Origin: Eubacteriaceae bacterium
GTDB taxonomy: Bacteria > Bacillota > Clostridia > Eubacteriales > Anaerofustaceae
Length of the DNA stretch: 64,000 bases
Assembly: GCA_017531485.1 (NCBI GenBank)
Contig: JAFXKY010000026.1
Span: 62,001 to 126,000 of the forward strand
Reading direction: 5' to 3'
Numbering within the stretch: position 1 is the stretch's first letter; each line of letters begins with the position of its first letter. Shown here piece after piece: positions 1 through 64,000 of this stretch. The translations under genes and the position numbers were made by a program. The notes beneath the pieces are model-generated. The model saw nothing but the letters and a program-made list of their open reading frames with translations. It was not told the origin of the DNA and ran no database searches.

Positions 1-411
1 GCTGATAGCTTCCGCCTGAGAGAGGTCGATACGTCCGTTGAGGAATGCCCTTTTTGTAAATTCTCCCGGCTGGGCAAGGCGCGCGCCCATACGCGTCACA
101 AGTTCGAGGACCCTTCTTACGGCGACGATACCGCCGTGGCAGTTTATTTCCGCAACGTCTTCCGCCGTAAAGGTATGGGGTGCAGGCATTTTTGACACCA
201 GGACCTCATCGAGGATATTTCCCTCTTCGTCGATGATATGGCCGTAGTGGATAGTATTCTTTCCCTGCTCAAGGAAATTCTTTCCGCCGGGGCGACGGAA
301 TATTTTATTTACAACTTCGAATGCATCCACTCCGCTTACACGGATTATGGAGATTCCGCCGTAACCTGTAGGGGTAGATATGGCGGCGATGGTATCGCGG
401 TAATAAAGCAT
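1..411 (-). CDS. mnmE: tRNA uridine-5-carboxymethylaminomethyl(34) synthesis GTPase MnmE, N-terminal part
   Basis: The minus strand reads into the window edge from an ATG at 411 preceded by AAAGGAGAAACC. The 137 visible residues begin [20 protein letters not shown] and include the conserved stretches [14 protein letters not shown] and [14 protein letters not shown], which belong to the N-terminal tetrahydrofolate-binding domain of MnmE. The family modifies U34 of certain tRNAs together with MnmG, in the cytoplasm. The GTPase domain and C-terminus lie outside the window. In many Firmicutes mnmE sits in one block with mnmG, rsmG and parAB next to oriC. Here parA is about 26 kb away, so the block is broken up. 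A TATAAT hexamer on the minus strand at 437-442 may be its -10. Confidence 0.93.
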
Positions 412-614
412 GGTTTCTCCTTTATATTAAGGGTATATTATAATGTATTTCTAACAAATCATTTTAACAAATTCCCGGCAAGTAGTCAATATTTTCGGGA
501 AATAGTCAGGGAAATAATTTATGGTATTTTAAATTTCTGTTCCACGTGCATGGTTATCATCCGCATTTTTAATACTGTTTACATCTTCACTCCCGCCCAC
601 CTCCCCCGCGCCGG

Positions 615-843
615 GATCAAGGCTTCGCCTTGATCAGCCCGTGGCTCCGCCACGGGCTGCGGCTGTGCGGGCACAGCCGCGCGGCGCGGCCGCCGCCGTA
701 AAATCCGCGAAGCGGATTTTGCCGAAGGCTTCGCCTTCGGCGGCTCAGCGCGAAGCGCTGAGCACGGCGGCGGGGATATGGGTGGGCCGCGGCGGCTGCG
801 AAGCAGGGGAGCGATCTTAATTCATAAAAGCGCAAGCTTTTAT
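615..843. repeat. Cluster of back-to-back short perfect hairpins
   Basis: The 525-bp gap between mnmE and the rhomboid-like gene holds a run of perfect inverted repeats: 615-635 (9-bp stem, loop TTC), 636-658 (10 bp, loop TCC), 659-680 (10 bp, loop GG), 681-696 (6 bp, loop CGGC), 700-720 (9 bp, loop GAA), 721-741 (9 bp, loop TTC) and 743-763 (9 bp, loop GAA). Weaker ones follow at 796-806 and 824-843 (8 bp, GCAA loop). The first seven are separated by at most three bases. No coding sequence is credible across it. A segment at 784-813 recurs inverted at 54998-55030. Function unknown. It could be a structured RNA or a pile-up of small palindromic repeats. Confidence 0.8.
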
Positions 844-890
844 ACCTTATTTTCCACCGGATATGATCTGCGCAAAATATGACATTCATA

Positions 891-917
891 TAAAAATGAC
901 TGCCGTTTCCGACAGCC
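891..917 (-). terminator. Terminator of the rhomboid-like gene
   Basis: On the minus strand, 7-bp stem GGCTGTC/GGCAGTC (one wobble) with a 6-base loop, followed by ATTTTTA. It lies 20 bp past the stop codon at 937. Confidence 0.6.
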
Positions 918-936
918 TGTGGTTCATAGATTATTT

Positions 937-1590
937 TTAATCGCGCATCTTCTTCTGAAAATCTTTTCTTCTCTTGTAAGCCTTAATTCCGTCGCGGATC
1001 TCGGGACCGAAGAAGAGGATGATTCCGCCGAAAGGTGCGAGGATGGTGATCGCGCTTGCTATATCCAGCCACATTATCGCCCTGACCACGTCGATTACGA
1101 TGAGTACAAGATCGAAAAACGCGAGATACCTTACTTCAACAGGTAAGATGAAGAACAGCAGGATCTGATAGTTCGGGTAATAGTAAGCGAAGACAAGGAA
1201 CATACACATATATACATAATATCCCGTATACGCTCCGCCGAAGATCAGCGCGGAAATAACCGTAAATGCGGCGCAGGTGATATAGTATAAATTAAACCTC
1301 GCCGTTCCCATAAGGTTTTCGAGGGCACTTCCGAGAGTGTAATAAAGCATAAGTGAAAACAGTATCCAGAATATGCTGTCTGTCTGCGGAATAAACAAAA
1401 ACGTCACAAGGCGCCATATCTGAAACTTGCCGAAGATGAGGCTTCTGTCGAGATATAAAAACGGCGTGAGTCTGCCGCCTGTGAGTGTATCAACGATGAA
1501 CACTATCATCGTTATGAGGCACACATGCTGCATGAGGTTCTTTATGCCGAAGTTTCTGTGTTTGCGGGCAAAATCATCAATAAAATTCAT
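937..1590 (-). CDS. Rhomboid-superfamily membrane protein, apparently non-catalytic
   Basis: A 217-aa protein with about six hydrophobic segments. Residues around 58-70 read IWRLVTFLFIP, like the WR motif region that opens rhomboid and Derlin proteins, followed by a hydrophobic helix ending YTLGSALENLMGTARFNLYY. In active rhomboid proteases the fourth helix carries GxSG and the sixth a histidine. Here the matching stretch reads GGAYTGYYVYM and I see no serine or late histidine in position, so it is more like a Derlin or iRhom pseudoprotease. The C-terminus is basic (KRRKDFQKK), presumably cytoplasmic. The ATG at 1590 has an upstream GGAGGAAAG. It stands alone, with its own terminator. Family assignment is by pattern only and the role is unknown. 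Confidence 0.65.
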   Translation of the reverse strand: MNFIDDFARKHRNFGIKNLMQHVCLITMIVFIVDTLTGGRLTPFLYLDRSLIFGKFQIWRLVTFLFIPQTDSIFWILFSLMLYYTLGSALENLMGTARFNLYYITCAAFTVISALIFGGAYTGYYVYMCMFLVFAYYYPNYQILLFFILPVEVRYLAFFDLVLIVIDVVRAIMWLDIASAITILAPFGGIILFFGPEIRDGIKAYKRRKDFQKKMRD

Positions 1591-1714
1591 ATCTTTCCTC
1601 CATATGAGAATATAATATTACATTTTCTTCCGGTTTCATAGTCTTTTCGTTTAAATAATATATTTTTGGCACGTAAAGACATCTGCATTACGTATTTTTT
1701 ATCATTACACTCTT

Positions 1715-1739
1715 GTCATTACAGCTTTTCAGTAATGAC
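1715..1739. repeat. GTCATTAC inverted repeat in a GTAATGA-rich spacer
   Basis: The 156-bp spacer after the QueG-like gene contains five GTAATGA/TCATTAC copies. Two form an 8-bp stem (1715-1722 with 1732-1739). No T-run follows on either strand, so a terminator role is doubtful. A close relative of 1731-1750 occurs at 15178-15197. Confidence 0.4.
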
Positions 1740-1746
1740 ATCATCA

Positions 1747-2424
1747 TTACAATCTCTTGTTTTTCTTCCCTTTCGGGCAGACCTGCATACAGATTCCGCA
1801 TACAAAGCCGTTTCCGATGTGGGAGAAGTAGTTTTTCATGAACTCACTGCATGCGCGAGGGTCATAAAGGTCGTTTCTCTCCATACCTGCGTACCAGTTT
1901 TTACCTGTCTGTGCGCTTGCGGAGCAGTTTCTGACACACAGATTACATTCTCCGCACTCACTCTCCGTTTTAGGTATTCCGACGATCAGCGGTGCGTTTG
2001 TGAGGACCGTACCGATGCGAAGGCGCGGTCCGAAGTCGTCATGAACGAACAGTCCGCTCTTTCCGATATATCCCCTGCCGCTTCTCGTCGCCGCCGTCTT
2101 ATGAGGAAACATACCGCGGTATTCTTCCCTTTCGCCGACGCTCTGGGAGGAAGAAACAGTAAGGGCCTTATATCCGCTGTCTTCGATAAGGGTGGCAACT
2201 CTCAGCGTCAGGTCGTTTATGAGAGTATTGACGGATTTATAGTGAGAATAGTATTCATAAGTAGGTTTATCGGTTATTTCATCCACAACTCCGTCCAGAA
2301 GTCTGACGAAGATGCTGACGGCGTATTTATATCCGTAATCGTTAAGTCCTTCCACGTCGGAAAACCCGATGTCCGCCGCGCCGAAGGTCTTTGCAAGAGA
2401 TGTTATCTTATCATTCAGATTCAT
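1747..2424 (-). CDS. QueG-like double [4Fe-4S] protein
   Basis: A 225-aa protein related to epoxyqueuosine reductase (QueG). The C-terminal third has a first cluster motif CGECNLCVRNC near residue 165 and a second CGICMQVCP near 212. The central stretch GYIGKSGLFVHDDFGPRLRIGTVLT matches the QueG family signature region. QueG itself is usually above 300 residues with C-terminal HEAT-like repeats. This shorter form lacks those repeats, so queuosine synthesis is not certain and a related uncharacterised reductase is possible. Its ATG at 2424 lies inside the end of comEC (14-bp overlap), so the two are co-transcribed and probably translationally coupled. Confidence 0.75.
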   Translation of the reverse strand: MNLNDKITSLAKTFGAADIGFSDVEGLNDYGYKYAVSIFVRLLDGVVDEITDKPTYEYYSHYKSVNTLINDLTLRVATLIEDSGYKALTVSSSQSVGEREEYRGMFPHKTAATRSGRGYIGKSGLFVHDDFGPRLRIGTVLTNAPLIVGIPKTESECGECNLCVRNCSASAQTGKNWYAGMERNDLYDPRACSEFMKNYFSHIGNGFVCGICMQVCPKGKKNKRL

Positions 2425-4783
2425 ATATCTTTCTCCATTTTCCCATATAGCTCATTATATCATACTTTCCGCCGCCATGGGATATGATTTTTATAAGTCC
2501 CGATTGGTCCGTCCTGAAAATATCGACGTCTATATATTCAAGGGAAGAGATGAACTTTTCATTCGGAAGACCGTACCCGTTATTTCCCACACTTATTATT
2601 ACCACATCCGTAAACAGCCTGAGTCTGAATTCGTCCGTCTTAAAGTCAGAACCGTGATGTGCGGATTTCAGGATATCGTATTCGAGGGAAAAGCTTCCGG
2701 CATTTTCCGTTACGGTCATTTCCGCATTCTTATCCCCGTCAGCCATAAAGAGATATCTCACTCCGCCTAATATCACTTCCGATATTATGGAAGAGTCGTT
2801 CTGCGAAGAATACTTTTTATCTATATCCGGGCTGAGGATATTTATTTCGCAGTCATAATATTCAAGGCTCTCGCCGCGGTAAAGGCTTTTGACCTGAACA
2901 TCATACATATCCGCAAGGGCGCATATCTCATAATACAGTTTTCCTCCGTCATTATTGGCGAAGATCACATCAATGGGTATCTCACCAATGAGGGAAAGTA
3001 TACCTTCCGAATGGTCCGCATCGGAGTGGGTGGAGATTATGGCGTTTATTTTTCTTATACCTGTCTTTTTAAGGTAAGGCAGGATGACGTCGTTTGCCGT
3101 ATCGCCGCCATAAAATCCTCCGCCGCTGTCGATGAGGATACATTCATTCTTTTCCGTCACTATCACGGCGCAGTCCCCGAAGCCCACATCCAGAAAGCTG
3201 ACGTAAGGATCTTTCGGCGGAAAGTACTTACAGCATTCAGCTCCGACTGTAAGAATAATCAGTGCAGAGGCAAGGAATATACTGCGTTTGTCCGGCAGTC
3301 TTACATATCCCGTAAGAAGTAAGACCATAAGATAATATATTACCGTCGTCGCAAAACCGAAAAAGCCGGAAGTGACGTTCATAACGCTCAGTTTCGCTGC
3401 AATACCGCTCGCATAAGCCACACCCGAAAGGAGAATATCACATACGGGCAGAATCAGAGGCGAAGACACCGGAATAGCGAGAGTCATTATCCCGAGGTTC
3501 AGGCAAAGGGAGAGGACGTGGACGAAGATAAGGTTGAATATCACGCTCATGAGAGTACTTTCCCCGAAGATGATGACGCTTACGGGCAGTATCCCGAGCT
3601 GAGCGGAGATGCTGACAGAGATGAGGGATAAAATATATTCAGAAAGGTGAAGTCTTTCCTTATATTTTCTCAGTAACATACTTACCGGCGGGTTAAAGAG
3701 AGATATGCTCACAACGGAAAGATAAGAAAGAATAAATCCTGCACCGAGAATTACAAACGGGCAGAATACCATACTTATAAGCGCTATCATCCCAAGCGCA
3801 GTCAGGGTGTCGTATCTTCCGCGGAGAAATTTGTTTTCCGAAACGGAGGATGACAGCATTATCAGAAACGCCGCCCTTATGCAGGAAACGGAAAATCCGC
3901 TGAGAGCGATATAGTAAATGATGAAAATTACGGGAACGAACCTTGTTATTCTTTTCAGCAGTTTATTTTTCGTTTTAATGCGTGATATGAGCATCATAAA
4001 AAATGAATATATTATTCCAACATGAAGCCCCGACACGGCGAGGACGTGAGAAATTCCGAGGATGCGGAAGTTGTCCGTAACAGCCATGTCTGTCTCCTTT
4101 GAAGAAAACATTATTCCCTTCAAAAGACCTGACGTGAGTTCACTCATATATTTATCAAGTGTCTTTTCAAAAGCATATCTCACGGACAGGATCTTTTCAT
4201 ACCCAAACGGGAGCTTTCCGTCTGATATATGCTTTACATCCTCATCTTCTGCAGATACAGTAAAGAAAACATTTTCGCTGAGGAGATAATTTTTATAATC
4301 ATATCCGCCGGGAGTTGTCTTTCCGCGGACAGCTTTCATATTTCCCGTTATTTCATAAATACTTCCCGGATATATCTTCACGGGAAGGTCTGTCTTATAT
4401 ATGTATACAAATATCCTCTCGCCGTCTTTTATTCCGAGGGTATCATCTGAATACTCTGCCGCGGCGAGAAATTTGATTCTTTCAACGTTTTCTTCCGGAT
4501 AAGAAAGAGCTTTTAAAATATATGTCCCTCCGGACGCTCTTCCTGAGAGTTCTTCCGCGCGGATGTTTAATATACACCCGCGGGAAATTATAAACAGGGA
4601 TATTACGGAAAGAAAGATACTGACTGTTTTCTTGTCGGAATAAATGAGTGAAAAGATAATGGCGGCGAAGATGAGAATATAAGAAAGCAAATATGAATAA
4701 AGGCTCATGGCGACACACAAAGAGCAGATAAGGGCAAAATACACTATCGGGCGTTTATTCATAACTTCTGCGGCGGTCTTCAT
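2411..4783 (-). CDS. comEC: DNA internalisation channel protein ComEC/Rec2
   Basis: A 790-aa protein with the full three-part ComEC layout: an N-terminal multi-helix segment and DUF4131-like region (about 1-180), the Competence domain with many membrane helices containing HVLAVSGLHVGI (about 185-490), and a C-terminal metallo-beta-lactamase domain (about 525-770) with DVGFGDCAVI, the metal motif HSDADH and later AHHGSD. The family moves single-stranded DNA through the membrane during transformation. The lactamase domain may degrade the non-transported strand. Start ATG at 4783 follows GGAGAAG. It has its own promoter and heads a two-gene operon with the QueG-like gene. No other competence genes are in the window. 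Confidence 0.95.
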   Translation of the reverse strand: MKTAAEVMNKRPIVYFALICSLCVAMSLYSYLLSYILIFAAIIFSLIYSDKKTVSIFLSVISLFIISRGCILNIRAEELSGRASGGTYILKALSYPEENVERIKFLAAAEYSDDTLGIKDGERIFVYIYKTDLPVKIYPGSIYEITGNMKAVRGKTTPGGYDYKNYLLSENVFFTVSAEDEDVKHISDGKLPFGYEKILSVRYAFEKTLDKYMSELTSGLLKGIMFSSKETDMAVTDNFRILGISHVLAVSGLHVGIIYSFFMMLISRIKTKNKLLKRITRFVPVIFIIYYIALSGFSVSCIRAAFLIMLSSSVSENKFLRGRYDTLTALGMIALISMVFCPFVILGAGFILSYLSVVSISLFNPPVSMLLRKYKERLHLSEYILSLISVSISAQLGILPVSVIIFGESTLMSVIFNLIFVHVLSLCLNLGIMTLAIPVSSPLILPVCDILLSGVAYASGIAAKLSVMNVTSGFFGFATTVIYYLMVLLLTGYVRLPDKRSIFLASALIILTVGAECCKYFPPKDPYVSFLDVGFGDCAVIVTEKNECILIDSGGGFYGGDTANDVILPYLKKTGIRKINAIISTHSDADHSEGILSLIGEIPIDVIFANNDGGKLYYEICALADMYDVQVKSLYRGESLEYYDCEINILSPDIDKKYSSQNDSSIISEVILGGVRYLFMADGDKNAEMTVTENAGSFSLEYDILKSAHHGSDFKTDEFRLRLFTDVVIISVGNNGYGLPNEKFISSLEYIDVDIFRTDQSGLIKIISHGGGKYDIMSYMGKWRKIYESE

Positions 4784-4814
4784 ATCTTCTCCATAAAAAT
4801 GTCGGTTTTTGTCA

Positions 4815-4843
4815 ATTATACCCGATTCTTACGTGATGCTCAA
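4815..4843 (-). promoter_or_regulatory. Promoter of comEC
   Basis: On the minus strand, TTGAGC (4838-4843), a 17-bp spacer and TATAAT (4815-4820), about 30 bp upstream of the ATG at 4783. A vegetative sigma-type promoter by sequence. Confidence 0.75.
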
Positions 4844-4954
4844 TGAAAAACAAAGACATGAAAATAAAAAAAAAGAGATATCTTATATATCCCCCTGCAA
4901 AGAATTAAATATATATTAAAGATGCAATGTACACTTGCATCTGCTTTACGCAAG

Positions 4955-4980
4955 AAAAAAACGGAGATAACTCCGTTTGC
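4955..4980 (-). terminator. Terminator of the fMet-Met-Glu tRNA operon
   Basis: Minus-strand stem AAACGGAG/CTCCGTTT with a TTAT loop and a run of T, 10 bp past the CCA end of tRNA-Glu. Confidence 0.85.
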
Positions 4981-4989
4981 TGTCTAAGA

Positions 4990-5064
4990 TGGTGACCCCT
5001 AGGGGAATCGAACCCCTGTTACCGCCGTGAAAGGGCGATGTCTTGACCGCTTGACCAAGGGGCC
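4990..5064 (-). tRNA. tRNA-Glu (anticodon TTC)
   Basis: 75 nt with encoded CCA. The acceptor GGCCCCT pairs with AGGGGTC (one G-T wobble), the anticodon loop is CTTTCAC and the T loop is TTCGATT. Last gene of a three-tRNA operon. Confidence 0.95.
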
Positions 5065-5071
5065 ACAAAAA

Positions 5072-5148
5072 TGGTGGCGGAGGAGGGATTTGAACCCCCG
5101 ACACTGCGGGTATGAACCGCATGCTCTAGCCAACTGAGCTACTCAGCC
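5072..5148 (-). tRNA. tRNA-Met, elongator (anticodon CAT)
   Basis: 77 nt with encoded CCA. The anticodon loop is TTCATAC, typical of elongator methionine tRNA rather than Ile2 or initiator. The acceptor 5' strand GGCTGAG against 3' CTCCGCC leaves a T4-C69 mismatch. The usual sequence would be GGCGGAG. All other stems pair well, so it is probably functional. The mismatch is worth checking against related genomes. Confidence 0.92.
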
Positions 5149-5164
5149 ATAATATGTGAAACTT

Positions 5165-5240
5165 TGGTTGCGGGGGCAGGACTTGAACCTACAACCTCCG
5201 GGTTATGAGCCCGACGAGCTGCCAATTGCTCCACCCCGCG
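5165..5240 (-). tRNA. tRNA-fMet, initiator (anticodon CAT)
   Basis: 76 nt with encoded CCA. Has the initiator marks: an unpaired C1-A72 end (CGCGGGG/CCCCGCA) and three G-C pairs closing the anticodon stem around CTCATAA. First gene of the operon. Confidence 0.95.
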
Positions 5241-5251
5241 ACAGCAATAGT

Positions 5252-5280
5252 AGTATATCAAAGACTTTACTGTCTGTCAA
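5252..5280 (-). promoter_or_regulatory. Promoter of the fMet-Met-Glu tRNA operon
   Basis: Minus strand: perfect TTGACA (5275-5280), 17-bp spacer, TATACT (5252-5257). The -10 ends 12 bp before the first tRNA base, as expected for a strong stable-RNA promoter. Confidence 0.9.
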
Positions 5281-5394
5281 GCTTTTTTTTTATTTTTTTA
5301 AATATTTTTTTCGTGCCTCCGAAGCGGCTTTACGTTTGCAATTATACACCAAAAGTGTTATTATTGCAATAACATTTTTCAGGAGGATAAAAAT

Positions 5395-6084
5395 ATGTTT
5401 GGAAGTGCAGTAAACGCCCTTGCGGTCGTCCTCGGAGGCGGAGTGGGGCTTATGGTAAAAAGGGGGCTTCCGGAGAAAGTTTCCGATGCTCTGATAAATG
5501 CGCTTGGGTTATGCGTATTATACATAGGCATCAGCGGATGTTTCGAAGGGCAGAATCCGCTTATTGCGATAATCTCCATGGCGGTGGGAACATTCATCGG
5601 TTCTGTCATAGATCTTGATCATCGTCTTTCATCATTCGCGGAAGGTCTGGAAAAGAAGTTCGTGAAAAACAATCAGAAAAACTCCCCTTCCCTTGCGGAA
5701 GGATTCGTCACCACGACGATGCTCGTATGTGTCGGAGCGATGGCTGTCGTAGGTTCCATTCAGAGCGGGCTCAGCGGGGACAATTCCACTCTCTTTTCCA
5801 AGGCGGTCATTGACGGCATCAGTTGCATAGTTCTCGGTTCGACCCTCGGAGCGGGAGTCATGCTTGCGGCAGTTCCGTTATTTATATATCAGGGAGGCAT
5901 CGCCGCTTTGGCAGGATATCTTGCGCCGTATCTCACTCAGGGCGCTCTTATGGGCGAGATAACGTGTGTGGGAAGCCTGATGATAATAGCCATCGCCCTG
6001 AACATGATGAAGATAACGGATATAAAGGTCATGAACATGCTGCCGGGGATAATAATACCGGTATTTCTCTGCATGGTGATGTAA
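5395..6084 (+). CDS. DUF554 family membrane protein (YdfK/YqgA type)
   Basis: A 229-aa very hydrophobic protein with about six membrane segments. The opening FGSAVNALAVVLGGGVGLMVKRGLP and the motif GTFIGSVIDLDHRL followed by FAEGFVTTTMLVCVGAMAVVGS-type sequence are characteristic of DUF554. Function is unknown; members are proposed to be transporters. Start ATG at 5395 follows AGGAGG at a normal distance. It is monocistronic, lies between two minus-strand tRNA operons, and is followed by a long hairpin at 6121-6152. Confidence 0.9.
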   Translation: MFGSAVNALAVVLGGGVGLMVKRGLPEKVSDALINALGLCVLYIGISGCFEGQNPLIAIISMAVGTFIGSVIDLDHRLSSFAEGLEKKFVKNNQKNSPSLAEGFVTTTMLVCVGAMAVVGSIQSGLSGDNSTLFSKAVIDGISCIVLGSTLGAGVMLAAVPLFIYQGGIAALAGYLAPYLTQGALMGEITCVGSLMIIAIALNMMKITDIKVMNMLPGIIIPVFLCMVM

Positions 6085-6120
6085 AAATATCTTTGCGCAC
6101 TTTATACCCTTATCATGGGG

Positions 6121-6152
6121 ATATACGTCTTCGGAATCACGAAGGCGTATAT
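6121..6152 (+). terminator. Probable terminator of the DUF554 gene
   Basis: 13-bp stem ATATACGTCTTCG/CGAAGGCGTATAT (one wobble) with a 6-base loop. The following tract is AT-rich but not a pure T-run, so efficiency is uncertain. Confidence 0.5.
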
Positions 6153-6159
6153 TTATATA

Positions 6160-6188
6160 AAGAAAAAAGAAGTCATTACGACTTCTTT
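6160..6188 (-). terminator. Terminator of the Pro-Ile2 tRNA operon
   Basis: Minus-strand 9-bp stem AAAGAAGTC/GACTTCTTT, then a T-run, 12 bp past tRNA-Ile2. Confidence 0.8.
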
Positions 6189-6199
6189 GATTTACAATA

Positions 6200-6276
6200 T
6201 GGTGGGCCTTCAGGGACTTGAACCCCGGACAAACCGGTTATGAGCCGGTCGCTCTAACCAACTGAGCTAAAAGCCC
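6200..6276 (-). tRNA. tRNA-Ile2 (anticodon CAT, presumed lysidine)
   Basis: 77 nt with encoded CCA. The acceptor GGGCTTT and the CTCATAA loop resemble bacterial Ile2 tRNAs whose C34 is changed to lysidine by TilS to read AUA. It differs clearly from the elongator Met at 5072-5148. The Ile2 identity is inference from overall likeness. Confidence 0.8.
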
Positions 6277-6288
6277 GCGTGACGAACT

Positions 6289-6366
6289 TGGTCGAGGTGA
6301 AGGGATTCGAACCCCCGGCCCCCTGGTCCCAAACCAGGTGCGCTAGCCAAGCTGCGCTACACCTCG
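6289..6366 (-). tRNA. tRNA-Pro (anticodon TGG)
   Basis: 78 nt with encoded CCA. The acceptor CGAGGTG pairs with CACCTCG, and the anticodon arm CTGG-TTTGGGA-CCAG gives TGG. First gene of the two-tRNA operon. Confidence 0.95.
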
Positions 6367-6378
6367 ATACGCCTAAAT

Positions 6379-6407
6379 ATAATACATCTTTCAAAGCCGT
6401 TTGTCAA
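6379..6407 (-). promoter_or_regulatory. Promoter of the Pro-Ile2 tRNA operon
   Basis: Minus strand: TTGACA (6402-6407), 17-bp spacer, TATTAT (6379-6384), 13 bp upstream of tRNA-Pro. Confidence 0.88.
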
Positions 6408-6531
6408 TAGAATTTGGTATTTTTTAAGTTTATATTTTATGTGTTGTTTCAATGCATTTAAGTAAATCATGGGATATAAATTATTATATGACGGGAAAAG
6501 GGATATTATTCAATAATATACAGGAAAAATA

Positions 6532-6560
6532 TTGACTTTTTATATTTAAATAAATACAAT
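6532..6560 (+). promoter_or_regulatory. Promoter of proBA
   Basis: TTGACT (6532-6537), 17-bp spacer, TACAAT (6555-6560), about 50 bp upstream of proB. No operator or T-box was recognised in the short leader. Confidence 0.8.
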
Positions 6561-6610
6561 ACTCATTACAGGTATATTACGCCTGAAAGAAGGGACAAAG
6601 GTAAAATAAA

Positions 6611-7402
6611 ATGACTGACTTCAGAAATTATCAGAACATCGTAATCAAAGTAGGTACCTCCACCCTTGCGCACAGCACGGGAATGGTAAATCTCAGAAAC
6701 ATGGAGCTTCTCACGAAGGTCATCGCGGACATCAAGAACATGGGCAAACACATCATCCTCGTTTCCAGCGGAGCTATCGGAGTAGGATTCGGAAAGCTGG
6801 GAATGAAGTCACGACCTACGGACATCCCTTCAAAGCAGGCCGCGGCAGCAGTGGGACAGTGTGAGCTGATGTATTTATATGACAAATATTTCACGGAATA
6901 CAATCACACCGTCGCGCAGGTCCTCCTCACAGGGGACATCCTCGACAGCGCTGAAAGAACGCAGAACGTAATCAACACATTCGCAAGGCTTGAAGAAATG
7001 GGAGTTATCCCTATCGTAAATGAAAACGACACTGTTGCAACGGAAGAGATCGTCTTCGGTGACAACGACACTCTCTCCGCAATCGTTGCGACGCTTACGA
7101 AAGCCGATGCTCTCGTTATCCTCTCGGACATCGACGGAATGTACACCTCAAATCCGAAGACCGATCCGGATGCGACGCTCATTTCGGACATATATGAAAT
7201 AAATGATGACATCATCTCCCGTGCAGGCGGAAGCATCTCCGGGCTCGGAACAGGCGGAATGGAAACGAAAGTCCGTGCCGCAAGCATCACAACAAAGGAA
7301 GGCATTGATTGTTTCATCATCAGCGGAACGAACCCCATGGGGCTTTATGATCTCGTTGACGGCAAAAACATCGGAACGCATTTCCATTCGAAGAAGGAGT
7401 AA
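6611..7402 (+). CDS. proB: Glutamate 5-kinase
   Basis: 263 aa. Catalyses ATP-dependent phosphorylation of glutamate, the first step of proline synthesis. The amino-acid-kinase fold is complete: IVIKVGTSTL near the start, ILVSSGAIGVG, the substrate region IPIVNENDTV with FGDNDTLSAIVA, and GLGTGGMETKVRAA near the end. There is no C-terminal PUA domain, so it is the short form of the family. The ATG at 6611 follows AAAGGTAAAATAAA, a weak SD. proA follows two bases after the stop, forming a proBA operon. Confidence 0.96.
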   Translation: MTDFRNYQNIVIKVGTSTLAHSTGMVNLRNMELLTKVIADIKNMGKHIILVSSGAIGVGFGKLGMKSRPTDIPSKQAAAAVGQCELMYLYDKYFTEYNHTVAQVLLTGDILDSAERTQNVINTFARLEEMGVIPIVNENDTVATEEIVFGDNDTLSAIVATLTKADALVILSDIDGMYTSNPKTDPDATLISDIYEINDDIISRAGGSISGLGTGGMETKVRAASITTKEGIDCFIISGTNPMGLYDLVDGKNIGTHFHSKKE

Positions 7403-7404
7403 TT

Positions 7405-8646
7405 ATGGATTTCAAAGATAAATGCACTCTTGTCAAGGACGCATCTTTCGAGCTCATGGTCTTATCCAACGAAGAGCGCGACGACATACTCATAAAATTC
7501 GCGGACAAATTAAGAAGTAACATCCCCTATCTTCTTTCCGAAAACGAAAAGGACATTGAAAAAGCTGCTGAGAACGGAATCAAGGAGTCTATGGTTGACC
7601 GTCTCAGGCTGACGGAGAAGAGAATAAACGACATGGCCGATTCGGTCATGGATGTGGTATCACTTCCGGGAGTTGTGGGAGAAGTTCTCGATGAATACGC
7701 AGCAAAATCCGGAATCAACATCAGGAAAGTGCGTGTACCCATCGGTGTGGTAGGAATAATTTACGAATCCCGCCCGAATGTTACGGCAGATTGTTTCACC
7801 CTCTGCATCAAGACGGGAAATGCCGTCATATTAAAAGGCGGCAAGGAAGCGATAAATTCCAACATGGCCATCGCGTCCCTTGCGAGAGAAACCCTCAGGG
7901 AAATGGGACACAACGAAAACTTCGTATATCTCATTGAAGACATAACGAGGGAAAGCACAAACGCCATGATGAAGTTAAACGGCATCATTGACGTGCTCAT
8001 TCCCCGCGGCGGCAAGAGTCTTATTGACAGCGTCGTGAAAAACGCAACCGTCCCCGTCATTGAAACCGGTGCGGGAAATTGTCACATTTATGTTGACGAA
8101 ACGGCTGACGTAAGCATGGCGCTCAGCATCATCGACAATGCCAAGACGTCCCGCCCGAGCGTATGCAACGCGGTAGAAACGGTGCTCATCCACGAAAACA
8201 TTTACAAGGAATTCCTTCCGAAGATGGCGGAAGTTCTCTCGAAGAATAACGTACAGCTCCGGGGATGCGAAAAGACTCTCTCAGTCCTCACAGACATCAC
8301 ACCTGCGACGGAAGAAGATTATTACACGGAATACAATGATTACATTCTTGCAATAAAGGTGGTAAGTGATGTCAGGGAAGCTGTTTCCCACATCAGAAAG
8401 TATTCCACCAATCATTCCGAAGCCATCGTCACACGTGATGACAAAAATGCTGAATATTTCGTTTCGTCCATAGACAGCGCGGCGCTTTACGTAAATGCGT
8501 CCACGCGTTTCACCGACGGCGGCGAGTTCATGCTCGGCGCGGAGATCGGCATTTCCACTCAGAAGCTTCACGCAAGAGGACCCATGGGGCTCAAGGAGCT
8601 GACGAGTTACAAATACATCATCTTCGGAAACGGAGAAGTAAGGTAG
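7405..8646 (+). CDS. proA: Gamma-glutamyl phosphate reductase
   Basis: 413 aa. NADPH-dependent reduction of glutamyl phosphate to glutamate semialdehyde, the second step of proline synthesis. Recognised from VRVPIGVVGIIYESRPNVTAD, the catalytic-cysteine region ending NAKTSRPSVCNAVET, and the C-terminal HARGPMGLKELTSYKYI, all diagnostic of ProA. Translated directly after proB with GAAGGAG as SD. A terminator follows at once. proC is not in the window. Confidence 0.97.
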   Translation: MDFKDKCTLVKDASFELMVLSNEERDDILIKFADKLRSNIPYLLSENEKDIEKAAENGIKESMVDRLRLTEKRINDMADSVMDVVSLPGVVGEVLDEYAAKSGINIRKVRVPIGVVGIIYESRPNVTADCFTLCIKTGNAVILKGGKEAINSNMAIASLARETLREMGHNENFVYLIEDITRESTNAMMKLNGIIDVLIPRGGKSLIDSVVKNATVPVIETGAGNCHIYVDETADVSMALSIIDNAKTSRPSVCNAVETVLIHENIYKEFLPKMAEVLSKNNVQLRGCEKTLSVLTDITPATEEDYYTEYNDYILAIKVVSDVREAVSHIRKYSTNHSEAIVTRDDKNAEYFVSSIDSAALYVNASTRFTDGGEFMLGAEIGISTQKLHARGPMGLKELTSYKYIIFGNGEVR

Positions 8647-8654
8647 TTTTTATG

Positions 8655-8676
8655 CCGCCCTTTGTGGCGGTTTTTT
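8655..8676 (+). terminator. Terminator of proBA
   Basis: CCGCC/GGCGG stem with a 6-base loop followed by six T, 9 bp past the proA stop. Confidence 0.85.
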
Positions 8677-8690
8677 ATTGGAGGAGTAGC

Positions 8691-9073
8691 GTCCCCCTTA
8701 TTTATAAGGGGGATACAGGGGGATCGGGGAAAGCGAAGAAAGTGTATAGAATGGAGTGTTCAAAGTATTCATAAAATCATCCGCATCTTACGTCTTTTTT
8801 ACGGATCACATCCCCCTTGCCCCCTTATCCTAAGGGGGAATAATAAGGCTCTCTTAAAATAAGGGAGCTGTCACGAAGTGACTGAGGGATCGGTTGAACA
8901 GCACGGGAATATATGGATCGGTGTGTTCAAAGTATTCATAAAGTCATCCGCATCTGCACTGAATTCTTCTCGCTCATCCCCCTGTCACCTTCGCGGGAGC
9001 CGCCCGGTGACGTCCCCCTTACAGGGTAAGGGGGAAAGCGGCGCAATGCGCCGCAGGGGGATCGGGGAATCGT
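8691..9073. repeat. Composite intergenic repeat element, copy 1
   Basis: The 500-bp gap between proA and the YbaK-type gene has no gene. Bases 8691-8898 are closely matched in reverse complement by 16146-16352. It begins with GTCCCCCTTA-TTTA-TAAGGGGG, then CAGGGGGATCGGGGA, an internal TCATCCGCATCTTACG segment, a second CCCCTTATCCTAAGGGGG hairpin, and a GTCAC-GAA-GTGAC triloop hairpin. A further half-unit follows to 9073 with TTCAAAGTATTCATAAA repeated from 8770 and 8930, and another CCCCCTTACAGGGTAAGGGGG hairpin at about 9014-9034. No transposase is present, so a MITE-like or REP-like element is likely. Confidence 0.85.
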
Positions 9074-9123
9074 AAAACACGGGGAAACAGAGATGTTTTC
9101 ATCCCCGTCCCATTTTCGGGACA

Positions 9124-9147
9124 AGAAAAAAGACGGTTAAACCGCCT
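9124..9147 (-). terminator. Terminator of the prolyl-tRNA editing gene
   Basis: Minus-strand GGCGGT-TTA-ACCGTC stem (one wobble) followed by a T-run, just past the stop at 9154. Confidence 0.65.
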
Positions 9148-9153
9148 TCATGT

Positions 9154-9651
9154 CTATATTTCAATTAAAATCACTTCATGTCCCGTCTTTCTTATTGCCA
9201 TAAGGAGGTCTTCGGGGCTCAGGAACACCGTTGATGAATTGTGGTTCGGGTGGATGCCGATGAGGGGTTTTGTGAGGAGGTCTTTGTCAAAATAAAACTC
9301 CACAGTATTTTCCTTATCGTTCAGAAGCCCCATCGGGGAAACGCTGCCTTTTGTGAGGGATAATCTGTCCATAAGTCTTTCTTCGCTGCCGAAGGAAAGG
9401 CGGCTTGAAGCGAATATTCCGCGAAGGACCTTCAGATCGGCGTTTTTGCCGTCGCTCATTGTAACGAGCATATGTCTTCTGCCGGCACCGTCGCGAAGAA
9501 ACAGGTTCTTGGCGATATATCCGTTTGGGTCGAGGTTTGAAGAATGGATCTCTTCCATGGTAAATATCATCTCGTGGTCGTGTTTTTCATATTCTATTCC
9601 GAGGGAGTCGAAATATTCATATACTTTATTTTTTACATCTTCAAAATTCAT
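9154..9651 (-). CDS. YbaK/ProX-type prolyl-tRNA editing deacylase
   Basis: 165 aa, a single YbaK/aminoacyl-tRNA synthetase-associated domain. Key features are HSSNLDPNGYIAKNLFLRDGAG with the conserved lysine that positions the tRNA ester, RRHMLVTM, and the strand GSVSPMGLLND followed by IGIHPNHNSSTVFLS, as in ProX/PrdX proteins. These hydrolyse mischarged alanyl-tRNA(Pro) in trans. PrdX relatives also occur beside proline reductase genes, but none are visible here. The proximity to proBA, on the opposite strand, may be chance. The ATG at 9651 follows GAAGGTGCGT. Confidence 0.85.
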   Translation of the reverse strand: MNFEDVKNKVYEYFDSLGIEYEKHDHEMIFTMEEIHSSNLDPNGYIAKNLFLRDGAGRRHMLVTMSDGKNADLKVLRGIFASSRLSFGSEERLMDRLSLTKGSVSPMGLLNDKENTVEFYFDKDLLTKPLIGIHPNHNSSTVFLSPEDLLMAIRKTGHEVILIEI

Positions 9652-9804
9652 AACGCACCTTCGTTTTTTTATTATTATATCATCCGTCCCGGAAAAATCA
9701 ACACCCGTATTGACAGTGAACGATCTTCGTTACACCTGAGAAGTGAATAATTTTTGATGAGCAGAAAGATTTTATATGAAAAGTATGTGTATTTCCATTA
9801 AGTG

Positions 9805-9813
9805 TGGTATAAT
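9805..9813 (+). promoter_or_regulatory. Extended -10 promoter element
   Basis: TGGTATAAT at 9805-9813, 23 bp before the ATG at 9836. No good -35 is seen, as often with extended -10 promoters. This also argues against the in-frame ATG at 9776 being the start. Confidence 0.6.
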
Positions 9814-9835
9814 TACAGTAACAAGGAAGAAGACC

Positions 9836-10390
9836 ATGGAAAACAAACAAAAGACTCAGCAAAGACAACCTAAAAGTCCGTACCACGGAATATACACTCA
9901 ATCGATCCTCTTCGGATTCGGTTCATTCGCGTTTATGCAGGCAGTATACGCAATATCCCATAATCCTGCATTCAGTCCGGAGAATTCCATAAACTCCGCG
10001 TTCTTATTCGCCCTCATCGCGCCGATCATCATGGCGATGAAGATCACTCTCCGTGAAAGGCGATACAAGATGTATGAGCAGGGCATCGGGGATTATCGAA
10101 TCAAAGTCCCTGTCAGCATTCTCATCAACAAAGGATATGTATACGTCGGTTCTCTTGACATATATCTGGTCTTTGCCACAACAAGACCGCACTTTATTTC
10201 AAGCGTGAAGATGACGAATGTGGTGAAGGTAACGTTTTATGACAAAAATTACGTCTGCCTGACATTAAAGAACCGCCGCGAAGAAGAAAGAGATCTTTAT
10301 ACTATCAAGTTCCGTGTTGAAGATAACATTGAAGAGCTGATGGAAGTTTTTGAAGGGCTTTTCGAAGGAAGGGTGGAAAACCTTCTTTAA
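9836..10390 (+). CDS. Two-helix membrane protein of unknown function
   Basis: 184 aa from the ATG at 9836 (SD AAGGAAGAAG). The first 14 residues are polar and glutamine-rich. Two hydrophobic helices follow (FGFGSFAFMQAVYAI and SAFLFALIAPIIMAMKI), then a soluble C-terminal domain of about 110 residues with alternating strands (YVYVGSLDIYLVF, VVKVTFYDKNYVCLTLK), which suggests a PH-like fold facing the cytoplasm. That fold is a guess from strand pattern only. I do not recognise the family. An earlier in-frame ATG at 9776 precedes the likely promoter and is rejected. Confidence 0.7.
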   Translation: MENKQKTQQRQPKSPYHGIYTQSILFGFGSFAFMQAVYAISHNPAFSPENSINSAFLFALIAPIIMAMKITLRERRYKMYEQGIGDYRIKVPVSILINKGYVYVGSLDIYLVFATTRPHFISSVKMTNVVKVTFYDKNYVCLTLKNRREEERDLYTIKFRVEDNIEELMEVFEGLFEGRVENLL

Positions 10391-10462
10391 ATCAAACATC
10401 CTTCACTTAAAAGACACATTAATATGTTATCATCTGAATATAAAAACAGGAATTGGTGACTT

Positions 10463-11140
10463 ATGAAAATACTTGTCGTTGATGACGAATTCAGAATAAG
10501 GGAACTCATTAAAAAATACGCCGCGCTGGAAAACCACGAAGTCCTCGAAGCTTCCGGAGGTTTTGAAGCGGTGGAGATACTGAGAAATGAAAAGGTCGAT
10601 ATAGTTATCATGGACGTCATGATGCCGGAGCTTGACGGCTTTTCCGCAGTGGGAGAAATAAGGAAATTCTCCGACGTTCCCGTTCTCATGCTTTCCGCAA
10701 GAGGCGAGCAGTATGACAGGATACATGGTTTCGAGCTTGGGATAGATGATTATGTTGTAAAGCCGTTTTCGCCGAAAGAGCTGATGATGCGCATTTCGGC
10801 TATATACAAAAGATATAACCACCGCACTTCCGCCGAAAGCGGAGAGATCTTCGAACATGAAGGCTTAAAGGTGGACTTTGCCGCAAGGCTTGTTTATGTC
10901 GACGGAAAAAGAGTGGATCTTTCCCCGAAGGAATACGATCTTTTGTTTTATTTCATTCAGAACAAAGACCTCGCCCTTAGCCGCGAAAAGCTCATAAGGG
11001 AAGTCTGGGGATATGATTTTTACGGTGACGACCGCACTCTCGACACTCACATCAAACTGCTCAGAAAGCACCTCGGGGAATATTCTAAGATGATAGTGAC
11101 CCTCAGGAGTATGGGGTACCGCTTTGAAACAAAAATTTGA
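10463..11140 (+). CDS. OmpR/PhoB-family response regulator
   Basis: 225 aa. Receiver domain with the acidic pocket VVDDE, phospho-acceptor D51 in MDVMMP, and K100 in DDYVVKPF. A C-terminal winged-helix DNA-binding domain (about 130-225) contains DLSPKEYDLLFYFIQN and GDDRTLDTHIKLLRKHLG, then RSMGYRFE. It controls transcription when phosphorylated by the kinase that overlaps its 3' end by 17 bp. No target is evident. Confidence 0.95.
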   Translation: MKILVVDDEFRIRELIKKYAALENHEVLEASGGFEAVEILRNEKVDIVIMDVMMPELDGFSAVGEIRKFSDVPVLMLSARGEQYDRIHGFELGIDDYVVKPFSPKELMMRISAIYKRYNHRTSAESGEIFEHEGLKVDFAARLVYVDGKRVDLSPKEYDLLFYFIQNKDLALSREKLIREVWGYDFYGDDRTLDTHIKLLRKHLGEYSKMIVTLRSMGYRFETKI

Positions 11141-12590
11141 CAGACTGCCGCTTAAAAAGAAGATATATATGTATCTTCTTATGTTTTTATTTGTGATGCT
11201 GATTCTCTTATGGCTGTTTCAGATAGTCTTTCTTGATGATTTTTATCGCAACATAAAGATATCTCAGGTAAAGCTTGCCGCCGAGGCAGTAAGCGAGAAT
11301 ATTGAGAGCGACAACATAAAAAGGCTCATAAGGCGGTTCGCAACGGAAAATCAGATGTGCATATCCATTGTGGATGAATACGGCAGGACATATCTGTACG
11401 CAGACGTCCTTGCTGACTGCGTCATTCACAAAAGCACCAACACTCTGACTTCCCGCCTTTATTCCGAAGCGCTCTCAGGCGGCGGGACATATCTTCAGGA
11501 GATCGAACGACACGCATTCCGCGATATGAAATATGACGAAAACGATTTCTTCGGAAATGTCCCCAAGAACGACAAAGGAATGAGCACTATCGTGATATAC
11601 TCGAAGATCGCGTCTTCCGCCGACGGGGAAAATTATGCCGTAATAATCAACACCAACATCTCCCCCATCACTTCCACCGTCAACACTCTCCGCACACAGC
11701 TTTTGTGGATCACGTTTATCATGGCGCTTGTTGGGCTGGTGTTTTCGTGGTTCATCTCCTCAGGCATCTCAAAGCCCATTTCGGAGATGACGGATTCTGC
11801 GAGAGATCTTGCAAAGGGGAATTACGAAACGAATTTCAAAGGCGGAAGTTATCTCGAAACGAAGCTCCTTGCGGAATCCCTCAATTATGCGGCAGGGGAA
11901 CTCAAGAAGGTCGACACCTTAAAAAGCGAGCTTATTGCAAATGTTTCACATGATCTCAGAACGCCGCTTACGATGATAAAAGGATATTCGGAAATGATGA
12001 TGGATATTCCGGAAGAACTGAGCGTTGAAAACTTACAGGTCATCATTGACGAGACCACGCATCTGTCGAACCTCGTAAGTGATATACTTGATCTTTCGAA
12101 ACTGCAGTCAACGGACGGAGAGATGAGTTTCTCACGTTTCAGCCTGACGAGAACAGTCAATGATATAATCGGGCGTTACAGCGCACTTACGGAAAAAGAC
12201 GGATATATCATCGGTTTTGAGTATGAAAAGGAAGTTTTCGTAAATGCGGATGAAGTGAAGATAACGCAGGTGATATATAATCTCATAAACAACGCCATAA
12301 ACTATTCAGGTGACGACAAGACAGTCCTCATCCGTCAGACAGAAAAGGAAAAGACCGTCCTCATTGAAGTCACCGATCACGGCGAAGGCATCCCTGAAGA
12401 CAGGCTCGCGGATATATGGGACAGGTATTACAAGATACAGAATAAAAACTCTCACCGTCGCAGCATCGTCGGCACGGGGCTCGGGCTTTCCATAGTAAAG
12501 AGCATACTCGAAAAGCACAGCGCGTCTTACGGAGTAAGGAGCATTCCTTCTCAGGGAAGCACGTTTTATTTCGAGCTGAACAAGGAGTAA
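11124..12590 (+). CDS. Sensor histidine kinase, HAMP-HisKA-HATPase type
   Basis: 488 aa starting at TTG 11124 inside the regulator gene. The first helix is at about residues 14-34, followed by an extracellular sensor of about 150 residues and a second helix around 190-210. HAMP follows (ISKPISEMTDSARDLAKGNYE), then HisKA with the phospho-histidine in NVSHDLRTPLTMIKGY, and a HATPase with the N box NNAINYS, DHGEGIP and GTGLGLSIVKSI. The partner of the preceding regulator. The ligand is unknown. A terminator follows at 12596. Confidence 0.94.
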   Translation: MKQKFDRLPLKKKIYMYLLMFLFVMLILLWLFQIVFLDDFYRNIKISQVKLAAEAVSENIESDNIKRLIRRFATENQMCISIVDEYGRTYLYADVLADCVIHKSTNTLTSRLYSEALSGGGTYLQEIERHAFRDMKYDENDFFGNVPKNDKGMSTIVIYSKIASSADGENYAVIINTNISPITSTVNTLRTQLLWITFIMALVGLVFSWFISSGISKPISEMTDSARDLAKGNYETNFKGGSYLETKLLAESLNYAAGELKKVDTLKSELIANVSHDLRTPLTMIKGYSEMMMDIPEELSVENLQVIIDETTHLSNLVSDILDLSKLQSTDGEMSFSRFSLTRTVNDIIGRYSALTEKDGYIIGFEYEKEVFVNADEVKITQVIYNLINNAINYSGDDKTVLIRQTEKEKTVLIEVTDHGEGIPEDRLADIWDRYYKIQNKNSHRRSIVGTGLGLSIVKSILEKHSASYGVRSIPSQGSTFYFELNKE

Positions 12591-12595
12591 CAAAG

Positions 12596-12626
12596 TGGCT
12601 GTCGTATATTGCGGCAGTCATTTTTT
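12596..12626 (+). terminator. Terminator of the two-component operon
   Basis: 8-bp stem TGGCTGTC/GGCAGTCA (two wobbles) followed by six T, just after the kinase stop. Confidence 0.75.
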
Positions 12627-12734
12627 CATTATGACGGAGTCTGAGAAAATGAATTTTGTTGTTTTGAGAAGAATATTATGATAAACTAAATTCAAAGAAG
12701 AAGCGCGTACTCAAGGCGCAGAAGAAGAGTTTAA

Positions 12735-13682
12735 ATGAGAAAAGAAATTACAGTTGATAAAGAATACGACGGATCCAGAGTCGACCGCTTTGTGGGAAAA
12801 TTCTTCCCCACCATTCCGAAAGGCAAGGTGCAGAAGATGCTCCGAAAAGGCGACATCCGTCTTAACGGGAAGAAGACTTCGGGAGAAGTGAGAATATCTC
12901 AGGGGGATGTAGTAAGGGTATTTACCTTTGACGAAGAAAAGACAATCACCGTCCGTCAGGATGTGGGGGATGTGGAAGTATTATACGAAGATGAGAGCCT
13001 TATCTGCATAATGAAGCCCGCAGGGATAGTGACCCATCCGGACAAGAACCACGACGAAAGTCTGTCCGAAAGGCTCATAAAGTACCTTTACGGCGGCGGA
13101 GAATATTCCGGCGCATTCGTTTCGGCGCCGCTGAACCGCCTTGATTACAACACTTCCGGAATCGTCCTCGCCGCGAAGACCCCGAGTTATGCGAGAGTCC
13201 TTGCGGAGCTTATTGCGAAGAACAAGGTAATAAAGGAATATCTCGCAATCGTCGAAGGTGAATTTTCGGGAAAGAGAAAAGTAGTGACTTACGCGGTAAA
13301 GGACGAAGAGAAAAACATGATGATCCTTACGGAGGAAGAGACGGAAGGAAGCGTGATGATGGCAAGTGTATTCGAAGGGATATGTTATGGCGGAGGATAT
13401 TCCCTTGTGAAGTGCCGTCTTATTACGGGAAAAACTCATCAGATACGTTCACAGCTTAAATATATCGGTCATCCCATCATCGGGGATATGAAATATTTCA
13501 GCGAAACGTCAAAGGAAAGATCGAAAGACACAGGTTCAAAAAGGCAGATGCTTCATTGTTACAAGGTGACGATACCGACGGATTTTGACACCATTACCGT
13601 CACGGCGCCGCCTGCGAAGGACATGAAGAAGATAATGACAAAACTCAGTTTTGACAATTACGACAACTTACAGGAGATATGA
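12735..13682 (+). CDS. RluA-family 23S rRNA pseudouridine synthase
   Basis: 315 aa. An N-terminal S4 RNA-binding domain (about 14-75, [29 protein letters not shown]-like) is followed by the RluA catalytic domain with [10 protein letters not shown], the catalytic aspartate in NRLDYNTSG (histidine is the usual first residue of this motif), and [20 protein letters not shown]. Closest in layout to RluC/RluD. The exact uridine targets cannot be told. The SD is GAAGAAGAG. Endonuclease IV follows one base after its stop. Confidence 0.9.
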
Positions 13683-13683
13683 T

Positions 13684-14517
13684 ATGTTAAGAATCGGCGC
13701 ACACCTCACTTCATCAAAAGGATATCTCGCGATGGGCAAGCAGGCGGTTTCAATCGGCGCAAACACATTTGCGTTTTTCACCCGCAACCCACGCGGAGGA
13801 GCAATAAAGGCGATAAATGAAGAAGATGTAAGAAAATATCACGAATATGCAAAGGAAAACGACGTTTCAATGCTCGTTGCCCACGCACCGTACACCCTCA
13901 ATCTCTGCGGAAAGGACGAGAAGGTAAGAAACTTCGCGTTCATGGCAATGGAAGAGGACTTAAAGAGAATGGAATATTTCCCGGGAAATTATTATAACTT
14001 CCACCCGGGCTCCCATGTCGGTCAGGGCATCGACAAAGGCATTGAGCTTATTGCGGAAGTTCTGAATACGGTAATGTTTGACAACATGACGACGACGGTG
14101 CTTCTGGAAGTCATGGCAGGAAAAGGAAGCGAAGTGGGAAGCCGCTTCGAAGAGATCGCAAAGATCATCGAGCTGACGGAAAGAAAAGACAATATCGGAG
14201 TATGTTTCGACAGTTGTCATTTATATGACGCAGGGTATGATGTGGTAAATAAGCTTGATGACGTAATAAAGGAATTTGACGATGTGGTAGGTCTTGACAA
14301 ATTAAAAGCCATGCACCTCAACGACAGCAAGAACCCTTATTCATCCCACAAAGACCGTCACGAAAAGATCGGCGAAGGCGCTCTCGGCATCGAAGCCTTC
14401 AGAAGGATCATCAATCACGAAAAGCTCCGTAACCTCCCGTTCATCCTTGAAACACCTCAGGAGATCGAAGGTTACAAAGAAGAGATTGAACTCCTCAGAG
14501 GGCTTTACGAAGAGTAA
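13684..14517 (+). CDS. nfo: Deoxyribonuclease IV (endonuclease IV)
   Basis: 277 aa. AP endonuclease of base excision repair with a three-zinc TIM-barrel site. Visible ligands and motifs are [81 protein letters not shown] and LETPQ, all in family order. The ATG at 13684 with CAGGAG upstream is chosen over an in-frame ATG at 13651, which would lie inside the preceding gene. Probably in one transcript with the pseudouridine synthase. Confidence 0.96.
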
Positions 14518-14559
14518 TTTTAAGGAAGCGAAGAGAAAATATATCAAAGGAGAAAAACA

Positions 14560-15138
14560 ATGATCAGAAACGAAACAATTTCATCCATCCTCGCACGCAG
14601 AAGCTTCAAAGGCTTCAAAAGTGATGCGATCCCCGAAGAAGTTCTTGAAACGATCATCGAAGCGGGCAAATACGCTCCGACGGGAATGAACCGTCAGCCG
14701 TGGCACTTCACAGTCGTCACAAGCGAAGAAGGAAGAACACTCTTTAAATCCGAGATCGAAGCCATTATGGCAGAAGCGGCCAAAAACGGTCCCGGTGGTC
14801 CGCCGCCTGCACAGCCTGCGGGAATCGTGGTAAAACCGGAAAGTGAAATGAGAGGAGCACCTGTTCTCATCATCGTATCAACGGACAAGAATGTTCCGAC
14901 AGCATTTTCTGACGGTGTTCTCGCAATGGGAAATATGATGAACGCGGCGGCAAGCTTTGATGTAATGTCAGGATGGACACACATGGTAGTAAGAAGCCTT
15001 GCAAACACACCTGACAAGAAAGCTCTCTGGGGAATCCCGGAAGAATATGAGATCTGTGCGGCGGCATTCTTCGGCTATGGCGACGGTCAGCCCAAAGACA
15101 GAGGTCCGAGAAAAGAAGGAACGGTTACATTTAAATAA
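14560..15138 (+). CDS. Nitroreductase-family protein
   Basis: 192 aa. FMN-dependent oxidoreductase fold: ILARRSFKGFKSDAIPEE and AGKYAPTGMNRQPWHFTVV form the flavin-binding N-terminus, and FFGYGDGQPKDRGPRKEG the C-terminal flavin contact. A glycine/proline-rich insertion (residues about 76-88) sits where other members carry a substrate-cap helix. The physiological substrate is unknown. SD AAAGGAG. A terminator at 15146 ends the unit. Confidence 0.88.
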   Translation: MIRNETISSILARRSFKGFKSDAIPEEVLETIIEAGKYAPTGMNRQPWHFTVVTSEEGRTLFKSEIEAIMAEAAKNGPGGPPPAQPAGIVVKPESEMRGAPVLIIVSTDKNVPTAFSDGVLAMGNMMNAAASFDVMSGWTHMVVRSLANTPDKKALWGIPEEYEICAAAFFGYGDGQPKDRGPRKEGTVTFK

Positions 15139-15145
15139 GATTTAT

Positions 15146-15177
15146 ATCCACACCCTGAAAAAGAGGTGTGGATTTTT
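15146..15177 (+). terminator. Terminator of the nitroreductase gene
   Basis: 9-bp perfect stem ATCCACACC/GGTGTGGAT and a T-run. Confidence 0.85.
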
Positions 15178-15229
15178 AGTAATGACAATATCATTATGGA
15201 TGTAAATTTCTTTTATTTCTGCGAAATTC

Positions 15230-15258
15230 TTTACAGCGTAATTATGATATGGTATAAT
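15230..15258 (+). promoter_or_regulatory. Promoter of the toxin-antitoxin pair
   Basis: TTTACA (15230-15235), 17-bp spacer, TATAAT (15253-15258), 27 bp before the antitoxin ATG. The inverted repeat TAATGA-CAATA-TCATTA at 15180-15196 lies upstream; it could be an operator but overlaps the end of the preceding unit. Confidence 0.8.
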
Positions 15259-15284
15259 ACTGAAAAAATACAAGGAGAATTTCC

Positions 15285-15689
15285 ATGAGTGATACCACAA
15301 ATCTGAACCTCAGGCTTGACAAAGAGCTGAAAAAGCAGGCAGAAGAGCTTTTCGCAGGTCTGGGAATAAATATGACGACGGCAATTAATATTTTTCTCAG
15401 GCAGGCCGTAAGAGAGCAGGGAATTCCCTTTCAGATCACGGCAAAGAGCGAAAACAAGAAGGAAACTCCGCCTGTAAAGACCGTTGAGGCGGAAGCAAGA
15501 AAAGAAGAAAAGCCTGTTTCACCGGTCGTAAAGCCGGAGATAGTATACGAAGTTCCGGTCAAAAAGCCTGTGGTGAATCAGTACGTCATTTCCAAATTAA
15601 AGGAAGCGGATCTGAGCGCAAAGATCGATCAGACGAGATACACCTTTGAAGAGCTTACTCACGTCATCCGCAGGAGGAGAGCAAAATGA
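15285..15689 (+). CDS. RelB/DinJ-family antitoxin with extended C-terminus
   Basis: 134 aa. The N-terminal 45 residues have the RelB/DinJ ribbon-helix-helix pattern LNLRLDKELKKQAEELFAGLGINMTTAINIFLRQAV, which binds DNA and autoregulates. A proline/glutamate/lysine-rich linker follows (about 58-100, repeated PV and KPEI motifs), then a C-terminal piece LKEADLSAKIDQTRYTFEELTHVI that probably wraps the toxin. Typical DinJ proteins are about 85-100 residues, so the linker is unusually long. The ORF overlaps the toxin start by 4 bp. Confidence 0.88.
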   Translation: MSDTTNLNLRLDKELKKQAEELFAGLGINMTTAINIFLRQAVREQGIPFQITAKSENKKETPPVKTVEAEARKEEKPVSPVVKPEIVYEVPVKKPVVNQYVISKLKEADLSAKIDQTRYTFEELTHVIRRRRAK

Positions 15690-15991
15690 GATACCGTTTA
15701 CTCGCAACCACCCAGTTCCAGAGAGATGTGGAAGAGATCCTCAGCGTTCTTGACGAAGATCGTTCTCTCAGGGAAGAATACATAAAAAAGAACGATGACA
15801 TCATTTCAGCCATATACAGACGTCTTGAAGAGCCGAAAGCGGCGGAAGTATTTTATCCGTACGAAGGAAGCGATGCGTATTATACTCTTGAAGAAGGCGA
15901 CTGCACCATATATTATGTGGTTTATGATGACGTAATGGAGCTTCGCAGGATCACGCTTCAGATGTGGAAGCTTACGGATTTCAGGGAATAG
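15686..15991 (+). CDS. RelE/ParE-superfamily toxin
   Basis: 101 aa. Small basic-acidic protein with the RelE-like order of two N-terminal helices (FQRDVEEILSVL, LREEYIKKNDDIISAIYRRLEE) and a C-terminal sheet (CTIYYVVYDDVMELRRITLQMWK). ATGA overlap with the antitoxin gene supports a type II pair. RelE-type ribosome-dependent mRNase activity cannot be asserted, because the usual catalytic arginine and lysine set is not clearly recognisable. Confidence 0.8.
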   Translation: MRYRLLATTQFQRDVEEILSVLDEDRSLREEYIKKNDDIISAIYRRLEEPKAAEVFYPYEGSDAYYTLEEGDCTIYYVVYDDVMELRRITLQMWKLTDFRE

Positions 15992-15999
15992 AATATATC

Positions 16000-16027
16000 A
16001 AAGACTGCACCATATGCGGTCTTTTTT
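16000..16027 (+). terminator. Terminator of the toxin-antitoxin pair
   Basis: 9-bp stem AAAGACTGC/GCGGTCTTT (one wobble) and six T, 9 bp past the toxin stop. Confidence 0.8.
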
Positions 16028-16036
16028 GTTTGTATG

Positions 16037-16352
16037 AGTCCCCCTTAGGATAAGGGGGTAAGGGGGATGTGATCCGCAGAAAGGCGGGAGGTGGGGATGA
16101 TTACAAGAATGCGTTGAACACGCCCTTCCATCCACTTTGCCGGTATTCAACCGATCCCTCAGTCACTCCGTGACAGCTCCCTTATTCTAAGAGAGCCTTA
16201 TTATCCCCCCTTAGGATAAGGGGGCAAGGGGGATGTGATCCGCAAAAAGGCGTAAGATGCGGATGATTACATAAATACTTTAAACACTCCCCTTCCGCAC
16301 CCTTTTTCGCTTTCCCCGATCCCCCTGTATCCCCCTTATAAATAAGGGGGAC
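16037..16352. repeat. Composite intergenic repeat element, copy 2
   Basis: Fills the gap between the toxin and hemZ. Bases 16146-16352 are the reverse complement of 8691-8898, with the same order of hairpins, the GTCAC/GTGAC triloop hairpin and the ATGCGGATGATTACATAAA segment. The left part (from 16037) adds another CCCCCTTAGGATAAGGGGG hairpin and a second GTGATCCGC segment, so the element is again a compound of two units. It ends against the hemZ terminator. Confidence 0.85.
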
Positions 16353-16375
16353 AAAAAACGCCCCTTTCGGGGCGT
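16353..16375 (-). terminator. Terminator of the hemZ operon
   Basis: Minus-strand stem ACGCCCC-GAAA-GGGGCGT then six T, directly past the hemZ stop. Confidence 0.88.
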
Positions 16376-16380
16376 CAGGT

Positions 16381-17775
16381 TTATTGATTTACAAAATTAT
16401 CGTAAACTTCATCAAGTTTTCCGATCTTCTTCAGGATTATTTCATCTATGTTATTTACGTAAAGTGAAAATTCCTTCGGCACGAACACGTTCTTATATCC
16501 CCCGTCGAAGATTATCTTCGTGGATGAGGACGCGCCTGCGGAGAAGATGCTGCGGTGATATCCCATCATGGCGATATTATACGCACATTCATGTCCCGGA
16601 AGGCTGTAACCGACGTTTTCCGCGCCGTTGAGGGCATTTTTCTGCTTATACATATAATACGGCTCATACCCCTTATCTTCCAGCACCTTGCGGGCGATAT
16701 TCTGATATACTCCGATGTCAACGGGGCTGTTCGCCTCCGCCTTCGTCAGATCTGCCGCACGCTTTACGCAGAGAGTGTGAAGGGTGATATTTGTAGGACC
16801 AAGGGATAAAACGTCGTTTATGCTCTTTTCATAATCCTTTTCCGTTTCGCCTTCAAGACCTAAGATAAGGTCGCAGTTGATGTCACAAAAGCCGATGCGG
16901 TCTGCCGTTTCGTAAAGTCGGAAAAATTCGTCGTTGGTGATGTTTCTCGAAATGCCGCGGAGAGTATCTTCATTGGTGGTCTGCGGATTAAGGGAGATCC
17001 TGCTGACGCCGCCGTCATACATCACCTTCAGCTTTTCTTCATCAAGGGTGTCTGCCCTGCCTGCCTCGACGGTAAATTCGATGCCCGACGGAATATACAT
17101 ATTGATCCTGTCAAGAAGGGTCTTCATCTGTCGTGAAGAGAGGATACTCGGCGTTCCTCCGCCAATATACACGTTTTCCGTCTTAATGCCCTTATCTTTC
17201 ATATATCCGGCGACGGATGAAAGTTCTTTCAGGAGCGCGTGGATATAAACCTCGCAGTCATCACTTCCGATTCCCGTGACGCGGGAGGGAAAAGAACAGT
17301 ATTTACACTTCATGGGGCATAACGGAATATGCACATAAAGGCTTGCGGAACGGCTGTCCCAATTATGGTACGGCTTTTGTACCTTATTTATTTTCCCAAG
17401 CAGGCTGATCTTTTCGTCTGATGCGGCGTAGTTCTCTTTAAAGAAGTTGTATATCTCCCCGTCGGAATATCCTTCTTCGGAGAGCTGAACGTATTTTTTC
17501 AGCGGCCTTACCCCCGTCATCGCCCCCCACGGGAATGTTTTTCCCGTAAGTTCCGAGAGTGTGAGGTAAATGAGGAGCTTGGCTGTCTTGGTGAGGATGT
17601 CTTCCAGAAGCGGGAGTGTTTTTTCTTTATTGTTTACGCACGTGCGTATTTTTTTCGCTCCGTCAACGGTTACGACCTCAACGGTAATATCATATTCCCC
17701 TGCGTCGAACAGATTTATTATCTCAACGAGCTGCGGGGTGTTGAATGAAGTTTCTTCGTTTAAAATCTTTAACAT
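16381..17775 (-). CDS. hemZ: HemZ-type coproporphyrinogen dehydrogenase-like radical SAM protein
   Basis: 464 aa. The radical SAM cluster motif is CPMKCKYCSFPS (CxxxCxxC), near residue 160, after LYVHIPLC. GGGTPS follows as the SAM glycine motif, then the HemN-like SLNPQTTNEDTLRGISR and D-LILGLEGET. The N-terminal 140 residues, ending in WGAMTGVRPLKK, are typical of HemZ from Firmicutes. The start at 17775 (ATG three bases after the preceding stop) is preferred over an in-frame ATG at 17844 inside the preceding gene. HemZ homologues are linked to anaerobic haem synthesis, but no other haem gene is present, so the substrate is open. It contains a near-perfect copy of the oriC-proximal palindrome at 17634-17649. 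Confidence 0.88.
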   Translation of the reverse strand: MLKILNEETSFNTPQLVEIINLFDAGEYDITVEVVTVDGAKKIRTCVNNKEKTLPLLEDILTKTAKLLIYLTLSELTGKTFPWGAMTGVRPLKKYVQLSEEGYSDGEIYNFFKENYAASDEKISLLGKINKVQKPYHNWDSRSASLYVHIPLCPMKCKYCSFPSRVTGIGSDDCEVYIHALLKELSSVAGYMKDKGIKTENVYIGGGTPSILSSRQMKTLLDRINMYIPSGIEFTVEAGRADTLDEEKLKVMYDGGVSRISLNPQTTNEDTLRGISRNITNDEFFRLYETADRIGFCDINCDLILGLEGETEKDYEKSINDVLSLGPTNITLHTLCVKRAADLTKAEANSPVDIGVYQNIARKVLEDKGYEPYYMYKQKNALNGAENVGYSLPGHECAYNIAMMGYHRSIFSAGASSSTKIIFDGGYKNVFVPKEFSLYVNNIDEIILKKIGKLDEVYDNFVNQ

Positions 17776-17777
17776 AC

Positions 17778-18401
17778 TTATCTGACAAACGGGTTGTTTT
17801 CCCTTTCGTAAGCGATATTCGTCATCATTCCGTGTCCCGGACATACGAACACTTCGTCATCAAGCACCATGAGTTTTTCTTTGATGGAAGTAATGAGAGT
17901 ATCCATATCCCCGCCGTAAAGGTCTGTGCGGCCGATGCTCTGACGGAAGAGGGTATCTCCCGCGAAAAGCACCTTCTCGTTTTCAAGCAGATAACAGCAT
18001 CCGCCCCTGGTGTGTCCGGGAGTTGCGATTATCTTTATCTTATCCCCGCCGAAAGCTATCTCGTCGCCGTCGCTGAATAAAATATCCGCCGTGATAATAT
18101 CGTCATACTCCATTCCGAAGCTTGCCGCGCCGTTTAATGCCGCATTTCCCAGCATTTCGCCGTCTTCCGATAAAATCCCTACCTTCGCGCCTGTCTTTTC
18201 CTTTAATTTCTGAACCCCCGTGGTATGGTCAAAGTGTCCGTGGGTCAGGAGGATATATTCAAGGCTGAGTCCGTTGTCGTCAAGAAGGTCGATGAGCTTG
18301 TCGGAATATATGCCGATATCCACCATTGCCGCCTTTTGTCCGTCGTGGAAAATATAGCAGTTTGTGCCGAGTGCTCCGAGAGGAACGTGCATTATCTTCA
18401 T
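17778..18401 (-). CDS. MBL-fold metallohydrolase (GloB/YcbL-like)
   Basis: 207 aa. Metal-binding motif THGHFDH near residue 54, then TPGHTRGGCCYLL, GDTLF and the C-terminal CPGHG, the ordered set of hydroxyacylglutathione-hydrolase-like enzymes. The C-terminal substrate domain of true GloB is absent, as in YcbL and many Firmicutes paralogues. Encoded between a zinc-ribbon protein and hemZ with very short spacing, so co-transcribed. Confidence 0.9.
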   Translation of the reverse strand: MKIMHVPLGALGTNCYIFHDGQKAAMVDIGIYSDKLIDLLDDNGLSLEYILLTHGHFDHTTGVQKLKEKTGAKVGILSEDGEMLGNAALNGAASFGMEYDDIITADILFSDGDEIAFGGDKIKIIATPGHTRGGCCYLLENEKVLFAGDTLFRQSIGRTDLYGGDMDTLITSIKEKLMVLDDEVFVCPGHGMMTNIAYERENNPFVR

Positions 18402-18407
18402 ATTTTC

Positions 18408-18905
18408 CTACTTTCCGCACATCGGGCATTTTTCTGATGAGAAAAAGCCTATCTTCTTCATGGTGTATGCCGCCATGGGATAATCCTTTGCGATCTTTTC
18501 ATGGCAGTCGCTGCATACTTTCTTTTTCATAAGCTTATATACTTCCATGGGAACATCAATTCTGAACATCACGTCCGATCTGTCGATGTCGTTCTGGCAG
18601 ATGATCATGGCGATCTTGTTTTTTTCGTCAAATTCGCTTGAAGTCCTGACGGAGATTATGTGTTTTGCGAAATATCCCATGAGTTCACTCTCAAGTCCGT
18701 CGGGAAGATGGGTGCTGATGACGACATAATCCACGTCATAGTTACCCGTGATTCCTTCAAGGTAAGTATAAAGCCCCGGATAGCCGAGATATTCTTCTTC
18801 AACTGCGCAGAGGATATGCTCCGGATACACTCCCAGGATCTTTCCCGTCGCCTTTTTTCCGCCGCAGAGTTCGCGTTTGATGTATTCAGTGATCTTGTCT
18901 GTCAT
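18408..18905 (-). CDS. Unknown protein with C-terminal zinc-ribbon cysteines
   Basis: 165 aa, no membrane segment. The first 115 residues contain a plausible alpha/beta core (VDYVVISTHLP, KNKIAMIICQND). The C-terminus has CSDCHEK near residue 131 and CPMCGK at the very end, two CxxC pairs about 30 residues apart that would bind a structural zinc. I do not recognise the family. It starts immediately beside the dtd stop (18905/18906), so it is expressed with dtd. Confidence 0.7.
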   Translation of the reverse strand: MTDKITEYIKRELCGGKKATGKILGVYPEHILCAVEEEYLGYPGLYTYLEGITGNYDVDYVVISTHLPDGLESELMGYFAKHIISVRTSSEFDEKNKIAMIICQNDIDRSDVMFRIDVPMEVYKLMKKKVCSDCHEKIAKDYPMAAYTMKKIGFFSSEKCPMCGK

Positions 18906-19355
18906 TTAAAACTCCTTTTTGCTGTCTATTAAGATGGTTACCGGTCCGTCGTTCAGTATCTCGACTTTCATATCCGCGCCGTATCGTCCCGTCTGAATGG
19001 GCACTTCCCTCTTTTTTGCCGCATCCACAAGTCTGTCAAAGAGCTTTTCTGCGGCATCATAAGCCATCGCCTGTGTGTATGACGGTCTTCTTCCGCCGCG
19101 GACGTCGCCGTAAAGGGTGAACTGGCTGATGTAGAGGATCCCGCCGCCGATGTCCTTCACGGACAGATTCATCTTTCCGCCTTCGTCTTCGAAGATGCGG
19201 AGGTTTTCGACTTTGTCGAGAATATAATTTATGTCTTTATCTTCGTCGTCGTGGGTTATTCCGATGAGGACCGTAAGTCCTTTTTCTATCTTTCCCACCA
19301 ATTCCCCGTCAACGGTGACGGAAGAGTGTCTGACTCTCTGAACTACTGCTCTCAT
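18906..19355 (-). CDS. dtd: D-aminoacyl-tRNA deacylase
   Basis: 149 aa, the full usual length. Removes D-amino acids (and glycine from tRNA-Ala) mischarged onto tRNA. Family signatures are MRAVVQRV at the start, the catalytic SQFTLYGDVRGGRRPSY, and the Gly-cisPro-like NDGPVTILID near the C-terminus. In many Firmicutes dtd lies next to relA and an MBL gene. Here the MBL gene is retained two genes downstream and relA is absent. Confidence 0.97.
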   Translation of the reverse strand: MRAVVQRVRHSSVTVDGELVGKIEKGLTVLIGITHDDEDKDINYILDKVENLRIFEDEGGKMNLSVKDIGGGILYISQFTLYGDVRGGRRPSYTQAMAYDAAEKLFDRLVDAAKKREVPIQTGRYGADMKVEILNDGPVTILIDSKKEF

Positions 19356-19358
19356 ATA

Positions 19359-20465
19359 TTACTCCTCGGTGTATGCGTAATAAAATTTAATTCTGTATGT
19401 CTTATATACCGTTTCTTTAAGTTCCTCATTTTCAAGAGTTTCGCTTCGGGTGAAGATGAGTTCTTTTTCCGTGGACGCCCAGTAAATGTCACTCGAAAGG
19501 GATGTGTTGGCAGTTATCTGCACGTTGGTGTAGTCCCTTGTGTTGATTATCCACACCGATCCGCTTCCGCCATCTGTGGGGCGGAGGTAATATGCGATAT
19601 ATCCTCCGAAGGGAGAAAGGGTGAAGCGGTCGATATTGCCGCTGAGGATATATTTTCTCATTACGGTGTTATGATCATAAACATAAAGCTGTTTTTGTCC
19701 GCGGGAGTCGATCTTTACGTATGCGGTCTTGTCTGCGGAAGTGACCACGGACATATCTGTGACATAAACGTCGATAGCCGTAAGTCTTTTGTCGGACAGG
19801 TCGATGCGGTAAAGGTTGTTTGCCGAACTCTGTGAGGTCGCAAGCATCATTATTATCCCGTCCGTTTCGCAGTAACGTATCTTTGAGGGGGTATATCCTT
19901 CGGGGATCTCGTAAATCAATCTTTCCGTCCCGCCGGAAACGCTCTTTATCCTGTTATACGGATCCACATACAAAAATGTATTGCCTTCACTCACGCACCA
20001 CACTATCCCTTTTCCCGCTTCACCTTTCGCAAGAAGGATCTTCTTTTCGGCGAGGGAGTCGGAAAAATAGACGTATTCCGTGCCGGAAGGGTCTTTTTCC
20101 GTAAAATAAACTTCCCCGTTCTCGCTTGCGGAAGCGGAGATGAAACGATTGGTGGACACGGAGATGTTTTTCATATTCTCTCCCTGAAGGGTGCTGATGC
20201 CGAAGCCTGATGTTGCACCTTCAAGGGAACGGGGCGCGTTATATACGGAAAGATCCTTCCAGTAATTATACGCGATGATGTTTCCCGTGAACATTTCTGT
20301 ATATCCTTCGACAACTGCCGTGGTCTTCGCGGAAGTCGTCGGTGTGGTTCCGTCGTTTTCGTACTCATAAAGCACGTCTTTTTTGACTCTTCCGCAGGAT
20401 GAGAGTGTCATTATCACGAAAAGGGCGAGAACGACACAGATAAATTTATTCATCAATCGCTTCAT
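19359..20465 (-). CDS. Beta-propeller-like lipoprotein of a two-component operon
   Basis: 368 aa from the ATG at 20465 (SD GAGGAGGAG). A basic start, hydrophobic helix and lipobox LSSC at about residue 22-25 mark a lipoprotein. A threonine-rich linker follows, then repeated four-strand-like blocks (VYFTEKDPSGTEYVYFSD, NTFLYVDPYNRIK, TAYVKIDSRGQKQLYVYD, GGYIAYYLRPTDGGSGSVWII) like the TolB/DPP-type propeller. The start overlaps the histidine kinase by 20 bp. The order regulator-kinase-propeller lipoprotein recalls mtrA-mtrB-lpqB of Actinobacteria, where LpqB affects the sensor. That parallel is inference, not homology shown. Confidence 0.72.
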   Translation of the reverse strand: MKRLMNKFICVVLALFVIMTLSSCGRVKKDVLYEYENDGTTPTTSAKTTAVVEGYTEMFTGNIIAYNYWKDLSVYNAPRSLEGATSGFGISTLQGENMKNISVSTNRFISASASENGEVYFTEKDPSGTEYVYFSDSLAEKKILLAKGEAGKGIVWCVSEGNTFLYVDPYNRIKSVSGGTERLIYEIPEGYTPSKIRYCETDGIIMMLATSQSSANNLYRIDLSDKRLTAIDVYVTDMSVVTSADKTAYVKIDSRGQKQLYVYDHNTVMRKYILSGNIDRFTLSPFGGYIAYYLRPTDGGSGSVWIINTRDYTNVQITANTSLSSDIYWASTEKELIFTRSETLENEELKETVYKTYRIKFYYAYTEE

Positions 20466-22239
20466 CGTACTCCTCCTCGTCTGTGGTATAAACATACTCC
20501 CCTTCCTTTATGGGAAGGATCACCGTAACGAGTGTTCCCTGTCCCGGAACGCTCTCGATCTCCACTTCGCCGTTATGCTTCTGGATGATGTGTTTTACGA
20601 TACTCAGCCCGAGGCCGAAACCTCCCGTCATGCGGCTGCGGTCGTCCCCGACGCGGTAAAACGCGTCAAACACCTTGCTCTGCATATTTTCCGGAATGCC
20701 TTCGCCGTAATCACGGATGGTGACTTCAAGGGTTTCTTCGAAATATGCGGCTGTGACTTTTATTACATCTTCCTCGTGGGAATATTTAAGTGCGTTGTCG
20801 AGTATGTTGAGAATCACCTGTTTAAGCCTGTCATAGTCCCCGTTTATCATAGGAAGGTCAATGGAATTATATACTATATACTTCCTTTCTTCCTCCGCCT
20901 TTACGTTCATTTCCGTCACAGCTTCGCTGAGAAGCTCGTTCATATCCACATCCGTAAAGATAAAGTCGAAGTCAAGGCGGCTGTAAGTATTGATATTGAG
21001 AATATCGTTTACGAGCCTGAGAAGTCTTTTCGATTCGCTTACGGTTACGTCAAGCGCCTTTTGGGTAAGATTTTTGTCATCTGTCCCGCGTCTTCTGAGA
21101 AGATCGATATATCCGATGATCGTCGTCAGCGGAGTTTTCAGTTCGTGGGAAACACTGCTGATGAATTTGCTCTGTTCCGCTTCGAAGGTCTTGACGGCGG
21201 TGATGTCGCTGATGGCGATGACTGCCTGCAGACCGTCTTCCGAAGGAGCCGGAACCACCGTGAAGACATAATTCCTGCCGTCGGAAACAAATTCTTCCCT
21301 GACATTTTTCTGTTTTGAGAAGACTTCTTCGAGGATCTCGTCCATGCGTGGGATAAATTCGTTATATTTCCTGCCCTGCAACAGAGCCGATGCCTTCTTG
21401 TTTGAAAGGATCTCCCTTCCCGAACTGTCCAGCATGATTATGGCATCTTCCATGGTTGCGATGACCGCTTCGAGCTTTTCGTTCTGCATCAGAAGGGCAT
21501 GGTTTTTCTCGCCGATGATGTTTGCCATATTGTAGCTTGAAGAAATAAGCTGATATATCTCGTCGTCGTATTCATATTCCACCTCAGGCGGAGTAAGAAC
21601 GTCGGAGGAGATTATTTTTTTATTGTACTGCGTAAGTTCCGTAATGGGGCGGAGCATCTTTTTGTATACTGCGCTGAAAATGACCGCGCAGAACAATACC
21701 GCAACGATCCCTACATATATATACATCTCGCTTACCTGCTCAATAAGGGAAGCGGCTGATGCCATGGATTTGATTATTGCGCAGACTCCGTAAACAGAAT
21801 CCGTCGTACGGAGGTTTGAAAACAGGATGATGTGATCCGTTCCGTCGATCTCCGTGAGGATATAAGACGTTTTCCCCGTTTCCATGACTTTTGATGCGAA
21901 TGCTTTATATTCTATTATCTCCGCATTGGCAAAGTTCGTTCCCACAACGTTGAATGAAGTATCATAAAGGATTACTTCAACGGAATAAAGTGATGCGATC
22001 CTCTGGGCGTAATATTCCGCGGAAGAGGAATACAAAACCGGTGTCTGGTCTTTTGACTGAGCTGTGCCGACGGACTGATTGATGAAAACGTTGGTGTCCT
22101 CGGCGATCATAGCGGCGGATGAGAGGTTATTGGAGAACATATATCTGTATATTCCGTTGGTCACGATGATGCCGCTGAACGTGAGAAGGCTTATTACGAT
22201 AAAAATACTGTAAATAATAAGCCTTGACTTATACTTCAT
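20446..22239 (-). CDS. Sensor histidine kinase with PAS domain (WalK/PhoR-like)
   Basis: 597 aa. First helix about 8-30, an extracellular region of about 140 residues, second helix about 172-192, HAMP (about 193-245), a PAS domain (about 255-350, EDAIIMLDSSGREILSNKKA), HisKA with SSVSHELKTPLTTIIGY, and HATPase with NILDNALKYSHE, DYGEGIP and GGFGLGLSIVKHII. This architecture matches WalK/PhoR of Firmicutes. It overlaps the response regulator by 11 bp and the lipoprotein by 20 bp. WalRK identity is not claimed, as walH/I/J are not adjacent. Confidence 0.93.
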   Translation of the reverse strand: MKYKSRLIIYSIFIVISLLTFSGIIVTNGIYRYMFSNNLSSAAMIAEDTNVFINQSVGTAQSKDQTPVLYSSSAEYYAQRIASLYSVEVILYDTSFNVVGTNFANAEIIEYKAFASKVMETGKTSYILTEIDGTDHIILFSNLRTTDSVYGVCAIIKSMASAASLIEQVSEMYIYVGIVAVLFCAVIFSAVYKKMLRPITELTQYNKKIISSDVLTPPEVEYEYDDEIYQLISSSYNMANIIGEKNHALLMQNEKLEAVIATMEDAIIMLDSSGREILSNKKASALLQGRKYNEFIPRMDEILEEVFSKQKNVREEFVSDGRNYVFTVVPAPSEDGLQAVIAISDITAVKTFEAEQSKFISSVSHELKTPLTTIIGYIDLLRRRGTDDKNLTQKALDVTVSESKRLLRLVNDILNINTYSRLDFDFIFTDVDMNELLSEAVTEMNVKAEEERKYIVYNSIDLPMINGDYDRLKQVILNILDNALKYSHEEDVIKVTAAYFEETLEVTIRDYGEGIPENMQSKVFDAFYRVGDDRSRMTGGFGLGLSIVKHIIQKHNGEVEIESVPGQGTLVTVILPIKEGEYVYTTDEEEYDEAIDE

Positions 22240-22927
22240 CGCTCATATCCTTCATTCTGTATCCGCTTCTGAAGACAGTTTCGATATATTTCACGTCTGT
22301 CTTTGCGGCGATCTTCCTTCTGAGGCGCTGGATATGCATATCTATCGCTCTCGTATCGTCGTCGTGGGACTTGCCGCCTATCTTTTCGGAAATTGTTTCA
22401 CGTGAAAACACTTTCGTCTTGTTTTTGATGAATAACAAGAGGATAGAGTATTCCGTATTTGTCAGAACAACTTCTTCGCCTGAGATAAATACGGATTTTG
22501 ATTCGGTCTTTACGGTTATCTCGCCGTTATGGTATTCTTCTTTTTCCTTTATCTGAGTTATCTTTTTATATCTTCTCAGAAGTGCGTTTACCCTTGCGAG
22601 GAGTTCACCCGTATCAAAGGGTTTTGTGATGTAATCATCCGCGCCGCAGTTAAGTCCGAGGATCCTGTCGGAAACTTCCGATTTCGCCGTCAGCATTATT
22701 ACCGGCACGTTATTTTTCGCCGTGATCTGCCTGCATACGTCTATTCCGTTTATTTCCGGCAGCATCAGATCCAGAATGATGAGGTCGGGCTGAAAGCTTT
22801 CGAACTTCTCAAGGGCGGCTTTTCCGTCGTGTGCCCTTTCGGTGCGGTATCCTTCAAGCTCAAGTTCGAGGCTCAGAAGCTCGCAGATATTTACTTCATC
22901 GTCAACAACAAGTATCTTATCTGTCAT
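22229..22927 (-). CDS. OmpR/PhoB-family response regulator (WalR/PhoP-like)
   Basis: 232 aa. Start chosen at the ATG at 22927 because GGAGG lies 7 bp upstream; an ATG at 22948 would put that SD inside the gene. Receiver with VVDDE, phospho-acceptor aspartate in ILDLMLP and lysine in DDYITKPF, then a winged helix with LTNTEYSILLLFIKN, RAIDMHIQRLRRKI and FRSGYRMK. Probably the first gene of the seven-gene run 22927-16381, though transcription from parA upstream cannot be excluded. Confidence 0.94.
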   Translation of the reverse strand: MTDKILVVDDEVNICELLSLELELEGYRTERAHDGKAALEKFESFQPDLIILDLMLPEINGIDVCRQITAKNNVPVIMLTAKSEVSDRILGLNCGADDYITKPFDTGELLARVNALLRRYKKITQIKEKEEYHNGEITVKTESKSVFISGEEVVLTNTEYSILLLFIKNKTKVFSRETISEKIGGKSHDDDTRAIDMHIQRLRRKIAAKTDVKYIETVFRSGYRMKDMSDEV

Positions 22928-22956
22928 TTTTTCCTCCATATTTTTCAAGGTATCCG

Positions 22957-22990
22957 GTCCCCCTTGACTGTAAGGGGGACAAAGGGGGAT
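22957..22990. repeat. Short copy of the CCCCCTT hairpin repeat
   Basis: GTCCCCCTT/AAGGGGGAC, 9-bp perfect stem with a 6-base loop, followed by AAAGGGGGAT. It fills most of the gap between the acidic protein gene and the response regulator. No T-run, so this is the minimal module of the dispersed family, though it could attenuate read-through. Confidence 0.7.
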
Positions 22991-22996
22991 ATTTCC

Positions 22997-25258
22997 CTAT
23001 TCTTCGCTGTCTTTCAGCGCTTCTTTTATAGCGCGGACATCAAGCCTTGCGGTCTTTCTGTTGAGCCAGTTGTCAAATTCCTTGTCGCGCTGTTTCTTCT
23101 TTTGTTTTTCCTTGTCTTTTGCTGCTGACGGCTGTTTTTTCTTCACAGCATCAGTCTTTTCGCTCTTTACGATATTTTCGATCTCTGTGCGGGAGATAGC
23201 TTCAACATAATCCGCGATTATTGAAAGCTCATCTTCGGAAATGTCTTCCGGATCATCTTCTGCGGGAGAGTCTTCGGAAATAACTTCTCCGCGGAGGATC
23301 ATCTTTATTTCATCTTCCGTAATATCGTCGTCTTCCCCTGTGAGTATCTCCTCAAGGGTCTCTTCGTCTATCGTCAGGTCATCTTCCTCTTCGGAAGGAA
23401 TTTCCGCTGTGATGACGACTTCTGAAGGATCTTCCGTTTCTTCTCCGAAGATGTCTTCAAAGGTTATTTCGCCCGAAGATTCGATATCTTCGATGGTGAT
23501 GTCGCTGAAATCCTCAACGATATTTTCTGCGGCGGAGAAAGTGAATTCTTCTGTTTCGCTGTACATCGCATCCATCTCCTCGAGCTCAGAGATGATAAAT
23601 TCATCCATTTTGTCCGGAATTTCTTCTTCGGGGATGATTTCTTCATCTTCCGGAAGGATCATTTCATCAAAGATGATTTCTTCAATAACTTCTTCGTCCG
23701 TTATTTCATCTTCGGGAGTGATAAATTCCGCAGTTACATCTTCGGTCGTCAGGTTATTGAACTCTTCTTCAAGGCTGATCAGTTCATCTTCTTCGAGGGA
23801 TACAATTCCGTCTTCGGAAACCGGGGTCTCTTCCGCTTCTTTGATGATCTCTTCGACAGACACCGCATCCTCATCGTCAAACGGGTCAATAAGGGGCATT
23901 TCTTCAGGTGATTCGCCTGAGATAATATCCATTATTTCCTCAAAGCTCACCTTTTCAGTCACTTCCTCACCTTCTTCGCTGTCATACTCTTCGTCTTCTT
24001 TTGTGACGTTTCCGCCTGACGCGAGAGCGAGGGAGATCAGGCAGTCGGATTCTTCCTCTGTGAGGAATGTCCAGCCGTTTTCTTCCGTGATGCCGTCCGT
24101 AAGGGATATGAGGCTTTCGATCTCTTCGTCTGTGGAGAGAAGTTCTTCCGTTTCGTCTGTGTCAACAGTAATTTCTTCAGGGATCTCTTCAGGAATAAGT
24201 TCTTCCGTAACCATTCCGCCTGAGTCTTCTGTATATTCTGCCTGTTCCTCTTTGGCGGCATCTTCCGCTTCTGCAACCACAGTTTCTTCGACATAAGCAT
24301 CATTTATTTCTTCTGCTGCCGCTTCCGGAGCCGTTTCCGTGAAGATTTCATCAGCGGCGTCTGATTCCGTATTTTTTTCTTCGTCAGTTTCAAAAACATC
24401 ATCGACTTCGCTGAAAATGATTTCGTCTTCGGAAACTTCTCCGACAAGCTCATCTTCAACATCTTCGTCGGATGAAATGTCGTCATAACGCTTTTTGAGT
24501 TCTTCCTCGGCGGCCTGACCCAGTTCATCCATTTCGAGGGAGATGATCTCAACGGCTTCCTGAGAGAGGATCTCGCTGTCATCGTCATCATCGTCGATGC
24601 TGACAATAGCTGTCGTTGAATCGTTTTCGTCTTCGTCGTCGTAACTTTCTTCAAGAACCACGCTGTCAAGTTCTTCGTCTGCCACAACTTCTTCATGGCT
24701 GACGTCTTCGATCTTTTCGATATACTGCGTGACGCTCATATCCTCTTCTTCGTCATCTTCTTCCTCTTCTTCATCCTTGTCGAGCTTTATATTTATCGCA
24801 GAACCGAAGAATGAACCGACAAAGCAGGAAATGAAGATCACTGCATAGTTCGCAATAAACATTATGTACGCATCTGCGATGGGGATAAGCCCCGTAAGGA
24901 GAACGGCAGGTTTGTTATAAAAAGTAAGCGACGTTCCGAGAATGGAGAAAAGGAGCCATGAGGATGATGAATTGTCCCCGAGGTATCCGAATACTGCCGC
25001 CGCACCTGTGAGGATCATCACGGGCAGAACGCTGAAAAACGCCGTTTTGAAGGCATTTTTGCCGCCTTTGAGGTCATAGCGGATATAAAGATACATTGAC
25101 ATGAGTATCCACAGCGCCGCTTCCAGCGCAAAAAGGCTTATTCTTACGTATATATTATCAAGGACCCCGATCTTTCTTACGCCCACAGTGGATGCGGCGA
25201 GAAGGATCTGCATTATGTTAAGGATGGTCGGGACGACATAATTATTTTTCTTCTTCAT
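22997..25258 (-). CDS. Membrane protein with very long acidic region, encoded with parAB
   Basis: 753 aa. The first about 165 residues are hydrophobic with roughly five membrane helices. From about 165 to 690 the chain is dominated by glutamate and aspartate with serine, threonine and isoleucine (patterns such as EEEEDDEEED, IPEEIPEEI, ITEDEI) and hardly any basic residues. A short lysine-rich stretch follows near 705-730 (KKKQRDK), then a helical end. I know no family for it. The acidic part is probably disordered and cytoplasmic if the helix count is odd. Its ATG shares one base with the parB stop (TAATG), which indicates translational coupling to parAB. Codon choice in the acidic part is GAA-rich as elsewhere. 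Confidence 0.75.
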   Translation of the reverse strand: MKKKNNYVVPTILNIMQILLAASTVGVRKIGVLDNIYVRISLFALEAALWILMSMYLYIRYDLKGGKNAFKTAFFSVLPVMILTGAAAVFGYLGDNSSSSWLLFSILGTSLTFYNKPAVLLTGLIPIADAYIMFIANYAVIFISCFVGSFFGSAINIKLDKDEEEEEDDEEEDMSVTQYIEKIEDVSHEEVVADEELDSVVLEESYDDEDENDSTTAIVSIDDDDDDSEILSQEAVEIISLEMDELGQAAEEELKKRYDDISSDEDVEDELVGEVSEDEIIFSEVDDVFETDEEKNTESDAADEIFTETAPEAAAEEINDAYVEETVVAEAEDAAKEEQAEYTEDSGGMVTEELIPEEIPEEITVDTDETEELLSTDEEIESLISLTDGITEENGWTFLTEEESDCLISLALASGGNVTKEDEEYDSEEGEEVTEKVSFEEIMDIISGESPEEMPLIDPFDDEDAVSVEEIIKEAEETPVSEDGIVSLEEDELISLEEEFNNLTTEDVTAEFITPEDEITDEEVIEEIIFDEMILPEDEEIIPEEEIPDKMDEFIISELEEMDAMYSETEEFTFSAAENIVEDFSDITIEDIESSGEITFEDIFGEETEDPSEVVITAEIPSEEEDDLTIDEETLEEILTGEDDDITEDEIKMILRGEVISEDSPAEDDPEDISEDELSIIADYVEAISRTEIENIVKSEKTDAVKKKQPSAAKDKEKQKKKQRDKEFDNWLNRKTARLDVRAIKEALKDSEE

Positions 25259-26130
25259 TATTCTTCCTCCCCTGTCAGGATCGCGATAAGTCTTGCAAGG
25301 TCGTCGTTGTCGTAATACTCGATCTCGATTCTGCCTTTCTCACCGTTTTCCTTTATTCTGACTTTCGTTCCGAGGCTCATGCAAAGATCAGCCTCAAATT
25401 TTTCCATATAGCTTCCGCGCGCAGGCTTTTCCGTCTTCTTTTCTTCCTTTTTCTGTCCGAAAGTCTTGCTGAGAGCTTCCGCCTGACGGACGGAGAGTGC
25501 GTTTTTTATAATGTATTCCGCAAAGGGCTTCATCATATCCTTGTCTTCAAGCATCAGTACTGCCCTTGCGTGTCCCGGGGAGAGCTTTCCTTCCCTGACA
25601 TAAAGGATCACTTCTTCGGGAAGGGCTAAAAGCCTGAGAGTATTCGCGACGGCGGCACGGCTCTTGCCGGAGAGAGTTGCGATCTCGGACTGGGACATAT
25701 TATATTCATCTTTTAAAGTACTGTAAGCGAGGGCTTCTTCAATGGGGTTCAGATCTTCCCTCTGAAGGTTTTCGATGAGGGCAAGTCTGAGGAGTTTGTC
25801 TTCCTCAACTTCCTTTATGATAACTCCGACTTCCCTGAGCCCTGCCATGACGCAGGCGCGGTAACGGCGTTCGCCGGCGATGATCTTATATTTATCACCG
25901 GTTTTACTCACAACGATAGGCTGCAGAAGGCCGTATTCCTTAATGGATTCGGAAAGGCTCTGTATTGCCTCTTCGTCAAAGTCCTTTCTCGGCTGATCCT
26001 TGTTGGGAATTATATTTTTGATATCCACCAGAGTCACATCTTTATTGTTTTCGTTATTTTCCGCAGGTTCGTCCTGCACGTAAATGGGAATAAGGGCATC
26101 AAGACCCTTTCCGAGACCCTTTTTAGCCAT
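25258..26130 (-). CDS. parB: Chromosome partitioning protein ParB (Spo0J-like)
   Basis: 290 aa. Starts MAKKGLGKGLDALIP. The CTPase/ParB N-terminal domain has IIPNKDQPRKDFDE and the GERRYRA motif (IIAGERRYRACVMAGL), then ALIENLQREDLNPIEEA, and a helix-turn-helix region ATLSGKSRAAVANTLRLLALP with SPGHARAVL. A C-terminal dimerisation segment ends the chain. It loads at parS, spreads as a CTP-bound clamp and with ParA separates origins. Two parS sites lie just upstream of parA. The start overlaps parA by 8 bp. Confidence 0.97.
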   Translation of the reverse strand: MAKKGLGKGLDALIPIYVQDEPAENNENNKDVTLVDIKNIIPNKDQPRKDFDEEAIQSLSESIKEYGLLQPIVVSKTGDKYKIIAGERRYRACVMAGLREVGVIIKEVEEDKLLRLALIENLQREDLNPIEEALAYSTLKDEYNMSQSEIATLSGKSRAAVANTLRLLALPEEVILYVREGKLSPGHARAVLMLEDKDMMKPFAEYIIKNALSVRQAEALSKTFGQKKEEKKTEKPARGSYMEKFEADLCMSLGTKVRIKENGEKGRIEIEYYDNDDLARLIAILTGEEE

Positions 26131-26899
26131 TTTCCACCTCCATACGCTTTATGAGTTCGCCTGCTACGTTATAATACGCTTCGGCACCTTTTGACTGTTT
26201 GTCGTATTCAAATATGGTCATTCCGTGGCTCGGCGCTTCCGCAAGGCGGACGTTGCGGGGAATGATGGTATTAAACACCTTGCTTCCGAAGAAGTGCTTT
26301 ACTTCTCCTGCCACCTGATGCGAGAGGTTTGTGCGTGAATCAAACATCGTGAGCAATACTCCCACAACATCCAGCTTCGGGTTCAGGCTTCTCTTCACGA
26401 GGTTTACCGTATTGATAAGCTGGCTTACGCCTTCGAGTGCGTAATATTCGCACTGAATGGGAATAAGCACGTGGGAACATACCGCGAGGGCATTGACAGG
26501 AAGGAGTCCGAGGGACGGCGGACAGTCGATGATTATGTAATCATATTTATCAATGATTCCCGCAAGGGCTCTTTTAAGCACCGTTTCTCTCTTTTCCACG
26601 TTTGAGATCTCAATTTCCGCCCCTGCAAGGTCGATGCTCGCGGGAAGGATGTCAAGACCTTCGATGTTTCCTTTTATGATGCAGTCTTCGGCTTTTTCGT
26701 TTCCGAGAAGCACGTCATACACAGTCTTTTCAAGGCTTCTGCGGTCAACACCGAGGCCGCCCGAGAGGTTACTCTGCGGGTCAAAATCCACGCAAAGCAC
26801 TTTTTTATTATGAAGGGCAAGACCTGCGCAGAGGTTCGCACAGGTAGTGGTCTTTCCCACTCCGCCTTTCTGATTAAACAACGCAATTACAACGCCCAT
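26123..26899 (-). CDS. parA: Chromosome partitioning ATPase ParA (Soj-like)
   Basis: 258 aa. Deviant Walker A motif NQKGGVGKTTTCANL at residue 9, Walker B-like DYIIIDCPPSLGLL, and PQSNLSGGLG as the A' region. C-terminal VRLAEAPSHGMTIFEYD is the usual Soj signature. Binds DNA non-specifically as an ATP dimer and is released by ParB. SD is CGGAGATAG. It heads the parA-parB-acidic protein operon. Confidence 0.97.
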   Translation of the reverse strand: MGVVIALFNQKGGVGKTTTCANLCAGLALHNKKVLCVDFDPQSNLSGGLGVDRRSLEKTVYDVLLGNEKAEDCIIKGNIEGLDILPASIDLAGAEIEISNVEKRETVLKRALAGIIDKYDYIIIDCPPSLGLLPVNALAVCSHVLIPIQCEYYALEGVSQLINTVNLVKRSLNPKLDVVGVLLTMFDSRTNLSHQVAGEVKHFFGSKVFNTIIPRNVRLAEAPSHGMTIFEYDKQSKGAEAYYNVAGELIKRMEVENG

Positions 26900-27004
26900 A
26901 TCTATCTCCGTTCAATGTTTTTATTTCAGATTCAGTTCCTATAATTTTATCACAAACGAAGCCGTTTTTACATAGTTTTGAGAAAGAAAGTCCTTAAATG
27001 ACAC

Positions 27005-27020
27005 TGTTTCACGTGAAACG
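27005..27020. promoter_or_regulatory. parS site 1
   Basis: TGTTTCACGTGAAACG, 15 of 16 bases of the parS consensus TGTTTCACGTGAAACA. It lies 106 bp upstream of parA. ParB nucleation site by sequence identity. Confidence 0.93.
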
Positions 27021-27092
27021 GCAGGTGGCGGTGGGGGGAATGGTCGGAAATGCGGTGGTTCATCACTGCCTCCGCACTTCTGAGGTTTCAAG

Positions 27093-27288
27093 GATCCCCC
27101 TTTATCCCCCTTACTGAGTAAGGGGGACGTCATCGGGCGACTCCCGCGATGATGGCAGGGGGATAAGGCGTCAGAGCACCCGTTCCGGAGTCGGTTCGCA
27201 GAACATCCTTATTTCCCCCGCCATCCTCATCCCCCGATCCCCCTGAGGACTGCGTCCTCTTTCCCCCCTTATGAATAAGGGGGACTCC
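27093..27288. repeat. Dispersed repeat element between the two parS sites
   Basis: In the 444-bp gap upstream of parA, hairpin units CCCCCTTACTGAGTAAGGGGG (27105-27125) and CCCCCTTATGAATAAGGGGG (about 27264-27283) bracket a middle segment. The right unit, with GAGGAC-TGC-GTCCTC beside it, is the near-identical reverse complement of 28775-28823. The rest of the gap holds parS 1, parS 2 and a short CCGCC/GGCGG hairpin at 27304-27316. I see no gene here. Confidence 0.8.
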
Positions 27289-27327
27289 ACCGCATAAAAA
27301 TAACCGCCATACGGCGGCTATATATAC

Positions 27328-27343
27328 TGTTTCACGTGAAACA
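27328..27343. promoter_or_regulatory. parS site 2
   Basis: TGTTTCACGTGAAACA, a perfect 16 of 16 match to parS, abutting the stop codon of the DUF951 gene (27344) and 323 bp from site 1. Confidence 0.96.
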
Positions 27344-27559
27344 CTATTCTTCTGTGGCAGTCACGTCTCCGGGCGTCACAGCAGGTTCAATGACCTTCTT
27401 CAGGCCTTTTTCAAACTTCGCCCTCTGAAGCATTACTATCCTCGAACATTCGAGGCATTTTATCTTGATGTCAGCGCCCATTCTTATGATCTGCCAGCGG
27501 TTCGCCTGACAGGCGTGGGGCTTTTTCATGCGGATGATGTCGTTGAGATTATATTCCAT
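27344..27559 (-). CDS. DUF951 family protein
   Basis: 71 aa. Matches DUF951: a start like NLNDIIRMKKPHACQANRWQI, then the single CxxC (KCLECSRIVMLQRAKFEKGLKKV). Function unknown; the family is small and cytosolic, common in Firmicutes, often near parAB or the ychF/rpsF block. SD AGGAGG. Follows cvpA with 8 bp between, so they form one operon. The perfect parS lies directly beyond its stop. Confidence 0.88.
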   Translation of the reverse strand: MEYNLNDIIRMKKPHACQANRWQIIRMGADIKIKCLECSRIVMLQRAKFEKGLKKVIEPAVTPGDVTATEE

Positions 27560-27567
27560 ATTTCCTC

Positions 27568-28245
27568 CTATAAGTTAAGGATCGAACCTATATAAAAGTA
27601 TTTCGCGAGATATGACCCTTCAAGCGCCTTTGAAAGGGCGGGCATATCCATCATTGAGAGAGTGTAAAGAAGGCTTGATGCGACGACGCAAAGGAAAAGC
27701 CCTTTTAAAAGCCCCACAGCAAATCCGCCCAGCCCGTTGACCTGTTTAAGGACGGGAAGCCCCATGATCCTGTCGACGATGAGGGTCATTATCTTCCATA
27801 ATATAAGCGTAAGGATAAATACGATAATGAAACACATTGCTTCATAGATCACCATAGAGAGATTTTCGGAGAAATACTCCGCAAAGCCCTGAAGGGAGAG
27901 GTGGGATTTTGTGACGAGATCTTCGATATAGAGCTTTATCGGTTCCGGGACGAACTCTATGTTGAAAATTTCGATGATCTTGTCGGTGGTGGCTTCTTCC
28001 AGGGAGACGGAAGATATTGCGTTGGTGATATTTTCGTTTATCACGCGGTATATTCCCGAATTTACCGTGAGGTACTCCGCAAGGGATTTATAAAAAATCT
28101 TTGCGGACAAAAACGCTGCGATATATTTCAGAAAGGCGGATGCGGTCCTGACGAAGCCCTGCCTCGCTCCTGAAAATGCGTTATATATAATAAGTACACA
28201 AAAGAGTATATCGGGGATGTTAAGGTTGATATTCAGTTCTGTCAT
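27568..28245 (-). CDS. CvpA family membrane protein
   Basis: 225 aa. The opening ILFCVLIIYNAFSGARQGFVRTASAFLKYIAAFLSAKIFY and the later helix followed by VDRIMGLPVLKQVNGLGGFAVGLLKGL are the CvpA/colicin V production signature. Four membrane helices with a central loop of about 80 residues. Role poorly defined (envelope stress and surface traits in other bacteria). SD AGGAGG precedes the ATG at 28245. It heads the cvpA-DUF951 operon, transcribed away from oriC. Confidence 0.87.
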   Translation of the reverse strand: MTELNINLNIPDILFCVLIIYNAFSGARQGFVRTASAFLKYIAAFLSAKIFYKSLAEYLTVNSGIYRVINENITNAISSVSLEEATTDKIIEIFNIEFVPEPIKLYIEDLVTKSHLSLQGFAEYFSENLSMVIYEAMCFIIVFILTLILWKIMTLIVDRIMGLPVLKQVNGLGGFAVGLLKGLFLCVVASSLLYTLSMMDMPALSKALEGSYLAKYFYIGSILNL

Positions 28246-28389
28246 AATTTCCTCCTGATTATATGATTTTACTATTGCGGGAAAATAAAAGCAACAACTT
28301 TAATGATAATTTAATTTTCCCGTCGGGTAAATATACCATATATATTATGACGGACATTACAGATAATAATCCCGAAAGGAAGGTAATTT

Positions 28390-28746
28390 ATGCAGCATTT
28401 AAAACCGAGAAACAACTCAATGTGCGAAACGGAGAAATTCAAAGCCGACATCATGGACAGCGGCGACAGCTTTATTATCCGCTGTTATCTTGCGGGATAT
28501 GCAAAAGATGAGCTTGAAGTAATAGCGACGAAAGACAAGCTGACGGTGAGCGCGACGAAAAATTCGTCTGCGGAGAAGAAAAATGAAAGGTATGTACACC
28601 GCGAGAGCTCTGTCATGAGCCGTTCGAGGACATTTTATATGGGAGATATAGACTTTATGGGAATAACCGCGGATTATACCGACGGACTCCTGACGCTTGT
28701 TCTTCCGAAGAGCGATATCAAGGATCAGAGGAAGATTGAATTATAA
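28390..28746 (+). CDS. Hsp20/alpha-crystallin family small heat-shock protein
   Basis: 118 aa. The alpha-crystallin domain covers most of the protein: FKADIMDSGDSFIIRCYLAGYAKDELEVIATKDKLTVSATK, then RESSVMSRSRTFYMGDIDFMGITADYTDGLLTLVLPKS, where the A-x-x-x-DGLLTLxLPK end motif is characteristic. The N-terminal arm is very short, and the C-terminal IxI motif is poorly kept (DQRKIEL). ATP-independent chaperone holding unfolded proteins. SD GGAAGG. No HrcA CIRCE element was seen upstream. Confidence 0.88.
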   Translation: MQHLKPRNNSMCETEKFKADIMDSGDSFIIRCYLAGYAKDELEVIATKDKLTVSATKNSSAEKKNERYVHRESSVMSRSRTFYMGDIDFMGITADYTDGLLTLVLPKSDIKDQRKIEL

Positions 28747-28774
28747 TATAAACGGGACGGGCGGAATCTGCCGC

Positions 28775-28825
28775 GTCCCCCTTATTTATAAGGGGGAAAG
28801 AGGACGCAGTCCTCAGGGGGATCGG
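28775..28825. repeat. Dispersed repeat element, short copy
   Basis: GTCCCCCTTA-TTTA-TAAGGGGG, then GAGGAC-GCA-GTCCTC and AGGGGGATCGG. Nearly identical in reverse complement to 27236-27286. Lies after hsp20, where it may also stop transcription. Confidence 0.8.
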
Positions 28826-28888
28826 CAGATGCGGATGAATCACGGACAGCACTTTAAACAACACGTCGTTTATATTATCGCCCTGAAT

Positions 28889-28904
28889 TTACGCACGTGC
28901 GTAA
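28889..28904. promoter_or_regulatory. Isolated TTACGCACGTGCGTAA palindrome
   Basis: A fully symmetric copy of the 16-bp motif arrayed at 33152-34212, inside a 22-bp perfect palindrome (28886-28907). It lies about 90 bp upstream of the methyltransferase start and 1.2 kb on the other side of oriC from the array. It may be an operator or a site of the same DNA-binding protein. Confidence 0.6.
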
Positions 28905-28992
28905 ATTTGTCAATAACGTAAATTTATGCTTTACAAACCGCACTTTTCCATTTATCATATTAATCCCCAAACAAAACATTATGGAGAAGCGT

Positions 28993-29799
28993 ATGACAGA
29001 TCACGTTGAAGAAAAAAAGAAAGTATCGGACACATTATTCATTCCCCTTTACGGCAAGGCTTATGTGACGAAAAAAGGTATCATCCTCAACGACCCGATG
29101 GCGGAAAAGATCATACAAGACAACGATTTCACTCCCGGCAGAAAATCAAAAAGCAGATTCCTTTCCTATTTCATGGCAATAAGGGCGAAGGTCTTTGATG
29201 ATTATGTTTCGGAGAAGATCGCTTCCCCCGGAGATACGGTGGTACTGAATCTCGGATGCGGTCTTGACGGAAGATCACTCAGGGTCGACAGAAAAAACAC
29301 TCTCTGGTACGACATCGACCTTTATGATGTGGCTCAAAAGCGGAAGATGTATTACGATGAAGATGAAAATTACAAGATCCTGCCCCGTGACGTCACCGAT
29401 GAAGGAATCTTTGACGGGATACCGGATGACCGCCCTGCGGTGATACTCATGGAAGGGCTTTGTATGTACCTGAAACGGGAGGAGCTGAAAAAGTTTTTCG
29501 CCCGTGCGGAAAGTCATTTCGGCGAAGTTCACATTCTTGCAGACTTTTACAGCGAAAAGGCGGCGAAGTTATCAAAATACAAAAACCCCATAAATGAAGT
29601 CGGAGTATATGAAGTTTACGGGCTTGATGATCCCCGCAAGGTTGAGTGCGGAAAATTAAAGTTCGTTTCATCCCGCGACATGAGCCCTTATCATCTTTCG
29701 GACGAGCTGCCCGCAACCGACAGGTTCATCTTCAGAAAGCTGTATGCAGGCAGTTTCGCAAGAGGGCTTTATAAGTTATACGAATACGAAAAGATCTGA
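28993..29799 (+). CDS. Class I SAM-dependent methyltransferase, leucine-carboxyl-methyltransferase-like
   Basis: 268 aa from the ATG at 28993, which has GGAGAAG 4 bp upstream. The in-frame ATG at 28981 overlaps that SD. The SAM-binding motif is VVLNLGCGLDGRSLRVD, then WYDIDLYDVAQKR as the acidic motif II, and VILMEGLCMYL later. This order is that of the LCM/PPM1 family (Pfam LCM, TehB-unrelated), whose bacterial members modify small polyketide-like molecules or unknown substrates. Stands alone. Substrate unknown. Confidence 0.85.
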   Translation: MTDHVEEKKKVSDTLFIPLYGKAYVTKKGIILNDPMAEKIIQDNDFTPGRKSKSRFLSYFMAIRAKVFDDYVSEKIASPGDTVVLNLGCGLDGRSLRVDRKNTLWYDIDLYDVAQKRKMYYDEDENYKILPRDVTDEGIFDGIPDDRPAVILMEGLCMYLKREELKKFFARAESHFGEVHILADFYSEKAAKLSKYKNPINEVGVYEVYGLDDPRKVECGKLKFVSSRDMSPYHLSDELPATDRFIFRKLYAGSFARGLYKLYEYEKI

Positions 29800-29806
29800 A
29801 AAAAAC

Positions 29807-30034
29807 GATCCCCCTTTATCCCCCTTACAAGTAAGGGGGACGGCATCGTCTTATTCCGACGGAAGGGAACATCCCGTTTTCACGGAAGGATGCGTAAGGA
29901 CGGACGATGACAGGGGGATGGGTCAGCCGGCAAAAATGCGGAGAGATCGGTGTGTCCCCGCAGTGCGTGAAATCATCCTGATCTCCCCCATTCTCCCACA
30001 GATCCCCCTTTATCCCCCTTACAGGTAAGGGGGA
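29807..30034. repeat. Dispersed repeat element upstream of oriC
   Basis: Two directly repeated units GATCCCCCTTTATCCCCCTTACA (29808 on and 30001 on), each running into GTAAGGGGGACG, flank a 160-bp middle segment containing GCGGAGAGATCG and AATCATCCTGATC. The right unit ends 20 bp before the first DnaA box. No gene is evident between the methyltransferase and dnaA. Confidence 0.8.
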
Positions 30035-30053
30035 CGACCTTCATGACCCAAAT

Positions 30054-30170
30054 TGTGGATAACTCACGAAAAAACTGTGGATAACTGCCTGTTTTTTGGT
30101 GATTTGAGGATTTTTTTGTTGATAACTTTAAATGGATTTGTTATTATATCAGTGCGCATTTTGTGGATAA
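30054..30170. other. oriC, upstream DnaA-box cluster
   Basis: Three perfect DnaA boxes TGTGGATAA (30054-30062, 30076-30084, 30162-30170) and one single-mismatch TGTTGATAA (30117-30125), all in one orientation, in an AT-rich gap 115-230 bp before dnaA. With the second cluster after dnaA this resembles the bipartite origins of Firmicutes. Confidence 0.9.
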
Positions 30171-30284
30171 CTCTTTTTTTATGTTCAGTCACAAATTGCC
30201 GAAGGTCAAAAAAACGCTTATTCATAACATAATAAAAAACATAGCATAACGAAAAATTATTAACAACAGGAATCGGAGGAAAAA

Positions 30285-31661
30285 ATGTCTTTACAACAGA
30301 TGTGGAAAAAGACTCTTGATTACTTGAAGCCGAATCTGTCGCCGGTAGTATATCAGGAGTATATGGAAACACTCAAGCCCGTGCATTACGACGAGATCGA
30401 AAAGCATCTTGTCCTGAGAGTAGACGCGGACTTCAAGATCGATCTTACAGTACAGAAATACAACACCCTTATCCTCAAGGCCCTTCGCTTTGCGACAGGC
30501 GGCAGGGATATCACAGTGCAGTTTCTGGGATGTGACGAACCGTATGCTGTGGCAGGTGAATACGAGATCAATGAAGAACCTGTCATAACATCCCCGAAAT
30601 CACGCACCAAAGCTCCTTCTTCGGATATCAGCCGTTTCAGCCCGAAATACACCTTTGATACGTTCGTTGTAGGCTCAAACAACCGCATGGCACACGCAGC
30701 GGCGCTTGCTGTGGCGCAGAATCCGGCGAAGAAGTATAATCCGCTGTTTATATACGGCGGTGTAGGTCTCGGAAAGACGCACCTTATGCATGCCATCGCT
30801 CAGGAAGTGCTGAAAAATCAGCCGGATATGAATATCGTATACGTTTCAAGCGAAAAATTCACCAACGACTTCATCGATGCCATCAGAAGGGAGAGTAATA
30901 TCCAGTTCAGAAATACTTACAGAAATGTGGATATGCTCCTTATTGACGACATACAGTTCCTTGCGGGAAAGGAAGGTACGCAGGAAGAATTCTTCCACAC
31001 CTTCAACGATCTTCACAGCGCAGGAAAACAGATCATCCTCTCCTCAGACAAGCCTCCGAGAGATATTCCCGATCTTGAAGAAAGACTCCGTTCACGCTTT
31101 GAGTGGGGACTTTCCTGCGACGTAGCTCCTCCGAACTTCGAAACGAGAGTTGCGATCCTCAGAAAGAAAGCGGAAGAAGAAGGAATGAAGTTCCCGAACG
31201 AAAATGAAGTATTTGAATACATAGCCCAGAACGTTTCAAGCAACATCCGTGAGCTTGAAGGTGTGCTGTTGCGTTTTAAAGTTCTTTACGAACTCAACGG
31301 CGGAAACATCACCAGGGACGACATGAAGTCAATGCTCACGGACATCGTCCCCGCAACGGACAAAAAAATCACTGCCGACGCCATTATTCAGGCTGTTTCA
31401 AGACATTACGGCGTTTCAACCGCCGACGTACTCTCCTCAAAGAGAACATCCAACGTCGCCAAGGCAAGACAGGTGGGAATGTATCTGGCGAGGGAGCTTA
31501 CGGACCTCTCTCAGGCAGGCATCGACGAAAGTTTCGGCGGCAGGGATCACTCCACCGTCATCCACGCCTGCACAAAGATCCGTTCACAGGCGGAAAGCGA
31601 TATGATGTTCGCAAGAGAACTTAAAGAGATCACAAACGACATCAAGAACTCGAATTACTGA
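30285..31661 (+). CDS. dnaA: Chromosomal replication initiator DnaA
   Basis: 458 aa. Domain I (about 1-85), linker (about 86-125), AAA+ domain III with FIYGGVGLGKTHLMHAI (Walker A), MLLIDDIQFLAGKEGTQEEFFHTFN (Walker B) and LRSRFEWGL, and domain IV with the box-binding signature GGRDHSTVIHACTKI. Oligomerises on DnaA boxes with ATP and unwinds oriC. SD is CGGAGG. Its 5' leader carries the box cluster, so autoregulation is likely. Confidence 0.98.
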   Translation: MSLQQMWKKTLDYLKPNLSPVVYQEYMETLKPVHYDEIEKHLVLRVDADFKIDLTVQKYNTLILKALRFATGGRDITVQFLGCDEPYAVAGEYEINEEPVITSPKSRTKAPSSDISRFSPKYTFDTFVVGSNNRMAHAAALAVAQNPAKKYNPLFIYGGVGLGKTHLMHAIAQEVLKNQPDMNIVYVSSEKFTNDFIDAIRRESNIQFRNTYRNVDMLLIDDIQFLAGKEGTQEEFFHTFNDLHSAGKQIILSSDKPPRDIPDLEERLRSRFEWGLSCDVAPPNFETRVAILRKKAEEEGMKFPNENEVFEYIAQNVSSNIRELEGVLLRFKVLYELNGGNITRDDMKSMLTDIVPATDKKITADAIIQAVSRHYGVSTADVLSSKRTSNVAKARQVGMYLARELTDLSQAGIDESFGGRDHSTVIHACTKIRSQAESDMMFARELKEITNDIKNSNY

Positions 31662-31704
31662 TAAGGGACATGAAGTTTACCCCAGGATTGTGGTATTTGT
31701 CTGT

Positions 31705-31757
31705 TTTGGATAAAGTAAAGTTAAAGTTATCAACATCACCTTCAACACTTATCCACC
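31705..31757. other. oriC, dnaA-dnaN intergenic box cluster
   Basis: In the 292-bp gap, TTTGGATAA (31705-31713, one mismatch), TTATCAACA (31727-31735, one mismatch) and TTATCCACC (31749-31757, one mismatch) lie at even 22-bp spacing between starts. The remaining gap to 31953 is AT-rich (31800-31880) and is the likely unwinding and dnaN promoter region. Confidence 0.7.
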
Positions 31758-31953
31758 GACTTACCAACAGACAATCAAGGTCCGTACTCCAAAACAAATC
31801 CCTTGTTTATGGCAAAAAAGTCATATATCAACATATCAACGTCCCCTATTACTGCTATTAACAAAAAAATGAATGATAAAGAAGAACCACCGTCCCGTTA
31901 CGGCTGTTTTGTCCGGACGGACATGGTGGTCATAAAATGTAAAGGAGAACAAC

Positions 31954-33078
31954 ATGAAGTTTTCGGTCAATGCTTCCGAGCTCAACAAAGCTCTTGCGGT
32001 AGTATCAAAAGCAATATCCCCAAAATCTGCACTTCCGATACTGGAATGTGTATACATAAAAGCCGACAGCAAAGAACACAAGATCTTCCTGAAGGGAAGT
32101 GACGGAGATTTCTCCATCATCACCAAGATCCCCGCTATCGTATATATTGACGGGGAGATCGTATGTCAGGTGAAAAAACTTGTGGACATAGTAAAGACTT
32201 ATTCGGAAGGCAACATCGAGTTTTTTGTTGACGAAAAGAACGTCATCAAATTCTCATGCGGTTTCAATGCGATAAATTCCGACGTTACCCTTCTCGGAAG
32301 AAACGCCATGGAATATCCGCCTATCGAAACATATCCCCAGGGATCAATCAGACTTTCGTCTTCACTCATGAAGAGCCTTATCAAGGAAACGGTATTCGCC
32401 TGCGCGGTGAGTGATGCGACGGCGCCGATCCTTACGGGTATGCTCGTTGAGATATCTTCCGGCATCATCCGCTTTTCCGCCCTCGACGGTTACAAGATGG
32501 CGATCCGCACGGAAGTCATCGAAAATTCTTCCGACAACCTCAGATGCGTCGTTCCCGCAAGGACTATGAGCGAGCTTCTCAGGATCATCGGTATTTATGA
32601 ATACGACGTATTCATCGGAACGGATGACAAAAAAATAATCATCGACGTGGGAACAGATACCCAGATCATCTCCAATCTCCTTCAGGGCGAATTCATCAAC
32701 TGCGAAGCGCTTATCCCGAAGGATATCAATACTGTAATAAACCTCGACACCACAGAACTCACAAAGAGCGTGGAACGCTGCGCACTCATCAACGACTCCA
32801 TCAGTTCATCAATGGTGAAGATGGATTTTGAAGACGATACGCTTACTATATATTCACGTTCCGAGATCGGACACATCACAGAAGGAATGAAAGTTCAGAA
32901 GTCAGGCGAAGACGTTTCCATCGCCTTCAACAGCCGCTACCTTCTCGAGATCCTCAAGAACCTCTCCGACGAAAGAGTTATCCTTGAGATCAAGAACAGA
33001 ACGAATCCGGCTCTTCTGAAGCCTGTGGACAGCGATAAATACCTTTACCTCATCATGCCCGTAAGATACGTTGACTGA
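31954..33078 (+). CDS. dnaN: DNA polymerase III beta subunit (sliding clamp)
   Basis: 374 aa, the usual length, with the three repeated clamp domains. The opening MKFSVNASELNKALAVVSKAISPKSALPILE-like sequence and the C-terminal YLYLIMPVRY are diagnostic. Forms the dimeric ring that tethers the polymerase and other partners. SD AAAGGAG. A strong terminator follows at 33105, so it is not co-transcribed with anything beyond. The usual recF and gyrBA do not follow in this window. Confidence 0.98.
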   Translation: MKFSVNASELNKALAVVSKAISPKSALPILECVYIKADSKEHKIFLKGSDGDFSIITKIPAIVYIDGEIVCQVKKLVDIVKTYSEGNIEFFVDEKNVIKFSCGFNAINSDVTLLGRNAMEYPPIETYPQGSIRLSSSLMKSLIKETVFACAVSDATAPILTGMLVEISSGIIRFSALDGYKMAIRTEVIENSSDNLRCVVPARTMSELLRIIGIYEYDVFIGTDDKKIIIDVGTDTQIISNLLQGEFINCEALIPKDINTVINLDTTELTKSVERCALINDSISSSMVKMDFEDDTLTIYSRSEIGHITEGMKVQKSGEDVSIAFNSRYLLEILKNLSDERVILEIKNRTNPALLKPVDSDKYLYLIMPVRYVD

Positions 33079-33104
33079 TGAAGGGGAAAATACGGATAAT
33101 AAGA

Positions 33105-33133
33105 CAGGTACCGAAAACGGTACCTGCTTTTTT
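33105..33133 (+). terminator. Terminator of dnaN
   Basis: 9-bp perfect stem CAGGTACCG/CGGTACCTG with an AAAA loop, then CTTTTTT. Confidence 0.92.
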
Positions 33134-33151
33134 ATGTGAAAAATATTATGT

Positions 33152-33222
33152 TTGCGCATGTGCGTAAATTGCTGTGTACGCATCTGCGTAAATAACAGCT
33201 ATATATCTACGCATGTGCGTAA
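33152..33222 (-). repeat. Three non-coding copies of the 16-bp palindrome
   Basis: Sites at 33152-33167, 33176-33191 and 33207-33222, read on the minus strand as TTACGCA-NN-TGCG(T/C)AN. The spacing is 24 and 31 bp between starts, shorter than in the coding array. The last overlaps the stop codon of the repeat protein gene (TACGCACATGCGTAG). All share the orientation of the coding copies: the TTACGCA half is perfect in every one. Confidence 0.85.
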
Positions 33223-34517
33223 CCAGCTTTACTCCCCCGGCGCATTTCCGCAAACGTGGGGAAGCGGCGGTTTTTGCCGTAAAAGGCGGCGATGTCGAAG
33301 TCTGTGTCAACGGGAATGTCCGCATCAAAGACCATCTGCTCACCCTGCCCGTCTTTATTCTTCAATTTTTCACTCATCTCCCTGCGGTATTCCCCGTTTG
33401 CCTTCTCGAGCTCCTCTTTTATCCTTGCGATGTCTTTTTTATGCCAGCTGCGGAGGACCTTTCTCCAGTCGCGGAGCTTCTGCCATGAATCATTTTGTGT
33501 GTAGAAGTCGAAAAATCTGTATATGTCAACGCCCGTAAGGGAAAATGCCGCCGCATACTCCTTTATTTCCTCAAAGGACGGAGCCTTTCCCGCAGGACGG
33601 GACAGAAGATCTTTCCTGAGTTCCTTGTAATAACTTTCGTAGTCCTCAAGAAAATCTCCGAACGTCAGACTTCCTTCGTTGAAACTGCTGTCTTCATCAT
33701 TGGGTGTGTACGCACCTGCGTAAACCGGTTCGGACTGCTCAACCGGTTCTTCACTCTCATTTGTATACGCATCTGCGTAAATTTCATTGATCTCAGAAGC
33801 GTTTTCATTCTCATTGATATACGCACATGCGTAAACTTCCTCGCTCTGAGGTTCGTCTTCACTTTCGTCTGTATACGCAACTGCGTAAACTGTATCAGTC
33901 GGCTCACTTCCTTCATCATTACCGATGTACGCACCTGCGTAAACTTCATTGATCTCAGAAGCGTTTTCATTCTTATTGATACACGCACGTGCGTAAATTT
34001 CCTCGCTCTGAGGTTCGTCTTCACTGCCGTCTGTATACGCAGCTGCGTAAACTACGTCAGTCGGCTCACTTCCTTCATCATTACCGATATACGCACCTGC
34101 GTAAATGTCTTCAGTCTGCTCCCCTTCTTCCGCGTCAGCAATATACGCACCTGCGTAATTTTCTTCAATCTGAGGTTCATCCTCATTCTTATCCGTATAC
34201 GCATGTGCGTAAATATTATCATAAGACATCGTATCCCCACGGTCGTTGTCAGAATGTTCATCTGCCGTTTTTACGGGCGAAGGGAAATACGAGGTATTAT
34301 CAGTATAATAAGAAAACCCCGCGTATGCCGCATCACACAGCCCGTATGAACCGTCAAATGAAACGTCGCCGCTGAAAAAGCTGTTTTTATCATCTTCCCC
34401 ATATCCGCTTTCATCAAATGAGATGTCCGCAAGGGAATATTCTTTCGTCGGGACAGCTTCATCAAACGTTACGGAGAGTGGGAAATCGGTATCGTTATAT
34501 ATTTCATCGTTTTCCAT
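33207..34517 (-). CDS. Acidic repeat protein with replisome-organiser-like C-terminus and embedded iteron-like array
   Basis: 436 aa, SD GGAAAGG before the ATG at 34517. Residues 1-100 are acidic and aromatic-rich without known domain. Residues about 101-270 are ten 18-residue repeats of the form YAxAY followed by an acidic spacer (for example IGNDEGSEPTD, TDGSEDEPQSEE, INKNENASEINE). Residues about 280-370 hold a helical domain with APSFEEIKEYAAA, then VDIYRFFDFYTQNDSWQ and DWRKVLRSWHKKD. This phenylalanine/tryptophan spacing resembles the C-terminal part of DUF4373/DnaD-like phage replisome organisers. The gene points towards oriC, against replication, next to the DUF4373 gene. A function in replication initiation is inference. 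Confidence 0.75.
   Translation of the reverse strand: MENDEIYNDTDFPLSVTFDEAVPTKEYSLADISFDESGYGEDDKNSFFSGDVSFDGSYGLCDAAYAGFSYYTDNTSYFPSPVKTADEHSDNDRGDTMSYDNIYAHAYTDKNEDEPQIEENYAGAYIADAEEGEQTEDIYAGAYIGNDEGSEPTDVVYAAAYTDGSEDEPQSEEIYARACINKNENASEINEVYAGAYIGNDEGSEPTDTVYAVAYTDESEDEPQSEEVYACAYINENENASEINEIYADAYTNESEEPVEQSEPVYAGAYTPNDEDSSFNEGSLTFGDFLEDYESYYKELRKDLLSRPAGKAPSFEEIKEYAAAFSLTGVDIYRFFDFYTQNDSWQKLRDWRKVLRSWHKKDIARIKEELEKANGEYRREMSEKLKNKDGQGEQMVFDADIPVDTDFDIAAFYGKNRRFPTFAEMRRGSKAGYAHA
33708..34212 (-). repeat. Ten-copy 54-bp tandem array with a 16-bp palindrome (iteron-like)
   Basis: Palindrome starts are 33708, 33765, 33819, 33873, 33927, 33981, 34035, 34089, 34143 and 34197: one 57-bp step, then eight of exactly 54 bp. 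On the minus strand each reads TTACGCA-NN-TGCGTRY-like: the first Ala codon is GCA in 10 of 10, the second GCG in 10 of 10, and the first Tyr TAC in 10 of 10. The residue between them changes (G, D, C, V, G, R, A, G, G, H). The spacer sequence diverges more than the palindrome. It is a coding repeat under apparent DNA-level constraint. Confidence 0.92.
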
Positions 34518-34768
34518 AAAAAGCCTTTCCTTGTTTCATAAGTTCCCGTTGGTACTTCTTCCGCCCTCACCAACCGTAAGCGTCAGCGTGAATTGTAAAT
34601 CGCAACGCTGTCGGAAGATGATCGATGTTCACCATACTCATACGGAGTATGTCAAAATAAAAAGAGAAAGATTAAAAATAAAGTCGCCGCCGGCGCAGCG
34701 TCCCTTCCACTGAATTCAATACTCACGTCTGAACATATATAAACCGATGGAGCATTTACCCCCGGTCG

Positions 34769-34927
34769 TTCCCCCTTGAGAGTAAGGGGGTAAGGGGGAT
34801 CTGAATTAAAGATAAATACATTATTACAGATAAAGTGTTCTGCGAACTCTGCCTGCCCCTTTCAGGGGAAGGTGTCGGGCGAAGCCCGACGGAAGGGGTG
34901 GTGTGAGGGCGCAGCCACCCCACACCC
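34769..34927. repeat. Mosaic of intergenic hairpin repeats
   Basis: The 521-bp gap 34518-35038 has no gene. It holds CCCCCTTGAGAGTAAGGGGG (34771-34790) of the dispersed family, the GTCGGGC-GAA-GCCCGAC hairpin (34874-34890) with CCCCTTTCAGGGG beside it, and a CATACTC/GAGTATG hairpin at 34633-34651. The phased CTTTAC tract follows. Confidence 0.75.
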
Positions 34928-34930
34928 TTT

Positions 34931-35000
34931 CTTTACTTGACTTTACTGTGCTTTACTTTTCTTTACTTTCCTTTTCTTTCCTTTACTTTACTTTGTGTAC
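34931..35000. repeat. Seven 10-bp-phased CTTTAC-type repeats
   Basis: Decamers start at 34931, 34941, 34951, 34961, 34971, 34981 and 34991. Five begin CTTTAC, the others CTTTTC and CTTTGT. One strand is almost purely pyrimidine. The exact 10-bp period equals about one helical turn, so all units face the same side of the DNA. It lies between the DUF4373 gene and the repeat protein gene. Confidence 0.85.
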
Positions 35001-35009
35001 TTTACGGCA

Positions 35010-35044
35010 ACCTGAACGGGGATTTTCTCCCCGTAAACTCAGGT
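35010..35044. other. Stem-loop at the stop codon of the DUF4373 gene
   Basis: ACCTGA-ACGGGG, 7-base loop, CCCCGT-AAAC-TCAGGT: a 12-bp stem with one 4-base bulge, covering the stop codon (35039-35041). No T-run follows on the minus strand, so it may be a structural or origin element rather than a simple terminator. Confidence 0.55.
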
Positions 35045-35458
35045 GATGGTGATGTGTGACGGAATGGGGTTATCGATGGTGTTGATAAGCATATAATCCT
35101 TCCTGATGGAAACCTTTGTGCGCTTTGAGGTAGCGTCGATATAGATCTTCTGGATGAGTTCGCTTGTGAGGACGGAATGCTTTGTGAAGAGGGTACTGTT
35201 GAAGATGCCTCTGTTTAAGAGCTCTGTGAGGACGTCCTGCAGGAGGGATGGGTTTATGTTTATTTCCCTTGCGAATAATATCTTCACATCGTCGTTCCAT
35301 TCGAGGTAGTAACCTTTTTCGCCGAAGATCTTCTGGTGAAGTTTGATGTATACGTAATATCCCGGAGGGCCGTATTTTGCCGTCACGAGGTTTACAGGTG
35401 TGCTGTCCGCACAGTCAAGGGGGAAATAATCAAGTGCTTCTTTTTTTGGTCTTGCCAT
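35039..35458 (-). CDS. DUF4373 (Lin1244/Lin1753-type) replisome-organiser DNA-binding domain protein
   Basis: 139 aa. It starts MARPKKEALDYFPLDC, followed by AKYGPPGYYVYIKLHQKIFGEKGYYLEWNDDVKILFAREININPSLLQDVL-type sequence. This is the N-terminal winged-helix domain common in replication proteins of Listeria and other Firmicutes phages. Those proteins are usually 250 or more residues with a second C-terminal domain. Here the chain stops after the first domain, and a candidate second domain is in the next gene downstream (33207-34517). SD AAGGAG. Probably a phage or plasmid-derived gene, possibly domesticated at oriC. Confidence 0.82.
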   Translation of the reverse strand: MARPKKEALDYFPLDCADSTPVNLVTAKYGPPGYYVYIKLHQKIFGEKGYYLEWNDDVKILFAREININPSLLQDVLTELLNRGIFNSTLFTKHSVLTSELIQKIYIDATSKRTKVSIRKDYMLINTIDNPIPSHITIT

Positions 35459-35608
35459 TTTTTCGTAACTCCTTATGGTATTTTTTTTACGCCCCCACTA
35501 TACCACACCTTCCACATGACATTCCACGACAAGGGATTATATGGCATATTCTGTCGTAATTGAGGCAGTCTTATGATGATTATTTGAAATATTCTCAACT
35601 CTTATTAA

Positions 35609-35643
35609 ATTTGCAACACGCGTCGGTTTAAAATGTTGCAAAT
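35609..35643. promoter_or_regulatory. Inverted repeat upstream of the purine operon
   Basis: ATTTGCAACA and TGTTGCAAAT, a perfect 10-bp inverted repeat with a 15-bp centre. It is 68 bp upstream of the -10 of the purine operon and in the divergent gap to the DUF4373 gene. Operator-like. The cognate regulator is unknown. Confidence 0.5.
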
Positions 35644-35710
35644 CGTGCCAAAAAACGCCATAATTAACCTTAATTTCACTTTTTTGCTGTTAATATTCTT
35701 ATGGTTATGA

Positions 35711-35716
35711 TATAAT
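35711..35716 (+). promoter_or_regulatory. -10 element of the purine operon
   Basis: TATAAT, 52 bp upstream of the likely start codon, with TGTTAA 17 bp before it as a poor -35. The leader 35717-35768 is too short for a purine riboswitch, and none was seen. Confidence 0.6.
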
Positions 35717-35768
35717 GTGTGCGTACGTCCATTAAAGGACTTTAAAGATAAACATGGAGGATGAAATC

Positions 35769-38700
35769 TTGATCTACCGAATCTTCGCAGAAAAGAAACC
35801 GGGATTTGACGTTGAAGGAAAGAAGCTCTTTGGGGAGCTCACAGCTCAGCTCGGACTTAAAGGACTTGAAAGTGTCCGCATCATCAACCGTTATGACGTA
35901 AAGACAAATGACGGCTGTGATATCAATAAGTTTATTTACGGCATCTTCGCCGAGATCAATCAGGACGATGTGTATTATACACTCGGTGAATTAAAATCCG
36001 ACGAAAGCGTTTTCGCCGTAAGCTATCAGCCCGGTCAGTACGACCTTCGCTGCGACAGCGCGGAGCAGTGCATGAAGCTTGTTGATCCTGAGATCGACGT
36101 AAAGATCAGACATGCTAAAATATATATCCTTAAAGGTGAAGTTACCGAAAGTGAGATCAATAAAGTTACGGATTATATCGTAAACCCCGTAGACTCACGC
36201 CTTGTTGACGTTTATGAAATGATGAACTTCGACGAAGAATCCCTCAGCACGGAAAGAAGAGTTGAAATTGAAGGCTTCAGGGAAATAAGTGGTGACGGAG
36301 TGAAGGAATTCATAAATAAATACTCCCTCGCTATGGACGAAAACGACCTTATGCTCGTTATCGGATATTTCCGTGACGAAGAAAAGAGAGATCCGACTCT
36401 CACGGAGATCAAAGTTCTCGATACATACTGGTCTGACCATTGCAGACACACCACATTCTCTACCATCATCGAAGAAGTTGACTTTGCCGACGGCATGATC
36501 AACGAAAGAATTAAGAGAGAATACGAAGAATACCTCAAAGACAAAGAAACTATCGGCAGAAGCGACCGTCCCCTCACACTCATGGACCTTGCGACTATCG
36601 GTGCCAAGATAAATAAATACAAACACCTTCTTGATGACGTGGAAGAAAGCGAAGAAGTCAACGCCTGCTCATACAACATCGACGTTGACGTTGACGGAGA
36701 TATCATTCCTTATCTTCTCATGTTCAAGAATGAAACACACAACCACCCCACAGAGATCGAACCTTTCGGCGGCGCGGCAACATGCCTCGGCGGTGCGATC
36801 CGTGACCCGCTTTCCGGAAGAAGCTATGTTTATCAGTCAATGCGAGTTACGGGTTCCGCAGACCCGACAGTTCCCATTTCGGAAACTATCCCCGGAAAGC
36901 TCCCCCAGAGAAAGATCACAACAACAGCGGCAAGCGGCTTTGCTTCATACGGCAACCAGATCGGTCTTTGCACAGGTCAGGTAAAGGAATATTATCATCC
37001 TGACTTTGCGGCAAAACGTATGGAAGTCGGCGCAGTTATCGCGGCAGCTCCGAAAGAAAACGTAAGAAGAGAATCCCCCGCACCCGGCGACATCATCTAC
37101 GTCATCGGCGGCAGAACAGGTCGTGACGGAATCGGCGGCGCATCAGGCTCTTCAAAGGCGCACAACCGCATGAGCGTTGAAACATCAGGCAGCGAAGTTC
37201 AGAAGGGTAACGCTCCGGAAGAAAGAAAGCTTCAGAGACTTTTCAGAAATGCTGAATTTGCAAGACTCATCAAAAAATGCAACGACTTCGGCGCAGGCGG
37301 CGTCAGCGTAGCTATCGGCGAACTTGCAGACAGCCTTGATATTGACCTTGATACTGTCCTTCTCAAATATGAAGGCCTTACATCAACAGAGCTCGCTATC
37401 AGCGAAAGCCAGGAAAGAATGGCAGTCGTAATCGAAGCTAAGGACGAAGAAAAGTTCCTCGGACTCGTAAGAAGCGAAAACCTTGAATATTCAAAGACAG
37501 CCGTTGTTACGGATTCAGGCAGACTTATCATGCGTCATGACGGTCAGGAAGTTCTTAACCTTTCAAGACGTTTCATCGACACAAACGGCGCAAGCAAATA
37601 TTCAAAAGTTAAAGTTGATATGAAAGATGATGTTGAAGTGATCAACATCAAAGGCACAGACTTCACGGAAAGAATGGAGGATATCGCCCTTAACCTCAAT
37701 ACGACATCCCAGAAGGGTCTTGTTGAGATCTTCGACAACACCATCGGCGCAGGCACAGTCCTCATGCCTTTCGGCGGAAAGAAAGAACTCACACCCAGCG
37801 ACGTCATGGCAGCGAAGATCCCCGTACTGAGCGGCAACACATCAACAGTCAGCGTCATGGCACACGGATATGACCCGTATCTCGCGAAGGAAAATCCGTA
37901 CCTCGGCGGACTTTACAGCGTTATCTCCTGCGTAAACAAAATGGTTCTCGCAGGCATCGAATATAAAGACATCAAGCTCTCCGCACAGGAATATTTCGGA
38001 AAGCTCCTTGACAAGCCGGAAAACTGGGGCAACGTATTCTCAGCACTCATGGGTGCCCTCACAGCGCAGAGAGTTCTCGGAATCAGCGCTATCGGCGGCA
38101 AGGACTCAATGAGCGGAACATACGAAGACATCAACGTTCCTCCCACACTCATCACATTCGGCGTCGGTGTGACGGATCAGAAAAACATCCTCACAAACGT
38201 AGCACAGAAAGCCGGTTCAACAATGGTTCTCGCTGTGCCGGAAAAAGATGAAGACGGAGTAATCAACGTAGAAAGCTACAAAGCTCTTGCGGAAACGATC
38301 ACATCCCTCATCCGTTCAGGCGACATCCTCTCAGCAGGAAGCGTTCTTTACGGCGGAGCTATGGAAACAGTCACAAAGATGTGTCTCGGAAACGGATTGG
38401 GATTTGAATATGTTGACGGAATCGAGCTTGACAAACTCAACGAAGTATATTACGGTTCAGGCGTTCTCGAACTCCGCGACATCAGCGTGATCGAAAAATT
38501 AGGTGAATACGCAGTTATCCTCGGCGTTACCACAGACGACGGAGTATTCAGATTCGGAAACGAAGAAGTATGCTCCTGCAAGTTCGTGAAACAGTGGGAA
38601 ACGACACTCGGAGATGTATTCCCCATCAGAAAAGAAGAAGAAAACAAAGCGGAAGCTATCAGCGACCTTTCTTCAGTTACTCTCATCAACAAAGGCGAAA

Positions 38701-39503
38701 AATTCGCAAATCCGAGAGTCTTCATCCCGGTATTCCCCGGAACGAACTGCGAAGTTGACACACTCCGTGCGTTCGAAAAGGCTGGCGCAGTGGGCACAAG
38801 CTTCGTTTTCAGAAACAAACACGAAAACGACATCAATTACAGCGCAGAAGAAATGGCGAAGATGATCAATAACGCACAGATCTTCGCTCTCGCAGGCGGA
38901 TTCTCCGCAGGGGACGAACCGGACGGATCAGGTAAGTTCATCGTATCTGTTCTCAACAACCCCGTAATCAAAGATGCTGTTCACGGCCTCCTTGACCGCG
39001 GCGGACTTATCCTCGGCATCTGCAACGGTTTCCAGGCGCTTATCAAGACGGGTCTTGTTCCTTACGGACAGATCGTTGATCTGAAGGAAAATTCACCGAC
39101 ACTCACATATAACTCCATCGGACGTCACGTTGCGAAAGTAGTAAAGACAAGGATCGCATCGGTCAGATCCCCGTGGCTCGCAGGAGTAAACGTCGGCGAC
39201 GTTCACAGCGTTGCTATCTCTCACGGCGAAGGCAGATTCGTTGCGGATGATGAAACGCTTGCGGCACTTATCGCAAACGGACAGGTTGCGGCACAGTATT
39301 GCGATGACGAAGGAAATGTTATCGGAAACGGCGTTGTAAACCCGAACTATTCAACATACAACATCGAAGCCATCACATCCCCCGACGGACGAGTTCTCGG
39401 CAAGATGGGTCACTCCGAAAGAATCGACTCATACCTTTACAAGAACCTCCCGTCAACATTCAACGAAACGATCTTCACATCAGGTGTAAATTACTTTAAA
39501 TAA
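35769..39503 (+). CDS. purL: Phosphoribosylformylglycinamidine synthase, single-chain
   Basis: 1244 aa counted from TTG 35769, chosen because GGAGG lies 8 bp before it and the protein then starts MIYRIFAEKKPGFDVE as in relatives. The ATG at 35754 overlaps that SD and would add five residues. PurS-like N-terminus, a linker, two AIR-synthase-type halves (FKNETHNHPTEIEPFGGAATCLGG near residue 325) and a C-terminal glutaminase with FPGTNCEVDT, the nucleophile in GICNGFQAL, and HGEGRF. Converts FGAR to FGAM using glutamine and ATP. The fused form replaces separate PurS, PurQ and PurL. First gene of the purine cluster. Confidence 0.95.
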   Translation: MIYRIFAEKKPGFDVEGKKLFGELTAQLGLKGLESVRIINRYDVKTNDGCDINKFIYGIFAEINQDDVYYTLGELKSDESVFAVSYQPGQYDLRCDSAEQCMKLVDPEIDVKIRHAKIYILKGEVTESEINKVTDYIVNPVDSRLVDVYEMMNFDEESLSTERRVEIEGFREISGDGVKEFINKYSLAMDENDLMLVIGYFRDEEKRDPTLTEIKVLDTYWSDHCRHTTFSTIIEEVDFADGMINERIKREYEEYLKDKETIGRSDRPLTLMDLATIGAKINKYKHLLDDVEESEEVNACSYNIDVDVDGDIIPYLLMFKNETHNHPTEIEPFGGAATCLGGAIRDPLSGRSYVYQSMRVTGSADPTVPISETIPGKLPQRKITTTAASGFASYGNQIGLCTGQVKEYYHPDFAAKRMEVGAVIAAAPKENVRRESPAPGDIIYVIGGRTGRDGIGGASGSSKAHNRMSVETSGSEVQKGNAPEERKLQRLFRNAEFARLIKKCNDFGAGGVSVAIGELADSLDIDLDTVLLKYEGLTSTELAISESQERMAVVIEAKDEEKFLGLVRSENLEYSKTAVVTDSGRLIMRHDGQEVLNLSRRFIDTNGASKYSKVKVDMKDDVEVINIKGTDFTERMEDIALNLNTTSQKGLVEIFDNTIGAGTVLMPFGGKKELTPSDVMAAKIPVLSGNTSTVSVMAHGYDPYLAKENPYLGGLYSVISCVNKMVLAGIEYKDIKLSAQEYFGKLLDKPENWGNVFSALMGALTAQRVLGISAIGGKDSMSGTYEDINVPPTLITFGVGVTDQKNILTNVAQKAGSTMVLAVPEKDEDGVINVESYKALAETITSLIRSGDILSAGSVLYGGAMETVTKMCLGNGLGFEYVDGIELDKLNEVYYGSGVLELRDISVIEKLGEYAVILGVTTDDGVFRFGNEEVCSCKFVKQWETTLGDVFPIRKEEENKAEAISDLSSVTLINKGEKFANPRVFIPVFPGTNCEVDTLRAFEKAGAVGTSFVFRNKHENDINYSAEEMAKMINNAQIFALAGGFSAGDEPDGSGKFIVSVLNNPVIKDAVHGLLDRGGLILGICNGFQALIKTGLVPYGQIVDLKENSPTLTYNSIGRHVAKVVKTRIASVRSPWLAGVNVGDVHSVAISHGEGRFVADDETLAALIANGQVAAQYCDDEGNVIGNGVVNPNYSTYNIEAITSPDGRVLGKMGHSERIDSYLYKNLPSTFNETIFTSGVNYFK

Positions 39504-39514
39504 ACGGAGGAAGT

Positions 39515-39997
39515 ATGCCAAAAGTAGCAGTAGTAATGGGAAGCGATTCTGATTTTGAAGTAGTAAAAAAAGGGATCGATATTCTCAAGGAATTTGAAGT
39601 AGAGTGCGAAGTGAGAATCATCTCCGCACACCGCACTCCCGACGCGGCACACGATTTTGCGGCAAACGCAGTTTCAGACGGGATCGAAGTCATCATCGCC
39701 GCAGCAGGCAAAGCGGCACACCTCGGAGGCGTTATCGCCGCATACACTCCCCTTCCCGTTATCGGAATCCCCATCAAGACATCAATGATGGGCGGACTCG
39801 ACAGCCTTCTTTCCATCGTGCAGATGCCAAAAGGCGTTCCCGTTGCGACAGTTGCCGTTGACGGAAGCGAAAACGCAGCGCTTCTTGCGATCCAGATGCT
39901 TTCATTGAAATATCCGGAACTTATGGACAAAATGATCGCATACAAAGAAAAGATGAAGAAAGCCGTCGAAGAAAAAGACGCGAAGTTTAATATCTGA
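39515..39997 (+). CDS. purE: N5-carboxyaminoimidazole ribonucleotide mutase
   Basis: 160 aa. VVMGSDSDFEVV, the catalytic ISAHRTPDAAHDFA, AAAGKAAHLGGVIAAYTPLPVIGIPIKT and GGLDSLLSIVQMPKGVPVATVAV are the complete PurE signature set. Converts N5-CAIR to CAIR. A purK partner is not present here. SD GGAGG, 11 bp after the FGAM synthase stop. A GC-rich spacer of 79 bp with short hairpins separates it from purM. Confidence 0.97.
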   Translation: MPKVAVVMGSDSDFEVVKKGIDILKEFEVECEVRIISAHRTPDAAHDFAANAVSDGIEVIIAAAGKAAHLGGVIAAYTPLPVIGIPIKTSMMGGLDSLLSIVQMPKGVPVATVAVDGSENAALLAIQMLSLKYPELMDKMIAYKEKMKKAVEEKDAKFNI

Positions 39998-40076
39998 TCC
40001 CGTTTGGCGGGACAGTTTTCCCCCGTCAGGGCGGACCGGGCGGGGGGGATTCACCTTAAATGATAAGGAGTTAAAA

Positions 40077-41114
40077 ATGGACAACACAAAGATCACTTAC
40101 AAAGACGCAGGCGTAGACAAAGAAGCCGGATATGAAAGCGTCAAAAAGATAAAAGGAATGGTTGCGGAAACGTACACACCGTTCGTTCTCAGCTCTCTGG
40201 GCGGATTCGGCGGAACGGTTGCAATTCCTGCGGGATATAAAGAACCGCTTCTCGTTTCCGGAACAGACGGCGTCGGAACAAAGCTCATCATCGCCCAGAA
40301 GATGGATAAACACGACACTGTCGGAATCGACCTCGTTGCGATGTGCGTAAATGACGTACTCTGCCACGGAGCTATGCCGCTTTACTTCCTCGATTACATC
40401 GCTTGCGGCAAGAACGAGCCGGACAAGATCGCCCTTATCGTAAAAGGCGTTACGGAAGGCTGCAAAAAAGCAGGATGCGCACTTATCGGCGGCGAAACGG
40501 CGGAAATGCCGGGAATGTATGCTGTTGATGATTATGACCTTGCAGGTTTCGCAACGGGAATCGTGGACAAGGAAAAATTCATCACAGGCGAAAAGGTGAC
40601 TGAAGGGGATGTCCTCATCGGTCTTAAATCATCAGGCGTTCACTCAAACGGTTTCTCACTCGTAAGAAAGATCCTCTTTGATCTCAAAGGATATGATGTG
40701 GACAGCTATATCGAAGAGCTTGGAATGACAGTAGGCGAAGCGCTCATCGTTCCGACAGAAATTTACGTCAGGGACGTAATGGCAGTTTTGGAAAAAATCG
40801 ACGTTCACGGAATGTGCCACATCACAGGCGGCGGATACATCGAAAACGTTCCGAGAATGATCCCCGACGGACTTTGCGCTGATATGGACGTTACGGAAGT
40901 TAAATATAACCCCGTATTCGACTTCATCGCAAAAGAAGGAAACATCGAGATGATGGAAATGTTCGGCACATTCAACATGGGCATCGGATTCATCATCGCT
41001 GTTGATCCTTCTGACGTTGAAAAGACCATTGAGATCCTTTCAGGATTTGATCACGATCCGAAAGTTATCGGAAAAATCACAAAAGGCGAAGAAAAGGTAT
41101 GTCTGAAGTATTAA
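40077..41114 (+). CDS. purM: Phosphoribosylformylglycinamidine cyclo-ligase (AIR synthase)
   Basis: 345 aa. Begins with YKDAGVDKEAGYESVKKIKG, then LVSGTDGVGTKLIIA, VAMCVNDVLCHGAMPLYFLDYIA, IGGETAEMPGMY and SSGVHSNGFSLVRKI, followed by HITGGGYIENVPRM, all characteristic of PurM. Cyclises FGAM to AIR with ATP. SD AAGGAG. The 3' end overlaps purN by 16 bp. Confidence 0.97.
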   Translation: MDNTKITYKDAGVDKEAGYESVKKIKGMVAETYTPFVLSSLGGFGGTVAIPAGYKEPLLVSGTDGVGTKLIIAQKMDKHDTVGIDLVAMCVNDVLCHGAMPLYFLDYIACGKNEPDKIALIVKGVTEGCKKAGCALIGGETAEMPGMYAVDDYDLAGFATGIVDKEKFITGEKVTEGDVLIGLKSSGVHSNGFSLVRKILFDLKGYDVDSYIEELGMTVGEALIVPTEIYVRDVMAVLEKIDVHGMCHITGGGYIENVPRMIPDGLCADMDVTEVKYNPVFDFIAKEGNIEMMEMFGTFNMGIGFIIAVDPSDVEKTIEILSGFDHDPKVIGKITKGEEKVCLKY

Positions 41115-41725
41115 AAAAAGTCGTCGTCCTCGTAAGCGGCGGCGGAACGAACCTGCAGAGCCTTATTGACAAGGTTCACGGAGTTTCCTGCGAGATCATC
41201 GCCGTAATTTCCGACAACAAGGACGCATACGGCCTTGAAAGAGCGAAAAACGCGGGAATCGAAGCATTTGCACTTCCATATAAGGGATATGAAGACAAGA
41301 GTGATTTCTTCAAAGACCTGTATGACAGACTTGACGGACTCGATCCGGATCTTGTTGTCCTTGCGGGATTTCTGAAGATACTCACACCGGAGTTTTATGA
41401 CCGTTTCCATAATAAGATCATGAACATCCACCCCTCCCTCATTCCGTCTTTCTGCGGAAAAGGTTTTTACGGGATCAGGGTGCATGAAGCGGTTATAAAT
41501 TACGGAGCGAAAGTCAGCGGCGTCACGGTTCATTTCGCAGACGACGGCGCAGACACAGGCCCCATCATCCTTCAGCAGACTGTAACAGTCGAAGATGATG
41601 ACACACCGGAAAGCCTTCAGGCGAAGATCCTCGTGCATGAACACGTTATCCTTCCGAAGGCAGTGGAATTGTTCTGCAAGGATAAGCTTTACTTCGAAGG
41701 AAGAAGAGTCAAGATAAAAAAATAA
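41099..41725 (+). CDS. purN: Phosphoribosylglycinamide formyltransferase
   Basis: 208 aa. Uses 10-formyl-THF to formylate GAR. Motifs: VLVSGGGTNLQSLID at the start, LAGFLKILTPEFYDRFHNKIMNIHPSLIPSFCGKGFYG with the catalytic asparagine and histidine, and VHFADDGADTGPIILQQ with the catalytic aspartate. Start inside the purM 3' end gives tight coupling. A TCACGGC-GGA-GCCGTGA hairpin lies in the 83-bp spacer to purH. Confidence 0.97.
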   Translation: MSEVLKKVVVLVSGGGTNLQSLIDKVHGVSCEIIAVISDNKDAYGLERAKNAGIEAFALPYKGYEDKSDFFKDLYDRLDGLDPDLVVLAGFLKILTPEFYDRFHNKIMNIHPSLIPSFCGKGFYGIRVHEAVINYGAKVSGVTVHFADDGADTGPIILQQTVTVEDDDTPESLQAKILVHEHVILPKAVELFCKDKLYFEGRRVKIKK

Positions 41726-41808
41726 TCCCCCGTCACGGCGGAGCCGTGATTTACAAAGTACTTCATCTTAAAAAGATAAATAAAATATAATAAGGAGACC
41801 AGAGTATT

Positions 41809-43347
41809 ATGGCAAAGAGAGCGCTCATCAGCGTATCAGACAAAAGCGGAATCGACGTATTCGCAAAGCAGTTGGCAGAATTAGGCGTTGAAATCATTTC
41901 AACAGGCGGAACAGCAAAGCTTCTCAAAGAAAAAGGCATTGATGTTATCGGTATTTCAGACATCACAGGTTTCCCCGAATGCCTCGACGGCAGAGTCAAG
42001 ACTCTCCACCCGAACGTTCACGCAGGTCTTCTCGCTATGAGAGATAACCCCGAACACATGAAACAGCTCGAAGAATTAAAAGTTCAGACTATTGACTTCG
42101 TGGTTGTTAACCTCTACCCGTTCAAGAACACTATCCTCAAAGAAGGCGTAACATTTGCTGAAGCTATCGAAAACATCGATATCGGCGGCCCGACAATGCT
42201 CCGTTCTGCAGCAAAGAATTTCAAGGATGTTGCGGTTATCACAGATCCGAGAGATTATGACAAAGTAATCGAAGAACTCAAAGAAAACGGCGAAGTAACA
42301 TACGACACAAAACTTTACCTCGCAAACAAAGTTTTCGCTCTTACATCTTACTATGACACACTCATTTCCGACTATCTCAAGAAAGTACGCGGAGATGAAT
42401 CATTCCCGGAAAACCTCACACTTGCTTATGACAAGGCACAGGATCTCCGTTACGGCGAAAACCCGCACCAGAACGCTGTATTCTACAAAGAGATCACAGG
42501 TACATACGGCAGCCTCTCAACAGCTAAACAGCTCTGGGGTAAAGAACTTTCATACAACAACATCAACGACACAAACGGCGCACTCGAAATCCTCAAAGAC
42601 TTCGCAGGCGAAACAACTGTTGTTGCTGTCAAACACTCCAACCCCTGCGGCGTAGCAAGCGCAGACAACATTTATGACGCATTCTTAAACTGCTACAACG
42701 CTGACCCGACATCAATCTTCGGCGGCATCATCGCAACAAACGCAGTTATCGACGAAGCAACAGCTGAAAAGATGAACGAGATCTTCCTCGAAGTAGTAGT
42801 AGCACCGGGTTATACTGAAGGCGCTCTCAAAGTATTCGAAAGAAAGAAAAACATCCGTCTTCTCGAACTCGAAGGCATCGAATTCAACGATTACAGATAC
42901 GAAACAAAGAAAGTTCTCGGCGGCGTTCTCTTACAGGAAAGAGACAGAAAGCTTTACGAAAAATTAGAAGTAGTAACAGACCGTGCTCCGTCTGAAAAAG
43001 AAATGGAAGACCTTATCTTCGGTTGGAAAGCAGTCAAGAACACAAAATCAAACGCTATCTCACTCGCAAAAGACAAGATCCTCATCGCAAACGGACCGGG
43101 ACAGACAAGCAGAATCTGGGCTCTCGAAAACGCTATCAAGCAGGCTAATATGCCGACACAGGGCGCAGTTTTGGCATCTGACGCATTCTTCCCGTTTGAT
43201 GACTGTGTAGAAGCAGCTCACGCAGCAGGCATCACAGCTATCATCCAGCCGGGCGGATCAACAAACGACCAGGCTTCAATCGACAAGTGCAACGAATACG
43301 GAATCGCAATGATCTTCACAGGCACAAGACACTTCAAACATTCTTAA
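41809..43347 (+). CDS. purH: Bifunctional AICAR formyltransferase/IMP cyclohydrolase
   Basis: 512 aa. The N-terminal MGS-like cyclohydrolase domain has [31 protein letters not shown] and [16 protein letters not shown]. The C-terminal transformylase has [27 protein letters not shown], and the ending [28 protein letters not shown]. Performs the last two steps to IMP. SD AAGGAG. Ends the cluster; purF, purD, purC and purB must lie elsewhere. Confidence 0.98.
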
Positions 43348-43355
43348 TGTTCACA

Positions 43356-43378
43356 GGGCGCATACGCGCCCTTTTTTA
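43356..43378 (+). terminator. Terminator of the purine operon
   Basis: GGGCGC-ATAC-GCGCCC and a T-run, 9 bp past the purH stop. Confidence 0.88.
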
Positions 43379-43404
43379 TTTGTTTCCGAAAAAACAAGTG
43401 TGTT

Positions 43405-43629
43405 CCCCGATCCCCCTGCGGCGCACGGCGCGAACGAGCCCGCGAGTGAGCGACAGCGCCGCCGTCCCCCTTACAAGTAAGGGGGATATGGTGAATCCGC
43501 AGAGAAGACAGAACGGTGTGTTCCGAACTTTCTTTGAAACAACATTTTCCACCATACTTTTTCGTATCGCATCCCCCTGTGATCTGCGGCTGAGAGCCTT
43601 GATCACCTCCCCCTTATCCTAAGGGGGAC
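43405..43629. repeat. Dispersed repeat element after purH
   Basis: The 325-bp gap between purH and tcdA holds CCCCGATCCCCCTGCGGCGC, CCCCCTTACAAGTAAGGGGG (43466-43485), and CCCCCTTATCCTAAGGGGG (43609-43627), with a middle segment containing ATCCGCAGAGAAG. No gene seen. Same family as 8691-9073. Confidence 0.8.
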
Positions 43630-43639
43630 AATCATCCAC

Positions 43640-43663
43640 AAAAAAAGGACCTGTAAAAGGTCC
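43640..43663 (-). terminator. Terminator of the tcdA operon
   Basis: Minus-strand GGACC/GGTCC stem with a 7-base loop and a run of T, 10 bp past the stop at 43673. Confidence 0.75.
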
Positions 43664-43672
43664 GTGAAGATA

Positions 43673-44359
43673 TTATTCTTTTGTCAGAGTCTGTATGACG
43701 TGCCCTGCCATATAAAGCCCTGCCGCCGCCGGAACGAAGACCACGCTTGACGGCTTTTCGGGACGGATGATGGGCTCTTCCGTGGAATAGACACACATTA
43801 TGTTCTTTATTCCCTCATCCTTCAGACGCTTTCTTATCACTCTCGCAAGAGGGCAGACCGTCGTCTTTTCCACTCTCGCAAGGGCGATCTTCGAGATGTC
43901 CACCTTGTTGCCCATGCCCATCGAGGTGATGACGGGGATATGGTTTTCATGACAGTATTTTATTATCGCCACCTTCGCATTTACATCATCAATGGCATCT
44001 ATCACAAAATCATACTCTCCGTCAAGGATTTCGGGGATGTTGCCGGGAGTTGCGTTTATTGATTTTTCAATAACTTCACACTCCGGGTTTATGTCAAGAC
44101 AACGCTCTTTTGCCACAACGGATTTTTTCATTCCCACAGTTGACGAAAGCGCGTAAAGCTGACGGTTTGTGTTGGTGATGTCGACGGTGTCCTTGTCTAT
44201 GAGGGTAAGTTTTCCGACTCCCGAACGCGCCACAGCTTCCGCGGCGTATGAACCGACTCCGCCGAGACCGAAGACGGCGACGGAGGAGTTTTTAAGCTTT
44301 TGTATCGCTTCCTTTCCGAGGAGAAGCTCTGTCTTGGTGTAAAAATTATTTTCTTGCAT
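43673..44359 (-). CDS. tcdA: tRNA threonylcarbamoyladenosine dehydratase (TcdA/CsdL family)
   Basis: 228 aa. E1-like ThiF fold with the nucleotide-binding VAVFGLGGVGSYAAEAVARSGVGKLTLIDKD and the family motif TNTNRQLYAL, later YDFVIDAIDDVNAK and VITSMGMGNKVDISKI. TcdA makes the cyclic form of t6A37 in tRNA. The C-terminus here lacks the extension seen in E. coli but matches Firmicutes homologues. The start overlaps the histidine kinase gene by 14 bp. Confidence 0.92.
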   Translation of the reverse strand: MQENNFYTKTELLLGKEAIQKLKNSSVAVFGLGGVGSYAAEAVARSGVGKLTLIDKDTVDITNTNRQLYALSSTVGMKKSVVAKERCLDINPECEVIEKSINATPGNIPEILDGEYDFVIDAIDDVNAKVAIIKYCHENHIPVITSMGMGNKVDISKIALARVEKTTVCPLARVIRKRLKDEGIKNIMCVYSTEEPIIRPEKPSSVVFVPAAAGLYMAGHVIQTLTKE

Positions 44360-45899
44360 TCTTTCCTTCTTTGTCGATATATACGGGTAATGTAATTATT
44401 GCTGTCGTGCCGCTTCCCACTTCGCTTTTTATTTCAATATCCTCGCCCATGGCTTCCACGTTCGCCTTTACTATCGCAAGCCCGAGCCCGCTGCCGCCTG
44501 TTGATTTTCTTCTTGCGGAGTCTGTGCGGTAAAAACGGGTGAAGATCTTGCTGAGATATTCCGCTTCAATGCCGCAGCCCGTGTCGGAGATTATGAGGAG
44601 TACATTCCCCCTCTCCTGCATGGCGGTGAGAGTGATCTTTCCGCCGTCGGGAGTGTATTTTATTGAGTTGTCGATGAGGGCTCTGAGGGATGCGGAGATG
44701 GTCCTGCGGTCTGTGAGGATCATGACATCTTCTTTTACCTTGCAGTCAAGGATTATCTCATGCTCCTGAGTGAGCATAAGGGTGTCGGTGTATATCTTTT
44801 CCATCAGCGTTGTCACTCTCGACGGTTCCGGGTTGAAGCGGTAATTTCCGGAAGTTACGTTATGCAGATATAACAGCCTTTCCGTCATATTCTTGATGTT
44901 TCTGACTTCATCACCGATAGCGTCGATACATTCCCTGAGAATATTTTCATCTTCCATACCCCATGAGGATATTATATCCAGATTCCCCTGAATTATGGTC
45001 AGCGGAATGCGCATCTCGTGGGAAACGTCGTTGACGAAGGTCTTCTGGATCTCAAAGGACGTGCTGAGCCTCTGAAGCATGTTGTTGAGGGCGATGATAA
45101 GGCTGTCCACCTCCACATCATCATGCTTCGGCGCGATTCTCATGGAGAGGTTTTCTTCCGTGATGCTCTTTACGGATTCCGCGATGCCTTCAAGGGGCGC
45201 AAGGGCCTTGCGGCTGACGACGATGCCGAGAAGGAACATCGCAAGGATACATACTATAAGCACAACGGCGACTATGATTGACAGAAAGATCGTGTATGTC
45301 GTCGTGTCGGAAGTGTTCTGATATGTGACGACGAGGAATCTGTATCCGTCGAGATCCACACGGGAGTTTATCATGATGTACGGTATGCCCTCATGCCTGA
45401 AACGCTGTACGTTCACTTCCCCGCTTCCGAAATCCGTGTACTCTATTTCAAAAGTCTCTCTTGCGGAGGTGTAAAACGAATCGAAGGAATATGTGTCCGC
45501 GCGCTTGTTGTAACTGTCTCCCACAGCGATGCCTACTTCAAGCTTCATGTCCCCGAGAGGAAGGATGCATTCTTCGAAGATATGATCCACCCTGTCATTC
45601 TCATCATGCGCGAGGATATGGGATGACTGAGCCATAACCTGATCATAAAGCTTCCTTGAGAAATCCGTCAGCGAGTTCTTCTGGAAGTTCCTCATGGAGA
45701 AGATGCAGACGAGGAGCATGATGAGTACGGCGATGGCGGTTACCGATACGTTCAGGACGCTGAAAGAGAGGTTGATGCGGCGGTAAAGCTTTTCGTTCCG
45801 GAATTTCTTTATTTTCTTTTTATTCGCATCAGCGGACTTCTTTGCGTTTTCTTTTAATCTCTGTGATCTTTTTAATTCTTTATCGCTATTTGATGACAT
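44346..45899 (-). CDS. Sensor histidine kinase (ArlS/CssS-like)
   Basis: 517 aa. A highly basic cytoplasmic start (about 1-40), helix about 47-70, an extracellular domain of about 130 residues, helix about 200-225, HAMP, HisKA with VNDVSHEMRIPLTIIQGN (isoleucine where threonine is usual after R), and HATPase with NSIKYTPDGG, DTGCGIE and GGSGLGLAIVKANV. Paired with the response regulator that precedes it by 14 bp of overlap. Signal unknown. Confidence 0.93.
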   Translation of the reverse strand: MSSNSDKELKRSQRLKENAKKSADANKKKIKKFRNEKLYRRINLSFSVLNVSVTAIAVLIMLLVCIFSMRNFQKNSLTDFSRKLYDQVMAQSSHILAHDENDRVDHIFEECILPLGDMKLEVGIAVGDSYNKRADTYSFDSFYTSARETFEIEYTDFGSGEVNVQRFRHEGIPYIMINSRVDLDGYRFLVVTYQNTSDTTTYTIFLSIIVAVVLIVCILAMFLLGIVVSRKALAPLEGIAESVKSITEENLSMRIAPKHDDVEVDSLIIALNNMLQRLSTSFEIQKTFVNDVSHEMRIPLTIIQGNLDIISSWGMEDENILRECIDAIGDEVRNIKNMTERLLYLHNVTSGNYRFNPEPSRVTTLMEKIYTDTLMLTQEHEIILDCKVKEDVMILTDRRTISASLRALIDNSIKYTPDGGKITLTAMQERGNVLLIISDTGCGIEAEYLSKIFTRFYRTDSARRKSTGGSGLGLAIVKANVEAMGEDIEIKSEVGSGTTAIITLPVYIDKEGKNARK

Positions 45900-46569
45900 A
45901 ACCCCTGCCCCTTACTGTCTGGATAAGCTTTCTGGGATTATCCTTGTCGATCTTGTCGCGGAGATATTTTATATATACGTCCACGATGTTGTAGTTGCCT
46001 GCGTACTGATATCCCCACACCCTGTCGAGAATGGTCTCCCTTGACTGAACGAGGTTGTTGTTGATGAGGAGAAATTCCAGAAGGTCATATTCCGTCCTTG
46101 AAAGCTCGATCTCCGTTCCTCCTCTCTTGACTTCAAAGGTGTTGCGGTCCACGATGAGGTCTTCATAAACAAGCAGGTTTCCGCTTTCCCTGCCCTTTGT
46201 CTTTCTCAGGTTCGCCCTTATCCTCGCAAGAAGCTCATCAAAGACAAACGGCTTTTTGACATAATCATCCGCCCCCGAATCAAGGCTTAAGATTACGTCG
46301 TCGGAAGCGTTCTTGGCGCTGACGATTATTATCTTGATTTCCGGATCTATTCCCTTGATCTTGCTGCAGAGGCTGATGCCGTCGATTCCCGGAAGCATTA
46401 TATCAAGGAGAATGATCGGAACATCCTTCCTGCCCTGAAGGATCTTGAGGGCATCTTCGCCGTTTGTGGCGGTGAGAACGCCGTATTCATTATGCAGAAG
46501 CTGCAGTTTTAAAAATCTCAGGATCTGTTCGTCATCATCGACGACTAAAATGGTCTCTTTATTTGGCAT
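45886..46569 (-). CDS. OmpR/PhoB-family response regulator
   Basis: 227 aa. Receiver with VVDDDEQILRFLKLQL, phospho-acceptor aspartate in ILLDIMLP, lysine in DDYVKKPF, and winged helix with ELSRTEYDLLEFLLIN, NIVDVYIKYLRDKI and TVRGRGYVIK. First gene of the operon regulator-kinase-tcdA. The 139-bp gap to the divergent yhaO-like gene presumably carries both promoters; none is close to consensus. Confidence 0.94.
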   Translation of the reverse strand: MPNKETILVVDDDEQILRFLKLQLLHNEYGVLTATNGEDALKILQGRKDVPIILLDIMLPGIDGISLCSKIKGIDPEIKIIIVSAKNASDDVILSLDSGADDYVKKPFVFDELLARIRANLRKTKGRESGNLLVYEDLIVDRNTFEVKRGGTEIELSRTEYDLLEFLLINNNLVQSRETILDRVWGYQYAGNYNIVDVYIKYLRDKIDKDNPRKLIQTVRGRGYVIK

Positions 46570-46708
46570 TTTTGTATGTCCTTCTCTTTTCTAACCACGA
46601 AAAATGTGGTATTATATAAAGTAACAGAATTGTAACATGGACAAGTATGCTTATCCGTGTAAATCTATTATATATTAAAAAAGACTATTTTTAAAGAGGT
46701 GATATAAT

Positions 46709-47797
46709 TTGAAATTAATTCATGCGTCAGATTTTCATCTTTTCAGCGGTTTCGTATCCTCGCCGCTTCCTGCGGAAGTTGCCGCAAAGCACCGCAGCAG
46801 ACTTTATGATTCATTTTCAAATATTATAAAATTATGCCTTCGCGACAAAGTCGACATCCTTCTTCTCAGCGGAGATCTGTTCGAAGCGGGATATACAAAG
46901 ATCTCCGACGTGAAGCGCATAGCAGATGCCTTCGCGGGAATTCCGGAAACGAGAGTCTTCATCTCTCCGGGCAACCATGATTATAACGACGAAGACAGCC
47001 TTTACCGCATCGTGAGATTCCCGTCCAACGTGCATATCTTCAGGGATAAGTTCGAAGCGGTGGAGATCCCCGAACTCAATACGGTGGTTTACGGCTTCGG
47101 CTGGAAACAGAACCGCTATCCGGAAATGCCGTTTTCTTTCGTCCCCCTCGACAAGACAAAGATCAACCTTCTTTGCCTTCACTGCGACGTTATCTCCCGT
47201 TCGGATTATCTCCCCATTGATGCGGAGCTCATCGAATCTCTCGGATTTGATTATGCGGCCCTCGGACACATCCACAAAGCAGGTCAGGTCAAGAAGAAAG
47301 TGTTCTATTCAGGCTCTCCCGAACCGCTGAATTTCGGCGAAGACGGAAACCACGGCTTTTTCTACGCAAACCTCGACAAGAAAAGCATCAAGGTCAGCTT
47401 CGTGCCTTCGGCGAAGTGCCTTTTCAAGACTGTCATAATAAAACTCACAGGCAAGATGGACTCCAACTACATCAAAGAGAAGATCCTTGAAGCCGCAGAA
47501 GGCGGAAAGGACAAAAACGTATACAGAGTCGTCTTCACGGGAACGGTCAATCCGCAGATAAATCTTGATGATGTAATAAGCGATCTCAAGGATGAATTTT
47601 ACTGCCTTATCTACATCGACAAGAGCGTCTTTGACTATGACATCAAAAAACTCTATCATCAGAACAAAGACAACATCATCGGAAAGTATATCCAGAAGCT
47701 GATGAAAGCCGCAAGTCAGGATCCCGTAATGTACAGCGCCATGCTCAAAGGGCTCAACGCGCTTTTATACAAATATGAGGAAGGAGAAAATCAATGA
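46709..47797 (+). CDS. SbcD/YhaO-type DNA repair metallophosphoesterase
   Basis: 362 aa starting at TTG 46709 (SD GAGGTGAT), giving MKLIHASDFHLFSGF. Metallophosphoesterase motifs in order: ASDFHL, LLLSGDLFEAG, SPGNHDYN, LLCLHCD and ALGHIHKAG, with SGSPEPLNFGEDG following. Mre11/SbcD-like nuclease subunit. The C-terminal 140 residues are the YhaO-type capping region. It overlaps the YhaN-like ATPase by 4 bp (ATGA), forming a two-protein complex like SbcCD. Confidence 0.9.
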   Translation: MKLIHASDFHLFSGFVSSPLPAEVAAKHRSRLYDSFSNIIKLCLRDKVDILLLSGDLFEAGYTKISDVKRIADAFAGIPETRVFISPGNHDYNDEDSLYRIVRFPSNVHIFRDKFEAVEIPELNTVVYGFGWKQNRYPEMPFSFVPLDKTKINLLCLHCDVISRSDYLPIDAELIESLGFDYAALGHIHKAGQVKKKVFYSGSPEPLNFGEDGNHGFFYANLDKKSIKVSFVPSAKCLFKTVIIKLTGKMDSNYIKEKILEAAEGGKDKNVYRVVFTGTVNPQINLDDVISDLKDEFYCLIYIDKSVFDYDIKKLYHQNKDNIIGKYIQKLMKAASQDPVMYSAMLKGLNALLYKYEEGENQ

Positions 47798-50229
47798 TAA
47801 TCAAAGAACTTCACCTCATCGCGTTCGGAAAGTTCCATAATAAGGTCATCACCTTTGAAAACGGACTTAACCTCGTTTCGGGACAGAACGAAGCAGGCAA
47901 AAGCACGGTGCATAAATTCATCGAAGGTATGTTTTTCGGCTTTTTCAAGCCGTACAGCAAAAATAAGATATATACTCCCGACTATGAGAAATATCTCCCG
48001 TGGGTCGGGGATGAATATAAGGGCGCGATAGTATATGAACAGTCCGGCCGCCTTTACCGCCTTGAAAGAAACTTCATGCGCGGACATGAATGGGTCAAGC
48101 TTTATGACCACAAGACAGGCGAAGACCTTACCTGGACTCTCGATTTTGATGCGACGGCGAAGATGCCGAAAGCGAACCTGCACCTTAATATTTCAAGCGT
48201 GATGTTCCGCAATACCGCCTCCATCGCCCAGATGGGCAACCCCACAGGGGAAGAGCTCACAAGAGAGATCGGGGATATGTTCGTCAACGCCACGGGAACA
48301 TATTCCGCAGGCATCTCCCTTAACAAGGCGCTTGAGATACTGAAGAAAAACAAAGACGAGCTCGGAACGAAGAGAAAGACAAAATCCCCCTACGGAAAGA
48401 ACGTCAAGGAGCTTGAGGAATTAAAAGCAAGAAAGAAAGAGATCGAAGACGAAGTTTCCGCAAACAAGGAAAAATATATCCGCGCCACACAGATCGAATC
48501 TCAGCTTGAGATATTAAAGGAACAGAAGGACAACCTGACGTCTGTCAGGGACAATATATCTTCCGTCAGGGCGATAAATAAGTATGAACGATACCTCTCC
48601 GCAAAGGAAGAAGCGGACAGCCTCCGCCTCGAGATCGAAAACGGCCCGTCCGTCACCTCCGAAACGGAAAGACAGTTCAACAGGGCCAATGACGACATCG
48701 ACCGCGCGGAAGAAGCGCTGAAAAGTGCGGAAGATAAGCTCAATACGGAAAACATCCGCCATAAGGCACTTACTGACTCCCGCGACCTTCTCAGAGGCAC
48801 CGTCGCAGGTTTTGACCGTACGGAAATTGCTGCGGACGAAGAGATCCTCACCAAAAAGATGGAGCAGCTCGAGAAGCATAAGCAGCGTCAGTCGGAAGAA
48901 ACGACAGGTCCGGAAGTATACAGAAAATACAAATCCCTTCAGAAGCAGGAGAAGAATTTCACCAAATTCACTCTCATCATGCTCGTGCTGACGGCAGTAT
49001 TTTCTCCGCTGGCAATATTTGTTGATACGAGATTTTTATATTTCGCAGGAGCGTTCATGTTCCTCACGGCGACATTCTTCGGTCTGCGCACAAACGCAGC
49101 CATCAAGAGGAAGAAGCTGCAGCCGGATTATGAGAGATATGACACCCTTATGTCCAGAACGACGAACCTGATGCTTATGTGTGAGATCGACATCGACGAA
49201 CTCACGAAGAAATATTCCTGCAAGGACGCAAGGGAGCTTATGGATCTGTTCATCAGCTATCACGAAACATCCTCTCAGCTTGCGAAGCTTGAAAGCGACA
49301 TTTCCGAGTGCGAAAGACAGATGCGTGTTCTTGCGGATGAGATAAGTGAACAGAATAATATCATAAACGAAAACCTCGACATTATCAATTCGATCTATAC
49401 CCTCGCAGGATGCGAAGATGCGAAGAGTTTTTATGAGATCGTGGAAAGAAGCAAGAATACTGCCGTTGCACAGGCGAAATACGAAGCGGTCCTTAAAATG
49501 ATCGACGAGATCCTCCTCGGGGAAGATCCTCAGGAGCTGAGAAAGAAATACGCAACCGCCAAGACCCTCAATATTGAATCCTCCATCGACAGTGAAGACG
49601 AACTCTCAAAGGAAATGGATAAGATCAACGAAGATATCCTCACCCTCACGAGAGATTCATCCGAACTTTTTGCTCAGGTCAGAAGAAGTGAGGAAAATAT
49701 GACGGCGCTGAATGAAGTATGCGAAAGGATCGCGTATCTCGAAGAAGCCGTCAGCGAATATGAAAGCGAGATGAAGGCTTATGACATCGCAATAAGCGAG
49801 ATCAGCGAGCTTTCAAAGGAGATCCGCGGAAGCTTCTCCGAAGAATTCAACTCATTCATCTCCCTCACAGTTTCCGACATCACAAACAAGAAGTATTCCG
49901 ACGTTGTGGTGAATGAATCACTCAAGATGATGGTTCTTGACAAAGAGCTTGGAAGCCTTGTGGACATGAATTCCCTTTCCGGCGGAACGGTGGATCAGCT
50001 TTATTTCGCGATGCGCTTTGCGATAATGGATCTCGTGCTGACAGAAAAGAACATTCCGGTTTTCCTCGACGACTGCTTCACTCAGTACGACGAAGGCAGA
50101 CTTGAAAACGTTCTCAGATTCCTTCTGAAGAGAGCGCTGTATAAACAGATAATTATCTTCACCTGCCGCAATCAGGAAGCGGACGCGCTTAACAGTATGA
50201 AGGCGGATTATAATTACATTGAAATGTAG
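47794..50229 (+). CDS. YhaN-type SMC-like ATPase
   Basis: 811 aa. N-terminal Walker A region [25 protein letters not shown], long coiled coil (about 185-400), a pair of hydrophobic stretches at about 390-430 ([21 protein letters not shown] and [18 protein letters not shown]-like) that would insert in the membrane, a second coiled coil, then the ABC signature [17 protein letters not shown] and Walker [14 protein letters not shown]. This membrane-hairpin layout fits YhaN of Bacillus rather than cytosolic SbcC. Partner of the preceding nuclease in double-strand break processing; that role is inferred from family. Confidence 0.88.
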
Positions 50230-50237
50230 GTAATATT

Positions 50238-51314
50238 ATGAAACGAGTTGTTGTAGGTATGTCCGGCGGAGTTGATTCCTCCGTCGCGGGATACTTATTG
50301 AAAGAACAGGGCTACGACGTCATCGGAGTCTTTATGAAGAACTGGGATGAAACGGACGAAAACGGCGAATGTACCGCAGAGGACGATTATGCCGACGCAA
50401 GAAGCGTATGCCTGAGAATGGGGATACCGTTTTATTCCGTAAATTTCGTGAAGGAATACTGGGACAATGTCTTTACTTATTTCCTTGACGAATATAAAAA
50501 AGGACGCACACCGAATCCGGATGTTTTATGCAACAGCGAGATAAAATTCAAATGCTTCCTTGAGTATGCACAGAAGACATTTGACGCGGATTATATCGCA
50601 ACGGGACATTATGTCCGCAACGAAGTAAGTGGCGACAGCGTGAAACTCCTCCGCGGCCTTGATAAAAACAAAGACCAGAGCTACTTTTTAAGCCTTCTCT
50701 CCAAAGAACAGGTGGGAAGCGCTCTCTTCCCCATCGGCGGAATGGAAAAGCCTGAAGTCAGAAAGATCGCTTCTTCCCTCAACCTCCGCACAGCGGACAA
50801 AAAAGACTCCACGGGAATTTGCTTCATCGGAGAAAGAAACTTCACCAAATTCTTAAAGACATATCTTCCTGCGCAGAAAGGCGAGATCGTGGATATCGAC
50901 ACGGGCAAAGTCGTCGGCGAACATACGGGACTTATGTATTACACTATCGCACAAAGACGAGGCCTCGGCATCGGAAACCTCGGAAGCGGGGAAAGGTGGT
51001 ATGTGGCGAAAAAGGACCTTGAGAAAAATATTCTCTACGTTGCCTGCGGACATGACAACCCGCATCTGTTTACGAACGGCTTTGAGTGCGACAGTATTAA
51101 CCTCATAAATCCCCTTGGTGCGGAAGAGATAAACTGTACCGTACAGTACCGCTACCGTCAGAAAGAGATCCCCTGCACCCTTACCCTCAAAGACGGCGGA
51201 TGCAGAGTAGTGTTCTCATCACCTCAGGTCGGCGTTACGGAAGGTCAGGTGGGAGTATTTTACGACGGGGAAGTCTGCCTCGGCGGCGGAATCATCGACA
51301 GAGTCATCGTATGA
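50238..51314 (+). CDS. mnmA: tRNA-specific 2-thiouridylase MnmA
   Basis: 358 aa. PP-loop [15 protein letters not shown] at the start, [16 protein letters not shown] with the first catalytic cysteine, [27 protein letters not shown] with the second cysteine, and [13 protein letters not shown]. Thiolates U34 of Glu, Gln and Lys tRNAs. Eight bases separate it from the YhaN gene, so probably co-transcribed although functionally unrelated. The usual iscS partner is not adjacent. Confidence 0.97.
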
Positions 51315-51345
51315 TGAAATATTCCCGTAAAATAAATAAATCTCT

Positions 51346-51373
51346 TTGAAAAACATCTGTCGTATGTTAGAAT
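51346..51373 (+). promoter_or_regulatory. Promoter of the small lipoprotein gene
   Basis: TTGAAA (51346-51351), 16-bp spacer, TAGAAT (51368-51373), 36 bp before the ATG at 51410. Confidence 0.6.
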
Positions 51374-51409
51374 TATGCTACTGATATATTTTATATTATC
51401 GGAGGAAAG

Positions 51410-51841
51410 ATGAAAAGAAAACTCATTGCGGTTCTGGTTCTTGCCATGATGTTCCTCACCTTCGGTTGCGAAGCTTATGTCGAACTGGACACAACATTCG
51501 AAGCCGTTGTCGGAGAGTGGCACCTCAACTGCGTATATAAAGACACACACCCCATCGAATTCAAGGACGAGAGCATTACCATCAACGCAGACGGCTCAGG
51601 TATTTATTCAACCCTCGTTACTGACGAAAACGGTGTCACATCAGAAAATTCAAAAGCCCTCACAGCGAAGGCTTCTGCAGAAACCGAAGAAACACAGACC
51701 ATCACCCTTACGGTGGACGGAGTAAGCACGGAATATATTTTCCGCGTCGACGTTCCCGCACAGCTTCTTCACCTTTATGTTACGGATGAAGAAGGCTGCG
51801 AGATACATTACGTTTACGTAAACGATCTCGTTGAATATTAA
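51410..51841 (+). CDS. Small lipoprotein of unknown function
   Basis: 143 aa. Signal sequence KRKLIAVLVLAMMFLTFGC with lipobox LTFGC at residues 16-20. The mature part begins with VVGEWHLNCVYKDTHPIEF and contains alternating strands (ITINADGSGIYST, TITLTVDGVSTEYIFRV), as in lipocalin-like DUF4923/DUF5640 proteins in which a W near the start and a GSG turn recur. That family link is tentative. SD GGAGGAAAG. Own promoter and terminator. Confidence 0.75.
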   Translation: MKRKLIAVLVLAMMFLTFGCEAYVELDTTFEAVVGEWHLNCVYKDTHPIEFKDESITINADGSGIYSTLVTDENGVTSENSKALTAKASAETEETQTITLTVDGVSTEYIFRVDVPAQLLHLYVTDEEGCEIHYVYVNDLVEY

Positions 51842-51924
51842 GATTTTAACTATTAATAGTTTCCTTTCCTTTTGGGCGAAAGCCCCGTCAATAAAGACTG
51901 CTTCCTTTTATTCTTTGTTGACAC

Positions 51925-51955
51925 AAAAACGCGGACTCGTCACCCGCGTTTTTTG
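51925..51955 (+). terminator. Terminator of the small lipoprotein gene
   Basis: 10-bp stem AAAAACGCGG/CCGCGTTTTT with a 9-base loop and more T. Confidence 0.88.
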
Positions 51956-52065
51956 TTTTATTAAAAAGAAATGAAGTTGTTGAGGAATATATGCTTGTGA
52001 AAGTCCGAATTGCAGTTTATAATTACGTTACAAGGCAAATATGATTTAAAACAAGGAGAATAAAC

Positions 52066-53034
52066 ATGAATCAGAGAGAAAATTACCTCGCCGTCGCAAA
52101 AGGCGGAAAAGGCGAATTTGTCCCGAGCTTTACGGATGACGCAAACGTTTTCGCTATGCCGTTCTGGTTTCCCGATCCGGTTACGAAGATGGACTTTATG
52201 AACATCAAATGGGTCACAAACGACGCAGGCAAGATGCCTGACGAGAACCACAGGGCGATGGAAGACATCACAAAGTGGAGGGAGATAATAAACTTCCCCG
52301 TTCTCAGCGAGCTTGATTGGGAAGGGATGGCAAAGAACTTCCATGACAACAAAGATCCGGATAAGGTAAATATCGCTATGCTCAACACGGCGGGACTGTT
52401 CCTCATCCCAATAAATATGATGGGGTGGGTCGACGGACTCTGCGCTATATACGAAGAGCCGGAAGAACTGGAAGCGCTTATCTCACGCCTGACAGACTTC
52501 CTTCTGGAAATAATGACTTACTATAAAAAATATATCAAGCCCGACATCATCTTCACAGGTGACGACCTTGCAAGCGCAACGGGCCCGTTCATCTCAAGAG
52601 AAGTGTGGGAAAAGATGTATAAGCCGTATTTCAAAAAACTCATTGATTCCATCCATGACGCAGGGGCACTTTGTGAGTTCCATAACTGCGGCAACAACAG
52701 CTGGCTCATTGATGAATATATCAGAATGGGCGTTGATATCTGCCAGCTTCCTGAACCTAACGACGAACTGATGAAGAATAAAGAGGAATATAAGAACCGC
52801 CTCGTCATTACAGGCGGCTGGGACCGTCACGGCGAAGGCTCGATGCCGTTTGCTTCAGAAGAAGCAGTCAGAAAGAGTGTAAGAGACGCCATCGACACAT
52901 GGGGCAAAGACGGCGGCCTTATCTTCTGGGACGGAGGCATCGTCGGAACGAGCGAAGACAGCAACAACAAGAGAAAATGGGTTGCTGACGAACTTGAAAA
53001 TTACGGCAAAAGAAAAGAAGCACTCGGAAAATAA
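52066..53034 (+). CDS. Uroporphyrinogen decarboxylase (URO-D) family protein
   Basis: 322 aa. URO-D fold recognisable from DFLLEIMTYYKKYIKPDIIFTGDDLASATGPFISREVWEKMYKPYFKKLIDSIHDAGALCEFHNCGNN-type sequence, where the H-N-C-G motif matches the zinc-binding part of corrinoid methyltransferases such as MtaA, and GGWDRHGEGS near the end. In anaerobes such proteins often serve methyl-transfer from methoxylated or methylated compounds. No corrinoid protein is adjacent, so the substrate is open. Haem synthesis is unlikely because other haem genes are lacking. Confidence 0.82.
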   Translation: MNQRENYLAVAKGGKGEFVPSFTDDANVFAMPFWFPDPVTKMDFMNIKWVTNDAGKMPDENHRAMEDITKWREIINFPVLSELDWEGMAKNFHDNKDPDKVNIAMLNTAGLFLIPINMMGWVDGLCAIYEEPEELEALISRLTDFLLEIMTYYKKYIKPDIIFTGDDLASATGPFISREVWEKMYKPYFKKLIDSIHDAGALCEFHNCGNNSWLIDEYIRMGVDICQLPEPNDELMKNKEEYKNRLVITGGWDRHGEGSMPFASEEAVRKSVRDAIDTWGKDGGLIFWDGGIVGTSEDSNNKRKWVADELENYGKRKEALGK

Positions 53035-53050
53035 CAAATAACAGTCACAT

Positions 53051-53082
53051 AAAAAAGCGGCACGTCTGTGCCGCTTCAGCTT
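53051..53082. terminator. Bidirectional terminator between the URO-D and YibE/F genes
   Basis: 9-bp perfect stem AAGCGGCAC/GTGCCGCTT with a GTCT loop. A-run on the left (T-run for the minus strand) and a short T-run on the right. Confidence 0.8.
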
Positions 53083-53106
53083 TTCGGACAAGCCGGGATC
53101 AAAGAA

Positions 53107-53136
53107 AGACCATCAAAATAATGATTTTGATGGTCT
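53107..53136 (-). terminator. Hairpin after the YibE/F gene
   Basis: Perfect 13-bp inverted repeat AGACCATCAAAAT/ATTTTGATGGTCT with a 4-base loop, 4 bp past the stop at 53141. No long T-run of its own; it lies in front of the hairpin at 53051-53082. Confidence 0.6.
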
Positions 53137-53140
53137 GAAG

Positions 53141-54244
53141 TCAGTTCGTCCTGAACAGAACGCCCGAGATCGCTGAAGTCAGCGGGATGCAGAATAATAT
53201 CCCGATGCTTCCGCAGAGTGCCTGAAGTATCTCGAAGACTACTGTTTCCATGTTGAATAAGAACAGAAGAGAGGAGCTGTTGGCAACCATAAGGAGAACG
53301 CCCGAAAGCCCTCCGCCTATGTAGGCAAGGATGAGGGTGTTGCTCATGGTTCCCATTGTTTCCCTTCCGATGGTCATTCCCGAAAGGAACAGCTCTTTGA
53401 AGGAAATCTTTTTGACCTTTCCCGCGATCTCCCAGAGGGATGCGGAAAGCTCAACGGACACGTCCATGATGGCGCCGATGGCACCGATGAGGACGGACGC
53501 GTAGATTATGGCTTTGAGATCAATGGGATAAGGAAGATCCGCAAGATATATGCTTCCGTCGTCGATGTATCCACTCATGTTGATGAATAAATCAGTAAGC
53601 TTTGCAATAATAAACGCAACTACCACTCCGCCTATGCATCCGACCGCTGCTGCAAGACTTTTTTTGTTTGCGCCGTTGACGAGAAGAAGGGTGGATATGG
53701 TGATGTATACGCAGGTGATGCTCGTCCAGAGATATATGTTCTTCCCCATGAGTACGGCGGGGATCATGACATAAAATATGCATATGCAGGTGAAAGCGAG
53801 GGAGAGGATAGTGTTGACTCCCTTTGTCCTGCCGAAGATGATGAGCATCAAGGCGAAGATGATTCCGAGGATGATGAGGGCATCGGAGCGGATGTATTCG
53901 GAAAAGTAATACTGACTGCTGCCTGTGTTTCTGACTATGATGACGTCATCGCCCTTTTTCACAGTGCGGATGTTTTCCGACGCGAGATCACTGGTGACCT
54001 GAGTTGCGGTCTTTTCTCCTGAGGGAGTAGTAATGGTGAAGGTGGTGTAGATGTCGCCGTAATCATTCTTTTCGGAAGAGATGACGTGTTTTACTTCACC
54101 GCGGATGTATTCATGATCGGAAGATCTGTTCAGTACGCTTTCGCCTGAGGTGATGAGCTGATTGGCAAAGAGGAAGAATACTATCGACAGGATTATCGTA
54201 AGGATGTATACGATGATCTTTTTCGGATCATATTTTATTTTCAT
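53141..54244 (-). CDS. YibE/F-like membrane protein
   Basis: 367 aa. One N-terminal helix (about 10-27), an extracellular region of about 90 residues with an SH3-like strand pattern (EYIRGEVKHVISSE, GDDVIIVRN), then about seven membrane helices. The run IYASVLIGAIGAIMDVSVELSASLWEI followed by GMTIGRETMGTMSNTLILAYIGG is the YibE/F family signature. Function unknown; proposed transporter. It directly follows lepB (1-bp gap), forming a two-gene operon. Confidence 0.88.
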   Translation of the reverse strand: MKIKYDPKKIIVYILTIILSIVFFLFANQLITSGESVLNRSSDHEYIRGEVKHVISSEKNDYGDIYTTFTITTPSGEKTATQVTSDLASENIRTVKKGDDVIIVRNTGSSQYYFSEYIRSDALIILGIIFALMLIIFGRTKGVNTILSLAFTCICIFYVMIPAVLMGKNIYLWTSITCVYITISTLLLVNGANKKSLAAAVGCIGGVVVAFIIAKLTDLFINMSGYIDDGSIYLADLPYPIDLKAIIYASVLIGAIGAIMDVSVELSASLWEIAGKVKKISFKELFLSGMTIGRETMGTMSNTLILAYIGGGLSGVLLMVANSSSLLFLFNMETVVFEILQALCGSIGILFCIPLTSAISGVLFRTN

Positions 54245-54245
54245 A

Positions 54246-54776
54246 TCAGTTATACCACGTCATGGGAGAGATCCTTAAAAATACTCTTCCGATGATGTCT
54301 TTCTCTTTGATAAAGCCGATTGATGAGTTTCTGCTGTCGATGGAAGTGGGGCGGTTGTCACCCATGAGGAAATATGATCCCTCGGGAACAGTCGTTTTGG
54401 GATAGTCGTCATACACAAGGCCGTCCGGAAGATATTCTTCGCCGAGAACTTCGCCGTTTACGTAAACAACGCTGTTTACTACCTCAATGCTTTCTCCTTC
54501 AAGGGCGATGACGCGTTTTACGTATCTCTTTCCTGAAGAAACGTTGGCGATGACGATGTCGCCTCTTTCCGGCTCATCGAAGATATATCCCGCTTTCCAT
54601 ACTGCACACTTGTCGCCTGAATGAAGCGTCGGGTACATGCTTGACTGCTCGATCTGAACCATTTCGAAGATGAACGCCCTGATGAATATTGCGAGGACGA
54701 CGGCGAAGAGTATCGCCTTTATCCACTCAATGGCTTCGCTTTTTGTTGATTTTACTTTTTTATTTTCTTTATCCAT
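54246..54776 (-). CDS. lepB: Type I signal peptidase
   Basis: 176 aa. One N-terminal membrane helix (about 19-39), catalytic serine S46 in QSSMYPTL, catalytic lysine K87 in RYVKRVIALEG, and the GDNRPTSIDSRNSSIGFI box. Single-helix size is typical of Firmicutes. Cleaves signal peptides at the outer membrane face of the cytoplasmic membrane. First gene of the operon with YibE/F. Confidence 0.96.
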   Translation of the reverse strand: MDKENKKVKSTKSEAIEWIKAILFAVVLAIFIRAFIFEMVQIEQSSMYPTLHSGDKCAVWKAGYIFDEPERGDIVIANVSSGKRYVKRVIALEGESIEVVNSVVYVNGEVLGEEYLPDGLVYDDYPKTTVPEGSYFLMGDNRPTSIDSRNSSIGFIKEKDIIGRVFLRISPMTWYN

Positions 54777-54997
54777 AATTCAGTCCCGTTTCCTTATTGT
54801 CTGTATTCATTTATTATACATCACATTTCCCCTTAAAGCAATATTCACCGCATTGAAAAAGAGCCTGCCGGTGACAGGGAATGGGTGCCGGAAGATGGGG
54901 TGGCGGAGGTGAGTTTTTGTAAACGTCGGGGATGACATCCTGCCTTATTCGCACTTTTCTCCTTCCCACGGGGAACCCTCGCCGGCTCGTGTTCCCA

Positions 54998-55030
54998 CGC
55001 TCCCCTGCTTTCGCAGCCGCCGCGGCCCGC
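54998..55030. repeat. Second copy of a GC-rich repeat found at 784-813
   Basis: Reverse complement of 784-813 with one inserted base: core GGGCCGCGGCGGCTGCGAA then GCAGGGGAGCG. The gap 54777-55065 otherwise holds a GGGAAC/GTTCCC hairpin (54971-54996) and no gene. Confidence 0.7.
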
Positions 55031-55034
55031 CCGA

Positions 55035-55062
55035 ATAAAAAACGCCGCATTTCGCGGCGCGT
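55035..55062 (-). terminator. Terminator of the DUF805 gene
   Basis: Minus-strand CGCCGCGAAATGCGGCG stem-loop followed by TTTTTTATT. Confidence 0.85.
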
Positions 55063-55065
55063 GAA

Positions 55066-55434
55066 TTACTTATTGTGTCTTTCGGAATATTTGATGCTTT
55101 CACCGTAAATGTTGTCGCCTTTGGAATCCGTAAGGAAGAAGATGAAAAGAAGGATCCATCCGATTACCGGCACGAAGTATAACAACATCCACCATGCGCT
55201 CTTTCCGATGTCGTGAAGCCTTCTTACTTCATTTGCGAGCGACGGTACGAACGCAACCACGTTGAACGCCATGAGGAAAGTCTTTCCGAACGGTCCGAAA
55301 AGGGAAAGGACGATACCGATGAGGGCGTTGATGATGACGGGAACCCAGAAGTCAAATCTTCTCGTTCTGCCGGAGAAAAAGAGTGTGTCTACCCAGAATA
55401 TTCTGTAACAATAAAGAATTTCGTTAAAATCCAT
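55066..55434 (-). CDS. DUF805 family membrane protein
   Basis: 122 aa. Family marks: FFSGRTRRFDFWVPVIIN near residue 20, NEVRRLHDIGKSAWWMLLYFVPVIGWILLFIFFL with the conserved RLHD-GKS(A/G)WW, and D-KG-N-YG at the end. Four membrane helices. Function unknown, common in bacteria. SD AAGGAG. Monocistronic. Confidence 0.9.
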   Translation of the reverse strand: MDFNEILYCYRIFWVDTLFFSGRTRRFDFWVPVIINALIGIVLSLFGPFGKTFLMAFNVVAFVPSLANEVRRLHDIGKSAWWMLLYFVPVIGWILLFIFFLTDSKGDNIYGESIKYSERHNK

Positions 55435-55604
55435 GTTAAACTCCTTCGATTCGATTAGTAATAAAAGATATTATAATAAAATTATACTATATCCCGCAAA
55501 TTAAATCAACAATCATTTATTCTCCCAAATAAATTTCTCAAAAGAATTGCAATGATTTTTTTTAAAATGTATAATATGACTATAACCCTTTAGGAGGAAA
55601 CACC

Positions 55605-56087
55605 ATGTCAGCAAAAAAAAGGATCCGCATCGTCAATAAGACAAAATTCATCACCGCTGTGACACTTCTGGTGCTGTTTATTGTAATGTTCGTATTTCTT
55701 GTTTCTTCATTAACGGGAGATAAGATCGAAAAACAGATCGAAAAGCTCGAAGACGGAAAAGTTACTGTCCTCGACAGACGCTTTGAAAGCTCCGTGAAAG
55801 ACGAATCCATCGTGGAGATCGGACAGACCGTGACCTTCCGCCTTGTGTATTACTATCAGACGGAAACAAGGGAGATACGTTCCTTTGACGTGACGGAAGA
55901 TATTACCATCACCCTCGCGGACGAAACGAAGGATACTCCGTCATCAGTGGCGACCAAAGACGGAAATTCAATTACTGTCCTTCCCACCGTAAAAGCCACA
56001 GATACTGTCCGCGTCACCCTCAGCCATAAGTATGCAGACGACACGGAATTCAGATTCTCCGTCGGCGACACGGAAGTTATTGAATGA
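55605..56087 (+). CDS. Membrane-anchored protein of unknown function
   Basis: 160 aa. A basic N-terminus (KKRIRIVNKTK), one helix at about 17-36, then a polar extracellular region with a predicted beta-sandwich pattern (IGQTVTFRLVYYYQTETREIRSFDV-like strands, SFDVTEDITITLADE, TDTVRVTLSHKYADDTEFRFSVGD). I do not recognise the family. SD AGGAGG. Terminator at 56115. Confidence 0.72.
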   Translation: MSAKKRIRIVNKTKFITAVTLLVLFIVMFVFLVSSLTGDKIEKQIEKLEDGKVTVLDRRFESSVKDESIVEIGQTVTFRLVYYYQTETREIRSFDVTEDITITLADETKDTPSSVATKDGNSITVLPTVKATDTVRVTLSHKYADDTEFRFSVGDTEVIE

Positions 56088-56114
56088 TCAGAAATAATGC
56101 TCCACAGACCACAG

Positions 56115-56142
56115 ACACCCGGAATGATCCGGGTGTTTTTTT
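56115..56142 (+). terminator. Terminator of the membrane-anchored protein gene
   Basis: 9-bp stem ACACCCGGA/TCCGGGTGT with an ATGA loop, then a T-run. It lies against the 3' end of the small minus-strand gene. Confidence 0.88.
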
Positions 56143-56311
56143 ATGTATCTGCTGTTTTATATAAGCACATAAGACATATAAATACTATCCCGCATATTTT
56201 TAAAAGATGCCCTGCGGTGACTTTGCCCGTAATGTTCAGTTCTGCCGCCATAAGGGCGGTTGCGAGCATTATGGTCATTATTAAAAATATCTTCTTTGCC
56301 CTTTTGTTCAT
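56141..56311 (-). CDS. Small two-helix membrane protein (putative)
   Basis: 56 aa from the ATG at 56311, chosen because GGGGGAGAGG lies 4 bp upstream. An in-frame ATG at 56359 would include that SD. Two hydrophobic segments (KIFLIMTIMLATALMAAEL and LLKICGIVFICLMCLYK) joined by a short polar loop. No family recognised. The stop abuts the opposite terminator. Reality depends on the strong SD and hydrophobic pattern only. Confidence 0.5.
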   Translation of the reverse strand: MNKRAKKIFLIMTIMLATALMAAELNITGKVTAGHLLKICGIVFICLMCLYKTADT

Positions 56312-56463
56312 ATACCTCTCCCCCTGTATGATGATACCACCGATATCAGGATATGACAATATTTTGAAAGAAAGTTTAATTGGTACTATTTTCCACGTAA
56401 AGTATTGAAACCCGGGGATATGTGTTATAATAATAATGTAACCTTCAGAATAAAGGAGTAATT

Positions 56464-57645
56464 ATGTCATTTTACGAACGCGCAAAGACCCTCATGGACG
56501 AAACAGTGTCCCACAGAAGATTTTTTCATAAAAACGCCGAAACGGGCCTTGATATGCCCATGGCGAGAGAATACGTAACAAAGAAACTTGCGGAATACGG
56601 ATATTCCCCGAAAGAATGCGGCAGGGGCATTACCGCAACAGCAGGTTCAGGCTCCCCCGTCATCCTCCTCAGGGCTGATATGGACGCCCTTCCCATGAAG
56701 GAAGAAAGCGGAGAAGAATTTTCCTGCGAAAACGGAAATATGCACGCCTGCGGTCATGACTTCCACGCGGCGATGCTCCTTACGGCGGCGAAGATGCTCA
56801 AAGAGTGCGAAAGCGAGCTGAAGGGAACAGTCAAATTCATGTTCCAGCCTGCGGAAGAAACATTCGAAGGAGCCCGGAATATGATCTCTTCAGGCATCCT
56901 CGAAGACCCGAAGGTCGATGTGGCAGTTGCGTTTCACATCACCTCAGGACAGATGCCCACAGGACTTTATGCTTATAACTCCGGCGGAGTAATGATGAAT
57001 TCCGTTGACGGATTCCGCATTGAGGTAAAAGGCAAAGGTGCCCACGGCGCATATCCTTCCGAATCCATCGACCCCATAATGATCGCCTGCCATATCCATC
57101 AGTCCCTTCAGAGCCTCATCGCAAGGGAATCGGAAGCGTCAAAGAGCTGCGTTCTCACCATCGGCAGCTTCCACGCAGGCAGCGCCGCCAACATCATCCC
57201 CGAAACGGCTGTTATGGAAGGTACCCTCCGCACAAATGACGTAAAAGAGAGGGAAAAGCTGAAAAGAAGACTTTATGAAGTAACTCAGGCTGTCGCAGCG
57301 GCTTTCGGCGGCGAAGCGAGTATCACAGAGCTTTCCGCAGTCCCGCCGCTTATTTCCGACAAGACTCTTGCAGACAAAATCGCCGGATATGTCGGAGAAG
57401 TGGAAGGAATGAATATCAGGATCGACAACGTTTCCGCAAGCGCATCGGAAGACTTTGCCCTCATTTCCGAAAAGGTTCCGGGAGTGTTGATGTATCTCTC
57501 CGCAGGATTTACCGACGGCAGGACAGTTTATCCCGCCCATAACCCCAAAGTCGTCTTCAACGAAGAAGCACTCCTCACGGGAAGCGCCGTTTATGCTCAT
57601 GTGGCGAAAAGATGGCTCGAAGAGAATATTCAGGATCAGGTGTGA
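56464..57645 (+). CDS. M20-family amidohydrolase (N-acyl-amino-acid / hippurate hydrolase type)
   Basis: 393 aa. Metal and active-site motifs: RADMDALPMKE, the zinc ligands in HACGHDFHAAML, FQPAEETFEGARNMI, GKGAHGAYP with the dimerisation-domain histidine, and the C-terminal SASEDFALISEKVPG. Cleaves acyl groups from amino acids or small amides. Substrate cannot be told. SD AAAGGAG. Followed after 105 bp by three further M20 peptidases of another subfamily. Confidence 0.9.
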   Translation: MSFYERAKTLMDETVSHRRFFHKNAETGLDMPMAREYVTKKLAEYGYSPKECGRGITATAGSGSPVILLRADMDALPMKEESGEEFSCENGNMHACGHDFHAAMLLTAAKMLKECESELKGTVKFMFQPAEETFEGARNMISSGILEDPKVDVAVAFHITSGQMPTGLYAYNSGGVMMNSVDGFRIEVKGKGAHGAYPSESIDPIMIACHIHQSLQSLIARESEASKSCVLTIGSFHAGSAANIIPETAVMEGTLRTNDVKEREKLKRRLYEVTQAVAAAFGGEASITELSAVPPLISDKTLADKIAGYVGEVEGMNIRIDNVSASASEDFALISEKVPGVLMYLSAGFTDGRTVYPAHNPKVVFNEEALLTGSAVYAHVAKRWLEENIQDQV

Positions 57646-57708
57646 ATTTTTTTAATAATTATTCATAATGTTTAGTAAATTTAGGTGGAAAGATTAATAA
57701 AAATAGTA

Positions 57709-57714
57709 TATAAT
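57709..57714 (+). promoter_or_regulatory. -10 element before the M20 peptidase array
   Basis: TATAAT 36 bp upstream of the ATG at 57751, in an AT-rich gap. No good -35 is visible. Confidence 0.5.
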
Positions 57715-57750
57715 ATTCTCAACTATACATGAAAACATAAAGGAGACAAT

Positions 57751-59133
57751 ATGAACGCAAAAGAGTATGTAAATAAGTACAAAGACGAACTTATTAACGA
57801 CATGATGGAGATCATCGAGATCAAGAGTGTACGTGAAGAAGCCAAAGAAGGTATGCCCTTCGGCGAAGGCCCCACAAAAGCACTTCAGAAAGGCCTTGAA
57901 ATTGCTGAAAGATACGGCTTCAAGACAGTAAACCTCGACAATTACGTAGGTTACGTTGAAATGGGCGAAGGCGAAGACATTATCGGTATCCTCGCACACG
58001 TTGACGTAGTTCCCGAAGGCGAAGGCTGGACGAGCGATCCGTACAAACCGGAGATCCGTGACGGCAGACTCTACGGAAGAGGCGTTGCTGACGACAAAGG
58101 CCCCGGCATCATCTCACTCCACGCAATGAGAATCGTAAGGGATATGGGAGTCAAACTCAACAAGAGAGTACGTCTCGTTCTCGGCGCAAACGAAGAAACA
58201 GGAAGCGCTTGCGTAAGATATTACAAAGCAAAAGAAGGCGGCTTCCAGTACGGCTTCTCTCCGGATGCTGAATTCCCGCTTATCTTCGGTGAAAAAGGCG
58301 GCTTCGGCGGAAACTTCTCAGCTCCCCTCAGCGTTGACGGAGCAAAGACAGTCATCGAATCAATCGCAGGCGGCGTTGTTTCCAACATGGTATGCCCGGA
58401 TGTTACGGTTTACATCTCAGGCGAAGGACTTGAAGAAATCAAAGCAGCATTTGACGGATATAAACCCCATGAAGAGATCACAACAGAATCTTCATTCACA
58501 GACTGCGGCAAATTAAAACTCTACCTCAAAGGTAAAGCAGCTCACGCAAGCTTCCCGGAACAGGGCGTAAACGCTATTTCATACATGATCGACTTCCTTA
58601 AAGATCATATCACAGACAGCCCGTTCGTAAAAGCATACTCAGACCTCGTAGGCCTTTGCTACTACGGTGAAAAATGCGGAGCTCAGTGCGAAGACCAGTA
58701 CGGCGTTCTCACAATGAACCTCGGCGTCATCTCAACAGAAAACGGCGTTGCAACAGTAACTGTAGACTGCCGTGTACCGATCACAATCGACTTCAAGGAT
58801 CAGGCAGATCAGGTTGTCAAGAACTTCGAAAACGCAGGCTGCACATTCAACGTGAACCGCCTCGGTTCTTCACTCTTCATCGATCCGGAAAGCGACTTCA
58901 TCCAGGCTCTTTACGGCTCATACGTTAAAGTAACAGGCGATACGGAAAATAAACCGTTCACGATCGGCGGCGGCACATACGCCAAGACATTCGAAAACGT
59001 AGTGGCATTCGGTATCGAATTCCCGGGCGAAAACAACCAGATCCATATGCCGGATGAAAATATGCACCTCGAAAGCATCTATAAATGCTGCGAAGTATTT
59101 GTTGAAGCTATCCAGAGATTACTTGCACTTTAA
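57751..59133 (+). CDS. PepV-like M20 dipeptidase, paralogue 1
   Basis: 460 aa. PepV/Sapep subfamily: EGMPFGEGP near the start, zinc ligands in [20 protein letters not shown] and [15 protein letters not shown], then [17 protein letters not shown] with the catalytic glutamates, [35 protein letters not shown] for the lid domain, and [16 protein letters not shown]. Hydrolyses dipeptides and some longer peptides in the cytoplasm. Codon use is markedly biased (ctc, gaa, ggc), suggesting high expression. SD AAGGAG. Confidence 0.93.
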
Positions 59134-59206
59134 TACCTACAGGCTTTGAATTAAAATAATATATACCCTGCCCCGAAAACGGGACAGGGTACACAAGGAG
59201 ACAATC

Positions 59207-60589
59207 ATGACAGTTAAAGAATATGTAAACAAATATAAAGACGAACTCATCAACGACATTATCGAAGTATGCAGCATCAAGAGCGTTCAGGAAGAAGCAA
59301 AAGAAGGCATGCCGTTCGGCGAAGGCCCCGCAAAGGCTTTACAGTGCGCACTCGCAATCGGTGAAAAATACGGCTTCAAGGCTGTAAACCTCGACAACTA
59401 TGCAGGCTACATCGAAATGGGCGAAGGCGAAGACATCATCGGTATCCTCGCACACGTTGACATCGTTCCCGAAGGCATCGACTGGACAAGCGATCCTTAC
59501 AAACCGGAGATCCGCGACGGCAAACTCTACGGAAGAGGCGTTGCTGACGACAAAGGTCCGGCTATGATCTCACTCCACGCTATGAGAATCTTAAGAGATA
59601 TGGGAACAAAATTCAACAAGAGAGTACGTCTCGTTCTCGGCGCAAACGAAGAAACAGGAAGCGCTTGCGTAAGATACTACAAGGAAAAAGAAGGCGGCTT
59701 CCAGTACGGCTTCTCTCCGGACGCTGAATTCCCGCTTATCTTCGGTGAAAAAGGTATGTGCCCGGCAGGATTCGCAGCTCCGCTTAACACACCGGATGCC
59801 AAAACTATCGTAGAAGACATCACAGGCGGTATCGCAGGCAACGCAGTCTGCCCGAAATGCACAGTTATCCTTTCAGGCGAAAAGCTCGAAGAAATCGAAC
59901 AGGCTCTTTATGCTTACGGCAAGGAAGTAAACCTTCCGGTTGAAGCTGAACTTAAAGACGGCAAACTCACAATCTCAATCATCGGCGTTTCAGCACACGG
60001 CTCAACACCGGAAAAAGGCATCAACGCTATTTCTCACATCACAACATTCCTTAAAACACAGATCGACACATGCCCGTACGTAAACGCATACACACAGTGC
60101 ATCGGCCTTACACACGACGGTTCTAAATGCGGCGTTGCTTGCACAGACGAATACGGCTCAACAACAATGAACGTTGGTATCGTATCAACAGAAAACGGCA
60201 TCGCTTCTTCAAGACTCGACCTCCGTTATGCTCTCACATGCGACTTCGAACCGTACGTTCCGGTTCTCAAGAAGAGCTTTGAAGATGCAGGCGCAACATT
60301 CATCGGCGGAATGGGCGTATTCCCCAGACTCTTCATCGATCCGGAAAGTGACTTCATCCAGGCTCTTTACTCTTCATACGTAAAAGTAACAGGCGACACA
60401 GTAAACAAACCGTTCTCTATCGGCGGCGGCACATACTCACGTTCATTCGATAACGTAGTAGCATTCGGAAACCAGTTCCCGGGCGAAGACAACTTCATCC
60501 ACATGGCAGACGAACATATGGCACTGGACAGCATCTTCAAATGCGTTGAAATTTACGTAGACGCTATTCAGAAATTACTCGCTCTTTAA
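59207..60589 (+). CDS. PepV-like M20 dipeptidase, paralogue 2
   Basis: 460 aa. Close paralogue of the preceding gene, especially in the first 170 residues (the zinc-site regions [21 protein letters not shown] and [12 protein letters not shown] are nearly the same) and diverged in the lid domain ([19 protein letters not shown]) and its surroundings. All motifs are intact. The 73-bp spacer holds an ACCCTG-CCCCG/CGGG-CAGGGT hairpin at 59165-59190 with no T-run, so read-through from paralogue 1 is likely. SD AAGGAG. Confidence 0.93.
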
Positions 60590-60608
60590 TCAACAACTTT
60601 ATACTTAC

Positions 60609-60636
60609 AGCTTGCCCTTTTCCGGGCAAGCTTTTG
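60609..60636 (+). terminator. Terminator or attenuator between paralogues 2 and 3
   Basis: 9-bp stem AGCTTGCCC/GGGCAAGCT with a 6-base loop and TTTTG, 20 bp past the stop. The short T-run suggests partial termination. Confidence 0.65.
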
Positions 60637-60663
60637 TAAAATGAATATAAAAAGGAGAATATC

Positions 60664-62043
60664 ATGGATATCAGAGAACTTGTCAAAAAATACGAACAGG
60701 ATATCATCAACGATACCATCGAGCTCGCTTCCATCAGAAGCGTTGAAGAAGAACCCAAAGAAGGCATGCCGTTTGGTGAAGGTCCCGCAAAGGCGCTTCA
60801 GTGTGCCCTCGCAATCGGCGATAAATACGGCTTCGTTACGAAAAACCTCGACAACTACGCAGGCTACATCGAAATGGGTCAGGGCGAAGACATCATCGGT
60901 ATGCTCTGCCACGTTGACGTAGTTCCGGAAGGCATCGGCTGGAGCAGCGATCCGTATAAACCGGAGATCCGCGACGGCAGAATTTACGGACGCGGCGTCG
61001 GCGACAACAAAGGCCCCGCTATGGTAGCACTCGCGGCAATGAGAGCAGTAAGAGAACTTGGCGTTCCCCTCAACAAACGAATCCGCTTCGTTCTCGGCGC
61101 AAACGAAGAAACAGGCTTCAGATGTGTCAAATATTACCGCGAAAAAGAAGGCGGCTTCACAATGGGATTCTCTCCCGACGGAGCATTCCCCCTCGTTTTC
61201 GGCGAAAAAGGTCTTTATAACGCAACGCTCACAATGACCCTCAACGGCGAAGACCCGAAGACAGTCATTAAATCCATCACAGGCGGCGAAGCGAGAAACG
61301 TAGTCTGCCCGGTATGCACAGTCGTTCTCGAAGGTGAAAACCTTGATGCGATCAAAGAAGGCTTTGAAAAATACAACGGCGGAAACGAAGCAGTAAAGAC
61401 AAAGGCTGCTTTTGAAAACGGAACACTCACCCTCGAACTCACAGGCCGCCCGTCACACGGCAGCGCACCGCAGTTCGGAGTAAACTCCATTTCATACATG
61501 ATCGACTTCCTCAAAGGATATATTACGGACAGCCCGTTTGTAAATATGTATTCAGAACTCATCGGTCTTTGCTTCGACGGAGAAAAATGCGGAGCTAAAT
61601 GCGGAGATCAGTACGGCGACCTTACGATGAATATCGGTATCGTATACACAGAAGGCAACAAGGCTTCCTTCACTATCGACATCCGTTACCCCATCATCGC
61701 CCACTTCCCGCAGGACGTTATGGAAAAGGCTTTCACTGATGCGGGATGCGTCATTGAACACGGAAAATGCGACAAACCGCTTTTCGTTGATCCGGAAAGT
61801 GATTTCATCAAGGCTCTTCATTCTTCATACGTCGAAGTAACGGGAGATACAAAATCCCAGCCTTTCACAATGGGCGGCGGCACATACGCAAAGGCGTTTG
61901 ACAACGTCGTTGCATTCGGCATGTGCTTCCCCGGCGACACAGGCGGAAACGCTCATATGGCAGATGAAAGCATCGCTATCTCAAGATTCGCAGACGGATG
62001 CGAAGTTTATGTAAGAGCGCTTCTTAAACTTCTCGAACTGTAA
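60664..62043 (+). CDS. PepV-like M20 dipeptidase, paralogue 3
   Basis: 459 aa. The most diverged of the three: the zinc-site regions read [20 protein letters not shown] and GVGDNKGPAMVA, the catalytic region [15 protein letters not shown], and the lid GRPSHGSAPQFGVNSISYM. Histidine, aspartate and glutamate ligands are all kept. The change DDKGP to DNKGP in the zinc-bridging region is unusual, and its effect is unknown. SD AAAGGAG. Followed by a strong terminator. Confidence 0.92.
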   Translation: MDIRELVKKYEQDIINDTIELASIRSVEEEPKEGMPFGEGPAKALQCALAIGDKYGFVTKNLDNYAGYIEMGQGEDIIGMLCHVDVVPEGIGWSSDPYKPEIRDGRIYGRGVGDNKGPAMVALAAMRAVRELGVPLNKRIRFVLGANEETGFRCVKYYREKEGGFTMGFSPDGAFPLVFGEKGLYNATLTMTLNGEDPKTVIKSITGGEARNVVCPVCTVVLEGENLDAIKEGFEKYNGGNEAVKTKAAFENGTLTLELTGRPSHGSAPQFGVNSISYMIDFLKGYITDSPFVNMYSELIGLCFDGEKCGAKCGDQYGDLTMNIGIVYTEGNKASFTIDIRYPIIAHFPQDVMEKAFTDAGCVIEHGKCDKPLFVDPESDFIKALHSSYVEVTGDTKSQPFTMGGGTYAKAFDNVVAFGMCFPGDTGGNAHMADESIAISRFADGCEVYVRALLKLLEL

Positions 62044-62056
62044 TAAAGTTATTACT

Positions 62057-62084
62057 GAGTGCCCGCAAAAACGGGCACTTTTTA
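62057..62084 (+). terminator. Terminator of the M20 peptidase array
   Basis: 8-bp stem AGTGCCCG/CGGGCACT and a T-run, 14 bp past the stop. Confidence 0.88.
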
Positions 62085-62243
62085 TATGTGAATATTTCTT
62101 TTTCTGTAATATGAAATCAATAAATCACTTTAAGAAATAAAGTTCACAATTGAACAATCTGTTATGTGCAAAAAAATTTGTCTAATCAGTATGAAGAACG
62201 TCGCAATTTTTGAGAAATTCATTGGTTATATAGTACGTTGTTT

Positions 62244-62271
62244 TTGAACTGTTAATATGTTAGACTAATAC
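62244..62271 (+). promoter_or_regulatory. Promoter of the GPH-type transporter gene
   Basis: TTGAAC (62244-62249), 16-bp spacer TGTTAATATGTTAGAC, TAATAC (62266-62271). The motif with its flanks recurs at 63973-64000. It lies 43 bp before the ATG at 62314. The rest of the 270-bp gap from 62085 is AT-rich with no gene. Confidence 0.6.
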
Positions 62272-62313
62272 TGCATGATAAGTGCAAATATATATTATTA
62301 AAGGAGAATTTTT

Positions 62314-63750
62314 ATGGCAATCAAAAGAACGCCGCGTGAAGACAAGTTTAGAATCAATGTCTATTCTTTCTACGCGACAATGCAGAGCTGGGGCTTCTGG
62401 GTACCGTTTACATACGGTCAGATGTTCCTTATGGACTACATGGGTCTTAAAGCTGCGGAAGTAGCATCTATCTTCCTCGTTGCTAAGACAATCGACTTCT
62501 TCGTATCCCTCACAGCAGGCGGTATCGTTCAGTCAGCAAACCTTAAAGACGGTAAATTCCTTCCGTGGATGAGAAAGCTTCGTTGGGTAATCTCAATCGG
62601 CGCTATGCTTCAGGTTCTTCCGATCCCGAATGCACCGTTCTTCGTAAAAGCGCTTTGCGCAGGTGTAGGATACTGCTGCATGCACTGCTCAATGAACTTC
62701 ATGCAGACTTGTCTCTCAGGCGTAATGCAGCTCATCGCAGGTGCTAACATGGATAACCGTTTCAAGATGACAGCAAGATCATCTCAGGTATCTTCAGCAT
62801 CTTCTATCATCCTTTCATTCGGTACAATTCCTCTCGTAACAGCAGTTGGTAACGCATTCAATAACCCGGCACTCGGTTATACTATCGTTTCAGCAGTATG
62901 TACAATCTTCCTTATCGGTGGTGTTGAACTCCTCACAATGGCAGCAGCAGATCTCGACCTTCCGAGAGACCCGTCAATGCCGGCTCCTCCGAGAATAAAG
63001 ATCAAAGACATGGTTACGGCTATCTTTACAAACGACCAGATGGTAGTTTACATGGTATACCAGATCGTTAACCAGATCGGTACATATATCGTTCAGGGTA
63101 TGATGATGTACTACTGGAGACTTATCATGGACCAGTTCATGATGTACTCAGTAGTTTCCGGTACAACAACATGCATCAACTTCGTATTCGCAATGTTCAT
63201 CCCGAAATTCGCTAAGAAGCTCGGAAGAAAGAAATCAATCCTCATCGCATTCGCTTCAAGCGCACTTTCAAGAGTTGTAATGCTTCTCTTCGCAACAAAG
63301 AGCATCTGGTGGATGTTCGTAGCTAACCTCATCATGCAGGCAGGTATGAGATTCACGATGGCATTCGGCTTCAACTACTACCTTGATATCGGTGAATACG
63401 GATACTACAAGACAGGCAAAGACTTCAGAACACTCTCAATGTCAATGCAGAACATTCCGATGAAGATCGCTATGGCAATCGGTGGTGCTATCGGTGGTTA
63501 CGTACTCGCATGGATCGGTTTTGACGAGTGGAACGCAGCAGCTCTTGCTAAGACACTCGACAGAACATCTGCAGAATGGGCAGCATTCGTGAAGACATTC
63601 ATGAACATCTACACACTCGTTCCGATCGTATTCGCATCAATCGCGATCATCATCTTCTTCGTTGGTTATAAGATCACAGACGAAGACGCTAAGTTCTACG
63701 CTGAAGAAAACCAGAAGAGAAAAGCAGCTGAAATGGCAGCAGCAAAATAA
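62314..63750 (+). CDS. GPH/MFS-type sugar or peptide cation symporter
   Basis: 478 aa with about twelve membrane helices and a long middle loop (residues about 210-235, AADLDLPRDPSMPAPPRIKIKD-like). The helix 1-2 region FWVPFTYGQMFLMDYMGL followed by AKTIDFFVSLTAGGIVQ and the repeat-like KKLGRKKSILIAFASSALSRVVML match the glycoside-pentoside-hexuronide symporter family within MFS. Substrate unknown. Its place after four M20 peptidases hints at a peptide or amino-acid derivative, but that is inference. Codon use is strongly biased, suggesting high expression. SD AAAGGAG. Terminator at 63777. Confidence 0.87.
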   Translation: MAIKRTPREDKFRINVYSFYATMQSWGFWVPFTYGQMFLMDYMGLKAAEVASIFLVAKTIDFFVSLTAGGIVQSANLKDGKFLPWMRKLRWVISIGAMLQVLPIPNAPFFVKALCAGVGYCCMHCSMNFMQTCLSGVMQLIAGANMDNRFKMTARSSQVSSASSIILSFGTIPLVTAVGNAFNNPALGYTIVSAVCTIFLIGGVELLTMAAADLDLPRDPSMPAPPRIKIKDMVTAIFTNDQMVVYMVYQIVNQIGTYIVQGMMMYYWRLIMDQFMMYSVVSGTTTCINFVFAMFIPKFAKKLGRKKSILIAFASSALSRVVMLLFATKSIWWMFVANLIMQAGMRFTMAFGFNYYLDIGEYGYYKTGKDFRTLSMSMQNIPMKIAMAIGGAIGGYVLAWIGFDEWNAAALAKTLDRTSAEWAAFVKTFMNIYTLVPIVFASIAIIIFFVGYKITDEDAKFYAEENQKRKAAEMAAAK

Positions 63751-63776
63751 TCGGAAAACAATATTACAGATTCTTG

Positions 63777-63804
63777 AAAAGGTGGAGTTCTTCTCCACCT
63801 TTTT
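63777..63804 (+). terminator. Terminator of the transporter gene
   Basis: 11-bp perfect stem AAAAGGTGGAG/CTCCACCTTTT with a 5-base loop and T-run. Confidence 0.92.
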
Positions 63805-63972
63805 ATTATGCAAAAATCAAGACGATATGATAAATAAGGCTGCAAGATCAGTGCTTAAAATATAAACGTTATTTTTTATAAAAGTTAATTATGAATTAAG
63901 AAAGTTCAGTCTGCGGGTATGAAGAAGTTTACGCTAACTATAAATTTTATTGGTTTGCGGATACGTAGTTTT

Positions 63973-64000
63973 TTGAACTGTTAATGTGTTAAACTATGAG
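63973..64000 (+). promoter_or_regulatory. Second copy of the TTGAAC promoter motif, at the window edge
   Basis: TTGAAC, 16-bp spacer TGTTAATGTGTTAAAC, TATGAG, aligned with 62244-62271 over about 50 bp including upstream ATACGTAGTTTT against GTACGTTGTTTT. Presumably drives a gene beyond the window. Confidence 0.5.

Follow-up and report, generated by a model that had tools for sequence, protein, structure and literature searches.

Two open reading frames (ORFs) encoding proteins of 436 and 139 amino acids (aa) lie side by side in the window (the whole stretch of 64,000 nucleotides that was analysed), 521 bases apart and no more than 2.4 kb from dnaN; dnaA, dnaN and the purL operon are all encoded on the other strand (Table 1). 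In number, orientation and distance the two genes agree with an earlier note on this DNA, which had read them as a split pair of replisome-organiser-like genes. The ATG of the 436-aa ORF is preceded by an SD-like AAGGAAAGG. For the gap between the genes, the same note had described a phased tract and hairpin repeats; the A+T-rich tract is present, with a period of 5, while at least one type of hairpin repeat in the gap (the CCCCCTTA... type) recurs elsewhere in the window, and that type is therefore not specific to the locus. REP-like intergenic palindromic repeats (CCCCCTTAC/CCCCCTTAT) are scattered over the window at 8809, 16050, 16216, 34782, ~28770 and ~29900, and an Rfam search of the window returned tRNAs only. 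The most unusual feature of the locus, absent from the earlier note, is an array of palindromes (TACGCANNTGCGTA) with 13 sites and a span of 33153-34211.

Table 1 Coordinates of the genes, palindromes and other features in the window.
Feature	Position	Strand	Description
Lone palindrome, exact	17635-17648		In minus-strand coding sequence, HemZ-like by inspection; reads K-I-R-T-C-V-N-N; congener sequence differs there
Lone palindrome, exact	28890-28903		Just upstream of SAM-dependent methyltransferase-like gene (ORF 28897-29799 as listed; true start likely further in)
Two palindromes past the stop codon	33153-33190		One-mismatch copy at 33153, exact copy at 33177; in the interval on which dnaN and the 436-aa gene converge
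436-aa ORF	33207-34517	-	Open reading frame
Eleventh in-frame palindrome, exact	33208-33221		3' end of the 436-aa ORF; last bases give the start of the TAG stop (Y-A-H-A-stop)
Main array	33709-34211		10 palindromes TACGCANNTGCGTA, 9 of them exact and the copy at 33982 off by one base; spaced at 54 bp, once at 57 bp
Remainder of non-coding gap	34518-34926		Intergenic repeat-like hairpin sequences, one kind also elsewhere in the window
Linker-coding relic	34927-35005	-	A+T-rich, period 5, not in the frame of the 139-aa gene
139-aa ORF	35039-35458	-	Lin1244_N/DUF4373 winged-helix fragment of a phage-type replisome organiser

Relation to phage-type replisome organisers

The 139-aa protein matches Lin1244_N (PF14297) at 78.4 bits against a curated cut-off of 25 (E 7e-22) and, at E 2e-39, PHROG 2562 ('replication initiation protein'), of which it covers positions 2-129 out of 290, and it aligns to phage 'replication initiation' proteins in their N-terminal part only. 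Its predicted structure is confident and winged-helix-like (pLDDT 87.5), and a fold search of the PDB with this model gave weak winged-helix matches to CadC, CodY, the N-terminal domain of DnaD and TubR (best E 0.05). These results uphold the reading that the protein corresponds to the winged-helix N-terminal half of phage replisome organisers of the Lin1244/DUF4373 type. The linker and C-terminal part are not found on the same polypeptide, and we classed the ORF as a fragment rather than as a full member of the family; the Lin1244 genes of relatives that were read are 205-301 aa long. The tract on the 3' side of its stop codon is near-identical in DNA to the lysine-rich QSKVKESKVKKSK linker of the Lin1244 family, aligning to the linker DNA of L063 over a 46-nt block (score 63; best of 50 shuffles 34) and to that of L072 over a 69-nt block (score 77; best of 50 shuffles 36). 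Because this family linker DNA now lies out of frame with the 139-aa ORF and contains stops (it translates as TQSKVKERKGK*RKVKHSKVK), the 139-aa gene looks truncated, a remnant whose ancestor ran on into the linker. Lin1244 homologues are scattered among the relatives, and our literature search found no paper on DUF4373/Lin1244 replication proteins. A second Lin1244 gene in the same genome (G000:C73:2-466, L012), cut by the contig end, has 49% identity to the 139-aa protein.

The 436-aa protein consists of an acidic N-terminal part, 18-aa repeats each with Y-A-x-A-Y, and a C-terminal helical domain at about residues 305-375. Searches of Pfam and NCBIfam gave nothing credible for this protein, and tblastn gave no match in phages for its C-terminus. 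The F..FY...W...DW...L..W motif pointed out earlier is present, and it matches the C-terminus of fused homologues in a 10-protein database, namely a 295-aa protein of the congener (G001, L004:1390-2277; 1e-9) and L064, a homologue in the same family (1.2e-5). A match to PHROG 15768 (4.5e-5) is common to the 436-aa C-terminus and the fused protein. The model of this C-terminus is all-helical and of low confidence (pLDDT 64), and gave no match below E 1 in a PDB search. By sequence, then, the 436-aa gene ends in a part that is similar to the C-terminal domain of Lin1244-type replisome organisers, and as the fused congener protein matches both halves, its alignments support the reading that the 139-aa protein and the 436-aa C-terminus correspond to the halves of one replisome-organiser protein. 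Compared with the Lin1244/Lin1753 family (DUF4373, PF14297, PHROG 2562), in which these domains are fused, the locus differs in having separate ORFs with a relic of the linker between them and an unrelated repeat region in the second ORF.

The position of the pair beside dnaN is not conserved, because in the congener uppP comes after dnaN, with neither gene of the pair there, and the fused gene sits on another contig; nothing ties the pair to dnaN. This bears on the proposal in the earlier note that the pair forms a two-subunit or domesticated initiator acting at oriC. Both halves of the fused protein are indeed adjacent close to dnaN, but with the linker relic and its stops after the 139-aa gene, with a congener that lacks the pair at this place, and with ordinary ParB genes, exact parS and DnaA boxes in the genome, we consider such an initiator highly improbable. 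The replisome-organiser part of the locus is an ordinary decayed phage-type gene. Besides a ParB pair on contig C15, the genome contains three more ParB-like genes (G000 C68, C19 and C50).

Palindromes in and beyond the 436-aa ORF

Eleven copies of TACGCANNTGCGTA lie in frame in the 436-aa ORF, 10 of them exact and mostly in 54-bp steps, and two more follow past the stop codon, where they are preceded by a terminator-like hairpin of dnaN (33104-33127). Allowing two or fewer mismatches, the window holds 18 matches to the palindrome, compared with a mean of 1.4 and a maximum of 6 in 100 shuffles. The genome as a whole has 19 exact sites and none of a reversed control pattern. Across all 60 related genomes there is one site in total, the congener has no exact one, and the array was seen in one draft genome only.

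All eleven in-frame copies start at codon position 1 and read TAC GCA NNT GCG TA/TG, which encodes Y-A-x-A and then Y, C or a stop, so that the Y-A-x-A-Y of each 18-aa repeat is the translation of a palindrome. The codons for Tyr and the two Ala are TAC, GCA and GCG in 11 of 11 sites, versus mixed usage outside the sites. Among nine 54-bp units, pairwise identity is 98% in the arms, 55% in the spacers and 37% at the two central bases, and spacer third positions have diverged as much as first and second positions. Third-position columns are invariant in 4 of 4 cases within the palindrome versus 1 of 14 in the spacers (Fisher p 0.0016, which is only indicative as the nine units are related by duplication and the tests are not fully independent). 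Since synonymous bases would not become fixed if only the protein were under selection, and since the sites run past the stop codon, this pattern of bases indicates selection on the DNA.

Beyond the array, we found eight lone exact sites in the genome where 0.09-0.11 would be expected under Markov models; one-mismatch sites are at control level genome-wide. Coding sequence contains six of the eight, and the other two are upstream of genes. At four coding sites that could be compared with the congener, none is exact there (0/4): in clpC and cotJA the peptide is kept and the palindrome is altered by base substitutions, and in hemZ and a GDPD gene the protein differs too.

It could be argued that slippage simply multiplied the 54- and 162-bp units of an acidic repeat protein under low constraint, with the palindrome being incidental. 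Repeat proteins do expand readily, and the array region contains a 162-bp higher-order duplication with 92% matches. However, passive growth would leave unexplained why arms are kept while spacers and centres diverge, why sites are found past the stop codon and singly elsewhere, and why the 14-mer is identical to the operator that other Clostridia have before their XRE gene (described below), which makes it a quite improbable origin of the pattern.

Sites before XRE-type genes in Clostridia

Scanning contigs of 84,980 GTDB species for two palindromes 25-55 bp apart, we obtained 14 contigs. Twelve of these are from Clostridia, and in each of them the pair immediately precedes a gene for an XRE-type protein of ~80 aa, which in L025 is incomplete because the stretch ends within it. 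In whole-genome searches, 12 of 12 of these Clostridia have exactly two copies of TACGCANNTGCGTA, only before the XRE gene; the genomes were picked by the site pair, so the count speaks for paired sites and leaves aside XRE genes with single or altered ones. The remaining two contigs come from a single freshwater genome, where the copies are tandem and intergenic and no XRE gene was detected near them; L023 has four exact copies and one degenerate copy of TACGCACTTGCGTA with a 43-bp period, and L022 has two more, also intergenic.

The genome studied here has one clear XRE ortholog (C66:2321-2557) with the same type of recognition helix, which is nearly invariant among the orthologs. Upstream of it are two abutting degenerate sites, TACGCATATGCGAA-TACGCGCAGGCGTA, with 1 and 2 mismatches, and the congener likewise has an XRE ortholog with a two-mismatch site. 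In two distant XRE relatives with a different recognition helix, the upstream stretch examined contains no such site. The XRE protein shows similarity to controller/repressor proteins, C.BclI among them (6.7e-6), and a literature search for the operator TACGCANNTGCGTA found no paper on it among the matches listed. As the palindrome of the array is identical to the sites that precede the XRE gene in relatives, the array sites are probably docking sites for the cell's own small XRE regulator, although another DNA-binding protein of the same specificity could own them. The regulator is like autoregulated small XRE/Cro proteins, for example the restriction-modification controller C.BclI, in its ~80-aa size, its helix-turn-helix and the paired palindromes before its own gene in the 12 Clostridia; it is unlike them in that this genome has 13 further sites in and after coding sequence and eight lone ones.

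The identity of the site also bears on a further possibility, that the array is a phage-type origin which lies within a replisome-organiser gene and to which the 139-aa winged-helix protein binds, in the manner of lambda O. Phage origins inside initiator genes are established, with lambda O as the example, and like those iteron origins the array places repeated palindromic sites in a replication-gene-like ORF; the 139-aa protein is moreover a confidently folded winged helix of a replication-initiation family. Yet in 12 genomes this 14-mer serves an unrelated XRE gene as its operator and has no copies other than those two, and the 139-aa gene is truncated. Unlike in lambda-type origins, the homologous initiator genes are without sites: the other Lin1244 loci examined (in relatives, in the congener and in the available part of the paralogue in this genome) have neither the site nor a recurrent palindrome with 6-bp arms. 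We regard an iteron origin as distinctly unlikely.

Possible roles of the array

An operator array in coding sequence is unusual, and as a feature of the sequence it is well supported. Its regulatory output is not evident, because it has no helical phasing (54 bp being ~5.1 turns) and is at no recognisable promoter, none being seen at the array for either the 436-aa or the 139-aa gene. The reading that we favour, with some reserve, is that of a decayed phage-type replisome organiser combined with an amplified XRE operator array that acts as a reservoir of sites or a nucleoprotein element near oriC. Of the decayed organiser gene, the N-terminal half would be left as the 139-aa ORF with the linker relic, and the 436-aa ORF would carry a copy of the C-terminal domain at its end. 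Operator sites for the ~80-aa XRE/Cro-type regulator of the cell would have been amplified in frame in the 436-aa ORF and past its stop, where XRE dimers may occupy the 13 sites. The array could then serve as a binding-site reservoir or a nucleoprotein block beside oriC that titrates XRE from the weaker sites at its own promoter; such titration is plausible because the promoter sites of the XRE gene match less well than those of the array. An origin-proximal array would double early in replication, and a role in timing is conjecture.

Silencing offers another use for the same sites, with XRE bound along the gene body as a repressor roadblock that blocks transcription of the foreign, phage-derived 436-aa gene. 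The sites do span the coding body of a foreign-looking gene and continue beyond its end, and the likeness of the XRE protein to controller/repressor proteins would fit. But no site lies at the start of the 436-aa or the 139-aa gene, eleven in-frame sites would be costlier to maintain than one promoter operator, and the eight lone sites in unrelated genes would be left unexplained; we judge silencing unlikely. Equally improbable in our view is a wider role that XRE, a conserved self-regulator, would have taken on in this lineage as a chromosome-wide DNA organiser or replication-timed regulator; the dense in-frame array beside oriC, doubled early in every round of replication, would be its sink or loading zone, and more selected sites would be spread over other coding sequences.

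We also considered the array as a chromosomal centromere and rejected it, as ParB genes and exact parS exist and the array is not needed for that role; with these and the DnaA boxes present, neither segregation nor initiation needs it. A known comparison for the favoured reservoir is datA of Escherichia coli, a titration or reservoir locus. Like datA, the array would be a cluster of binding sites (here predicted) of a chromosomal regulator, at a distance from the promoters that this regulator targets, whereas its sites are for an XRE protein rather than DnaA, they are in frame within an ORF, and titration by them is putative. If the reservoir reading is true, a coding sequence has been shaped by selection to bear regulator sites in bulk beside the origin, outside promoters. 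With two sites per genome in the 12 other genomes, the system would offer a clean before/after comparison of a self-regulator gaining a large non-promoter array.

Paired sites also occur on viral contigs, which have no long array. On the virus-classed contig L032, sites of this kind accompany a phage-like XRE gene, and another such contig (L029:7927-8286) has three TACGCAGGTGCGTA sites, one of them inside a primase-like ORF and again reading Y-A-G-A-Y. In L015 and L027, a gene with an MK(I/V)AVIGSR start is divergent from the XRE gene; by inspection it encodes a SLOG-like nucleotide-binding protein, a possible functional partner.
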